A stretch of 64,000 bases of DNA, taken from Tubulanus polymorphus (Eukaryota > Nemertea > Palaeonemertea > Tubulaniformes > Tubulanidae). Shown here one piece after another: positions 1 to 64,000 of this stretch; position 1 is the stretch's first letter, and each line of letters opens with the position of its first letter. The stretch spans positions 12,815,951 to 12,879,950 of the forward strand of contig NC_134035.1 in the NCBI RefSeq assembly GCF_964204645.1, written 5' to 3'. A program made the position numbers and the translations under genes. Below the pieces are notes generated by a model. It saw only the letters and a program-made list of their open reading frames with translations. It searched no databases and was not told the DNA's origin.

Positions 1-690
1 TGGAACTATAGAGGTATATTAGAGAGGTATATTAGAGAGGTATATTAGAGAGGTATATTAGAGAGGTATATTTAAGGGGTAGAATTGAGGGTTATATTTG
101 AGAGTGATATTTGAGGGGTCGATTTATGGGGTAGATTTAAGGGGTAGATTTCAGGGGTTGTACATGATTTAAGGGGTAGATTTGAATTGGTATATTTGAG
201 GGGTAGATTTGAGGGGTTGTACATGATTTAAGGGGTATATGATTTAAGGGGTAAATTTGAGAGGTATATTTGAGGGGTAGATTTGAGGGGTTGTACATGA
301 TTTAAGGGGTATATGATTTGAGGGTTATATTTGAGAGGTATATTTAAGGGGTAGATTTATGGAATATATGATTGGAAGGGGGTATATGATTTACCGGTAA
401 GATGTATATTTGAGAGGTATATCTAGGGGGTATATTTAAGGGGTATATAATTTAAGGGGTAGATTTGAGGGGTATATTTGAGGGTTATATTCGAGGGGTT
501 GTACATGATCTAAGGGGTATATGATTTGAGGGGTAGATTTGAGGGATTGTACATGATTTAAGGGGTAGATTTGAGGGGTATATTTGAGGATTAGATTTGA
601 GGGGTAGATTTGAGGGGTAGATTTAAGGAGTATATGATTTAAAGGGTATATGATCTAGAGGTATATGATTTGAGGAGTATATGATATATA
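1..690. repeat. AT/G-rich degenerate minisatellite
   Basis: Short units of about 12-15 bp such as AGGGGTAGATTTG, GAGGTATATTTGA and TTGTACATGATTTA are reiterated in changing order from the left edge. No unit is perfectly periodic, so this is an old, shuffled array. It lies downstream of the visible MOB2 exon on the minus strand and is probably intronic. No coding potential is seen. Confidence 0.85.
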
Positions 691-1074
691 GGGATACATA
701 CGTATTATAAGGTGCAGTCATCGCCGTGCATTCATTAGCCGTACAGAATTCCGATATTGTACCGTATAACAAGTTGATATGTTCAAAAAATGAGATCGCT
801 GCAAAAAAATAAAAAACAGGTGATTAAAAATCGATTCGCACTTAATGTAGAAAAAGAACCCCTGTCTGACCCAGCCTGACCCAATCCGACCCGCATCCCA
901 ACATTGATCAGGTTCAAAGCGAGCCAGTCCCCAACAACTAGAATTTTTGATGGTAGATTAGGGAATTGTGAGCAAAGCCACCACAGGGCTGCCAATCTCT
1001 TAAAAGGGCTGCCAGTAACAAATTGAATTTTTTTCAGTAATTTTATTGCAATATTAAAGAAAATGTTATAATTA

Positions 1075-1645
1075 TCAGTAATCAACAGTAAGACCCTCAG
1101 TAACATCTTTCATATTTCTGCTCAAGTTAATCAGTAACAACAGTAAGACCCTCAGTAACATCTTTCATATTTCTGCTCAAGTTAATCAGTAATGAACAGT
1201 AAGACCCTCAGTAACATCTTTCATATTTCTGCTCAAGTTAATCAGTAACAACAGTAAGACCCTCAGTAACATCTTTCATATTTCTGCTCAAGTTAATCAG
1301 TAATGAACAGTAAGACCCTCAGTAACATCTTTCATATTTCTGTACAAATTAATCAGTAATCAACAGTAAGACCCTCAGTAACATCTTTCATATTTCTGCT
1401 CAAGTTAATCAGTAATGAACAGTAAGACCCTCAGTAACATCTTTCATATTTCTGTACAAATTAATCAGTTATCAACAGTAAGACCCTCAGTAACATCTTT
1501 CATATTTCTGTACAAATTAATCAGTTATCAACAGTAAGACCCTCAGTAACATCTTTCATATTTCTGTTCAAATTAATCAGTAATCGACAGTAAGACCCTC
1601 AGTAACATCTTTCATATTTCTGTATGCATCAAATAAATCAAATCA
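1075..1645. repeat. ~57-bp tandem array, block 1
   Basis: About nine to ten copies of a unit of roughly 55-60 bp contain the core CAGTAAGACCCTCAGTAACA followed by TCTTTCATATTTCTG and an AATCAGTAAT linker. The array ends in TGTATGCATCAAATAAATC. The same array with the same terminal tail recurs at about 3354-4110, so the two blocks descend from one duplicated locus. Confidence 0.9.
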
Positions 1646-1801
1646 GTGGGACAAAGTACCGTAACAAAATACTAAAAATCACGAACAGTTCTGCAACTAT
1701 AGAATCTAACACTCCCCCGCTACTCTGCCACCGTGGTCGGGCGGTCGGGTGGTCGGTGTAGCACCCCCCCCCCCCCCACGGTGGGTGTGGTATTCACTTA
1801 C

Positions 1802-1971
1802 TGTGAGTGGCTAACCATTCATGATAACACAGTCCTGGAGGTAATGTTACAAGTCGTTCTAAGTGTTCAATATCACAAACGCTGCAATCTTTCACGTATT
1901 GTTCTTCCATGTATAAATGAAATTCATCCTGAGCCGGTGAAGGGGAATCTTTATCTTTCTTACGACCTTTC
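1802..1971 (-). CDS. MOB2: MOB2 shared second coding exon
   Basis: This 170-nt exon enters in phase 2 (its first base G completes a codon) and exits after ACT CAC A, leaving one base. The next exon would complete a Thr or Ser codon of the WLATH(T/S) motif. The 3' splice site is TTTTCAG|G and the 5' splice site is CACA|GTAAGTG. The longer open frame reaching 2054 includes intron-derived hydrophobic residues and should not be used as the start. Confidence 0.85.
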
Positions 1972-4900
1972 CTGAAAATACACAACAAATATACAAATAC
2001 TATTAGACAATGTAGATAGAAATAAGACAAGTCAGGGGCTGATTCCATAGTCACGGCTTAGACTCAAAGACCAGTCCAAGACCAACAACTTATAGCCAAC
2101 CTAATAACAATAACATCTAATGACTTTCGGACTTTGCTACGGACCCCAGGGACAGTATCACAATCCAAAAATAGTCTATATCTCAAGACCTTCCTAAAGT
2201 TGTTAGAGTGGTCTTATGTAGTTAAATTGGCTTTGGAACCACAAGGCCTTGGACTGGTCTTAAGTTGTTAGATTGACCTGGACTGCCGTGGCTGTTTAAA
2301 TGGTGACCTCTGGAGGTATAAGTTTGATGAGTGCGATAATAAATTCTTAAAATAATAAATCCTCAAGCGCAATATTTGGATTTCAGTTAAATCAAATATT
2401 TGAAGTGGATTTGTAGAGTTGAACTCAAACATTTAGACGCCAAAAACCAGTTGTTAGACAGATTCGACATGGTTCAAAATTATTAGTTCATTTTCAAACA
2501 TCATTTTAACTCGGCTTAAAACGGATTCTAAAATTTGATATATCGTTATTTTGCTGCTTCTCTTACCGTCTATAGAAATAATACAGCGCCAAAAATACAA
2601 ATAATCCTTTATACAAACGAAACATTATCGATAGATCCTCAACGACGACGGGAGTCCCCAGAGTTCCCCCCCGGGGTGAATAAAAACATCGACAATACGA
2701 CAAAACCATATAGAAATCATACATAGGTAAACATTACAAATATCGTCGTTGATATTTGTACAAACAAGTTCAGCGTTGGTTGGTAATATCGGGCGAGCCC
2801 GGGGTGGGTCATCCAGGGTCAGTCTTTACATATTGATATATAATGAGTCATAGCTAAAAGTGGCCCATTATCAGTCATAGATTGCACAATGTACAGCGTC
2901 GTACAGCTTAGTACAGCGAACAGCTCGGTCTCATTGAAACTTTCTATTCTTTATTGTGAACACACACAAAAATACTCAACCATCTAAACTTCAATAGCTC
3001 AAGAGGGGTGGGGCATCGGGGGTGGGGCATCAGGGGTGGGGCATCAGGGGTGGGGCATCAGGGGTGGGGCATCGGGAGCGCGAATCTACTACCCTGAATT
3101 TGTCCTCATTGATCTCTCCCAAGGTGGTAATGAAAAAAAGACATTCAAAATGTGTAGAACTTTTCATCACTGAGACTCAAAAAAATTAACTAAAAAATTG
3201 CAATAAGTTAGTTTGCAGTTGACTGCTCTATATCTGAAAATAGAGAATGGGACCCAGAAAACTGCTTCGAACAGACCAAATACACGGCTGCCAATCTCTG
3301 AAAAGTGCTATCAGTAACAAATTTTTTTAAGTAATGTCATTGAAATATGAAAAACAATGTTTAATCAGTAATCAACGGTAAGACCCTCAGTAACATCTTT
3401 CATTTTTCTGTTCAAATTAACCAGTAATCGACAGTAAGACCCTCAGCAACATCTTTCATATTTCTTTTCAAATTAATCAGTAATCGACAGTAAGACCCTC
3501 AGTAACATCTTTCATATTTCTGTTCAAATTAATCAGTAATCGACAGTAAGACCCTCAGTAACATCTTTCATATTTCTGTTCGAATTAATCAGTAATCAAC
3601 AGTAAGACCCTCAGCAACATCTTTCATATTTCTGTTCTAATTAATCAGTAATCAACAGTAAGACCCTCAGTTACACCTTTCATATTTCTGTTCAAATTAA
3701 TCAATAATCAACAGTAAGACCCTCAGTAACATCTTTCATATTTCTGTTCAAATTAATCAGTAATCAACAGTAAGACCCTCAGTGACATCTTTCATATTTC
3801 TGTTCAAATTAATCAGTAATCGACAGTAAGACCCTCAGTAACATCTTTCATATTTCTGTTCAAATTAATCAGTAATCAACAGTAATACCCTCAGTAACAT
3901 CTTTCATATTTCTGTTCAAATTAATCAGTAATCGACAGTAAGACCCTCAGTAACATCTTTCATATTTCTGTTCAAATTAATCAGTAATCAACAGTAATAC
4001 CCTCAGTAACATCTTTCATATTTCTGTTCAAATTAATCAGTAATCAACAGTAAGACCCTCAGTAACATCTTTCATATTTCTGTATGCATCAAATAAATCA
4101 AATCAGTATTTCTCATCATAAAATAGTAACAAATACTGTTAGGCAGCTCTGCATTTAAAAACTTTAAGCATTTCATTAAAAACGAGAATTTTAGACAGTT
4201 AACTGAGCTGACAGATACTGATGAGCTGTAATGAGTCTGTATACCTAAAAACTGATTCTACTTACATGAAACTATAGCAAGGCATTGCTCTGACCATGGA
4301 CATATAATCTGTCCATGCTCCGACTAAAACAAATTACTGATCAAATCCAGACAATACATTATCAATATGATATCAATCATTTACAATAACATAAAGACCA
4401 ATGACTCATTATCCCTACTGATAAGTTCCCTACGTATTTCTATTTCCGAAAATAGCTCCCAGTTAAAATATTCATAAAATTTTCCGCAAATCAATTAAAC
4501 CTGGGTTATACGCGGAATTTGAACTTATTTTTGCCTTTTCTTAAAAAAAAGTTGCATGATTCATGCAAAAAATGATTTGCCACAAGATTGGAGTTGTACT
4601 AGTCAACACAAGACGAATTCCTGACTGTCTTTAAGGATTAATCTAAAGAGCTCGCCGTGAATCAGACATTTAAAAAAAAAACCTAGCGAAATAATCGAGT
4701 TTAAGGAAGAAATATTTTCCTTCACGATAAATGTACACAAGCGCGTACCCAGAGAAATGTGAAAGGGGTATCCAGAAGATAAAGGTGCGACGGAGGGGCC
4801 CCAACAGAGTTGGAAATTAGGTTCAAGCAAAGACATTCCACTCCGGACTTCAGGGAAAAATTGCCTGTTTAGAAATTTCGAAATTTAGTTTTATTGAAAA

Positions 4901-7900
4901 CGGGCATTCGGGAATTTTTCAGGCTGACATTTTGAGACGCTTTAAAATTCAGGGGTGGTGGGGGAGGGGGTTATATCTGAAGCTCTTAGAATGTAGTAAA
5001 TCAGCTGGTTGTATATCTCGAGTCAGAAGTCAACTCTCCCCTCATTGATATTGATAAACATTACGCTCTCAGACATTTCATACGTAATGATGAAGTTATT
5101 TTCATACGGTTGAATCACTTAGATAAAAAAAACACAACGTACATTAACCGGGCAGGCGGGCGGGCGGGTAGGGGTGGTGCTGGTACCGGCGAACGCTGGT
5201 ACTGCAGTACTGAACAGGTGCACACCATAACACAGGTGCATCATCATCATCATCATACAGCGTGGAAAAAAAATATCGCTCTACTTTTTTACAATGTCAT
5301 TTATTCTGCTTTGATGCGAAGGAAAATTCTGAATCTTATTCATACAGAAACAGACTTCAAACAACGAGGAGTCGGTTTATAGTTCACCGTTTAGATTTCG
5401 AAATAAATAATTCCTACCCTCAAACTTTTATGAAACAAAGGTGCCGAATTCCCCTTTTATCAATCGCATAAATGCTCTATTTCTTTAAGCACCCCACCCC
5501 GAATCAGACCCAGGATCCGGCCCGCCAGGGGTCATTGCTCATTCTAATTTGTTTGTGCGTACTGAATAAATCGAATATATGTAAATTTAGAACCTTTTTT
5601 TCCGAAATCTCCCTGAATAATCTTATTTTTGTCAGGTATAAATGGAATCCAGTGAATCAGAGTAATTTCTAGTATCAAAATGTTACAATTCATTCATTTT
5701 CAATTGTATCACGTACTGATTAAGAAACAATAACATTATCTGAATTATCTGAGTTTTCCAAGTTTATGATAAAAACTGTAAAAGTTTTCTCTGATTCCCT
5801 GAAATACAGTTATACGCCGAATGCATCGCTACCGGAGTGACGCCAATTTTAGAAAAAAAACTCATCGAACACGCCCTTATAACTGATAACACTCGAACAT
5901 ATCAAAACTGGCGACTAAAATTCTGATTAAAGATTACGACAAAATCATCGGTGAATTCCCCTCATAAATCAAACATTATCGGCGTCAAAACCTCACGACG
6001 AGATCAACAGAATTCTGTATCACAAAAGAGTCCAAAATCCTGTGTTATCAAATACATACAAATTGACATTTCAGGCACCTGAATGGAAAAATGTAGTTGA
6101 ATGTCAACAAAGTCCAACTTATTTTTAAAAAGGCAATTCATCTCTTTATGATCTACTACTCCAGATATAGACTGAAAAATGTCGCTTTAAATGTAAAAGG
6201 TCGTCGGCGTGCTCGAGAAAAATTCCAGTCTCGAGCTTTTTTTCCTCATCCGATTTGGAAAAAAGTCCCCGAGCTAAAATTTACTAATTAACATTTTGAG
6301 TAACGTGTAAATAGACGGATTAATTAACGAATCACGGGAATTGCCCGGTGAGGTCCTGTCGTTACGGTCCTGTCGTTACAGTTCAGAGAATTTCGATGAA
6401 ATTTCCAGGAAATCAGAAAACAGAGAAATTTCCAAAATATAGAGCAACAGCGATGATGAATATTTTGATTGAAAACGTAAGAAGGATTCAGGGGCCATTT
6501 CAAAGAACGAACATTTTTCATCTAATTTCCATTAGTTTTATGTTGACCGATCTAAATGGTCCAACATATACACGGAGAGTGTAGATCCTACACTCTCCAC
6601 GTACGGCTAACCACTAGCCTGAACTTCATGAAACCTTTTGTGTCTAGTGGTCAAAGACTTCTCAGAAAAATCGAATCAGTGTTCATTATGCTACAGTGCA
6701 TAAACATTGACCATTAAGAGTGACCACGGGTCAACCTTTCCACCTGATTTTGTCCTACAGGCAGGTTGTCCTCGCTGCCGTTATCGAAGGTAGAAAAGTC
6801 TCCACATGAAAGCGAGATAAAAACCTTTTCTCCTCGCTCGACAAAGATTTGTTTTTTTTAATCTTATTTCTCTAGATTCCGATAATTGCGGCGTTGACAC
6901 CTGGCAGTCACCCGGTCAGTCGCTCGAAATATACAAAGCAAGAATTAATCGAAACTTCCGGGAATTCTGTTTTCGTAAGTTCAGTTTGAATAGCACCTTT
7001 AACGACAACGATGTCCGAACTAAATATACCATTACCAGGCACCTGAACTGAACTAGAAAATAATTCACATCCCTGCAGAATAACTGCGTATTTTCATATA
7101 AAATTCCACGCTACGAATAAAAGAAATATTTCCTCGAACTAGTAGCAGTTTATTCGACGTTTCAACTTCATCTTGATGGTCATCTTCACGAATAGTTTTG
7201 GAGATCATCGATGAAGTGCATCAAAAATACCTCTTTATATATTTTTGACAGCAGGTAACTCTACATTACAGAAAACAGTTCATTCTCAGCGTGAGATTTT
7301 ATTAGTTCATTACTACACGGACTTACAGTGTTTTATCAAGGGTTATTTTCCTATGTAAATCACTTTCTCAAAGAATGTAAAATCTCTACAGCAAATAACA
7401 ACACTTCATATTTGATCGCTACGAAAAAAAAAAAACTAAGAAATACCCCCAGTAGCGAGACGTGCGAATTACAAATTAACTCGCGCCGAAAACAGCGCAA
7501 GAATTTCTTATTAACGAATGATGATAAAATTGATACATTAATCGCGGCTCGTTTTTTTTTTTTGAGGGAAAGAATTCGATGGGTGATGGGTGGTTTTTTT
7601 TCTAAATCCAGGCATCGACGTTTCCGCAATGGTCGGCAGAACTAGTGATGATAAAATACCAGGCACTCGATCATTCTATACTCATCATATTGCACCACGA
7701 TATAGAGTATAGAATACACGTACTTGATCAGGAATATTACATTTTTGTCCGTCAGGGTGACAACTTTCCCCCTTTCCCATTTCATTAATTCACTCGATCT
7801 AGTTTCATAGTCTCTGAGTTAGAGTTGACTCTTGAGTAAAATCGGTTAATTTTCAATGTTTTAACTCAGCGATTCAAATCTGAACTCACAACTGTGGAAC

Positions 7901-10900
7901 ACGACCCTGTTATAATACGCTGTGAATGAATCTACTGCGGGTAAATGGAGAAGTTTCATGGTTTAGAAATTTTTGTTACAATTTATTCATTTCTCCCGAA
8001 TAACTTAGTTAAAAAGTAACACACAGTCCACCAATTCATCAAATTCCTAATTTTGTTTCTAGATTTCCTGAGTTCTCCGGTTTTTCCGGGACAGTGACCA
8101 CACCTGTCTGTGGTCCAATTTTCACCAACTCTTCTATCTAAAACTGATGAATTTTGATAACTACCACCCACACAAATACAAACAGCTGAGAACCGAGTCC
8201 ATTCAAATCTATTCACACCTGTCACATTCGAAATTATGTATATTGAAATCATTGGAATACATGGATTTAGGTCATTCAGAGGAAACAGCTGATTATTCTA
8301 ACAATCGTCTATATATCAGACTGAATAGATTTAGATCTTTGTGGAAATTGCATAAGTTAAAACAAATTCGCATTGACCAGTTATGTTGCATTGTCTCGAC
8401 CTGTTTTGCAATCTTCCTTCCAGGATAAGACATTGAAAATGAAATAATCTAGAGAACTGTGGAACTGATCTAGAACTCCTGACTGTCGCCCAACAAATTT
8501 CTAACCAAGAACCCGCAGAGCTAGCTTCGGAACTGTGGAACAGGGCTCAGAACTTTGGAACTGGAGCCAAAACTGTGGAACTTGATCCTGACATGTGGGA
8601 CCGGATCATGAACTATGGAGCCTTGTCCAGTACTGTGGATTTGGGTCCAGAACTGTGGAGCCGAGTACTGAAGAGTGGAGCTGGATCCTGAACTGTGGAG
8701 CCGAGTACTGAAGAGTGGAGCTGGATCCTGAACTGTGGAGCTGAGTACTGAAGAGTGGAGCTGGATCCTGAACTGTGGAGCTGAGTACTGAAGAGTGGAG
8801 CTGGATCCTGAACTGTGGAGCTGAGTACTGAAGAGTGGAGCTGGATCCTGAACCGTGGATCTGAGTCCAGATCTCTTATCGTAAATGATTGAAGTCTCAG
8901 ATCGAATGAATGAATATGTGATACATGAATATATCATGCAATAAAATTTGAACGAGTGCCAAACGGCTGTCAAATGTTTCTCCGCTTTTTAAAAACGTTT
9001 TTCCGGCGAGTAGTTCTCTCTCGTACGATGACTAAAAATACTCAGTGATCTCTCTCTCTTTCAATGGTGTGAATAAAGTGGGGTGACATCCAGGCCCCGC
9101 ACACATTATACTCATGCACAGTGGACATGAATAACCGTCTTAAACAGCAAATCACTTTACGACAACTTCATACGACAATAATTAAACGCTTTATCAATAG
9201 TTCGTGAATATACAGTGAACTGAAATTCATTTGGGGTGACAAATCCGTGTCCGCCTGGAACCACGCCTGGAACCACGCCTGGAACCACGCCTGGAACCAC
9301 CCCTGGAACCACCTGAGACCACCACTCATATTCATATTCATGCATTCATGGCTAAGAATGCAATAAATATCTTAAAAACAATGTGTCAATTAACGGCTTA
9401 ATTTCACAGCAATTTTATGCTTTATGAATAGACTATCAATACACATTTTCGGGGCCCAGAGGTCAATGTTCCACAGGCCAATGGCTCCTCTGTCGTCCCC
9501 TCCAAAGAATCTGTAAGAACTAATTTGAATAAGATTTATAAGATTTTTGTATCGTATTGAATCAAGGAGAAATAAATATATCAATCATATCCGCTGAGTA
9601 CCCCCTGAGTCCGCTGAGTACCCCCTGAGTCCGCTGAGTACCCCCTGAGTCCGCTGAGTACCCCCTGAGTCCGCTGAGTACCCCCTGAGTCCGCTGAGTA
9701 CCCCCTGAGTCCGCTGAGTACCCCCTGAGTACCCCCCTGAGTCCGCTGAGTACCCCCTGAGCCCGCTGAGTACCCCCTGAGTCCGCTGAGTACCCCCTGA
9801 GTCCGCTGCACTGAAATTTAGTTTTGATTGAAAACATGCCAACTTTTGTTGTTGTGTTTCGTTCACAAACACAGGAAACCACAAGTGAGGAAACCACAAA
9901 CCACAGATAGACAGAACCGACCGACCGACCGGAGGTGCTGGATTTATATTTCTTTCCTGCAGCTCTCTTCTCTTCTAGGAAAATACGGAGGTAGATTTTT
10001 CCAGGAAACGGCGCTATATAGGCCTAGTACATGACGGATCAATTTGAAAGCGATTAGTCGGAATAAAGCGGCAGTTTCTATGAATCGATTGCAGTTTGAG
10101 TCGTGCAGTCAGTCGTAGGGTGGGGAATGAATGACTGACTGAGTTGAGTCATGATTGTGTCACAAACTAAAGAAAACTGTTGCATCATCAGGATTATCCC
10201 GTTCCAGATCTAAAATACCATGTCTCAGCCTTAGAATACCACGTCCCAGATCTAGGTTACCCTGTCCCAACTCAAGAATACCATGTCCCAGCCCTAGAAT
10301 ACCACGTCCCAGATCTAGGTTACCCTGTCCCAACTCAAGAATACCACGTCCCAGGGCTGATTATACAGGTCAACTCTCCTAGCCCTATTAAGAATTAGCT
10401 CAAGTTCCTCAAAGTGGGCACAGGGTATATCAGGATAACACTGTATTCTGTAGCTCTGGATTACACAGGGTACTGATGTATAGTGACTAACAGCGACAGA
10501 TAATGCCTATACATAGTTTTTCCTCGTTTTTGTCAGTTCAGACACTGCTAATAGTAAACGCCTAACTGCTACACTAAACAAAAACATTAAAAATATTGGA
10601 TTCCATTGAAAAGTGAAAAGAAAAAAAAACCAGTCTAGTCTAGTCTGGTTTATAGGTAACTAGCTTTTGTCATCTGGAACGGCGGCGTTATAGGGGGTAC
10701 CCTGACAACTGTCTGGTACTACTCACTCAGAGTTTCATATATAGTAAAGAGGAAGATATTGAATGAAGACAATGTAAACAGAGGATAAAACTGATCACTC
10801 ACCATGGTAACATATTAAATATGTACTTAGCCGACGATCGGCCGTGTTTCATCCCGACATGTAATATTTCCATGACCATTTGTGAGAGAGCGAGATCGAG

Positions 10901-12405
10901 ATAGCGATAGGGTCCGTTAATCGAAACACCGCGATTCAGTCTAACGTTATTAACATCCGAATTAGAATCGGTACATTTCAGATTTCTCGTCGAAAATCAG
11001 TTTTACTGAAATAATTCTCGAAACTTAAAAGTCCGCGCAGGAACAAACGCAAAGTACTCGCTGACAAATCAACTCTCTCGTCTAAAAAGCGTAAACACAA
11101 AATGAGACTACGGGAAGCATGTGGTTGTACATGGGGTGATAGTCAGCTATGAGTAATCGACCAATAGCGAATAGGGTGTGTGTCTCGTTTCAACCAATCG
11201 TAACGCGCGATCTATAAATAAGGCAGATGTTTATACACTCAGCTGATCTCATACCCGTGGTTCTCTCTCTCCCTCTTACACACCGCCACGCATTAATCAT
11301 TTCTATATTTATATATGACCGCTTTTTTAGTAATTATCTCTAATTAACTTAATTAACCGTTGATAACGACCGTTTGATTGAATATTTGATTGTAGTTATC
11401 GTCGTAATTTTCATAATATTAAACGGCTATTATCTAATTATCTATTGTCGTAACGAGCTCTGATCAGTTAAACCCAGCCGTATCCTGAACCATCCACCTA
11501 CTATCATTCTAAACCTAAACTCTTGTGTTGACGACATCTTTCATTATCGATATTCGACGAATTCATTCCCGATTTCGTAGACGAAATGATTCTGTTTTTT
11601 TTTTTACTTTGAGGTTAGAAGGTTCTTTTCTGGCCTCTCTCCTCCATTCATACGGAAAGAAACCGATTTACTGATGTATATATAATACTTGATCAGGAAT
11701 ATTACATTTTTGTCAAATGAGTGATTTTTTTCTATAAGGCTGATCCCAGGTCCTCATCTATATAAAAAAGTATGATTTGGAAAGTAAATCTCAAAAAGTA
11801 GGAAGTATTTGACCTTTCAAAGAAACCTTACAAAATGATAATGAACGATGGTCAGTTTGAGAGTCGAGGGATGAATTCGAATTCTAATTCGAATTCTTAT
11901 GAAATTGTATAAAATCTATTTGCAAAAAGGAGATAAATAAAGAAATATCATAAATATCATGAAACTTTTCCCAGATCGAGTTGACAATGATTTTCAACTC
12001 GTCAGAACCGCGTCCAACAGCTCCCGACGCCACTGACAGAATTCAACAAATTCCTCGCAATCTTATCAATCTTACGGTCGACGCAACGACTCGAGAAATT
12101 TCAAATCGTTTAAAAATCCTTTTAGTAAAAACCCTAGATTTACGTCAATAATCGTTATCGATTTCAGAGAAATGAAGATATTTCGATCGACGGCAATTTC
12201 GTCACGAATAGAAAACTGTGTCATCAGAGTGTGAACTGATAATCACAAAACAAACATTCAAACGACGCTCGCTCGCTCGCTATTGAAAACTGATTATTGA
12301 CTCAAAAAACAACAACCAGAGAAAAATAAATAAAATCAATTGAAAAAGTGTGAAATGTATTTCGAATAAAAAAAAACGAAAATCGAATCGTTTATAGGTG
12401 GAGGT

Positions 12406-12503
<98 letters not shown>

Positions 12504-15500
12504 ATATACCGTGCGAGGGCAGGTTTGGCACTTTGCCTGGTTCTCTGTTATCGGGTGACATAGTCGAGGACCAATAAAAATAGACCGTATAAAACTGAGA
12601 ACATATGACGCCGACCCGACCGACCACCGATACATAGAGAGAATGAGACACACGTGCGCACGTGCCTCATGAGGATTAAATATATACACAACGCAATTCA
12701 TAGAATTATAATCCCTGGATTCATAATCACACACAAAACATGTCTAAATCTAGGGTGTAAATATCTATGATTTGGAAATGAAAGAGAGTGAGGGAGGGAT
12801 AGAGAGGGAGAGTGAGGGAGAAAGGGAGAGTGAGGGAGAACGAGAGGGAGAGTGAGGGAGAGAGAGTGAGGGAGGGAGAGTGAGGGAGGGAGAGTGAGGG
12901 AGAGTGAGGGAGAACGAGAGGGAGAGTGAGGGAGAACGAGAGGGAGAGTGAGGGAGAACGAGAGGGAGTGAGGGAGAACGAGAGGGAGAGTGAGGGAGAA
13001 CGAGAGGGAGAGTGAGGGAGAACGAGAGGGAGTGAGGGAGAACGAGAGGGAGAGTGAGGGAGAACGAGAGGGAGAGTGAGGGAGACAGTGATGGAGAGAG
13101 AGGGAGAGTGAGGGTGGGAGAGTGAGGGAGAACGAGAGGGAGTGAGGGAGAGTGAGGGAGAGTGAGGGAGAGGGAGGGAGAGGGAGAGGGAGGGAGAGAG
13201 AAATGGTTTATTTACTGCTCGATGACCGAATCATCTATAGCTCTAGACTCACATGTTGTGAATCTCCGAGTTCCCCGACAAACAGCTCCATCCTAATCGA
13301 GTAAATTGTGGATATTAATCTCCGTACTTCCATTCAAGGGTTAAGCTCTAATCTTAATGACCTCCGATATAGCAACCGTTTATTGGTTATTACAATAAAT
13401 CTAATAATATCACAGGATATAACCGCAACAGATTTTCTGGTGCCCCGGGGCTGGTTCCTCAAGCGAGACTAAGTCCAAAAATTGTCTAAAAAACTAAGAC
13501 TGGTGTTAAGTTGTTTGATTGGTTATAGGACTAAGATCTTAAGTCTAAGCCGTGACTACGCAACTGGGCCCTGGAGTTTGTTATAACAAAATGAGGTTCC
13601 CTTCTTAATCTCCCTATCTGTGTCTAGAACAACTCTATCCCCCAATAAACCCCTCTCCCCATAACCCCTCTCCCAATAACCCCTCTCCCCATTACTCCCT
13701 CCCCCATAACCCCTCTCCCCATAACCCCCTCTCCCGATTATTCCCTCTGATACTGTACCTGATAATGAGGAAGCCAAGGCAAGTGTCGTATATTATATCC
13801 ATACAAGTCATATGATGTTTATTCATGATAAAAAACAGCAGAGCATTGTCTCCGAAAACACAATTAAACTACGATATTAGAATCCATCGATGTGAGACAG
13901 CAATAAACAGACAATACTCCTTCTCCTCTCTCTCTCTCTCACTCTCTCTCTCCCTATATAGTGCAGTGGTTGATAGTATAGTTCTAATAATCAACAGATG
14001 TTAATCTGGTTTTGAAATTAAACCAATACGTTTGAAAGCAGGTGACGATATTCACTTAAATATCACAGAACCCGGTTACCGGTTACGACGCCCAATAGAG
14101 TATAACTTCATACGATCATCGCACGATTCAGATATTGAATTGAAGTCGGTGCGACTGCGCAAAACTGGGCCCAGCTCCGGATAAAGTTTAACCGAAATCT
14201 TCGGTGCAGTTAACCAATAGATGAAACACTATTCAGTGTTGTGACGATATAATAGAGAATGCCGCACTAATATAACGGAAGATAAAGTCCGATAAGTTTC
14301 CTTTCAGCTATAAATCTATTCATCCGATGTTACGTCTATATACTAATAGTCATCTTCAGTCGACTATATCCTAACAGTCTTTGGTGCAGTTTACTTAAAC
14401 TTATAACATCGACGAAGTTGTCCAGTTTAAGCTCTTAAACTGTATCTCGAAAATCAATCCTGATGAATGCCATTAACGAAACGCTCTGTTCATAACCGTT
14501 ATATAAAATCCCACACTATACGGATGAAAAATAGTATTAAAATATTTCCTTGTAGTTTTAACTATATCCTAATACTCATCTTGTGGAATACTGTATTCCA
14601 TGAGCTAGTGTAGTTTATTCAACGTTTCCAATATATCCTAAAATAGTCATCTTCAGGAATACTGTATTCCTTGAGCTAGTGTAGTTTATTCAACGTTTCC
14701 AATATATCCTAAAATCGTTATCTTCAGGAATACTGTATTCCTTGATCTAGTGTAGTTTATTCAGCGTTTCAACTTTATCCTAATAGTCATCTTCAGGAAT
14801 ACTGTATTCCTTGAGCTAGTGTAGTTTATTCAACGTTTCCAATATATCCTAAAATAGTCATCTTCAGGAATACTGTATTCCTTGAGCTAGTGTAGTTTAT
14901 TCAACGTTAAGACTTTATCCTAATACTCGAAATCAAACCTTTGTTCTTTTTATGAAATATTCCAAACTAAGAATCAAAATGGTGTGGAATGTTTCCTCGA
15001 GCTAGTGTAGTTTATTCAACGTTTCCAAACAGGGGACCGTATTATATCATCTTCACGGACACCGATATTGTAACAAAATTATGAGATATATATACGCAGT
15101 CCAGAACAAAGAGCTTAATTAAGCAATCCTCCTGACGACGATGAATTCGAGACAAACGTTTCTATTACGGAATCACAGAATTCACAAACAATTCTATTTG
15201 TATCCAGCTTTGTGCCTACACAGATATGGATATAGATAGATTGTTTCTGTGTAACAGATTGTCATTCTGTGTTTTTTGCATAATTTAACTACCGGGTATT
15301 TCGCATTTCGGAATAACATTCAAAACTGAAATGTTTGATTAAAAAAAGTAGTTCCTAATACATACAGGCATTATAGCCTGGCGCACCCAACACAAGTGTA
15401 TACATATGCTGCTACTGCTGTTAACAAATGATAAATTACGACAATTTTTTCAAAATGAAAATAAACGACACTCACAGTTTCTAATTTGCATATTATCGTA

Positions 15501-18500
15501 CGAACAGCTTTACATTCGAAATCTGATGAATACCGAATCCATTTGATGAAAGAACGAATCAAATTCGCCGTAAAATATCTGAAATCAACGTCGCATGGCA
15601 GCGATTCGAACCAAAACTCGGCCATGTTCCTGCCTCGGTGAGAATTCAAACCTGATGGCTTCGTGAGACTCTGCCACGTTCCTGCCTCATAGGGATTCAA
15701 ACCTGATAGCTTCGTGAGACTCTGCCACGTTCCTGCCTCATAGGGATTCAAACCTGATGGCTTCGTGAGACTCTGCCACGTTCCTGCCTCATAGGGATTC
15801 AAACCTGATGGCTTCGTGAGACTCTGCCACGTTCCTGCCTCATAGGGATTCAAACCTGATGGCTTCGTGAGACTCTGCCACGTTCCTGCCTCATAGGGAT
15901 TCAAACCTGATAGCTTCGTGAGACTCTGCCACATAACTACCTCGGTATAAGGCAGAATTGATTGAAACATTTATTGAAATTTTATTTATTGAATTTAAGA
16001 AATTAAGAAAATAAACAAAACTAGATGACATCTAAAAATAGGTTACTATTACGAGCGTACTATGAGTTCAATAAATCACATATCATCAACGATAACACCA
16101 TATACACTCGCGAGGGTGTCTCCCCCTCACGAGGGTGTGTCTCCCCCTCGCGAGGGTGTGTCTCCCCCTGCAGATCTATCATTCACTATCATCGATCACT
16201 CAACCAGAAATAAATCAAAGGTATACGTCAGAAAAAATCATTGATTCCATCGGTATAAATGCAACCATACAATAAATCGAATAGAAAAGTGTTATAAACA
16301 TAAAACTTCGGAGGCCAAAGAGAGGTAGCCAGAATAGAGAGGTAAGCGCTCAGGGAGGTTAAAACTCCAATCAAGGGATTGAGAGGAAAGCCCGTATAGA
16401 GTAAACCCTCAGGGAGGTAATGCCATAGGTAAGCCCTCATAGGTAATTAGAGGTTAGCTCACAACGGAGGTATAAAGCCCTCAGGGAGGTAAGTAAGCTC
16501 TCTCCGAGAGCAGTCGGTAAGCTGGTATTAAATTGATAGATTCAGTTGATCAGTAACAGCAGTGCAGTCAGATTGAAAAGAGATTATACCCTATAGTTTG
16601 AGTACACCGCACCAGACTGACTGTAACCATCTCGCATACCGGTGTATATACGGTATACCCTATAGTTTGAGTACACCGCACCAGACTGACTGTAACCATC
16701 TCGCATACCGGTGTATATACGGTATAACCTATAGTTTGAGTACACCGCACCAGACTGACTGTAACCATCTCGCATACCGGTGTATATACGGTATACCCTA
16801 TAGTTTTGAGTACATCGCACCAGACTGACTGTAACCATCTCGCATACCGGTGTATATGCGGTATAACCTATAGTTCGAATACACCGCACCAGACTGACTG
16901 TAACCATCTCGCATACCGGTGTATATACGGTATAACCTATAGTTTGAATACACCGCACCAGACTGACTGTAACCATCTCGCATACCGGTGTATATACGGT
17001 ATAACCTATAGTTTTGAGTACATCGCACCAGACTGACTGTAACCATCTTGCATACCGGTGTATATACGGTATACCCTATAGTTTGAGTACACCGCACCAG
17101 ACTGACTGTAACCATCTCGCATACCGGTGTATATACGGTATAACCTATAGTTCGAATACACCGCACCAGACTGACTGTAACCATCTCGCATACCGGTGTA
17201 TATACGGTATAACCTATAGTTTGAGTACACCGCACCAGACTGACTGTAACCATCTCGCATACCGGTGTATATACGGTATACCCTATAGTTTTGAGTACAT
17301 CGCACCAGACTGACTGTAACCATCTCGCATACCGGTGTATATACGGTATACCCTATAGTTTGAGTACACCGCACCAGACTGACTGTAACCATCTCGCATA
17401 CCGGTGTATATACGGTATAACCTATAGTTCGAATACACCGCACCAGACTGACTGTAACCATCTCGCATACCGGTGTATATACGGTATACCCTATAGTTTG
17501 AGTACACCGCACCAGACTGACTGTAACCATCTCACATACCGGTGTATATACGGTATACCCTATAGTTTGAGTACACCGCACCAGACTGACTGTAACCATC
17601 TCGCATACCGGTGTATATACGGTATAACCTATAGTTTGAGTACACCGCACCAGACTGACTGTAACCATCTCACATACCGGTGTATATACGGTATAACCTA
17701 TAGTTTGAGTACACCGCACCAGACTGACTGTAACCATCTCGCATACCGGTGTATATACGGTATAGCCTATAGTTCGAATACACCGCACCAGACTGACTGT
17801 AACCATCTCGCATACCGGTGTATATACGGTATAACCTATAGTTCCAGTACACCGCACCAGACTGACTGTAACCATCTCGCATACCAGTGTATATACGGTA
17901 TAACCTATAGTTTGAGTACACCGCACCAGACTGACTGTAACCATCTCGCATACCGGTGTATATACGGTATAGCCTATAGTTTGAGTACATCGCACCAGAC
18001 TAACTGATTGTATCCATCTCGCATACACAATCGGAAAATCAATCACTTATAATACATCGATACATATAGATTAATATAGACTGATCACCTGAAGGAATCA
18101 CAGCAAAAAATACCTGAAAATATCATTTTCCTCTAGAAAGCCGTCTGAATTAGATTCCATTATCAATAATATGGTTTGAGGAGTTTCTCACTGTAACTAA
18201 GAACCGGGGCCCTTCCCTCATTTATTCTGATGTACTAATGGATGATTTTTTAGCCGAGAAATTGATGCTTGTTTTGGAAAAAAGGCTCGTCTCGTCCTTC
18301 GAACAACCTCTGCAAGTTTTTATGAAAATCAGAACTATATGGACTGAAATAGCAAGAAATTTGAGACCCATCATTCGATTAGACTGTTTCCAACCGGTCC
18401 TAAGAGAATTAGGAGTGGTTCATTTCGAACCCAGTCTTCAGATTGAAAGAAAACCTTCGAATCCAACGCAACAAATCTTCAGCTCAACGATGAACAGTGA

Positions 18501-21500
18501 ATAAGAAAGCAGCTTCGATAACAATCAGTTTAATTATGATATTATCTACATCCACCTACGCGTGTAAAATATGATGTTTAATCCAGAATTCTGATCGTGG
18601 GTTAGTCATGTCTTAGATTTAAGACCAGTTCAAGACCATTTTGGTTCTATAACGACCGATCTAAAAATTTACTACCATTCTTAAGATTTGAGACCAGTTC
18701 CGGACTTACGTAGGCCTACATCATTGGTCCCAAATGATCCGAATTAAGCAGGTTTTAATGCGAAATATTTTAGACTCCGGTTTGTAAATGTGGAAAAATT
18801 GAAAGTCCTAATCAAAATCAAAAGAACTAACATAGGCCCTAAATGAGACGAAAATGAGACGAGGACTCGCGAAGCTCATGTAGGGAGATAGATAGTAAAA
18901 CAAACCTACCTCCATGGTACGGTAAACATTCCTAACAGTATATCCAACAGTATATAACACATTAAACAACAGACCACTGTTAAATATAGTTCATTAATTA
19001 ATCTATCATCATCATCGAAGATAACGCAACTCGAGACACGAGCGGAAACTTAATGAACGTTTTATCGACAGTTTCACAACGATAATTATTATCTGTTCCG
19101 CGACAATCAGACTCTGAATGGATCAATGCTCGCTCTCTCTATCATCAATTCAATTCAATATCATTTAATTCGTGACGATGCCTTCCCCGACTGTAGGTAC
19201 GGCGGAGCCTCGTTATAACCAAACTTCAGGAAACCGAAAAATCTGTTCGTTATAACCGATAGTTCTATAAACAGCGGAACCTCGTAACAACAAACTTCAG
19301 ACACCAGAAAATCTGTTTGTTATAACCAGTACAGAAGAACGACGTAACAACGAACTCCTGGAGACCAGAAAACCTGCTTGTTAGTTTTTTATATCCAGTA
19401 TAAAATCGTGAAAATTGTCGTGTTGATGATGAAACTTTGTAAAGAGAACTGATAGTAACTGATTGTATCCAGCGACAACTGATTAAAATTCTCCTCCGAT
19501 TCGGGACTAGATTCAAAGTTCTGTGCGATAAATCACGTCATATCCTGGTCAGGGTTATAGAACAATCTAAACAACTAATGCAATATCAGTTCTAAAAGAG
19601 CATCTCCTTTATCATCGGGAAAATCCTCATTGATTAATCCTGTTCGGACAGGTGTTCAATCTACGCACTTATACGCGGTACTGTGGTTTCCCGTCAATGC
19701 TAGTTTTTCCTACCCCGGTGGCCGGTGGAACTCGTATCGAGGGGTGACAGATGTTTAGCGTTTTATATATACGTACGCGACAGAGACGTAAGAGATGATT
19801 ATTATACCAACAGAAATCAATATCTGTGCATTATGATTTTTAACGCATAAATTCAATCAGAATGCGATACGAATCTGGCAACGATTCGCACAAAAATCTA
19901 CACGGTCAGTTCTCGCAGCAACCCAATGACGACCTACCAAAACCTGGAAGGTTTTACGAGATTTTCACACAAGACCCCAAAAAATTTGCGCGCCCTTTTT
20001 CAAATAAAATTCAAAGCACTGAAAAAGGGTATGACAGGTGTTTACTTATGGGTGCAGCTATCAATTTAAAGTCTTCTGGACCCAGTTACACAGTCGTGTC
20101 TTAGATTTAAGACCAGTCTTAGACCAGCTTAGTTCTAGGCCTATAGTCAATCTAACAACTAAAGACCAGTATCAAGATTTATACCACTTTTGGACTTCAG
20201 TCGCGACTGTGCAACTGGGTACCGAGTTCGGTGATGAAATGTCTTCCGTCTATATTCAATTACAAACATCTCCAGGTAAAGTTCTAGACTAGACGATTAC
20301 AAATTTTAAGATGGCAATGAAGTAGGCCGGTCAAATGTCTGAGGGGGGGCAAGGTTCAGGCATTATATCTGCGTGGTTTATATTCAGGTTGATTTTTGTG
20401 TCGAGGTATTAGATTTTAACCACATATTTTAAGCTCATTACTTTAACTCTGCATCGAGTGTCATTTACATCTGTCGATGAATTATCAGCTTTTCTCATTG
20501 TTACGTTTCTAAGAACTGCAAACCGCAGTTAATACCGAATCGACCATAATTAGTAGAGCGAATATATACTTGTACAGAATAAAACCGATAAGTTGATTTT
20601 TTCGGCTATGTATAATCTGTGTAGAACATCATTTGGGGAGGAGGCCGGGGAGCGTGGGGAGCAGAGGGGTGGAGAGGGGGTTTATTAATGAACCGTAATG
20701 ATCTGTAAGGATTTTCAAGCAAAGTCAATCTATCATTAATAATCTAGCATCAGCAGCAACAGCACCAACAGCAGCAGCAGCAACAGCACCAGCAGCAGCA
20801 GATACAGAAACATGTCTCACTCTCTCCTCAAATCTACTGGACTACAGTAAAACATGTTTGAGACTTGAATCCTTCAAAATATATCCCCCTTCATGAGATA
20901 CAACGCAAGAAGGTCACCGTATAGTCTGAAACCTTGTATCTTTTGACCGCGATAAAGAAAATCGTTAAAACTTGCATAAAATGGGATTTATGGAGTGTAT
21001 CAGTGATTCCACTAACATTACATATTAAAAGAGTTTGATAATTGAAACTCTTAAATTGGAAGCCACTTGACACGTATTCAACACAAAGTGGCAATGCTTA
21101 CAAAGTTAATTTTCATTGAAATATCGGAGTAGCTGCCACTCTATAATTCAGTACGCCAGGGATAGGGGGCTATGCGTGAATAAATGAGACAGAACTGACT
21201 TGTGATCTACCAATCATCATTGTTCTGACAAACAAACGGTTTCTACATGACTGACCACTGGTTGTCTAGGACAATGAGTGGCCGGGCAGGCAGGGCCAGC
21301 TGGCAGGCTCACTACTATCCGGTTATCTATTGGCTATCTGACTGACGAGCCTGGTGGTCGTAGCTATGGAATGGTTGAGGCGATGACTTAAACTTAACTT
21401 GTTTACTGATTAAAGATCTTCACAGGAGGGACATTTCTAATCGAGAATGAACGACAAATCGTAGATTGCACTCATATCGAATTCAGCAATAATCACCGAC

Positions 21501-23115
21501 CAGTTGCTATCGTGTTAGACATTCTATCAGCACACTTTCTAAAACTGATCAGCCAGACTTCACGTTATGGAGACGGTTCCACGCTACAGATTGTCTGAAG
21601 GGGTCGGGTTGTAAGCGGCACTAGGATTGAGAATTGGAAGAGCGATGTCTGTTGTCAGAGTATCTCTGGTAGGATGGAATGAACTGTAGACTAATTATAG
21701 GCCTGATGACACTAATCAGTAGAGATCAAGTATACACAAACAGTAATCAGCAAACTGAAGATTAAATCACGTTTCTCTGTCCATCTCTCGGCTATCACCA
21801 GCCGCAACATCGCTTACCAGGGACAGAATCAGTTAAGCCTTCTAGGTACCAGCGGATAAGAGATACGCCGGAACCTCACTTACCAGGGACGGAATCAACC
21901 AGAATCGGAGACTGTTCCTTACAAAACGTACAACCTCACTTACCAGGGACGGAATCAGAGACTGTTCCGTACAAGAGATGGAACCTCACTTCCCAGGGAC
22001 AGATTGAACTTTTATATTACTCATATATAGGCCTAAGTACATGTAGGCTGCATGACGAGACCTATTTTTATGATATTTTTTCTACTAGCAACAGAATGAC
22101 AATGATTAAAAGTGTGGGTGAAATAACCATGAATTGAAACAGCCTATATTTTGATTGGTTTTCAATTTAAAATTCAAAATGGAACCAGTGTCATTAAAGA
22201 ACAAGTTTTCTTTATCCAGTCAACCAGAAACTGCTTATTTAGGGCGGCCTCTACTATACTAATGTCTATTTATTAATTGATGAGACCTGTTTTTCTTGGA
22301 TATTTTGCTTACTTTTTGGGGTACATACCTCATTTATGTCTTAACAGAATGCCAAAAATCGCGGACAACAACTGAATATCCGATATATTTCCAGTTCTGT
22401 ACCAATTAGATGGATTGGCAAAAATACTCCTTAAGTCCAGTTGAATGAGAGAGAAAATCCTCCATTTTGTCAAATTTCTTGAATTTTTACATTGTCACCA
22501 TGCCTACGAAATGAAGTTATTTTTCTTGTGGGGTCTCAACAACTAAATCAGGGTGGCGTAGGCATGGTAACAATGTTCAAATCCAAGAAATTTCACAAAA
22601 TGGAGGATTTTCTCTCTCATTCAACTGGACTTAAGGAGTCTTTTTGCCAATCCATCTAATTGGTACAGAACTGGAAATATATCGGATATTCAGTTGTTGT
22701 CCGCGATTTTTGGCATTCTGTTAAGACATAAATGAGGTATGTACCCCAAAAAGTAAGCAAAATATCCAAGAAAAACAGGTCTCATCAATTAATAAATAGA
22801 CATTAGGACGCTGTCATTGAACAAATTGAATTGAAATGAACTGGTTAATAATAATCAAATTCCGCACATTTCTTCTTCACAGGTGTCTAAATATACATAG
22901 GCTATGTATGTATGAATTCAACAGAGATTAACATGAAACAGAATCGATAAAAACGTGATAATCAACAGGTAGAAATAATAGATGCCCGGGAACGTATCCT
23001 TTCTTCCCTCCTGGCTGGCTGCTGATGGAGAGACTGGCTGAGAGATCACAGCTTGTGAAACTAAGTTGGATTAGAATGTATTTTTATTGTCGTCTTACCC
23101 CATGAACCAGTCCAT
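1802..23115 (-). CDS. MOB2: MOB2-type MOB kinase activator, 5' part only, with alternative first exons
   Basis: MOB proteins are small zinc-binding co-activators of NDR/LATS kinases; MOB2 binds NDR (Tricornered) and affects cell shape and the cell cycle. The shared coding exon is 1802-1971. It reads as a basic start (GRKKDKD), then YMEEQYVKD, then [20 protein letters not shown], which matches the MOB2/Mob family entry strand (LPxGLDxNEWLASHT). It is preceded by TTTTCAG and followed by the donor GTAAGTG. Three upstream minus-strand candidate first exons (10803-10813, 18910-18929, 23099-23115) each end in phase 2 and each splice in frame to it. The 23.1-kb one gives MDWFMG, like vertebrate MOB2 MDWLMG. 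The zinc-binding MOB core lies beyond the left edge. The coordinates given here span introns. Family assignment is strong; transcript structure is inferred. Confidence 0.82.
3000..3076. repeat. 14-15-bp G-rich minisatellite
   Basis: Five copies of GGGGTGGGGCATCAG-like units lie in tandem. The G-runs could support G-quadruplexes on the plus strand. It lies in the presumed MOB2 intron. Confidence 0.8.
3340..4112. repeat. ~57-bp tandem array, block 2
   Basis: About 13 copies of the block 1 unit are present, with TTCAAATTAATCAGTAATC linkers. The end is the same TGTATGCATCAAATAAATC tail. Both blocks are also preceded by similar text (GGCTGCCAATCTCT... and AGTAACAAATT) near 988-1025 and 3288-3322, so flanks were duplicated along with the array. 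Confidence 0.9.
4113..8430. other. Presumed MOB2 intronic DNA, no gene seen
   Basis: I see no exon with protein similarity here. It contains a CAT trinucleotide run near 5237-5257 and a GGGC-rich stretch near 5150. A dispersed repeat near 5660-5770 (TTACAATTCATTCATTTTC core) recurs near 28240-28300, 43540 and, inverted, 7975-8060. A 29-bp word at about 7719-7749 (TACTTGATCAGGAATATTAC...) recurs almost exactly at 11684-11714. A palindromic family-A remnant lies at about 7803-7910. Confidence 0.5.
8440..8880. repeat. ~40-bp minisatellite built on GAACTGTGGAGC words
   Basis: An array of GAGTACTGAAGAGTGGAGC plus TGGATCCTGAACTGTGGAGC, period about 40 bp, has five clear copies and degenerate flanking copies back to about 8440. 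The word GAACTGTGGAACTGG at its left edge equals the terminus of the dispersed palindromic family A elements, so the array may have grown from such an end. Long open frames through it reflect the repeat and are not genes. Confidence 0.85.
9250..9312. repeat. 12-bp minisatellite (CCTGGAACCACG)n
   Basis: Five near-identical 12-bp copies lie in tandem. The period is divisible by three, so open frames run through it. Confidence 0.85.
9592..9810. repeat. 20-bp minisatellite (CCGCTGAGTACCCCCTGAGT)n
   Basis: About eleven copies are almost identical; one copy has an inserted TACCCCCCTGAG. Because 20 is not a multiple of three, the same repeat translates as three interleaved peptides in successive frames, giving three overlapping spurious ORFs. 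High identity suggests recent expansion or high mutability. Confidence 0.92.
10190..10360. repeat. 63-bp tandem repeat
   Basis: About two and a half copies of a 63-bp unit contain CAGATCTAGGTTACCCTGTC, AACTCAAGAATACCA and CCCAGCCCTAGAATACCA; the latter two words are themselves related. The period is a multiple of three, hence open frames on the plus strand. Confidence 0.8.
10803..10813 (-). CDS. MOB2: MOB2 candidate first coding exon A
   Basis: The minus strand reads ATG TTA CCA TG followed by the strong donor GTGAGTGATC. The exon gives M-L-P-W when joined to 1971 (phase 2), producing [12 protein letters not shown]. It is very short, so assignment rests on the initiator, donor, matching phase and the two analogous exons further upstream. 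Confidence 0.55.
11155..11250 (+). promoter_or_regulatory. Promoter-like CCAAT/CCAAT/TATA cluster
   Basis: Two CCAAT boxes (CGACCAATAGCG near 11159 and CAACCAATCG near 11193) are followed by CTATAAATAAGG near 11211 and, about 30 bp later, an initiator-like CACTCAGCTG near 11238. The order and spacing fit an animal RNA polymerase II core promoter reading rightward. It sits about 350 bp upstream of MOB2 first exon A, which reads leftward, so it may be part of a divergent promoter or drive a non-coding transcript. No downstream plus-strand protein gene was recognised. Confidence 0.4.
11260..12405. other. No gene recognised
   Basis: This is AT-rich unique-looking DNA in the presumed MOB2 5' region. 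It contains a small palindrome of GAATTCGAATTCTAATTCGAATTC type near 11871-11898. No coding exon could be supported on either strand. Confidence 0.5.
12411..12501. repeat. (TA)n microsatellite, ~45 units
   Basis: About 90 bp of uninterrupted TA dinucleotides are followed by TCTATATACC. It is self-complementary and expected to be length-polymorphic and cruciform-prone. Confidence 0.97.
12779..13202. repeat. Polypurine GA-rich minisatellite
   Basis: About 420 bp are almost pure purine on the plus strand, built from GAGGGAGAGTGAGGGAGAAC-type units with 14-34-bp variants. The only regular pyrimidines are the T of GTGAGG and the C of AACGAG. It is a candidate for triplex (H-DNA) formation. Confidence 0.93.
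13636..13742. repeat. ~15-bp C-rich minisatellite (CCATAACCCCTCTCC)n
   Basis: About seven degenerate copies are present. A (TC)n tract follows near 13921-13952. Confidence 0.8.
14540..14935. repeat. ~71-bp tandem repeat
   Basis: Five to six copies of TCTTCAGGAATACTGTATTCC, then TTGAGCTAGTGTAGTTTATT, then CAACGTTTCCAATATATCCTA are present. Each unit contains a GGAATACTGTATTCC palindrome. Single related copies occur at about 7130-7200, 15000-15050 and 50720-50780, so the unit belongs to a dispersed family that expanded here. Confidence 0.88.
15610..15945. repeat. 51-bp tandem repeat
   Basis: Six copies of a 51-bp unit (CCTGCCTCATAGGGATTCAA, ACCTGATGGCTTCGTGAGAC, TCTGCCACGTT) are nearly identical. 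The period is 17 codons, which creates a minus-strand open frame of about 200 codons with no recognisable domain. I regard it as a repeat, not a gene. Confidence 0.9.
16106..16170. repeat. ~22-bp repeat (CGAGGGTGTGTCTCCCCCTCG)3
   Basis: Three copies are present. Each has an internal near-palindrome (CGAGGG...CCCTCG), so single strands can fold. Confidence 0.8.
16310..16510. repeat. Degenerate GCCCTCAGGGAGGTAA repeats
   Basis: Several diverged copies of an AGCCCTCAGGGAGGTAA-like word are spaced irregularly immediately left of the 69-bp satellite. No gene is supported. Confidence 0.6.
16583..18012. repeat. 69-bp satellite, ~21 copies
   Basis: The consensus unit comprises CTATAGTTTGAGTACACCGC, ACCAGACTGACTGTAACCAT and CTCGCATACCGGTGTATATACGG plus TATA. 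The period is 69 bp, with occasional 70-bp units carrying an extra T (GTTTTGAGTACATC). The unit contains the near-palindrome CATACCGGTGTATATACGGTAT. Since 69 = 3 x 23, reading frames stay open on both strands for up to about 346 codons; these are not genes. Variant order suggests a higher-order repeat (see findings). Confidence 0.97.
18013..18909. other. No gene recognised; contains a palindromic family-B element
   Basis: An 88-codon plus-strand frame at 18238-18504 has no similarity I recognise and no splice context. A family-B short element (TTAAGACCAGTTCAAGACCA words) lies near 18597-18720. The rest appears unique. Confidence 0.45.
18910..18929 (-). CDS. MOB2: MOB2 candidate first coding exon B
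   Basis: The minus strand reads ATG TTT ACC GTA CCA TGG AG then the donor GTAGGTTTG. It ends in phase 2 and splices in frame to 1971, giving [15 protein letters not shown]. It resembles exon A (CCATGG next to the donor), as if the two arose by duplication of a first-exon/promoter unit. Confidence 0.55.
19195..19400. mobile_element. Decayed pogo/Tigger-like MITE remnants
   Basis: Repeated and partly inverted copies of GGAACCTCGTTATAACCAAACT and CTGTTCGTTATAACC match the TIR of the better preserved copies at 43881 and 46319. The ends are eroded and no clean TA duplication is visible. Confidence 0.5.
20079..20224. mobile_element. Short palindromic element, family B
   Basis: It begins GGACCCAGTTACACAGTCGTG and ends CGACTGTGCAACTGGGTACC. 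The inner arms are TTAAGACCAG-type words and the middle reads GCCTATAGTCAATCTAACAACT. It is about 145 bp. Related copies lie near 2045-2295, 13448-13571, 18597-18720, 24608-24746, 48800-48915 and 63937 to the window end. Confidence 0.75.
20740..20803. repeat. (CAGCAACAGCAC)n trinucleotide-rich tract
   Basis: CAG/CAA/CAC triplets make up about 60 bp in the presumed MOB2 intron. It would encode polyglutamine if translated, but no flanking exon signals were found. Confidence 0.7.
21790..22000. repeat. Irregular repeats of CTTACCAGGGACGGAATC
   Basis: Four to five copies of ACCTCACTTACCAGGGACGGAA are spaced about 50-60 bp apart, with ACTGTTCC(G/T)TACAA spacers. Each contains an apparent reverse-strand donor (GTAAG), but no coding exon accompanies it. 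Confidence 0.65.
22260..22805. mobile_element. 546-bp foldback element (long near-perfect inverted repeat)
   Basis: The left arm of about 248 bp (22260-22507) begins TAATGTCTATTTATTAATTG. It is repeated in reverse complement at 22558-22805, ending CAATTAATAAATAGACATTA. Only about half a dozen mismatches were found by eye, clustered near the loop. The loop is about 50 bp. No ORF is inside. A truncated relative lies just to the left, near 22056-22100 (GAGACCTATTTTTATGATAT, AACAGAATGAC). No clear target duplication is seen. It behaves like a Foldback/MITE insertion or a very recent inverted duplication; a transcript would form a long hairpin. Confidence 0.9.
23099..23115 (-). CDS. MOB2: MOB2 candidate first coding exon C
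   Basis: The minus strand reads ATG GAC TGG TTC ATG GG then the donor GTAAGACG, in the context CACC ATG G (good Kozak). It ends in phase 2; joined to 1971 it gives [14 protein letters not shown]. This matches the N-terminus of vertebrate MOB2 (MDWLMGK), which makes it the most convincing of the three first exons and probably the ancestral one. Confidence 0.75.
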
Positions 23116-23360
23116 GGTGTCCCTCACGTAATCAGGCAGCTTCTCCAGATTGACGGTTCTTTATTTGAAGTTGAATTCGGGCGAAAAACACGAGAGATTT
23201 TCACCGTTTTCTTCCTGTTTTTTTCGCTGTCAGAAGATGGCGGAAGTGGCCTCGTTTCGCGCATGCGTTGTACCGTTTGTTGACAAAAATCAATCCCACA
23301 ATGCAACGGATGTAAATAAACAAAGAATTGCACGTGGTTCCTGTATTTGACAGCTGTCAA
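23116..23360 (-). promoter_or_regulatory. Likely MOB2 exon C 5'UTR and core promoter region
   Basis: Just upstream of exon C, on its 5' side, are an AAGATGGCGG word (YY1-like, 23234-23243) and a GCGCATGCG word (NRF1-like, 23259-23267). Both are typical of CpG-type animal housekeeping promoters near the start site. The region is locally richer in CG than its surroundings. Assignment is by motif only. Confidence 0.4.
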
Positions 23361-23597
23361 TAGGGCGGCTGTCAACTACTGCTTGGCTCACGCATTAAGC
23401 TTTTCTTTTATATGTGTAATTGTGCTTATTAAAAAAGAATGTGAATCTAATTTCGTTTTGTTTTATGTAGCTTACATTATGCTTCTGTGAAATAAACTGC
23501 AATTTCAAATGTTTTGTCGAATATGACATGCCATATTGTCCAAGGGTACCAGCTCTTAACCCTTTAAGGTCACTCAGTTAGTTCAGGAACAACCTCA

Positions 23598-23684
23598 GGA
23601 TTCAGTTCCACAGTTGTGAGTTAAGTTAAAGCATTGAAAATGAACTCATCTTAACTCTAACTTACAACTGTGGAACTGGGCCCC
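23598..23684. mobile_element. Short palindromic element, family A
   Basis: It has inverted ends ATTCAGTTCCACAGTTGTGAGTTAA and TTACAACTGTGGAACTGGGCCCC, with a short centre containing CATTGAAAATGAACTCA. Similar copies lie at 7803-7910, 25201-25312, 25431-25513, 44904-45013 and 45832-45930. Confidence 0.75.
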
Positions 23685-24029
23685 GTAGTCAGTGTTAGGT
23701 AAATCAGTGCCTAGTGACAAGTGGGCCCTCACATTGTGCAGGCCAAACATCAAAGTCTGTGGTCCAGTCATAAACCGTCCAGTATAGGGTTAGTCTCGGG
23801 AAACTAACATCCGAGATCCTAACGACATAAAGCAAGATAGGACTGGCTGGAAATCGGTATCCAGGACTGGCTAGACCAAATAATAGTGAACAACCAAAAT
23901 GAAATTCATTGTTTTCCGACTTCAACTTTTATTCAATCAATCGTACATTTATCACATTTGAGAAAGAAATTATAAAGTATAAGTAAACCACATGTATATA
24001 ACAGTTTACATAAATAATTCACAGTCTGA

Positions 24030-24161
24030 GGCCCTGATGTTGCTCGAAAATAACAGGTGATTAAATCATCAACCTCAGGCCAAGTTTAAAAAAATTATTC
24101 TTAGATAAAGCGCTTAACCAGCAGTTGACTGCAAAACCAATTTCTGAGCAACACTGGGGCC
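24030..24161. mobile_element. Short TIR element with GGCCC...GTTGCTCA ends
   Basis: The left end GGCCCTGATGTTGCTCGAAA is the approximate inverse complement of the right end TTTCTGAGCAACACTGGGGCC. About 132 bp, no coding capacity. A relative lies at 42116-42243 (CAGTTGCTCAAAAGTCGG ... TATTGAACAACTG). Confidence 0.6.
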
Positions 24162-25200
24162 TTTTTAAATAATAGATAGAGTATACATTATAGGGAGCTT
24201 GTAGAATACATAAGTAAAATTATTTAGAAGCAAAATATATTTGATTTTTAAGCAAAGAATTAAAAGAAATGAAATACTTATTGCCTTTTATGAAATGTAT
24301 ACAGCACATGTGAGTAGTTTTTGATCGATTTTCTTAAAAGATCTTAAAAATCTTAAAACAAATGAACAACATCAAAATGAAAGAATGATACATTATCATT
24401 AACACACATATCTAGTGTTTGATCACTGGTACCCGGCTCCAAAATGGAAAATAAACTCTTTTCATTCAAATGAATGTGGATCCAGGATTTCACCAGTAGC
24501 TAAATAGTTGGTTAAAGCTAACATAACTGAAATAGTGACTATTGTAACTCACTGTATAGTTTTTATGTTATCTGATGGTTAGTAACTGATAAGACCAGAA
24601 ACGTCATTGGGGTGCAGTTGTGACTTGGTTCAAAATTGGTCTTGAATCTTGAAGACTAATCCGAAGTTGTTTGATTGGTTATGGAACCGAAATGATCTAG
24701 GACTGGTCTTACTTTACAAGCCATGTAACTATGCAACTGGCCCCTGAACTTTTTTTTCTACTGTTACACTAAAAACAGAAATATCTGAGATCATGAAATT
24801 AATACAATTATTATTGTTATTATTATGTATATCATCGAACAATGCCCTGTGACTAAAATATAACGTTATCACTTTCAAAAACACACTGACCAAAACCTGA
24901 CAGGAATGTTTCCGAGATACGACAATAATACTGTTGTATTTTAGACTTTATTGATACTAAAACTAATTGTGAAATGACAGTCGATTGATTGACTATTTTT
25001 TTTTTTATAAAACATTTTCCTGTTTTTCGTCTTACTATAAATCTACTTAATGTTTATAAGAACATGTAAACATGTTAATGTAAACATAAGAACATGAATT
25101 CATTAAAACCAGTCACATTGAACATCACTTCAACCAAACACCATATTTTGTTCCTTGCTTTATGATTTTTACAATGCCCTGAGTTGATAACGAACCCTCG

Positions 25201-25312
25201 ACCCGGTTCCCCAGTCCTAAGAGTTAAATTTGACTCTTTGAGTTAAAACTATGAAAATTAACATGTTTAAACTCAAAAGTTAACGTTAACTCACAACTGT
25301 GGAACCAGGTCC
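25201..25312. mobile_element. Short palindromic element, family A
   Basis: The ends ACCCGGTTCCCCAGTCCTAAGAG and CTCACAACTGTGGAACCAGGTCC are inverted relatives of each other. The interior is AGTTAAA-type words. It lies in the presumed 3'UTR or 3' flank of IDH1. A further copy is at 25431-25513. Confidence 0.7.
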
Positions 25313-25671
25313 AGTTACAAAAAAAGTTGTAAACTCTGCCTTACTTGTCAACAGTCAACTGAGTAAAAACCGCTCTCAAGTCAGAGAATTTTACTGAAAG
25401 ATTGTTTTTGAAGAGGCTATTTTTACCCCAGTGGATCCAGTTCCGCAGTTCTAAGTTGATTGAGAGGAAACTGATCGAGAATGAGTTAACTCACGACTGT
25501 GGACAGAACTGGTTCCTGATTCTCTGATTCCGTGAAATAGTCCAACGTTACTGAATAAGACAAGAGTCCACCGTATTTGATAAATAAATATACAGAGGTA
25601 AAATGAATTCATGTTCTTACATACACATCTCATATACACTAAAGATGACTAGTTTTACATTTAGAGTGAAG

Positions 25672-28600
25672 TCAACTCGATTGAACTTTCTTCTTCAAAT
25701 TCTCAGCGAGTTTATCCATAAATTCATTCGTCAATAGATAATCACTTCTTTGGACCCTGAAATTGATCATGAATAGAAGATGAGATTACAGTGAGATAGA
25801 TTGGTTATCATTGCGGTGCTTACAGATCAGGGAATCCATAATTCCTGATACTTCCCCGACCCTTGAACAAAAATTCCCTGATTAAATTGTAAGATATTCT
25901 CAGTGAGGGCTGTTTGTTATCAAGAGGTTCCTTGTGCCACTCATCACCAGCAAGAACAAGACACCTAAAGTTCAAATTCCCTGATTGAATTATAAGATAT
26001 CCTAAATGAGGCTGTTTCTTATCAAGAGGTTCCTTGTGTCACTCGTCACCAGCAAGAACAACAACACAACAAAAATTCAAATTCACTGATTTTTCCCTGA
26101 TTTACATTAATAAGAATCAGAATTCCCTAATAATTCCAGCAGAGAAAAATAAATCCGGAATTCGGTGATCTGTAAAAACCGTGTATCATGTTTTTCATTG
26201 TAGAACTTACTTCGCCATTCCTTTGATGCAAATAGCTAAATCTTTCGTCATGAAACCGGCTTCGATTGTTTCCACGCAAACCTTTTCTAGATTTCGAGCG
26301 AATTCAGCGAGTTTTTCGTTTGCGTCGAGTTTCGCTCGGTGTTCGAGACCTCGAGTCCACGCGAATATAGACGCTATTAAATAAATACAAAAAAATACAG
26401 ATGAGGATGGGCGAGGACAGGGTGGCGCCACTTTAATGTGACAAGCTTTTTTCCCTAACTATTCCCTGACATGCACATAGTTTTCCCTGACTTGATCTGC
26501 TAAGAATCCAATCAATTAACGCAGTAAAATATGTCAGAAACTGTCTAGCAATCTCAACATCAATTTCCCTGACTTTTAGCATTTTTTTTACAAAATTCCC
26601 TGAGTATTTCCCGACTTCTTACAGAAAAGTAAATAATCGCCCAACTTTTCCCTGATTTTCAGGTAAGTGGCCACCTTGTCTAATCAAAGAAATAACCCAC
26701 AGTTAGAAAGTGTTAAGTTTTGACTTATTTCCATGAACCATTTCAAAAACTGTTTATTATCAAATATACGCTTTGATATTGTGGGTTTTTCTAAAATTGA
26801 ATTAGACTTGTCTATAGAAACCAAGATCTAAATCGAGCACACATGTTCACAGAAGACTACGTACCTATAGGATTAGTAGATGTATCTCCACCTTTCTGAT
26901 GAACTCTATAATGACGCGTGACAGTACCGTGAGCTGCCTCCGCTTCTACTGTCTTACCATCGGGACAAATCAGTACGCTGGTCATCATTCCTAGAGATCC
27001 ATAACCTATCAAATACAACCAAATTCTATCATTCGTCAGACTGACAACGTATTAACCCTTTCAGTGCCGACTTATTAATACCCTATAGTGCTGGAGAAAA
27101 TTTGAAAATTAAAAAAAATTCCACCCTAGTGTGTTGAACAATGGAAATACCACTATAGTGCGTCTACACCGTGGTGCGGTGTATCGTTAGTTACTAGTAT
27201 TTCACTATGTGTGACACTTGCTGCCATTTTTCAATAGAGATAATTACAAATTAGTAATTACATCAATACACCGCAGTGCGGTGTACTAGCAAAATCCATT
27301 ACCGATTTATACACCGCATTGCGATGTAGATGCACTGAAAGGGTTAATGTACCGGTTCTGGTATCCCCTTTCTCTCAGATCTACAGTGGCAGTATCCTTG
27401 TTTCCAGATCTACAGTTTAGAGTCTCTTAGAATTATCAGCAGTTCTTCTACCAATTTCAAAATACTCGTATTGTTTTATCGTACTAGAAACCAAGAATTA
27501 GCAAGGGTTTCAATTGGTCTCTATCAATATCGGAATTCTTTTCTGGTGCGTTTGTTTTCAGCCAGAATACGCTCTTCTACCTATTGCGGAATACTTAAAA
27601 AGCGGCCGGTTGAGAATTTCGGAATTCTCTTCTGGCGCTTTTCGGAATACTTGAGAAGCAGCCGAGTTAGTAATCGAGAATTGCCATTCCTAAACCGGAA
27701 TAAGTTCAATCAAAAGCTGTTTTCCCAAAAATCGTCAGCACCATTATGCCACAAATAGACTGTATTTTCATGACTGCATTGACATTGATCTCGTGATAAT
27801 TAATTATTACCTTGAGCGATACAATCGGATTGTACGTCTCCGTCGTAATTCTTACACGCCCAAACGAATCCACCCTCGGCTTTCATCGCGTACGCCACCA
27901 TATCGTCGATCAATCGGTGCTCGTACCAGATATTCTTAGCTTCGAACTTCGATTTATATTCCCTGAAAAAGTATCAGAATTGAAGAGGAACCTGTTCATA
28001 CAGAGGGCGCTGCCACTTCCGTCTATTTACAAATCTTTTGGGCAGGGTTTCATAGAGGTGGAAGAAAGATAGTCCCTGGGAACATTTTGAAATTTGTCAG
28101 TTATAAACATGGTTTCTCATCATTACTATGGTGGTTGTCACCCAGATTGAGGATTTACCCCCAGGGATAACTTTGATACTCAGTCTATCAAACCGGGCCC
28201 TGAAGTTTTGCACGTGATTACACATAATTCCCTGTGAATGAGTAATTTCTAGGTTTACAATTCATTCATTTTTCGTTGAATCACGTATTAATAAAGAAAC
28301 ACACGGTCAATAAATAGCATCATCCGAATTGAGTTTTCCAAGTTTTTGGTCAATGGCCATATTTTGCTCGATAAATCGACTTCTAGACAATGGAATTCAA
28401 TTCACATTCCATCGCAATCTTTCTTAGATTTGTGTTCAAAACAGGGCCGAGTATCGATTTAAGATAAACTGAATTAATGAAGACATTAAATCGATTTAGG
28501 AGTTAAACCTTTTTGCGAAACTGGGCCCCAGCCCTAAGTGATGTTTAGATTTGAGAGCATCTAAATTTAGAGAACTCTTCTGGGTCATTTTTTCTAATAT

Positions 28601-31493
28601 ACGACACTAAATGATATTTACTTCTCGTAAATTTCCTGGAAAATGTCCTTGAATCGGCCGTCGTATTTTTTCAGGATTGTATTCTTCGTGCTCAGATAAA
28701 GCGGCCATTGTTTATCCAACGCGTACGTGAACGAACTGTGAGCGAAATCGGTGATCGACTGAAATAGAACAAGCAGGAATTATCGGACAGTTTACGGTAG
28801 CGGTCAACGATGATCTATTTTTCAGAGTAGTTACCTTATCGGTGTTGTACATCGCCATGGCGATACCGGCGCCGTCGAAATCGAATACCGTATGATGAAT
28901 CTGTTCCCCTCCGTCTTTCGGGGTCCATTTTATTTCTAATTTTCCAGCTCCGGGCACCAGAAAATCAGTGGCTCGATACTGAAACCAGCAAGACAAATGA
29001 ATTAATATTACAACGGCTTACAGATCCATGACTGGTAGACTGATGGTCATCTCAATATTCAGAGTTAGATAAGTAAAACCCAAAGTTGATGATTCAACAA
29101 TTTATTTTCGAAGTTTTGACTGAAAACTTTAAAGAAATGAAACTTGGTTTTTGTCTCTCTGAAGATGAAGTGCAGTCCAAACTTCACGTAGAGAACCTGA
29201 TAAGAGTTAAAATCAGTTCATTTTCAATGTTTCAAACATTAAGAAGTGAAACTTTAGCCAAGAATAATAGAACTAGTTTGATCTTTCTATATCTTATTCC
29301 TAAAAAGGAAACCGATAGTTAAAATCAGTTCATTTTCAATGTTTCAATAAAGAGTCAAACTTCAGCCGAGAACTAAATAACTAGTTTGATCAATCTGTTT
29401 CGATACGAACCTGATCTCCGAATGCGTGTCTGCCGATGACGATACTCTTCTTCCAGCCGGGGACGAGACGTGGAATGTTCTCGCAGATGATCGCTTCGCG
29501 GAACACGGTTCCACCGAGGATGTTACGGATTGTTCCATTCGGCGATTTCCACATCTTTTTCAAACCGAATTCTGAATAAAACGAATCCGCAAATGGAAAT
29601 GAAATTTTGTTCTCGGTTTCTCTATACAAATATCCTTTGATTATAAAATGGAGTGGTTTTTATCGAGAAAGACAGGTTTCTCTATTGATGATGATGTGTT
29701 TGTACTGGTTCTCATAGACAAGAGACTGTCTCACTGAATTGAGGAACAACCCTCGAGTTAAAACTAAGTGAAACTTTACGAGGACTTTGACATTTCAACT
29801 TAAATACTATGAGCCATTTCCAAAATGAATTCATTATCTTATTGTGGATTTCTAAGTATATTCATCTTTTGTGATCCGTACACAGTATAATAAATCGCGT
29901 TAGAACAATTTCATATTCAAGATATGCATTGTTTCAAGGGAAGGGAAAGGCACAATTACAATGATCATGGAAACCATAATAAGCACAGAAATAACTGTCA
30001 AATACTTGAAATTGTCCGAGACAGACTATCACATGACCTAAGAGCCGTCCTCGTTCAATGTATCGGTACTTATCAAAACTGTGAAATGTTAATAAAATCA
30101 AGGACGCAATTTAGTGATACAAGGTCAATTAAGAGTATGAATCAATAATCAGTTCATATCGTAGCCTAGTTCCACAGTTCAAAGCAAAGTCCAAAATATG
30201 AACCGGTTAAATTCTCCTCAAAATAGGTGAGAATTGGAGAGAATTGGAGAACAACCCCTGAAGAATTTATATTCCAATCATATTGCTGAACATTGAACAA
30301 ACCACTGAGAGTAATACTGTTTAAACTCAATTCTATGAGCTATTTTGAAAACAGTCTTGAAAATGGCTCATAAAATTAAATTGAAGCATCGGTACTCTCA
30401 TTGTTTTTTTTTTGACATGGTTTATGCCTTTCAAACTTATTCTCTGAGATATTGTGGATGACTGAAATCAGGGAATGAATGAATTTACCTTCAACTCTTT
30501 TCTCGTCGGGTGTTATTGTAGCACATTTGATACCGACATTGTATTTCTTGATAGCATTAGCGCAATCAATTGTAACTGAAAACCAGAATAGAATTGAATA
30601 GAAATCATTAAAACATCGTTTGGTGTGCAGGGTTCGAACCAGTTTTAATAAAGAATTCAAGCTTAGCATTTCAAAGGGTTAAATTCAAATTATCATTGAT
30701 TTTAAAACTGAAGGAAAAACTTTAGGTTTAAACGATTTTAAGTTAAACCGTGGTTTCAGTTTTATAGAAACGTTGAACTCCTGAATGGATTAAAGATAAA
30801 CTGAACTGAATTAATGAAGAAATTGAATTGATTTTAAAGAGTTCAAGTAAAACATTACCCACGGCTAATACAAATATGAATTCTGTTAACAGAATTATTG
30901 CAATTTGTGATTAATTCAATGAAGATTTTTCTGCAATCCTTCAATAGTGTAAAATGGATTTAAGCCAACCTTTTGAGACCTCTGAGGAATTTACAACTAA
31001 AACTGACTGAGCTAGGCCAGGCCCGACGTCCCGTCAAGCAAAGTTTAAATAGACAATACAGGTACTTAAAGCAAGTAGGATTACGACATAATATTGAATA
31101 AGTCATTAACAGAGAAAGTGGAGCAGGCCCGAACAGGCCAGTATTGCAGTTAGTACATACTCTGATCATCTGTAGCATCACGGCTTTGAATACTGAGATC
31201 AAATTCATGAATATTCAAATCTACGAATGGAAAAATCAACTTCTCTTTGATCTCTTCCCAAATCACTCTGAAAACATGAAAACATTTGAGAATAATATAT
31301 TTAATTGAATTTGACATGAACCAGGAAGTATTTTGACAGTAGCTCTTACCGGGTCATTTCATCTCCCTTTATCTCGACAACATCTCCTCCTGAAATTATC
31401 AAACACTTTTATTCCTCTTCTAAATATATATGTGAACATGTTGTGAAAGAATCCTCACTTTAAAACCCATTATTTACCTGAGATTTTAGACAT
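25672..31493 (-). CDS. IDH1: NADP-dependent isocitrate dehydrogenase, cytosolic type (complete, 11 exons)
   Basis: It catalyses oxidative decarboxylation of isocitrate to 2-oxoglutarate, making NADPH. Coding exons: 31478-31493, 31350-31389, 31161-31267, 30489-30575, 29411-29571, 28835-28978, 28622-28758, 27811-27962, 26865-27005, 26211-26373, 25672-25756. All have GT-AG borders and matching phases, totalling 410 aa (human IDH1 is 414). The start is [19 protein letters not shown]. The substrate-binding signature [17 protein letters not shown] is present, as is the catalytic/hotspot Arg in IGRHAFGDQ (residue 131, equal to human R132). The metal-binding segment [10 protein letters not shown] and the NADP loop [11 protein letters not shown] are also intact. 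There is no N-terminal transit peptide. The C-terminus ends KKKVQSS, without the AKL peroxisomal tripeptide of human IDH1. Possible polyadenylation signals on the minus strand are at 24947-24952 and 23928-23933. Confidence 0.96.
25819..26180. mobile_element. TIR element with internal tandem repeats, family E
   Basis: The left end GCTTACAGATCAGGGAATCC is inverse to the right end GGAATTCGGTGATCTGTAAAAACC. Inside are two ~100-bp repeats carrying TATCAAGAGGTTCCTTGTGCC and CACCAGCAAGAACAA. It lies in the last IDH1 intron, about 60 bp from exon 11. A second copy with three internal repeats is at 52681-53113, and a decayed inverted one at 58970-59275. Confidence 0.75.
27056..27343. mobile_element. 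piggyBac-like MITE (TTAA target site), copy 1
   Basis: The TIRs are CCCTTTCAGTGC and GCACTGAAAGGG, flanked on both sides by TTAA (27052-27055 and 27344-27347). The interior carries subterminal palindromic words such as ACACCGTGGTGCGGTGTA and ACACCGCAGTGCGGTGTA. There is no ORF. It lies in IDH1 intron 8. TTAA duplication with a CCC start is the hallmark of piggyBac-mobilised elements. Confidence 0.88.
28443..28529. mobile_element. Short palindromic element, family C
   Basis: It has inverted ends GGGCCGAGTATCGATTTAAG and AAACCTTTTTGCGAAACTGGGCCC around a short AATTAATGAAG centre. About 87 bp, in an IDH1 intron. Related copies are at 57701-57830 and, without clear ends, 30720-30850. Confidence 0.6.
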
Positions 31494-33062
31494 TTTGACA
31501 GCACGAATTATGACGGACGCCTGACAACTTCACCGGACCGGATTTTAGTGGGCAGAAACAACGGGGAACATTCGCGTGCCAGAGCAGGTTACAATACGGA
31601 ACACTCGCATACCGCAGCAGGAATATTGATCTGTAAGAAATATCAACCGTCAAGTGCTGCCCCTATATATAACGTAAACGGTAAATATGAGAACTAACTT
31701 ATTACCCGCGTGCCAGTTGCAAACATTTAGCCTATCGCCAAGCAGCACTTGACGCCGGATTCAAGAATAGTTGATGAAAGCTTGGAAAAATGATAACTCC
31801 AAGATGAAGGAATGTACCAAATGTAATCTGCAAGATATTGGCGACGATGCTAGTTGAGTGTAGCGCCTGATCAGACATGATCGCATTGAGTGAAATTCGA
31901 TCTCTCTCCAAAACTTTTATCTGAACAATGTGGGAATAAATGCAGTGATTAGCGGCAGCAGGTATTATGTAAACATTTAACTTGTTTTGACCGATTTCTC
32001 GTGATATTCGTCTAATAATAATAATTATAATAATAATGCTTATCTTTATTTTTCAAAGAATGGCAGTTTCAAAGATTCGAATCCCTGTAGCGACAACCGA
32101 TGATCAGTCTACCCCCGGCGGCCCCCCCCCCCCCTTCCCCGAATTCAATCGGAAAACCACCACTTCGTTTTTGAAAGCATGCGCCAGATGCCATAATTTT
32201 TTTCTCGTAATTTAGAAAAAAATTAAATACTTTGATTTTTGAATGGCACTTTGACTGCCTTCCAGAAGGCATGGAAGGCAACCTGGATCGGCACCTGACT
32301 GCGTACTGTCATTGAACGCGGAGCTTTGCGGACGAATGATAGATTTGAACAAAGAAGTTTCCACAGTTTCTAGGCGCCATTTTGTGGCGGTCCCTCGAGG
32401 TCCCCATTGTTGCGATAATTTGCGCTCATTTTTAAAACATAAGTTTAGATTGAATATCAAATAGCTCTGCAGTCCCTTGCTTGATTAACTTAATCAATAC
32501 ACTATTTTAAAGGAAATGAAATGCAGATATTTGCTGGCGATTCTTGGAATTTTTGAACGCAACAATTGAGAACAGTGACGATGTGAAACCAAGGACCGCA
32601 TAACCGCGCGTAAAAGAAATCGCAATATTTATTAATTTTAAAACATCTAAGTATCTCTTAAAGCTATATTTCCTATTTTCACAGAGGTTAAAGAGGGTTA
32701 TTTGCAGTTATCAGAATACTGTCTGGTTTTGTGAACATAATTATTTGTTTCTATACGGTCGACTACATTAGAGCTGTAATGTAATAGGAGAAATGATTCA
32801 ACCATATATCAAACATCTATTCAATAATCTATGCGTACATTATACAATTTAATCAAGATTTAATTAGCACAGATTCTGGTTTTATCCACGAAGCTTCTGG
32901 CGCATAAAATGATTATACAAGGCCAGGCCATAGACGTAAAATATATGTTCATCTCGAGCGCAAACAGGACATCGAGCAGTACTAGGAATTGGATGGACTC
33001 TAAATCGTCCAAACAGACATAAAAGGAAATCCGACAAAGGGGGAAAAGAATAGACGCCGGTG
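31494..33062. other. IDH1 5' flank; no other gene recognised
   Basis: IDH1 is transcribed leftward from about 31.6 kb. A C-rich run (GGCGGCCCCCCCCCCCCTTCC type) lies near 32118-32137. GGATCGGCACC near 32285 resembles the end of the hAT-like element at 38339. No coding exon is supported. Confidence 0.5.
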
Positions 33063-34520
33063 ATGATGATGAAAGCACTTCCGGAATGGTTACGCGAGGA
33101 ATTACGTTTCTTTTTCGTGACGTCATGGCCGATTGTAGTTGTTCCCGTAATAACCGAATTGCCTTTTTTAACGTGTACTATAATGGTTGCTCAAACCAAT
33201 ATGATTTCGCAAGCCAGCTTTTCATTGATAATCACGTTTCTAAAACTCATCTACTCGTTTGGTATGGGTATGGCGATGGGTATAGAAGGATTATTCTCGC
33301 AAGCTTTCGGCGCCAAAAACTATCGTTATTTGCGCTTGTTGCTACAGAGAGGGTTGTTGATACTGATTTGTAGCGGTTTATTGTTGATGCCACTAAATTT
33401 CACTGCCGACAAAATATTTATACTTTTCGGACAAAACGCATTGGTTGCCGAAGAGGCTGAAATGATGCTGATGATGTTGTCACCCGATAACATTTTTGTG
33501 CTCGCGAATGATATTTTCACGCGTTTTCTAATGTCCCAGCATATAGTTATACCGGTGGTTATTTCAACAATCCTCAACAACGTTGTCACCGCAGTAATCT
33601 GTTACATCACAGTTATCGTACTACGTTTGGCCAATCTAGGGGTGGCCATCTCTTTCCTTGTATTTTTTGGCCTCAATGCAGTTTGCGTGGGTGTTGGATC
33701 TTCTCTGGTTAATAAAGATATTATGGCTATATACAGAACTAATACGGACATATTTAAGAATTTATGGGAGGTCGCTAGTATGGTTCTCGGGTCAACAGCA
33801 TCAACAGTGTGTTTCACCATAGCAATAACAATCGGTACATTTTTGACCGGTACTTTTGGAGTGGTTGAACTTGTAACATTGAGCGTCTCGTTGCAAGTAA
33901 TATATTTTAACCTCAATATATTTTGGGGAATATCGGAAGCGTGTAGTATAAGAGTCGGTTTCCTGTTATCATCCAGGGACGGTCACGCGGCCAAAAGAGC
34001 TTTGTTCTTTTATCAAGGTGTTTCGATGATGGTCGCTGTAGTTCTCGGTGTATTAATTTGTTCGCTTCACGTTGTTTTAGCTCGGGGATTTGCTAGCGAT
34101 AGTTTGGTCGAAGCCAAACTGAAATTTATGTTTCTGTACATAGGAGCAACTTTGCCCTTATTGGCTGTGGATGTGATATTTAATGCTGCAATTCGGGGAT
34201 GTGCTAAAATTGCTATTTTTACAATAACCACTTTCGTCACTTTAACAATAGGAACATCTTTAGGTTTGATTCTATTATATTTTGCTCGGTTAGGTGCTAT
34301 GAGTGTGATAATAGGATTCCAGAGTTCATGTGTTTTAAAATCTTTGATATCAGTTCCATACGCCATATTTGTTTTAGATTGGGATGAACAATCTAAACTA
34401 GCGCGTCAAAGAACTACAGACGATCTGAAGTTAATCCAAAACGGAACCGGAAATAGCGAATTGGATTACAATACGTTTGATTTAATAACAAGCCCCACCC
34501 TGAGGCGAGCTTCATCATAG
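33063..34520 (+). CDS. MATE-type (SLC47-like) multi-pass transporter, intronless and divergent
   Basis: MATE proteins export organic cations by proton or sodium antiport. The 485-aa frame (first ATG 33063; two further ATGs follow at once) has about 12 hydrophobic segments, the usual MATE number. Family landmarks are GLFSQAFGAKNYRYLRLLLQRG (the SQxxGA-N-----LQR motif after TM2) and CSIRVGFLLSSRDGHAAKRA (the xRVGnALGAG-----AKRA motif after TM8). NAAIRGCAK near residue 380 fits the family's RG(C/S)G motif. By hand alignment the TM7 glutamates of human MATE1 (E273, E278) and the TM10 glutamate (E389) are replaced by non-acidic residues, so transport may be altered. The gene lacks introns, unlike its neighbours, suggesting a retrocopy or an intron-poor expansion. 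It lies 0.5 kb upstream of, and in the same orientation as, a GPCR gene. Confidence 0.8.
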   Translation: MMMKALPEWLREELRFFFVTSWPIVVVPVITELPFLTCTIMVAQTNMISQASFSLIITFLKLIYSFGMGMAMGIEGLFSQAFGAKNYRYLRLLLQRGLLILICSGLLLMPLNFTADKIFILFGQNALVAEEAEMMLMMLSPDNIFVLANDIFTRFLMSQHIVIPVVISTILNNVVTAVICYITVIVLRLANLGVAISFLVFFGLNAVCVGVGSSLVNKDIMAIYRTNTDIFKNLWEVASMVLGSTASTVCFTIAITIGTFLTGTFGVVELVTLSVSLQVIYFNLNIFWGISEACSIRVGFLLSSRDGHAAKRALFFYQGVSMMVAVVLGVLICSLHVVLARGFASDSLVEAKLKFMFLYIGATLPLLAVDVIFNAAIRGCAKIAIFTITTFVTLTIGTSLGLILLYFARLGAMSVIIGFQSSCVLKSLISVPYAIFVLDWDEQSKLARQRTTDDLKLIQNGTGNSELDYNTFDLITSPTLRRASS

Positions 34521-35056
34521 AAAATAGTTCAGAAACAAAAAAATAGAAAATGATTTCAACTAAAAATATATAAGTATAATAGGTTTATTCATTTTCTCTC
34601 TCTTCAGAGTCATTCACGTCGTATGTCGTTGTGACACGATATATAACTAGTTCACCTGGGAATGAGTTTCTATAATCATAAATAACTATAATTATTATCT
34701 CGCAAATTGAATTATGAAAACCTATCATAATAATAAGATTATTAGCACCCGGTATCTGTGTTAAATCCACGTAAAATTAATTCACGAGGTGACAGTCAGC
34801 TCAAACTAAAACTGTATGACACGATTTGTCAATTCTATATTGCGAATAGCTTTACATAATCTCTAACGAAGGATACATGAATGACTATCATAGATTTAAT
34901 GCGGCTTAATGAATAACGGTGTGGATTTCTATCACGTAAAATTGATTCTTCAGAAAGAAGACGGTCACGATCATTGGCGAATTTAAAATAAAAATCTGAG
35001 CACCGTGTTAGATATTAGATTTAGATTCAATTTGCGAATATTTGAAAACAAAATCT
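34521..35056. other. Intergenic spacer between the MATE and GPCR genes
   Basis: AT-rich spacer without a recognisable TATA box, RNA gene or repeat family. It must hold the MATE 3' end and the GPCR promoter. Confidence 0.5.
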
Positions 35057-36073
35057 ATGTTTGCATTTAGCAAATTGAATACTTCAAATTTTCTTACTGC
35101 TGTAACTCCTAACGCGCTTGAGTGGAATATGAATTCTACTAAGATAATGCTTGTCGGTGGTCGACCTTTCAGCTACATCGTTCTTATGTCCGTGGAGAAC
35201 AAGTCTGGAATCTACCGTACCATATCACTGGTCATTCTGCCTATCTTATTCCTGTTAGGAGCCTTCGGAAATTCGGCTACTTTCCTGATAATGATAAGTC
35301 GCAGATTCCGCGGTTTATCTTACGCTAACTATCTAATCGTTTTGTCTATCAGTGATTTTATATTCTGTATCGGTTTTGCGCTGATGCCTATTTTACAGTT
35401 TGTCTTACTGTACGTAGAAACTCGTCCAATATTCTTGCTGAATTCACTGATCAGTTGTCAAATCTACGAATTTTTGATAGATTCTATCGGTGCCAATAGT
35501 GCGTGGTTAATAGTAGCGATATCTCTAGAACGTGCGGCAGTTGTTCTCTTCCCGTTCACATCTCGTTTGATATGTACACCGAGATTCGCTCGATGCGCCA
35601 TTCTATTTATTTTCGTGATGAACGCACTGGTAATTGGTATTAACCCATCAATAGTAGGCCTAATGAATTTTTTGGATAATTTTAGGTGTTACTACAAATT
35701 TTCTGATCAATTCCTACTTTTTATGCAACATGTAATATACGTTTTTCTTCTGCCTTTAACTTTCATTGTAACGTCAAATTGTGTAATAATAATTCAGTTA
35801 TTCAGAGGTTCAAAAATGGTTTCCTCCGATCAGAAAACTACAAAATCAAAACGTACAACAATAATGCTTGTAACAGTTTCACTCGCATTTGCAATATTTA
35901 CACTTCCAACCACTATTGTTGTATTTTTACCAATCTCAAATTTTCTTTTAGATATTTCCGCTCAGTTCCAATTGTGTAATTATGTTGTTAATTTTTACAT
36001 ATATCTTTTATTGGGACGAGAAATTCGTGAATATTTCTGTATGAAAATCCGCTGTAGAATTTCAGTCAAATAA
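35057..36073 (+). CDS. Rhodopsin-like (class A) G-protein-coupled receptor, intronless
   Basis: It is a 338-aa seven-helix receptor; the ligand is unknown. The first ATG is 35057; the in-frame ATG of MNSTK at 35129 is an alternative start with an N-glycosylation site just inside. TM1 contains GNSATFLI (N1.50). TM2 contains LSISDF (D2.50). The conserved TM3 cysteine is in SCQIYEF, and the DRY box reads ERA. The second extracellular loop cysteine is in FRCYYKF. TM6 reads FAIFTLP in place of FxxCWxP. The NPxxY motif reads NFYIY, followed by a helix-8-like LLLGREIREYF. It is probably a peptide-type receptor from a lineage-specific invertebrate expansion, but subfamily is not resolvable. Confidence 0.82.
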   Translation: MFAFSKLNTSNFLTAVTPNALEWNMNSTKIMLVGGRPFSYIVLMSVENKSGIYRTISLVILPILFLLGAFGNSATFLIMISRRFRGLSYANYLIVLSISDFIFCIGFALMPILQFVLLYVETRPIFLLNSLISCQIYEFLIDSIGANSAWLIVAISLERAAVVLFPFTSRLICTPRFARCAILFIFVMNALVIGINPSIVGLMNFLDNFRCYYKFSDQFLLFMQHVIYVFLLPLTFIVTSNCVIIIQLFRGSKMVSSDQKTTKSKRTTIMLVTVSLAFAIFTLPTTIVVFLPISNFLLDISAQFQLCNYVVNFYIYLLLGREIREYFCMKIRCRISVK

Positions 36074-36477
36074 CCCAAATAACTCCTGTGAGGATTCCCT
36101 TTGCGTGAAATCAATTCACCAATTTTTATTCGAGTAGATTGTTAGTTCAGATGATTCTCCCAAGGTCAGCGCAAACGTCACTGATTTGATGAACACTTTC
36201 ATGAAAATCTGAAAATTGTGTTGGATTTGGTGCAAACAAGAACACTTTAAACTAAATGCATTTGTTGCATCTATACAACAGAAATTGTTTACAAATCAAT
36301 GAAATAATCTGAACTTCATTGTCATTGATTCATCGCCCAATATGTCAGTCAGTACAAAACGAGACATTGAATCATTAGTCTAACCGAGATGACGCGAGAC
36401 CGGCGACCAGTCTTAAATACGGGAACTAACTTCAACTCGCATGCCAGAGTAAAAGAATTGGGCCGCAAAGTTAGTTC

Positions 36478-36579
36478 ACGAATGAAATATAAGTCCCACA
36501 TCACAGGATCGAACAAAACTAATAAAATTTATCAAAACCTTTTTCGATCCTGTGATTGTGGGACTTATATTTCATTCGT
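36478..36579. repeat. ~102-bp hairpin, 35-bp arms with one bulge
   Basis: The left arm ACGAATGAAATATAAGTCCC plus ACATCACAGGATCGA is inverted at TCGATCCTGTGATTGTGGGA plus CTTATATTTCATTCGT, with a single one-base bulge and a loop of about 31 nt. The size is like a pre-miRNA, although the pairing is more perfect than most. It lies about 400 bp downstream of the GPCR stop on the plus strand. Confidence 0.75.
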
Positions 36580-38338
36580 CGCTCGCGATTCATTGCGTAT
36601 TTTTATCACGTTAGTTCAAATATTTACGGCTAAAATGACATCAGGACACAGGACTTGGCCAAGATATGACAACACTGGCTACGAACCGGATCTTTTTGTC
36701 AATAGGAAAGACGACTCGATGAACTCCAGAACAAAGTTCCAAAACAATTCTTCTAAAGTCAAACACAATCAAAGTGAAAAGAGAATTAATTGCGTTTGAA
36801 TAATGAATAATGCATCATTTTTATTTTTCGACACTCGGCCATATATTGTACTAGTATTTATTTGTTTGTGTGATACACAAACACAGTACACATCTCATAT
36901 AAACACAATCAGCTTTTTTTATATTCAAATAATGGAACAGTTCTGAAAACCACAGATAACAAGGCTAACGTTTTTTTTTTTTAGTTTGTTAATGATTGAA
37001 TAATGTAGTAACACTCCCAATCCTTACTTCCGTTCAAATATCCATTGATTACAGTCGATAATAATAAACCAAATAATCATCATTATTCCAATTACTTTCA
37101 GTCCGACTTCCGAGACTTATTTTTCTTCTTTTTTTGTACATAAATTAATTTTCAAATTTTCGCGTAAATAAACCCAATTTTCTTCGCACAGGATTATAAT
37201 TTTCTTTATCTAAATACTAGCATCTTAGCATCATCATCGTCAAAATCTATCGTCGAATCAATAAATCCAAGAAAAATACATTTCTAACATTACCACACCT
37301 CGAGGCGTGCAACACGCACAGATGTTTGTATGAAATACTTTTTCTATCATTATACTCTGACCAAATAATTCTGTACATTTTTAATCTACCTGTAGACTCT
37401 GGCAAATTTTGTAGTTGCATTTCGAAGGTTTCAAAAAGTTCAGGGGAGAGAGAAAACCGGTTTTCTAACACATTTGCTGCCGACTACAAGATATATTAAT
37501 AGTTCTAGTTCTGCCATCATTACCACAACTGATCAATCTTAAGGCCTTTTTATGAACACTCGATTAGTATACTCGAGTATGCAAAACGTTTTTATGAGCA
37601 TGGATTATGTCATAATCCGTCATTTTTATGAACATTGGTTATCATAATCGATTAGCATACTCAGCATACTCGCTCGGCGAGCAAGTATGCCGATTATCTA
37701 ATCCAACCGATATGGTGTTCTCGGTAGAAGTCGCTGCTGAGTAGGCCATAATTGAATAATTCCTACCTGGCGTTTTTATCAACCAACATACCCGGTTATG
37801 TTAATTGACACTAATCGGCTATATTATCTAAATAGCTAATCTATTTCGATTTTGCTGCTTCAGAAAAAGGCCTTTATTCACTGTTTGAGAATAAACTTTC
37901 GTTTAATTCTCAATCGGTCATTTTTTAACAGTGGCCGACTTTTTATAGCTCTATTGTCAACTTCGATGTACAACAGGGGGCAGCACTGTATTATCAGGGC
38001 AGCAGCAAATGTGTTAAGACCGGTCTAAGCACATTTTGGTTTTTCGCACTCAGGTCAAGCCTTATCTAAAATATTGTTATTCAGAAGTATTCCACAGCAT
38101 TGCACCGATGACGAACACTTTTAGCATGCGCAAGAATTTTTACAGCATTTTCCTAAACATTATTTTCGAATTCGCAGTCGACGTTCCTAATAACATTCCT
38201 TCCTGTCGATGATTTCAATAGGACAAATCGAAGTTACAAAACACCGTAATCACACTATTATTATCATTATTATTATGTGAAGTTGTTTTTGACGTTGTTT
38301 TTTGAAAAGAGTGAAAAGCAGCAGAGAGTGATTGACGA
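36580..38338. other. No gene recognised
   Basis: AT-rich intergenic DNA. Near 37545-37690 there are inverted ATACTCGAGTATGC and TAATCGATTAGCATACTC words, which look like a decayed palindromic element. No coding exon is supported. Confidence 0.5.
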
Positions 38339-38591
38339 GGGGCCGATCCAGGGTCCGATTTCGTCTAACCCATCATCGACTGAAGAAAATAGGGCTCTTT
38401 TTCGAAAGAAGGCACGTTTTAAGAATCGGCCCGAATTAACAGCGAGCCTTTTCAACCCCCCACCCATAATCTCATCGGAGTTAGCACACACTTTGCTTAC
38501 GAAATTTTCACTCGTAAACATTTCGTAAGTTCCCAAAATCGCCTTGAATTTTTTTCCGCCCTTCTTCAAAAAGAACCCTGGATCGGCTCCC
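38339..38591. mobile_element. hAT-like MITE
   Basis: The left end GGGGCCGATCCAGGGTCCG is inverse to the right end (reverse complement GGGAGCCGATCCAGGGTTC). GGGGC(C/G)GATCCAG termini are common in invertebrate hAT-type MITEs. About 253 bp, no transposase. An exact 8-bp target duplication could not be confirmed. Confidence 0.6.
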
Positions 38592-39104
38592 GGTTGATGA
38601 CGATTGATAAATGACTCCATTCAAACATTGAATACAAGAAAGAGAATGAAAAACCCTTTGCTTTGATTTGTAATTAATCGTTGATATTTTATAGTAGTAG
38701 TTATTAGTAACAGAGCACATTTTCTTAAGTTTTACTTTTAAAGCCGAATCTAAGAATAAAATTCAACAACCCAAACCGCCGACTATCTGAAACTCTGAGG
38801 TGTCGCAGGGGGATGTCGACCAGAATACCTACTGTTATATCTATTTAGGAGTAGTCGAACTAGTGACTCAATGGGGCACACCAGCCATACCGTTAGAAGG
38901 GGCCACTAACATATCAGACAAACTCGATTAAAATGGTTCATTTTCAATAACTTTTATTTCAATTTTCGGTCTTCCAGTCCAAATATTAGGCAAATCACAC
39001 ATCTAAATAAACTCTTAGTCGTTTCATATTTGGCGCGATTTTTTCACATGCATAGAATTTGAGAAATTATCGTTAGTCGAGTTTGAAAGGAAATATTTAC
39101 AGTA

Positions 39105-39425
39105 GTAACTACTCTCAGAGTAGTAACTACTCTCAAATAGTTACAGTAGTAACTACTCTCAAAGTAGTAACTACTCTCAAAGTAGTAACTACTCTCAAAT
39201 AGTTACAGTAGTAACTACTCTCAAATAGTTACAGTAGTAACTACTCTCAAATAGTTACAGTAGTAACTACTCTCAAATAGTTACAGTAGTAACTACTCTC
39301 AAATAGTTACAGCAGTAACTACTCTCAAATAGTTACAGCAGTAACTACTCTCAAATAGTTACAGCAGTAACTACTCTCAAATAGTTACAGTAGTAACTAC
39401 TCTCAAATAGTTACAGTAGTCAGGT
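39105..39425. repeat. ~26-bp minisatellite (CAGTAGTAACTACTCTCAAATAGTTA)n
   Basis: About 13 copies contain AGTAGTAACTACT, itself a perfect palindrome with a single-base centre. It lies beyond the 3' end of CNOT4 coding sequence. Confidence 0.92.
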
Positions 39426-40067
39426 CGGTAACCGTTTTTAAACTATAACCCAGCACCCATGTAACATTGATGACCATATTGATAATTTTTTGACTCGTTT
39501 AGAATTTCAGATAGTCGAAGCCGTGTTAGTTCTTTAAATAAAGAGATCACTACAAAGAATAGTTTTAAATATTGCGATCGTGTTTTCCTTGTTTTCCTCA
39601 TTTACTCGCGAAATATTTGGCACAAAAAGCAATATTTCCTGAATTATTACCATCGTAACGAAACAAAAACAAAAAATAATAATAATCATAATTATAATTA
39701 TTATGTTACTTATTAATTATCATTAATACGTCCATTGAGAGAGAATTGTAATCAAACAAGCCACACCTATTTTTATGCCGATTTTTTGGCGATTTTGATT
39801 GACAGATCGAGTATTAACCCTTGCACCGCCGGCGCGACAGACGCTCGTACCGCTTGTTACTATCCGGGGCTCGACGATTCGAAAAAACAACAAAAACAAT
39901 TTTATAATACGATATAATTCCACCACTAAATCTAACATTTTTAGCCCCGGATATTCGATGAAAATCTAATCGCTGAACTCCTTTTCTCTTTCAAATCTCT
40001 GCTCGGTCGTCTGCTTGCTGAACACGTCCGATCTGACCAATCAATACCGGCGCCACCTAGTGGCGAA

Positions 40068-43000
40068 TTACTGTAAACCTAGAAAACATTCAATTAATGA
40101 CGTTTAGAAAATAGAATTTTGAACAATAAAACATGGTTTCCACAGTTACGCAAGTTCAAAATTCCCGAAGTTATCCTGTAGTATTTTGCAGGTGATTTCT
40201 CAATTTTGCCATATTAAATATGAAAAGATACCAGGTACATTATACTACAGCAGAAGGTCAGAATTTCCCTGCTCGGGATAAAGGTCGTTTTCAAGGAAGT
40301 ATACTTCTGAAGGTTGCCTTCGGTAAATGCTACTTGAAGTTTAAAATGAATTTCCAATATTTCTCGGTTTAGATGAAAAATTTATCAAAATCCGAAATAT
40401 TTCCAAAACCGGAAAACTTAATTAGAAAAGTCTCGAATATTGCCTGATTTCCCAGTAATATGAAAACCACGGTCACGTGGAAACCGAGCAATGGGAACCA
40501 GAATAAGAATGAAATCCGCGCAGTCCAAGAATTTGGTGATTTTTTTTACCTTCAGCAATCGTGTGAGGTTCAGTCAGCTGTGTGGGTGGTCTCATTTGAG
40601 TTTGAAAGCCTGGAGGCGGATTCTGTGTCCATCCACCTCGTCCTGCGAAAACAATCAATTCATTGAGCATTAATTCATTTGTTCTCTATTTCAAAATACA
40701 CTCGGAATAATATCATTTGAATATCTGATTATCTGTCATTCTATCAATAGGGTTTCACTAGGTTTTCAATAAGTTTCAATAGGTTTTTCAATCATATTTC
40801 ACACCATTTCTAATATGCTATCTATTAATACGCAAACTTATGGTATTTCAATGGTAGCCGATCAGAAAATTGTAATATTTAAGTGCTTTTAAAATTCTAT
40901 GCACTCGAATTGAAAGGCTAAGTATTCACCCGTGGTGACCAGTCAACCAGTGAAAACCACAGCTTAGAGGTCACATGTGTGAGTACATGTGACATGTTAC
41001 ACAAGCAGCCAATCAAAAACCCTAACCCTAGGTCAGCTGACCAGCTGTGACATCATAACCCTAGCCAGCCAATCAAAAACCCTAACCCTAGGTCAGCTGA
41101 CCAGCTGTGACATCATAACCCTAGCCAGCCAATCAACAACCCCTAACCTAGGAAAGCTGACCACCTGTGATCAAGCTGCCTCAATTGACCAGTGGACAAT
41201 GACTGACAGTGACAGGCATTCAATGTTTACTTTGCCCTGCTCTATACCTATGTACAGGAACTATCATGGCCAAGTTGCTCAAATTTCATCAGATAGCAAT
41301 GAAGTTTTGATTATGAGAGAGTGTTACAGTACAGAGGGCTATGAACACTAACATCAGAGGCTTCCTCGGAAGGATTCAATTGTCTGTCTAGATTGTTTCA
41401 TTCAACCAAAGTTTTTATCAATAAAGAACGAGTTCTCGTAAGAAGTGGCCCACTTCATCAAATCATATATCATATGAAAGCCTACTTACTACAAAATAAA
41501 ACTAACTTGTAATGCATGGAAATAAACAGCGAATGAGCTATTTGGTATCGTGATGAACTTGGATTTCACCCCAAATTTTCTGAGGAGTTATTGACACTAC
41601 ATATTGCAATTCCTGAGTGCTAATGGGTTAATAAAGAACAAGTTCTCGTAAGAAGCCATAGACTATAACTGTGTGGAGACTGTGACGTACCTCTGAAAGG
41701 GAAGCTCTGTACGAACGGTAGTCTGTGATTAGGATTGGTATCGATCTCTGTGAGTTGTTGTAAAGATTTCATCCAATGCGGCGGCTGTTCGTCTGTCGTT
41801 GTCGTCAGATTCTGAGCTGTAAACGTAGAAAATACAGAAAAACGCGATACAAGAATGTGTTAGATAAATACAACACAAGTTACATAAACTACATCAGTAC
41901 AAACTGAGTATTTTATCAGTAGTACCGCCGGCGAAAATAGAAGGTAGAAACTACTTTCTGCTTAAACTCTTCAAGGTCCCGATGAATGGTTTCATTCAAA
42001 TGGCAATTAAACCAAAACTTTTTCATAAAACTGGATTGATCAGTTTTTTCAATAAACAGCGATAATACTATTACTGTTTTTTAGTACCCGGTAAGAAGCT
42101 ACTGCTGATCTCGAGGGGTCAGTTGCTCAAAAGTCGGTTGCAGTCGACAGCCAGATAAATCTATGTGGTGACAATGGAATCTCAATTGTCACTATTTCCA
42201 CTATCGACTGGTTAACTGTAAACTAACTATTGAACAACTGAAGTAGTTTGCAGCTGCAGTTCTTTGAGATAAAACCTGAAATATCACGAATGATGATTAT
42301 GTAAAATAGAACTGATTACATACAGTGACGATTCCTCTATGATACGATGTTATCAAATAAATTACGTAAAAAGTCGGTAGTTTCATAAACGTGGGACGAA
42401 ATATTATGAGGGAGGGGGGTCTTGAGACATCGCGGATTAGACAGTATCGCAATACCCCCCCCCCCATCAATGAACCCTCCCATTCCACTCCTCGTTTATG
42501 AAACTACTCAACAAGTCACCTCTTCCAAGACTAGAAAATAATAACGACGTTATAGTAAAGAGGGCATGAGAGGGTTAACGGAAGGGGAGGGTGTTTGGGG
42601 TAAATTAAAATACACGCATGCAAAGTACCACTAAAAACCTCGAAGTCCGCTGCCCTACTCTCTTCACAATCACTGAAACAACTTTTAAAACTCAGGATCG
42701 ATGATTCCTCTTGGTTAAAAAACAAATAAGTGAATGTTAATATATTCGATATCTAATTATTCGATAATGATTTAAACAAGGATAAGCAACGGATTAATGG
42801 ATTAAAATGATGGATTAATGGATGAGATTATGAATAATATATGAGGATATATTTTGTTTTTGTAGGGGAATATTTTATTTTTGTAGGTACTCCTGACTGA
42901 TTTACTGTGTGATATAGAAGATTCTTAGAAGTACAGCCGCCCAAACTCAAGCTGCAATTCCTCATCTAACTGTATTTGACCCTAGTTCTACAGATGTGGG

Positions 43001-46000
43001 TTAGGTCTAACTCTCTCTTTGGGAGCCATTTCCGGAGATTGGATCAAACTCAGGTCTAGGGAGCATTCGACGTTTTATTGTTAGATCATTGAGTCAGGAA
43101 ACACAGATAATCAGCGTTAAAGCGGGATTTGAACCCACCACTCTTCGGTCGGCAGTCATGGAAACTGTACTGGATTCAATGCGTGATGAATGTATATGTC
43201 GGATGATTAATAGTGTTATGATTAGTGAACGTACTAAAGAGAGAGAGTGAGAGAGAGTGAGAGAGCGATGAGGTATTTTAGTTCGACGGTACTCACCGTG
43301 TTCGGTAATACCGCCGGATGTAACTATGGCAGGATCCTGTGACATCCAATCAACTGCTGAAGAGGAGCGACATTGAGACGGCCAGGCTACAAACAAAACA
43401 CAATCCACAATTCAACTCGTCCGTGGAGTTTACTAGCTTCATAAGAGTGGTGTCTTTCAACCCATTTACTAATCCCCTCGGTAATCCACACAATACACAA
43501 AATTCCCCGAGTGAATCGGCCAAATTTCTAGGTTTCGAATGTTACAATTCATAAATTACATGTTTTATAAACTATCATCTGTGTTTTCTTCGATATCGTT
43601 TTTCCTTTTGCAACTCTTAAAACAGTAAACAGTAGCGTGAAGCCTTCGTTTGAATTCTAGTCGTGGGAACCCCGTAGCGTACACACAAACGTGTACGTTA
43701 TACCGGTAATAATAATAATAATGATAATAATAATAATAATTTAAAAAATAATTCTGCTCATTGCGCAGTTTGTAAAACTAAAACAACACTTAGAATATAT
43801 GAACCGCAAGACGTAATATAAGAAAATGTACAAAATGAAAACAGGGAAATAAGAAACTGTTTTGAATGGACACAGATCTATAGTGGAACCTCGTTACAGC
43901 GAACTTCACGCGACTAGAAAATAGGTTCGTTATAACCGATAGTTCATTATGTTCACTATGAAATTAATCAAATTGTCTTATATGGGACAAAATTCTATAT
44001 TTGTTATATGCGATGAATTGTTGGTATCTGAGTTCGTTATAACGAGGTTCCGCTGTAGTGTTTGGTTCTGCGGTAAATTTGTAATGCCAGTCTATGAAAC
44101 CAGTTTGAGGGAATGTTCATAAAATGAAGAGGTGACAACAGAGGAGGGAGAGACAGATATAAAGAGGTACAAGGTTCCTACAATTCCTGGTATCCAGAAT
44201 TCAAGGACTTTTCAAGGAATTCTCAAGGAGTAATTTTCAATATTCAAGGAGGTTTTCGCGGTTATATATAAGGAAAAAAAGTCGAAAATTCAAAAACAAA
44301 ATCCATGTTTTTCTCAAATTTTGATCAGTTGTTGTGTGTGCCGTTTTGGTTTTACATGTTTAAATGTTTTAAATCTCAAAGTGAAACAACTTTCACAAGT
44401 CACACAATGAATATTAATAGAACACACTGTCTTCTGAAAAGGACCTTTTGAAAATTTTTAATAGGACATTCCCAGAATTTAAGGAGTTTCAAGGAGTTTA
44501 TGGATATTTCTCAAAATTAAAGGATTTTCAAGGACCTTGAAAAATATATTCAAAAATCAAGGAGTTTTCAAGGATTCAAAGAGTTGTAGGGACCCTGAGG
44601 TAAGATAGAGAGATAGACAGGCTATAATTCAGATACTCACATTTATTTTGTATATTGTGATGCTGTAAGTGATGACGTGGAGGGGGCAACTGCTGCTGCT
44701 GCTGTTGACGATGGTTACCGGGTGTCGGTCTGTTTACCCCTGCTGACCCCTGGTGGTAATTCGGTGTACCGAAACTGATGTTCACGTTCGGGAACAACGC
44801 CTTCAAACCTTCCTGCCAGTTTTTCGTAAATATGTCCTTTTCGCGAAGAAAATAACAGATATCATAATTTCTTATTTTCAAGTACTCACACGCGCTACAC
44901 TTCAGGACAGTTCCACAGTTTTGAGTTAGAGATAACTCTTGAGTTAAAGTTAGTTCATTTTCAATGAGTTAACTCGGAGTCAAATTTTAACTCGCAACTG
45001 TGAAACTGGATCCGGTGAGTTAAAACTAACGAAAAAACAACTATTTGAAAATAAATTGTTCCGAGAATAAAAACTACACAATATTTAGAAATAAGCAAAA
45101 ATACAATAATACTGAGCTAACTATAAATGCATGTGTACTACATCAGCTGTACAATATAATTCTAATTTAAACTTTCAGTATTTCTCAATATTTCTCTAAA
45201 CTTTCAATATTTCCCTAAAATTTCAACATTTCTCTAAACCTTCAACATTTCTCTAAACTTTCAATATTTCTCTAAACTTTCAATATTTCTCAGTGGTTTC
45301 TATGAAGTTTTCATTAAATTTGCGCTTCATTTCATGTTTCAAAAATAATCCTTTTCACGATATCAATATAATATATTCTTAGATATTACTACAACTCTAC
45401 AGCGACTATTCAGGGCTGCAAACTTTTACTACTTTAAGTGCTTACAACATGAAGTGTTTTCAAGAAGCCAGTGCCAAGTTACAAACATCAGTCATGCGTG
45501 ACTCAAATTCTTACGAATTGACTATAGAACTGAGATGATCAAATTCAAGCCCTGACTTTGAGCAACTAATCACAGGACCCCGAATTCCAAATTTGGGAGA
45601 ATGAAAATTTGTTTGAGTTCGACTCCAAGGAATTCTGATTTCCATTAGAGTCACAACTCAGAACTGTATACGGGTAAACAAACTGACGTAACTCGAACTG
45701 AAAGCTGATGAAACTGGGTCCCGTTATTCTCAGGCCAAATTAGATATAAACAGTTTATGCAGCTCTGAAAGTCTATAGATACAAAAAGCAGCTTGTGTAA
45801 GAAGCTCACACGGACACGTGCGCTCGCGCCGGGCCGCGGTTCTGAAGTTCTGATTTAGAGTTAAACTAATCGAGTTTCAGTTCATTTTCAACGAGTCAAA
45901 TCTAAAACAGAACCGTGGAACCGGATCGCGGCATTTTTTTCTCGGTTTTACCTCGTTTTGCTGCGGCGCGTTTCCTGAGCAATCTGAAATCATATTTGTG

Positions 46001-49000
46001 TACGATGATGATGATGATGATGTACAGTTACTACTATTAATAAAACTAGCGTTGTTGACGGAGTTGAAGCCCGGCGGATGTGACGACGTCGACGACATTA
46101 AACCCAATATTTTACTACGAGTCGGTAACTGATAACCACCTGTAAACATAAACCATTTTAGAGAAATACGCGAAGGTTAAACGGAAAGGAGAAAACTCCG
46201 CAGAAAAAGAAACCGAAATTTTCACACATGTTTTGCAAATTCAAACGTTCTTTCACCACATTCAGATACAGAATAATACAACATAAAGCATTATGTCGCT
46301 ATCCTGAAATCATTACTACAGTAGAACCTCGTTATAACGAACTCAGATACAATGATTCATCGGATATATCTAAACAAATTACACCCAAAACACCAATACC
46401 TATCATTCTAAAAATTCAGGTTACAGCGTTTAGTGGTGGGAGGAATATTCCTCTTGAAATCAATATACTTAGAATCTAAGACTAGAATTTTGTCCCAAGT
46501 AAGAAAATTTAATCAATTTCATACTGAATATAACAAACTGTTATAACGAACATATTTTCTGGGCCAGTGAAGTTCGTTGGAACGAGGTTCCACTGTAACG
46601 ATAAGACTCTGCTGCGCTTGAGTTGATAATCTTGAATTATCTCGTGATATTTACCAGACTCTGATTCATGTAACTGTGAGACGTACCTGATTTTGAATTG
46701 GGCAGGTAAGGGTTAATATGACTGGGAGCAAAGCCGGGAGGCACAGACTGCTGCTGCTGCTGTTGTAAGATCTGTTGTTGAGAAGACTGTTGTTGCTGAT
46801 GATGCAAAGAATGAGGAGATAAATGATGATGTTGTTGTTGATGATGATGATTGATAGAACGAAGATTTTGCTGCTGGCCTTGTTCGCGTTCGATGAGATC
46901 TGCTAGACCTTTAGCCGACTCATCCCACGGGTCAAAACCTGAAATTCATAAATATAACACAGATGATTTACAACATCGCTTAGATTTTTTATGAGCAAAA
47001 CCAACGATAGACGATTAAACAGTTTATTCTGTTTCGAAGTTTGACTAAACTCTTTCACGTCTCTAATGATTAAGGTTAGTCATCAATTCGAAAATGTCAG
47101 AATAAACTGTTTTATCAACTGCGGCCTTGTTCATTAACGCACTGAGTTAAATATCAGTCTACCAGCGATTATCTGATTTTTGTTGCCTACAAATTGATTG
47201 CTATCACTGAATCCACGGAGACAACTCGGTTAACCCTTTCAGTGTGGTGTATAAATCAGTTAGATTTTGCTAGTACACCGCACTGCAGTGTATTGCTGTA
47301 ATTAGTAATTATCTCTCTTGATAGATGGCAGCACCTGTCAAACATAGTGAAATACTAGTAACTAACGATACACCGCGCCGCGGTGTAGACGCACTATAGT
47401 GGTATTCCCGTTATTCAACACACTAGGGTGGAATTTTTCAAAATCTTCAAATTACCTTCAGCACTTTAGGGTATTAATTAGCCCGCACTGAAAGGGTTAA
47501 TTCTAACTGTAGACCTTATCGATCTAGAGCATAGTCATTTCAAATAACTCTTTCACCGTGATAGTTATAAAGTCTATTTGTGTCCGGCATCGATTCTTCA
47601 TACATACACACATACCTAGATCATCGTCGTGGTGTTCAACCGCAGCACTTTTAAACCCAAACGCAGCTTGCCAATCGGTCGAACTTGATACCGGTATCGT
47701 ATCCGCTATTTCTGTCGTAGGTATAGATTCTAGAAACATTTTAAAACATCGCAGCGAGATTAGCGAGTGTTCGTATGAAAGTCATTACGTATATTATTTC
47801 AGAAACTGGTGAAACATGTTACTCAATAAAAGTGGAACTATTTTTCAAACGATCAGAGTTGAACTATGCGTAAACTACAAAAACAGTTAAGTTGTTGTAG
47901 TAAGGACAATCATTACGCTGAGGACTTATACAAATAATGACTTGAACTTTATAGAGTATTTTGAATTGGAAATACAAATTGAGACTCAAAAATAGAGATG
48001 ACATCAATGTGACTATTTATCAAAATTACGACTTTCAATTACAAATTGAGACTCAATAATTGTGACAAATTCAGTAATACAACAACTTATAATCAGAAAA
48101 TTGAAACGGAATTTAGAAATACTGGTAAAAATTTGCGAAAACTTCAGTAAACGCGATGACTCGTTATTCTACGCACCTGTAGGAGGATTGTGCGCAGGTT
48201 GTACAGGGGGCGCCACCGGTTTCATAACTCTCATCGACGGAAATCCGGAACCGCTGAATAGTGATAGACTATTCTCGGGATTAGAGTCGATTAAGACGTT
48301 CTTCGTGTTAGCACCGATATTAGTGGGTAGAGGATTGTGGGTAACGACGTTATTACTACTGTCTGAATTATTCATATGCGATCGATCTGAACTTCGATTA
48401 CTGAAACAAAAACTCAAATTTATATCGAACGTGGATGAAAGTTTCCCCGAACTCTTAAACTCATCAGAGGTTAGAATGAGTTCACTTTCATCCTGGTCTG
48501 CTTAGCACCACTCAGAGCATTATCTATGGCTGGCTGGCTGACTGACTGACTGACTGACTGACTGACTGGGCCAACTTTGGTTATCTGAGTTAGCCGACTA
48601 TAGTCAAACTAAGCGAAATCGAATTTCAGTTAGTCGGAACTATGGTCCGGAAATAGTTCGGAAATTAAGCACATTCGGTTATTAGTTCCGACCACTAGTC
48701 GACTAGATACGAAAACCGAATTTGGCCCTGACTGACTGAGACTGACTGCTAGCATGTACAGGATTCAAACACATTAACTCTAGATTGATAAACTGACTGC
48801 TAGCACCAGTCGCGACTTAAGTCCAAAAGTGGTCTTAAATCTTTAGACCGATCTTCAGTTGTTAGATTGGCTATAGAACTAAGTTGGTCTTAGTCTGGTC
48901 TTAAGACAATGCAACCGATTCAAACACAAGATCCCTGGATTGATGAATAGACAAGTGAAAGGCCGACTGACGGTCAGCGCCAGGAATTAAACAAATGAAC

Positions 49001-52000
49001 CCGAAACCAGTGAAATACAGATGGTTTAAATGACAGCGTGTATAGCTAGTTAGGTGTTTACCTGTTGGCATTATTGTCAGGTTGTATCACAAGTTGTTGT
49101 TGTTGTTGTTGATGTTGTGTTCTATGTTTGTTTATATTTGCACCCGGAGCTTTCTGTTGATTATTTTCTGTATCTAGTAGTAATTTCTGCGGCGGTGAAG
49201 GAGGTTTATTACCATTCGTTAACCTAAAAATCAATAAAACATTTCACTCAGTAAATACCGAGACACCACACGCATGCAGCTCCACATTTATGAGTTAAGG
49301 TTTCGACCCTTATTGAGTTTAAATATTGAAGACAACCCAACTTAAGGATCATTCATTTATTACGTACGCATAAAATTCGACTTTTTCATATACATAAAGC
49401 ATTACAGCTGCACTTACCCCTCCCCCTCCCATAATGCGTATGTAATACATGAATGATCCCTTAACTCAATGGTCGAATTCATCAACCGTGACCGGAGGAG
49501 TAGGGTCCGTATTTCACTAAGAACTCTAAGGACAACACTTTCATTTTAACTCGCTAATTGAAATCTGCTAGAACCTGACATGAAGGAAATTCAGAACAGA
49601 CAGGTTTGATTAAAATAGAATTGTCGTACCTCCAGGCAGCTGAGTAATTTAAACTAAGTATATTTCAGACTATAAAGTTCAACGTTTGATTTGACATCAA
49701 ACATCAACATGTTTCGACATTTAAGCATTTTTAACCAATAAATAGTTGATTTTAGATGACATATAGACAATGATGATTCAGCGTTCTCCAGAATTTTAAA
49801 GGTGCTGCATTCATTGTTAACTCGACGTGGCTGCTGAAATAGTGCGGCTTCAGATCCCCCATAAGATACAGAAAAATTGAGCTTAATTTTGATTTAATCT
49901 TCTATTACTGGCTGGGGCAACAGATATTTGATAAGTAGTGGCTGATTTTCGCAGGGGTGGATGTAAAAATGAAAGGGGTTGACCGCACTTATAAAACCTG
50001 TTTCGGAGAACACTGAATTGACTGACTGCTGCGAGGTACGTATAAACACATTGAGGGAGAGATATAATGAATACCTTTCAGATTTATTTGCAGTAGTGTT
50101 TTGTTGTGGTGCTAATGAAGAAGTGCCCGGAGCAGACAGCGGGTGTGGTGACAATGCCGTAGTCGGTGAAATTGTCTTTTTCCTACAAAGGATGCTGAAT
50201 ATATAACATCACACACTCTAACTCTAACACCTGCTAGTTTATAGAGATCCAGTTCATCAGTTCTCAGTCACAATCCCTCTAACTTATTCTATTGATTTCA
50301 TTTCAAATACTATGGAACCTTCAGTTATAACGATCTCAGATTCAGTGATTCATCAGTACATGTACATGAAACAGATACATAGATCAAGCAGGCTCAGACC
50401 TGTACCCATTTCATAATTTTTCACGACCTTCAAGGACCGCTACGAACCCTACAGGGGTTTGATTACTCAATAGGGTTTTTCAACACTCGAGTGAATGAAA
50501 CTATGAAACCGATGAGAACCGTGGAACTGAATCTCTGTTCATAAGAGCTTGACCCGATAAAACTAGCCACAGACAGATTTCATAGCTTTAAATAAATGTT
50601 CTACATGATATCGTATGAAAATATAATATTGAGTATATAATCATTGAAGAAACACTTTGAGTCAGTGTCGTAAAGATAATATAAAATCCCACACATTTAG
50701 AATAACGCGAGTCCGAAATGTTTCCTTGAGCTAGTATAGTTTATTTGACGTTTTGATTATATCCTCAATAGTCATCTTCAGAATATTGATGTTGTCCTCA
50801 TTATAACCATTGAGGAAACTCTATGAGTCTGTGTAGTGAAGATAATATAAAATCCCTGCACAGTAAGAATAACAAGAGTCTGGACTGTAGATGGCTATAA
50901 GGATATTGCCAAAACGTCTAAAAACCTTTCGGATTCGTTCTCGTTTTGCGCGTGTGACATTTTCTCTTAATGATAAAGTATATAATTTATAATAGTGCAA
51001 GATGTAAATAGATATTAAACGCGCGCACACTTACCTAGTTGTATTTAGTTGTTGATTAGTACTATTACTAGAAGTAGTTGTAACAGCACTAGAAGAGGAG
51101 GATGGGGGAGATGAACTGGAAGTAGACACGGGCGCCGCTGCCGCTGCTGTAACCGATGATGACGATGATGTCGAAACCGTGGTTGCAGGATGCGTAGCCG
51201 TTTTAGATGTAGTTGTCGTGCCGTGGTGCGCCGTATTTTGACTGTTCATATACTGCTCGTAAAGTCTTTGTTCATAATCCTGATGTTTCCTAAAAACCAG
51301 AAAAACAACACGTATTATTGATTACCTGTAAATAACCTGTTAGACTCATACGGGCAACAAGCAGCAGCCCTGAACCATCTCCCGTCAGAACCAACCCTCT
51401 TCAGTTCGATACCACCGCGCTTCTGACATTGCGAGTTCATTTGTAACGAATGCTTGTGAAGTGTGGACGATCAGTTTCTGAAAGTGTGCTGACAAATGTC
51501 TTATATCTGGTGTTGGTAATTCATTTTCATTCAAAAACATGAAGTTCTGAACACATGTGAAGTGTTGACGATCAGTTTTTGAAAGTGTGCTGACAAATGT
51601 CTTATATCTGGTGTTTATAGTTCATTTTCATTCAAAAACATGAAGTTCTGAACACATGTGAAGTGTAGACGATCAGTTTTTGAAAGTGTGCTGATAAAAT
51701 ATCTAATTGCTATAGGGTTCAAGCTGCAGATCGACGATGCCAGCATTAATTATCTATTTTCTTCTATAATTATTAATTACCCTTGCTGCATTTCCTCTTT
51801 AGTAAAACTAGCAGCCTCTTCACCTAATTCATGCAGATACATACAATCCTAGAAAATAAAACAACAAAATAAAATGCCGAACGTATCAAAACATATAAAT
51901 CGGAATAACTGGTGTTGATTTTCCTTTTCTTACCAGCTTCGGACATTGGGTTCCCTTTAAAAAGTGGCTACAATATTTCGTAGTTCCGAGAGACGCTTTT

Positions 52001-55000
52001 AAAGTGCGACTATCGACGTAGACGTTGTTGACGTTTTGAATCGCTTTTAACGCGTCTTCAGCTTTTAAATACGTAACATACGCACCGGCGCTAGGACCCT
52101 GAGATAGAGACACAGTCATTATATACATCATCCGCTGTATGAGCATTCAGATTAACTTCAGATATCATCACAGTTCCCACAGTTATATGAATTAAAAATT
52201 CCCAAGTTTTTCTCAAAGAGATTATTCAATTTTCCCAAATGGCAATGAACAGATACCATTGTACTACAGTCAGCATTTAAGCCGAGATTGGTTGATAAAG
52301 GTGATTTTCAAGGGAAATCACTGAAGAAAGATTCTCTTGGCAAATGCAATACATGAAACAAACATGAATCCCAAATATTTCCCTGATTTGAGGAACATTT
52401 TTCAAATTCCCAAATATTTCCAAACCGGGAATTATTATTTAAAAATTCTCGAAGTTTATTCCAATTTCTCCATTCTGTGGGAACCATAATTATAGCGATT
52501 ATATGATTTCTGAATCTAACGTTTCTTGATTCTATTTATCCAGTATTTATCTAGAGGTCAGGTTTACTTAGGCATTCTATGTAAAGTACGTATGATGTCT
52601 AATCCATATTCCTCATAAACCAGATTAATTTCTTTAATCTTATACGATCCGAATAAAGCTGATTGAGTATTTCTACGATAGGGGTTTTTACAGATCAGGG
52701 ATTCCGAAATTCCATATTTTCCAAATGCTGATAAGATTTAACACATATCTTCAGTGGGAGCTGGTACTTATCAAGAGGTTCCTTGTGTCACTCGTCACCA
52801 GCAAGAACAACAAGACACCAAAACATTCGATATCCCAGATTATATGATAACATATCCTCAGTAGGGGCTGTTTCTTATCAAGAGGTTCCTTGAGCCACTC
52901 GTCACCAGCAAGAACAACAAGACACCAAAACATTCGACATCCCAGATTATATGATAACATATCCTCAGTAGGGGCTGTTTCTTATCAAGAGGATCTTTGT
53001 GTTGCTCGTCACCAACAAGACACCAAAAATTCTCTAGAATTTCAACAAGTCGGAATTTCCAGATTTTCCACGCGAGGAAAATAAATCCGAAATTCTCCGA
53101 TCCGTAAAAACCCGTGTAACGAATGAAATGAATGATAATAATTTACTTACATTGTTTTTACTTACATTAGACTGTGAACCGGCGTACGTTGTACTTTGAT
53201 TGATCACTACTTTATGAATTTTACCGAATTTTCCGAAATATTCGTGTCGTTTGAGAACTTCGGGATCGGCGAGTCGAGGCGATAAACCGACTACGAATAC
53301 CAAGTTCTTCTGAACGACTCTGAATTAGATTCAAATGAAACGTACGTGAATAATTGACATCGCAGAACGAACGCGACGTTGTAAAATGAATTTCACTCAG
53401 TTTAAGTCACACAAAATCGATTGGAACGACATCTCTTGGAACGTATCTCTTGGAACGACATCTCTTGGAACGTATCTCTCCCGTGACAGAATTCCGTTCA
53501 GTTGGTCTGAGGTAAAACGGATAAACATAATTTTCTTCAACTCACCGAACATTTGCCAAATGTTTTCTATTTTCGGCCGCTTTCTGTTTACGTTGATGAT
53601 CTTTCTGACGTCTTTCCTTCTTTATTCTTTGTAACCTACGTAAATCAACGTTCGAAATCGTGAGTTTATTTCCACCGAATAACTCACACACTCCGTCGTC
53701 GTCGTTTGCTTTGACAAGATTTAACAAATTCAGTACGAGAAACCTCGTAAAATCACTTCATAAGGTCACGTTATATTCAACAAAAAATCTTACAAAACCC
53801 GATTTCGAAAGTTTGATCAGATTATCAGAACTCTTAGGACCTTTTCGATCGCGCTCTTTCGTGAGAGGAATTATCTATTACTATTTCTGTTAAAATTGCC
53901 GTGTAGGAAAGTTTCTGCAAATGATTGCATCTTTGGTGATGACAGAAATTTTTTTACAAGAAGAATATTCCTTCTACAGGAAGAGCACAAATAAAAAGAA
54001 CCTTATAAATACTTTAAAGAAGTTCCAATCTCAAATTACACTTTGAAAGTTGCAGGTTTAGATATAAATAACTTTGAAAAAAAAAATAATTTCTAGCTAA
54101 AAATGCTCCTCCTTTTTTTAAAACATTTCTATCCACTTACTCATCATCTGTCAGGGGTTTAAATTCTGCTGGATTTTCCGGGTAGAGCTAGAAAAAATAT
54201 TCATAAAATCAGGTATTTTGTTTACCTGATAACAATTCCACGTGTACGTAAAGCTAACCTGCTAAGCATTGCACTTACCTTTCGACAAGCTGGACAAAGA
54301 CCATTTTCATATGTTCGAAGTCTGTGCCAACAAAACCGACAAATCTGAAAACGAAATTCAAACATATTCAGACTCATGATTACCATTTCACAGTTTTCGA
54401 GTTTTCCACGCAGTTTTTAAGGAGAAAATCTTAAATTTTGAGGAAGTCTCGGCATCACTTTCATATATCCCAATTACAGACTCCTCCGATCAAGGCATAG
54501 TCAGTACAGCAACATAAATTTCTAATTGCCTATTTCGTAAAAATAGAATTTCTGGCATTTTGCTCGAATTGAAGTTTCAAATTCCTTTAAAAGCATATTC
54601 CGTGTAGAAGGGGGCTTCTATTTAAGAAATCAAGCAGTCGTATTGACCCTGAGCGATGAAGCAAACAGTTCTCAGTGAAAATTTGACTCTTAAGGTTTAA
54701 GCGCTGGAAATATACTAATTCTGATCCACAACTATGGAACAACTGTGTGTCGTTCTCCTGAAACGTACCTGATAGCCACATGTGCATGGATAAAAACTCA
54801 GATCATCCATCTCTAACGGCTCCATACACAATGGGCACTGTAAAAATAAATAATAATACGCAACATTGATTGAGTTAGACATAATTCAAATAACAGGCAA
54901 GTTGAATTAAGATGTCTCACGATAGAATAAAATTTTTTATGATCAAATTTATTCGACGAAAAAAAATTATATTGTTGGACTTAAACAGTTCACGTGGCAC

Positions 55001-55083
55001 TGATTGGAATGCTTTATTCGACTACCTCCCACAAGCCTGACATGTTGAATGCTTACCTCAATTTGTTCTTCTCCTCCGGACAT
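40068..55083 (-). CDS. CNOT4: CCR4-NOT transcription complex subunit 4, RING E3 ubiquitin ligase (complete, 20 coding exons)
   Basis: CNOT4 is the RING E3 associated with the CCR4-NOT deadenylase; it acts in mRNA and nascent-protein quality control. Coding exons: 55057-55083, 54769-54837, 54279-54344, 54141-54187, 53546-53635, 53166-53319, 51934-52098, 51781-51848, 51035-51289, 50075-50182, 49062-49223, 48177-48400, 47616-47729, 46687-46938, 45952-46139, 44641-44836, 43297-43386, 41691-41816, 40550-40642, 40068-40078. All splice in consistent phase to about 834 aa. A C4C4 RING occupies residues 10-52 (C10, C13, C27, C29, C34, C37, C49, C52). A basic coiled-coil follows, then an RRM (LVFVVGLSPRLADPEVLKR onward) and a C3H finger (C-x8-C-x4-C-x3-H ending MYLH). 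The long low-complexity tail carries Q- and S-rich tracts and the conserved TIPVSSSTDWQAAFGF and PPHWMKSLQQLTEID blocks. The final tiny exon and stop are less certain. Confidence 0.95.
40985..41165. repeat. ~60-bp tandem repeat containing CCCTAACCCTAGG
   Basis: Three copies of AGCCAATCAAAAACCCTAAC plus CCTAGGTCAGCTGACCAGCT plus GTGACATCATAACCCT are present; the third is diverged. Each holds the palindrome GGTCAGCTGACC and a telomere-like CCCTAACCCTA word. It lies in the last long CNOT4 intron region (between exons 18 and 19). Confidence 0.85.
42371..42509. mobile_element. Possible MITE, 15-bp TIR
   Basis: Perfect inverted ends GTAGTTTCATAAACG and CGTTTATGAAACTAC enclose about 109 bp containing GGGAGGGGGG and CCCCCCCCCC runs, which can themselves pair. 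No target-site duplication is clear. It lies in a CNOT4 intron. Confidence 0.55.
43112..43162 (-). mobile_element. tRNA-like B-box remnant (possible SINE head)
   Basis: On the minus strand, AGTGGTGGGTTCAAATCCCG has the form of a tRNA T-arm with a B-box. No A-box, cloverleaf or complete tRNA could be assembled around it. It could be a SINE or tRNA pseudogene fragment, or chance. Confidence 0.3.
43881..44055. mobile_element. pogo/Tigger-like MITE, copy 1
   Basis: The left end TAGTGGAACCTCGTTACAGC is inverse to the right end GTTATAACGAGGTTCCGCTG, flanked by TA on both sides (43879-43880 and 44056-44057). TA duplication with CAGTGGAACCTCG termini is typical of pogo/Tigger-type Tc1-mariner relatives. 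About 175 bp, no transposase, in a CNOT4 intron. Confidence 0.82.
44171..44596. mobile_element. TIR element with AGGGTCCCTACAA-type ends, family F
   Basis: The left end AGGTTCCTACAATTCCTGG is inverse to the right end AAAGAGTTGTAGGGACCCT. The interior is rich in CAAGGAGTTTTCAAGGA words. It ends about 45 bp from CNOT4 exon 16. A related element with GGTCCCTA ends lies at 60549-60789 in USP44. Confidence 0.6.
44904..45013. mobile_element. Short palindromic element, family A
   Basis: The ends AGGACAGTTCCACAGTTTTG and CGCAACTGTGAAACTGGATCC are inverse. The interior contains TTCATTTTCAATGAGTTAACTC. It lies in a CNOT4 intron. Another copy is at 45832-45930, immediately next to exon 15. Confidence 0.7.
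45175..45300. repeat. ~20-bp minisatellite (TTTCAATATTTCTCTAAAC)n
   Basis: About six imperfect copies lie in a CNOT4 intron. Confidence 0.75.
46319..46595. mobile_element. pogo/Tigger-like MITE, copy 2
   Basis: The left end CAGTAGAACCTCGTTATAAC is inverse to the right end CGTTGGAACGAGGTTCCACTG. TA flanks on both sides (46317-46318 and 46596-46597). About 277 bp, no transposase. It lies between CNOT4 exons 14 and 15. Confidence 0.85.
47234..47496. mobile_element. piggyBac-like MITE (TTAA target site), copy 2, inverted
   Basis: The TIRs are CCCTTTCAGTG and GCACTGAAAGGG, with TTAA at 47230-47233 and 47497-47500. Along its length its reverse complement matches the 27056-27343 copy with modest divergence, sharing TACACCG-palindromes and the AATTCCACCCTAGTGTGTTG word. 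It is about 25 bp shorter. It lies between CNOT4 exons 13 and 14. Confidence 0.88.
48531..48567. repeat. (CTGA)n microsatellite interrupted by a mobile element
   Basis: GACTGACTGACTG repeats abut the GGGCC element at 48568-48728 and resume after it (TGACTGACTGAGACTGACTG). The element was therefore inserted into the microsatellite. Confidence 0.8.
48568..48728. mobile_element. Short palindromic element, family D (GGGCCAA ends)
   Basis: The left end GGGCCAACTTTGGTTATC is the inverse of CGAAAACCGAATTTGGCCC. Inner arms GTTAGCCGACTATAGTC and GACCACTAGTCGACTAG also pair partially. 161 bp, inside a CTGA microsatellite in a CNOT4 intron. Confidence 0.72.
51430..51700. repeat. ~118-bp tandem duplication
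   Basis: Two and a half copies of GTGAAGTGT(T/G)GACGATCAGT plus TTTTGAAAGTGTGCTGACAA plus TGTCTTATATCTGGTGTT are present, ending within 80 bp of CNOT4 exon 8. The first copy is the most diverged. Confidence 0.85.
52681..53113. mobile_element. TIR element with internal tandem repeats, family E (long form)
   Basis: The ends GGGGTTTTTACAGATCAGGG and GATCCGTAAAAACCC are inverted. The interior holds three repeats of TTATCAAGAGGTTCCTTG with CGTCACCAGCAAGAACAACA. Compared with the IDH1 copy it has one more internal unit. It lies about 40 bp from CNOT4 exon 6. Confidence 0.75.
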
Positions 55084-57057
55084 TTTTGATTTGATTTCGT
55101 CTTTCGTCTAAGCTGAACAAAGTCTACCTAGAAAATGAATTAGATGTCAGAGAATTAGCCAGGGTTCAAGCAAACCTCGGCGAAGGGTTGCTGGTCGTGC
55201 CACAGGGTCCTGCAGGTTACAACAAAGTTCTGAAAGGCTTTGAATTTAGTTCTGTTTATATATAATACTGGACTCTGTTTTATTCAGTTTTAAACTAAAT
55301 CTCGACTTAGTGGTCAAACAATTGGAAATGGTATATAAGACATATCTAAGAAATGTTTATTTACCATGGACAAGACACACAGTGACAGGCTACAGTAACT
55401 AAATAAATAAGCCAGAAAGTAATCAATTCATAAAAGTATTAGAGTCGAAATGTCAAAAGTCAAGGAAGTAAATGCCAGGCATTGTACAGTTCAATTCTCA
55501 ATACTTTACTGAAAAGAAAAAACACTTTCAGAAGAAACAATGATTTCTTCAAACAACTGAATAATTGAATATGAGTCAGCATTCAATCTTATGACTATAT
55601 CATGTATTTATGACTGACTTCCTTTTTCCCAGAGTTCCAACATTTACTTTTACTTTATAGTTTTGGCAAGTGTCCAACACTCGGTATTTTCTCATCCCCT
55701 GGCTAAACACGACACTCCAAAAATACATTTACTAAAAGGTGGTCAGTTGAATTCAGCGGTTCACGCCCTTAAATTAAACACAGTCAATCGACTGAGAATG
55801 TGTGTGTGTGTAATACATTCATTTCCGGGTCGGGATTATTTTTGACAGATCGGAAATTCGCGATTTTCCGACTCATTTTACTGGAATTTCGGTTGAATTC
55901 AAGGCTCAATTTCAACCGGACCTCGCTTATATGAACACCAGGTAGTTCTTGTTTCTATCCTACTGGGTCTAACGTTTAGTAAACCCGGTTGAAATAGCTA
56001 AAAATATCCGTAAAATACCTTAAAAATCGCGTGAAGTTTCACCTAAAACCAGCAGCAGTGTGCGCATGCGTCGAAGTCCCGGATGAGTGACACGGAACAC
56101 TCACTTGCCGCAGCTCACTCGATTCTCTGTTCCGATTGTTCCGATTAGGGTAGGAACTGTGTGGGTTAGGGTCAGCGACCTCAGACCGCGTCGCAATCCG
56201 AGGTCTAGTGAGTCCGGTTCGTAATCCGTTCTTGCGGTCGAATACTCGCTTACCCCTGATCCCCTTCTCGCGCAGGTTCCGAGAAATAGTGAAGGACTCG
56301 CCACAATGGAATTGTCGCTGGTGGTTCATTAGACAGTTCATGTTAATTGATCACTGAATGAGACGAGACCCTTCTTAAAAACTCAGACAGTAATTAATAA
56401 TCCGTGAGTTTCTTTGTTAATCACTAATTAAGGAAACGAATGTTATTTCGAATTAAACTCTGATCCTTCAAGAAGTCAATGCAAATTGCTGCTGAGGAAG
56501 TTTTTTTTTCTTTTTTTAATATGTATGACTCAAAGAAAGATGATATCTTCTAATTGTGAATCTTGATCGAGATATCAATTTTGGTGCGTGTGAAATTTAG
56601 CCACCAGCACCATGGTCTATTATGGGTTGAAATATGAATTAAAGAAACTGTGCAAGGCTGTGGTTGTGTCGGGCGCTCCGGCGGGCCCGGGTCCCGAGCA
56701 TTTATTCAAACATTCATCAGCCCAGAACAGAAAGATTCTATTGGGTAGAATTTTTTACCTGATTGTTAGTGGTCATTAATAATCGGATAAACCATTTAAA
56801 CTCAAACACTGACCAAGACCTAGGGCGGCTAGAAGTCAGTAACCTGTCTGTGGTTTAGTTTCACGATCGGATATTTTCACAAACCACGCCCGTCCAATTA
56901 TAAAAAGCTTACTACCGACCATAAGTTAACTAGCTAGAACTCGGGGTACCCCTCATAAAGAACCTCTCTGGTATAACTCTATATAGACTACTATTTCTGT
57001 TTACAGACTTTACCGCGATGAAGAAGAGAATTCTACACTGAGAAAGAGAGAGAGAGG

Positions 57058-57090
<33 letters not shown>

Positions 57091-57111
57091 TGAGGGTTAC
57101 AGACTGAAAGA
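55084..57111. promoter_or_regulatory. Head-to-head CNOT4 / USP44 intergenic and 5'UTR region
   Basis: CNOT4 (leftward) and USP44 (rightward) start codons are 2.0 kb apart. A CNOT4 5'UTR segment 55084-55127 is preceded by the acceptor TTTTCTAG. A candidate non-coding first exon ends at 56043 (TTTTAG|GTGAAAC on the minus strand), just downstream of TGCGCATGCG (56061-56070), an NRF1-like site. A (GA)n tract lies at about 57046-57090 in the USP44 5' leader. Open frames at 56039-56341 look like CG-rich 5' flank, not a gene. Confidence 0.45.
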
Positions 57112-60100
57112 ATGGATAATTGTAAACATGTGGTTAAAATAAATCCAGCAAGAGATCATTCGATATTAAATCCACAGAAATGGTTATGTAATACGTGCGG
57201 TACTACTGAAAGTGTTTGGGTAAGTTAGCCTTGCCCTTTGGGGGGGGGGGGGGTTAGCCGTAACCCCTTGACCTCCGGGGATTAGTTATCCAATTCCTGG
57301 GGTCCATTATCATGCAGAAAACTATAAATCTCAGATCAATTTATTTTCTTCATTTATTTGGTATCAAAACAAATTCATAAAATTATCATCTATTCAAATA
57401 GTAAAACTTTCGCTTAAAATGTTCTGTAAATTTCTGTCGATTTTCCTGCGTTGTATTAAAATGATTGGTTTGTTGTTTGATTAAAGGCGTGTTTAAGTTG
57501 TGCTCACGTCGCTTGTGGAAGATACAATGAAGAACACGCTCTACAGCATTATCAAGATACGAAACATCCACTGGCGCTTGAGGTCAACGAAAAATATGTT
57601 TACTGGTAAGAGCCGTTGTGAGAAATCCAATTGAAAATGTCAATTGTCAATGCGTTGACCGTACATTGATTCGCTTAAACCAACTTCTGAGCGGCCCCAG
57701 GGCCGAGTTTCACGAAAAAGTTTAAGCCTAAAACGGTTTAGTTTGAATTGTTGTCCTCATTGAAAACATGAAGTAACCAATGGCAATTACACCAAAAATT
57801 TGAGTTAAACTTTTTTGTGAAACTGGGCCCAAGTCAATATTCGATACTCAGTTGAAACTGAAAATACTCTTTAAGCTGAAACCGTATCATAAAATTGAAC
57901 CTATTGCTGTTTAATGTTTCGAATTAGACCTTCGCTAATAATCAGCTTAACTAATTTATCAATTTTCAATATTGGGGTTCTACGTAGAATTCGACTTGTG
58001 CCTTTTAACATTTTAAGTTGATTCTGTGTGATGAAGCTGGAGCTAAATGTTGATTCTGTTTGATGAAGCTGGAGCTAAATGTTGATTCTGTTTGATGAAG
58101 CTGGAGCTAAATGTTGATTCTGTTTGATGAAGCTGGAGCTAAATGTTGAAATGTTTGATGATTATTTTGTAGTTATGAATGTGAGGATTATGTATTGAAT
58201 GATAACGCGGCCGGTGATATTAAACTGCTTCGTACGACGTTGAAAGCGATCGCGTCTCAAAGTTTCAACGACAACGACCTTGCCAGTCGCGGCAGACGCT
58301 TCCTCAGGTCGAGGTCGTTCCCCGGCTGCGTTCAACGGTAAGATGATATTCCGGAGAAAAATTGTTGAAACTAAAACGGTAAAAGGGGCTGGAAAAGTTA
58401 GTCTGGTCTGAGATATGGATCAGGATGTTACGTAGGAAACTAGTTATAAAGTTTGTTGGAAAGAGGAGTGAGCTTTCATCGCTCTTATTTCTACATCCAC
58501 CAAAAATCTTCTACCTGTTTTCAAAAACCTGATGCTTGGACCTCTATTAATGCCCACATGTTCTATCAATGCTGATAATTGTTTTGTAAAGAAGTCAGTA
58601 AATGTGACTGATAGCAGCAGATTGCACTAATATTCAGTTTATTTTTCAATAGTTTGATCTATGAATTCAAACCGAGCAACTTCAGAATTAACGATGATTA
58701 TCACACAAAAATGGGACAGCCCTTCTAAAGTATTAACCATATGGAGAAAACTAGTTCAGAATATTTGTTTTGTTGGCGGAAACGTCAGATGTTTATAAAA
58801 TTGATGTTTTATTGTAGAGTCGATTCTCAACTACAAGATAAAGATCGTTGTTACACGGCGCTGTGGCATCGTAGACAAGTTCTACTGGGAAAAACATTCA
58901 ATCAATGGAGAGAGAACGTTCGACAAATTCGCCATCCACACGTGAGTAATAACTATCAATTAGGGTCGTAAAGAAACTTTTTTTGAAAATCGCTCAGGGA
59001 ATTTGAGTTTTTGATGTCTTGTTGTTTTTGTTGGTGACGAGTGGCACAAGGAACCTCTTGATAAAAACAGTCCCCATTGAGGATATCTTATGATTTAATC
59101 AAGATATATGAATTTTCTGTGTTTTGTTGTTCTTGCTGGTGATAAGTGGCGCAATTTGGCCCCCCCCCCCCACTGAGAGTATGATGAGAGGCACAAGGAA
59201 CCTCTTGATAAGAAGCAGCCCTCACTGAGGATATCTGATAATTTTAGTTGGGGTATTTTTGGTGCGCAGTAAGAACTTTCATCAATTTTTCAGTCATGAA
59301 GCGTAATTTACATATCATCTATTGTTGTCGTTGTCTATGAGAAAAGTTTTGATGAATCTTTTGAAATAAACGAATTTATTTACAGGTCGACGATGAGCCG
59401 ATATCAGAACCACCGGGAGCGAATCACGTTTATACGAACTCCGGCAGAGGTGGCGCCACTAGTCTGAGAAAGAAACGTACGATTATCCCGGGCGTAACCG
59501 GATTACGTAACCTCGGCAACACGTGTTACATGAACGCTATATTACAAGTACTCAGGTACCTGTATGTATAATTTAATACTGATATAAATCTAATTGTTGT
59601 CTCATGCACCACGCTGCACCACTCTCAGCATGTATGTACTTAAATATCGCACTTCTTATTTCGATACTCAAATATTTGATTTAAATTTCAGTTTGAAAAT
59701 TTCAGATCAATATATTTGAGTGAAACTTCCGTTTGAAAATTTCAGATCAATGACATCCCTTACAGACAGAATCATCTGTTGTATCTGTTCATTTTGATAA
59801 ATCAAAAAGATGTTATTGTGATTGTGAATTCACTTCTCTCAGAAGCTGATCCCTCTTTCTTTTATTGATTTCCGTTGAAAGTTCATCTTTGTTGCTTTGA
59901 ATTTTGATGTAGGGCTTCGACAAGTTTCGCAAGTTGATTTAGTTCCAGTTAACCCAGGTTGGCCACATAGCTGGACATCAGGGGATTTTCTTTTCTGCAA
60001 AAAAGTCTGGGAATTTTAAAAAAAGCTCAATTCCAGGAATATTGAAGGGAGATTTGTTGAGATTGCAAGGTCGCATGTAAAATCAGATCTTACGTATTTG

Positions 60101-63100
60101 ACTGTCTTTATTGATTGGATTCTTAGCAGATCAAATCAGAGAAAATTATGTACACGTCAGGGAAAGAGCATGTCAAATAGAGGTGTCTTCCCTGTAACCA
60201 TAGCAACAATAGTTATCTAGTGGTTAACTTGAACTAATAACTGTTGAGCAACAGAAACCTTTGTCGATGTTTAATTGTAAATGAAAACTACTCAAAAATC
60301 TAACTGATAAAAGCTGATGAGAAAGATGAATATGATGGTAGTAATTCACTAATTTCTTTTCAGTCATTTACCGGAGTTTAAAGATTACATGTCGGACTCT
60401 GAATCGAGTAATACTCGTAATACACGTAGCGCCACCTCTCCGGTAACTCCTGTTCGTCAATCTCCACGGTTACAGCGTCAAACTACTGTTGAATGTTTCG
60501 AGGTACGTTTTCTTACAATTACGTGAAATCTGTAACAACCTTGATGCGAGGTCCCTAGGGCTCCTTGATTCATTAAAAACTACTTCGAAATTGAAATTGC
60601 TTGAAGCTCCTTCACTTTGAACAAAGGGTCCAAAACTCCTTTTGAATTTTTTTCACCCAAACCAACACAAACCAACTTTAGGTAGTGAAAAGGATAGAAA
60701 TTTGCTTACAAAGTGAAGAGATAATCAGGACCCATTTAGGAGTCTTCAGTTATCCTTATATCCAGGACTGACTGATCTGTAGGGACCCTATGTGCAAGTA
60801 GTAACTCTTGAAATCTTGTTTATTTGCAGCAAGCGACTTCGACCCCGTTAAGGAAAATGGGTTTGAACGGTGGAGGTACAACAACAACTCATAACAATAT
60901 CATACAAAAAAGTCCGACTGATACTAAATCTACTAAAGAGGCTGTGTAAGTGTTAGATGATCACTGATTGGTCTAATGGTTCTCCAACAGTCTCTGATTG
61001 GTCCACTGGTTCCCAGGCAGTCACTGATTGGTCCACTGGTTCCCACGCAGTCACTGATTGGTCCTCTTGTTTTCCAAGCAGTCACTGATTGATCCACTGG
61101 TTCCCAAACAGTCACTGATTGGTCCATTGGTTCCCAAACAGTCACTGATTGGTCCACTGGTTCCCCAACAGTCACTGATTGGTCTATGGTTCTCATCAGA
61201 TCGTCACTGATTGGTTATTTGTATATATTTTCAGATCATTATGTAATGAATTACACGTACTATTAAGAGTAATGTGGTCTGGTCAATGGGCGATCGTCAG
61301 CCCTCAATCTATGTTACACGCTGTATGGAATGTTATTCCGTTCTTTCGAGGTTATTCTCAACAGGACGCGCAGGAATTTCTATGGTAAGTAAAACAATTC
61401 ACTGTATAGAACTAACGAGATCCAGTTCGACAACTGCGCATTCAACCTTGAGGCGTATCTCTTACCAAAATCATAGAATAACCCTTAAGCTTTAAATGCG
61501 GAGAATGGATTGTACAACTATTTTGCAACGAGTTTTCCGTTTTTCTAATCGTCTCATTTCATTCATGTATTTCACTTTCAGCGAAGTTCTCGATAAAGTC
61601 GAAAACGAAATTGAGAAAAACAGTCGAAAAATTCGAAATCGTCGTTCGTCTAATAATACTCCATCGAATCTAATAACGGCTTTATTTCAAGGGCAGCTCG
61701 TTAGTCAGGTAGGCATTACTCATAAACATGTCTTCATTTTATTGAATTTCCAATTCACTAAGGATCCAGTTCGGCAATTCATGGTTAAGGTTTCAGGTTG
61801 GCCACTGATCTGGAAAACTCAGGCAATCTTAGAACTCTGGAAATTTTTGACCTAGGAATTTCTCCGTTTCACTCGTCTCGGGGAATTTTGTGTAGTCACT
61901 TGGAAAAGTCGGGGAAAACTCGAAATTTGTAAATGGGTGGAAAGTGGCCAATCTGAGTTAGTTATTTCAAATGTTTTAACTCCAAATCGGGTCCCGATGT
62001 TAATTTACGTTGAATGTAATTCATTTTCAGCTCACGTGTCAGAATTGTAAGAAAATCAGCGAAACTAAAGAACCATTCCAAGATCTATCGTTAGAATTTC
62101 CTGACCGGTATCAACTGGTCAGTGGTTCGACTATGTTATCTCAGGAGAGCTGTCATTTAACCGGTCAGTCAATCGGCTAACTCTGATGACTCGTTGTAGC
62201 TACAATTCTAATTATCATATTGAACTCTGAAGTTTTTGATTGTTTTTGTTCGCAGAAATGCTCGCTAAATTTACAGACGTAGAAGATTTAGAAGATGATG
62301 CTCCTATTTATGAGTGTTCAAAGTGCAATAGTAAGTTAACTCTTCACTATCCCCCCAAACTCTTCACTCTCCCTCTGACTCTTCTCTTCTATCCAATCCA
62401 TTCTTTCGTCACTCATTGTAATCACACATGATCCCATCCCTTCTCCTTTCCTCTCTAGGTATCTCTACTCTCCCTCTGACTCTTCTCTCAGTCCATTCTT
62501 TCATCACTCATTGTAATCACACATGATCCCATCCCTTCCTTTCTCCTCTCTAGATATCTCCACTCTCTTTCCCTTCTGCTCTCCAGTTCTTCTTTCCCTT
62601 CAGTTCTCTATTTCCATTCTCTCAGTCCATTCTTTCATCACTCATTGTAATCACACATGATCTCATCCCTTCCTTTCTCCTCTCTAGATATCTCCACTCT
62701 CTTTCCCTTCTGCATTCCAGTTCTTCTTTCCCTTCAGTTCTCTATTTCCATTCTCTCAGTCCATTCTTTCATCACTCATTGTAATCACACATGATCTCAT
62801 CCCTTCCTTTCTCCTCTCTAGATATCTCCACTCTCTTTCCCTTCTGCCTTCCAGTTCTTCTTTCCCTTCAGTTCTCTATTTCCATTCTCTCAGTCCATTC
62901 TTTCATCACTCATTGTAATCACACATGATCTCATCCCTTCTCCTTTCCTCTCTAGGTATCTCTACTCTCCCTCTGACTCTTCTCTCAGTCCATTCTTTCA
63001 TCACTCATTGTAATCACACATGATCCCATCCCTTCCTTTCTCCTCTCTAGATATCTCCACTCTCTTTCCCTTCTGCTCTCCAGTTCTTCTTTCCCTTCAG

Positions 63101-63855
63101 TTCTCTATTTCCATTCTCTCAGTCCATTCTTTCATCACTCATTGTAATCACACATGATCTCATCCCTTCCTTTCTCCTCTCTAGATATCTCCACTCTCTT
63201 TCCCTTCTGCATTCCAGTTCTTCTTTCCCTTCAGTTCTCTATTTCCATTCTCTCAGTCCATTCTTTCATCACTCATTGTAATCACACATGATCTCATCCC
63301 TTCCTTTCTCCTCTCTAGATATCTCCACTCTCTTTCCCTTCTGCCTTCCAGTTCTTCTTTCCCTTCAGTTCTCTATTTCCATTCTCTCAGTCCATTCTTT
63401 CATCACTCATTGTAATCACACATGATCTCATCCCTTCCTTTCTCCCCTCTCGATATCTCCACTTTCCCTTCTGCATTCCAGTTCTTCTTTCCCTTCAGTT
63501 CTCTATTTCCATTCTCTCAGTCCATTCTTTCATCACTCATTGTAATCACACATGATCTCATCCCTTCCTTTCTCCCCTCTCGATATCTCCACTTTCCCTT
63601 CTGCATTCCAGTTCTTCTTTCCCTTCAGTTCACACTTTCCGTTCTCTCCGCTCTTCCTCTGACTTGTCTCTTCTCTCAGTCCATTCTTTCATCACTCGAT
63701 GTAATCACACGTGAATTCTAGTGAAGTTTGTTTGTGTGTATTTCAGGCAGACGTCGAAGTGTCTCGAAGAAACCTGTGATTAAAACACACGCGTGTAAAC
63801 GATTCCTAATCAGTGGATTACCGCGAGTTCTACGTCTTCATCTTAAACGATTCAG
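57112..63855 (+). CDS. USP44: USP44/USP49-type ubiquitin carboxyl-terminal hydrolase, 3' end off window
   Basis: It is a cysteine-protease deubiquitinase; vertebrate USP44 and USP49 act on histone H2B and on mitotic checkpoint control. Coding exons, all in phase: 57112-57219, 57487-57605, 58173-58337, 58818-58941, 59386-59555, 60364-60502, 60830-60945, 61235-61384, 61582-61708, 62031-62163, 62256-62330, 63747-63855 (511 aa plus 2 nt so far). A ZnF-UBP domain occupies residues 4-95 ([33 protein letters not shown]). [16 protein letters not shown]-like and [17 protein letters not shown]-like blocks follow; Cys219 is the predicted nucleophile. Then come [19 protein letters not shown], the [14 protein letters not shown] box, and the zinc pairs LTCQNCKK and YECSKCNS. 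The last visible block is [12 protein letters not shown]. The catalytic His/Asp boxes must lie beyond 64000. Orthology to USP44 versus USP49 cannot be split. Confidence 0.93.
57701..57830. mobile_element. Short palindromic element, family C
   Basis: The ends GGGCCGAGTTTCACGAAAAA and TTTTTTGTGAAACTGGGCCC are inverted. The interior shows TTTAAGCCTAAAACGGTTTA and a short AATGGCAATTAC linker. It lies in USP44 intron 2, about 100 bp after exon 2. Confidence 0.75.
58017..58150. repeat. 32-bp minisatellite in USP44 intron 2
   Basis: Four nearly perfect copies of GTTGATTCTGTTTGATGAAG plus CTGGAGCTAAAT lie immediately before exon 3. Confidence 0.93.
58970..59275. mobile_element. Decayed family E element, inverted
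   Basis: GTTGGTGACGAGTGGCACAAGG and GGAACCTCTTGATAA words recur in reverse orientation relative to the copies at 25819 and 52681. The TIRs are degraded. A CCCCCCCCCC run interrupts it. It lies in USP44 intron 4. Confidence 0.6.
60955..61200. repeat. ~30-bp minisatellite in USP44 intron 7
   Basis: Eight copies of CAGTCACTGATTGGTCCACT plus GGTTCCCAAA are present. The array fills almost the whole intron between exons 7 and 8. The repeat creates an open minus-strand frame of no significance. Confidence 0.92.
62335..63720. repeat. CT-rich tandem array filling USP44 intron 11
   Basis: Units of about 93 and 135 bp share CACTCATTGTAATCACACATGA and are otherwise polypyrimidine on the sense strand. 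Most units contain TTTCTCCTCTCTAG, a close match to a 3' splice site. Spacings of the shared word read roughly 93, 135, 135, 135, 94, 135, 134, 134, 120-126, implying a ~497-bp higher-order duplication. The true acceptor (GTATTTCAG) is at 63738-63746. Confidence 0.93.
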
Positions 63856-64000
63856 GTACCGAAACCCTACGTGGTGTATCTCATTGAATTAACAGTGCTG
63901 GTTGTAATCTAGTCGATGTTATAGAGCATTGAACCAGAGGGTCAGTTACAAAGTCATGGCTCACATCACTCTCATACTATCTTAGTCCTATAGCCAATCT

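Follow-up and report, generated by a model that had tools for sequence, protein, structure and literature searches.

The gene for cytosolic NADP-dependent isocitrate dehydrogenase (IDH1) of the nemertean Tubulanus polymorphus ends in a stop codon of the leaky type, UGA CU, and ten codons further on the same reading frame ends in Ser-His-Leu, a tripeptide of the peroxisomal targeting signal PTS1. The arrangement is best explained by a working but inefficient readthrough PTS1, through which a small share of IDH1 would reach peroxisomes; judging from the sequence, we regard this explanation as likely. The elements lie as follows in the window, by which we mean the whole 64,000-nucleotide stretch of DNA that was analysed:

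25672..25674, minus strand: first stop codon TGA, the proposed leaky stop (minus-strand translation)
25669..25671, minus strand: CTT right after the TGA, UGA CU core without the stimulating A at +6 (sequence)
25642..25671, minus strand: in-frame 10-codon extension LHSKCKTSHL (minus-strand translation)
25642..25650, minus strand: putative cryptic PTS1 Ser-His-Leu, C-terminus of the extension (translation; tripeptide also found in human DAO, see below)
25639..25641, minus strand: second stop codon TAG (minus-strand translation)

Translation of the minus strand over 25639-25830 reproduced what an earlier note on this DNA had described, namely an IDH1 end VQSS followed by TGA C, the tail LHSKCKTSHL and TAG at 25639-25641; the range 25639-25680 given there, which names no strand, belongs to the minus strand and runs from the final two sense codons through TGA and extension to the TAG. 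The codons past the TGA are CTT CAC TCT AAA TGT AAA ACT AGT CAT CTT. As the note had stated, Ser-His-Leu fits the PTS1 pattern [SAC][KRH][LM] and has basic residues nearby: lysines at -5 and -7 of the extension. The stop is UGA followed by CU (TGA CTT, 25674-25669), the core shared by readthrough PTS1 genes of the UGA CU type. Behind this UGA, T stands at +6 and C at +7 in place of the A and G of the strong form UGA CUA G, two bases that enhance readthrough but are not part of what defines the type.

IDH1 lies on the minus strand from 31493 to 25672. A splice model rebuilt from the sequence joins 11 exons into a protein of 410 aa with 0 internal stops:

31478..31493, minus strand: exon 1, start MSKIS, cytosolic-type N-terminus (in-frame ATG, GT donor, spliced CDS open)
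31350..31389, minus strand: exon 2 (AG/GT splice sites, frame kept)
31161..31267, minus strand: exon 3 (spliced CDS model)
30489..30575, minus strand: exon 4 (spliced CDS model)
29411..29571, minus strand: exon 5 (spliced CDS model)
28835..28978, minus strand: exon 6 (spliced CDS model)
28622..28758, minus strand: exon 7 (spliced CDS model)
27811..27962, minus strand: exon 8 (spliced CDS model)
26865..27005, minus strand: exon 9 (spliced CDS model)
26211..26373, minus strand: exon 10 (spliced CDS model)
25672..25756, minus strand: exon 11, coding part, ended by TGA (translation; alignable to cytoplasmic IDH1 chains, residue 386 onward)

Residues 3-408 matched TIGR00127 (eukaryotic NADP-IDH) with an E value of 5e-228. 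In the PDB the last 178 residues matched cytoplasmic IDH1 best (E about 1e-95), followed by 6ajc (2e-88) and then by the mitochondrial enzyme (4e-83). By these matches the gene is a eukaryotic NADP-dependent isocitrate dehydrogenase of the cytosolic type. Its N-terminus MSKISGGDVV, which resembles that of cytosolic IDH, gives a model without a mitochondrial presequence. The C-terminus before the TGA reads KKKVQSS: the spliced model stops at VQSS, in agreement with the earlier observation that the regular end lacks AKL. Within this model (other first exons are conceivable) the unextended protein, MSKIS...VQSS, has neither a PTS1 nor a mitochondrial presequence. When the TGA was read as Trp, the last exon matched the 26 cytoplasmic IDH1 PDB chains listed, from residue 386, where residue numbers vary with the tags of the chains. 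These chains end in AKL: a human IDH1 end with this tripeptide was matched over its full length (386-414 of 414 in 1t09).

Human D-amino acid oxidase, DAO, has Ser-His-Leu as its PTS1 (PMC6770196). In passages of the same source the apparent affinity, in units as printed, is 1.859 for the SHL of DAO, 2.544 for the AKL of HSD17B4 and 8.015 for the SKL of ACOX2; the DAO value is near that of HSD17B4, and of the two tripeptides SHL and SKL the former is the weaker. In yeast, a PYC1 3′UTR tail ending in SHL led to peroxisomal targeting and function once it was placed in frame, but not in its native frame, and a predictor rated this tail weak (PMC4526572).

The main rival of a readthrough PTS1 is chance: the SHL end could be a 3′UTR coincidence with no selected function, IDH1 being cytosolic only and peroxisomal NADPH coming from elsewhere. 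We regard this as rather unlikely. Chance was modelled with an order-2 Markov chain and 400,000 simulated tails per training set: tails ending [SAC][KRH][LM] made up 0.25% after training on the IDH1 introns plus 3 kb downstream and 0.26% after training on the whole window, and CT followed TGA in 3.8% and 5.4%, respectively. TGA, CT and a PTS1 tail should thus coincide in about 1 in 10,000 cases per gene, a product of the simulated rates that assumes independence, and IDH1 is among the few genes with a prior reason for a hidden PTS1, given the regular PTS1 of the mammalian enzyme and the prediction for the fly (see below). When the actual non-coding TGAs in the window were counted, 4 of 2,967 had a tail with the PTS1 pattern; with C as the next base the figure was 1 of 440, and with CT it was 0 of 168. 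These TGAs are not independent, since many sit in tandem repeats. Chance gains some weight from a yeast survey that reported PTS1-like motifs in ~1% of genes, of which only few recurred in another species, with a wider motif definition, a start within 30 bp of the stop and all frames counted (PMC4526572). It also gains from the stop context of IDH1, which differs from the strong UGA CUA G, and from the lack of RNA structure past the stop, both described in the following.

UGA CU is the core of leaky stops in Ustilago and in HeLa cells, where an A in third place helps (PMC4207609). We scored contexts by LINfs3 and LINiter with the weights of Table 2 in PMC4359377. With LINfs3, TGA CTT ranks 8 of 192 stop-plus-triplet contexts; with LINiter, the 15-base context of IDH1 reaches the 91st percentile among random TGA contexts and scores 0.368, versus 0.608 for LDHB, 0.816 for MDH1, 0.426 for EDEM3 and 0.276 for PRDM10. 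Measured readthrough is 2.91% for human MDH1 in HeLa cells and 1.55% for LDHB, both with UGA CUA G, and 0.13%, 0.27% and 0.66% for the human UGA CUU contexts of PRDM10, DHX38 and EDEM3, respectively (PMC4359377). Of these three, PRDM10 is the closest, having CUU C in common with IDH1 of the window. If human rules hold, these UGA CUU values point to a basal IDH1 readthrough of tenths of a percent. The score is a rough guide: contexts that score nearly as IDH1 were measured at 0.31% (ZNF574) and 0.26% (LENG1), two LDHB mutants with LINiter scores above that of IDH1 reached just 0.17% and 0.20%, and the authors themselves give a correlation of 0.34 between score and readthrough (PMC4359377). A stimulating RNA structure was not found in the first 132 nt past the IDH1 stop (z = +0.86); equal or better folds came from 162 of 200 shuffled sequences. 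Weak context and absent downstream folding are the main evidence against an efficient readthrough device. It has been argued that ~1% readthrough suffices, as peroxisomes make up 1-2% of the cell volume (PMC4207609).

A search of the genome (267.8 Mb in 77 contigs) with the IDH1 protein matched 15 exons. Of these, 9 belong to the window gene (contig C11) and 6 to a second locus, an IDH2-like paralogue (contig C8). The paralogue ends EKSLHK TAA with the in-frame tail FSPLDGATVHHPSI, and no PTS1 was found at its regular end or in this tail; both NADP-IDH genes found are therefore without a regular PTS1. A separate paralogue with a standard PTS1, which would have spoken against the proposal of the earlier note, did not appear, the sole other NADP-IDH gene found being the one that ends EKSLHK. 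Cytosolic MDH1 of the same genome was taken as positive control. Its end on contig C1, AMSFVQ TGA CGG GCT AAC AGT CGT CTG TAG, holds a hidden in-frame PTS1, RANSRL, and the best PDB matches of this gene are cytoplasmic MDH:

L011 1672-1767, G000:C1 about 9573266-9573361: MDH1 hidden PTS1 end (sequence, translation)

Readthrough PTS1 of MDH1 is reported from Hydra to mammals (PMC4207609). Type II readthrough has two usual contexts, CUA and CGG behind the UGA, often with a stem-loop (PMC11166343); the human UGA CGG context of THG1L yields only 0.15% (PMC4359377). Eight other metabolic genes, picked by function and not at random, served as further controls (MDH2, IDH2, three NAD-IDH subunits, GPD1, 6PGD and GAPDH, named from family match and reading of the sequences), and a PTS1 tail was present in 0 of the 8. 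The positive MDH1 control beside these negative genes argues against chance. With stops TGA in 2, TAA in 5 and TAG in 1, and TGA C in 0 of 8, the controls test the tail and not the context. A fifth Ldh_1_C match (C6, L014), to which no gene end could be assigned, was excluded from the counts. For inorganic pyrophosphatase, a further control, no PF00719 match was obtained in the genome, in a search that may miss short exons, and the MATE and GPCR genes of the window are likewise without a PTS1 tail. A Pex14_N domain (PF04695) at C1:27941869-27942003, E 5e-9, indicates that a PEX14 gene is present, which we took as the mark of peroxisomal matrix import. The C-terminal part of the MDH2-like gene (L010/L023, G000:C1:27362845-27363336) is one intronless open frame of 243 aa, whereas cytosolic MDH1 has several exons; the gene may be a retrocopy or may have lost its introns.

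An earlier case concerns this very enzyme and kind of stop: NADP-IDH of D. melanogaster (Idh) stops at UGA CU, and a PTS1 was predicted for its readthrough extension; in mammals and fungi the orthologues end in a regular PTS1 (Stiebler 2014, PMC4207609). Fly Idh thus resembles IDH1 of the window in enzyme, UGA CU stop and PTS1 predicted in an in-frame extension, although the fly case is a prediction, section 5 of that paper holding no experiment on the fly gene. The novelty that the earlier note had implied is reduced accordingly, and with the fly prediction dating from 2014 the IDH1 case is a further example of a known trick. In the main text of a Drosophila ribosome profiling study (PMC3840789) the words 'isocitrate' and 'Idh' are absent, and PTS1 were predicted there solely for extensions of at least 12 aa, so that this text speaks neither for nor against the fly prediction. 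Judged by titles, the beginnings of abstracts or selected passages, the papers listed in literature searches held no experimental test of IDH readthrough in an animal. A pattern search of viral contigs for close relatives gave 9 matches and 0 relatives.

Other known systems share single traits with the proposed device. Human and animal MDH1x is likewise a cytosolic dehydrogenase to which UGA readthrough adds a PTS1, but the contexts differ, being UGA CUA G in human MDH1, UGA CUU C in IDH1 of the window and UGA CGG in MDH1 of the same genome. Human LDHB-x has a similarly short extension (7 aa) that ends in a PTS1 past a UGA CU stop; it is a different enzyme, linked to NADH and not NADPH, and has the stronger context CUA G. 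The CUU C context of IDH1 is weaker than the CUA G of LDHB and MDH1, which the earlier note had cited as precedents; human CUU contexts give 0.13-0.66%. In yeast IDP2/IDP3 a cytosolic NADP-IDH with a cryptic 3′UTR PTS1 gives rise to a peroxisomal form, in IDP2 via a +1 frameshift (PMC4526572), whereas the PTS1 of IDH1 would be reached by in-frame readthrough. Mammalian IDH1 is the same enzyme, alignable to the window protein and ending in the PTS1 AKL; there the signal stands in the regular frame, while here a stop occupies about this place and the PTS1 lies beyond it.

The leaky stop itself might be the fossil of an old regular PTS1, an origin that we consider improbable on the present alignments. 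In the longest PDB alignment (6o2y, 386-414; last exon with TGA as Trp, weak in this part) S-TGA-L lies opposite A-K-L, and the alignment reaches the Leu in 1 of the 26 chains listed. A residue of the set [SAC] precedes 21 of the 170 TGA CT in the window, IDH1 included. The ancestral end would have been S-R-L or A-R-L, and one base change would have turned Arg CGA or AGA into TGA. With Leu CUN as the next codon, the new TGA would at once have stood in the leaky UGA CU context; the old stop behind the Leu would later have been lost and a new PTS1 (SHL) have arisen downstream. If so, this would be a general route from constitutive PTS1 enzymes to readthrough PTS1 enzymes.

The same alignment, which places the TGA opposite Lys and the Leu after it opposite the last residue of AKL, could also mean that the true codon is a sense codon, the TGA being due to a mistake in assembly or sequencing or to a rare allele, and that the extended protein is the sole product. 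This is highly improbable: the IDH1 frame continues past the end of the aligned IDH1 chain, the contigs are long (the 77 noted above), and fly Idh has the same stop context (PMC4207609). Least probable of all is a peroxisomal IDH1 made by alternative splicing, as for the C-terminal PTS1 of fly Nurf-38 (PMC4207609), or by frameshifting, as where +1 in pre-duplication yeast IDP2 exposes a PTS1 (PMC4526572), the readthrough frame being irrelevant: under a simple pyrimidine rule a PTS1 end resulted from 0 of 92 acceptor-like sites past the exon 10 donor (~6 kb) and from 0 of 137 donor-acceptor pairs with the donor inside exon 11 (acceptors at most 2.5 kb away), and the shifted frames end in I, TSL and MCM, none a PTS1, so that the IDP2 route is inapplicable here. 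The reading of the arrangement as a readthrough PTS1, put forward in the earlier note, is thus partly supported: it is favoured by the low chance rate, the hidden PTS1 of MDH1, the PTS1-less paralogue and the absence of a PTS1 by splicing or frameshift in these scans, and is weakened by the stop context.

With a readthrough PTS1, one IDH1 mRNA would give two proteins. The majority of ribosomes would halt at the UGA and release cytosolic NADP-isocitrate dehydrogenase; a minor fraction, for which we infer some tenths of a percent to ~1%, would read past this UGA CU stop with a near-cognate tRNA for Trp, Arg or Cys, adding X-LHSKCKTSHL. PEX5 would then bind the C-terminal Ser-His-Leu, with the two upstream lysines close by, and IDH1 would be imported into peroxisomes. 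IDH1 is a dimer, and unextended subunits may ride along in it. Piggyback import of the kind known for LDHA with extended LDHB (PMC4973966) could thus occur. Inside the peroxisome the enzyme would convert isocitrate to 2-oxoglutarate and NADPH, the latter serving for example dienoyl-CoA reduction. Readthrough, PEX5 binding, import and this peroxisomal role are steps that we infer from the sequence.

If this holds, another animal is added to the fly prediction of IDH1 reaching peroxisomes by readthrough, and if the devices of both IDH1 and MDH1 work, peroxisomal NADPH and NADH shuttling would depend on leaky stops. As UGA CUU and UGA CGG both differ from the optimum in humans, the need for the CUA codon in invertebrate PTS1 readthrough would become testable. 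Lists of peroxisomal enzymes drawn from annotated C-termini would miss such readthrough isoforms.

Several features surround the gene. An intronless frame for a MATE-family transporter (PF01554; window 33054-34517, plus strand) lies head to head with IDH1, and an intronless frame for a rhodopsin-type GPCR (PF00001) is found at window 35012-36070, plus strand. Window 16585-18006 is a 69-bp tandem array of ~20 copies with 96% match; it has long open frames on both strands, which are probably not genes. A repeat of ~102-107 bp (GGCTGTTTCTTATCAAGAGGTTCCTTGTG...) occupies 25871-26091 in the last intron of IDH1 and recurs at window 52743-53020; by eye, the IDH2-like paralogue, too, has it in its last intron (L003 about 1990-2300).
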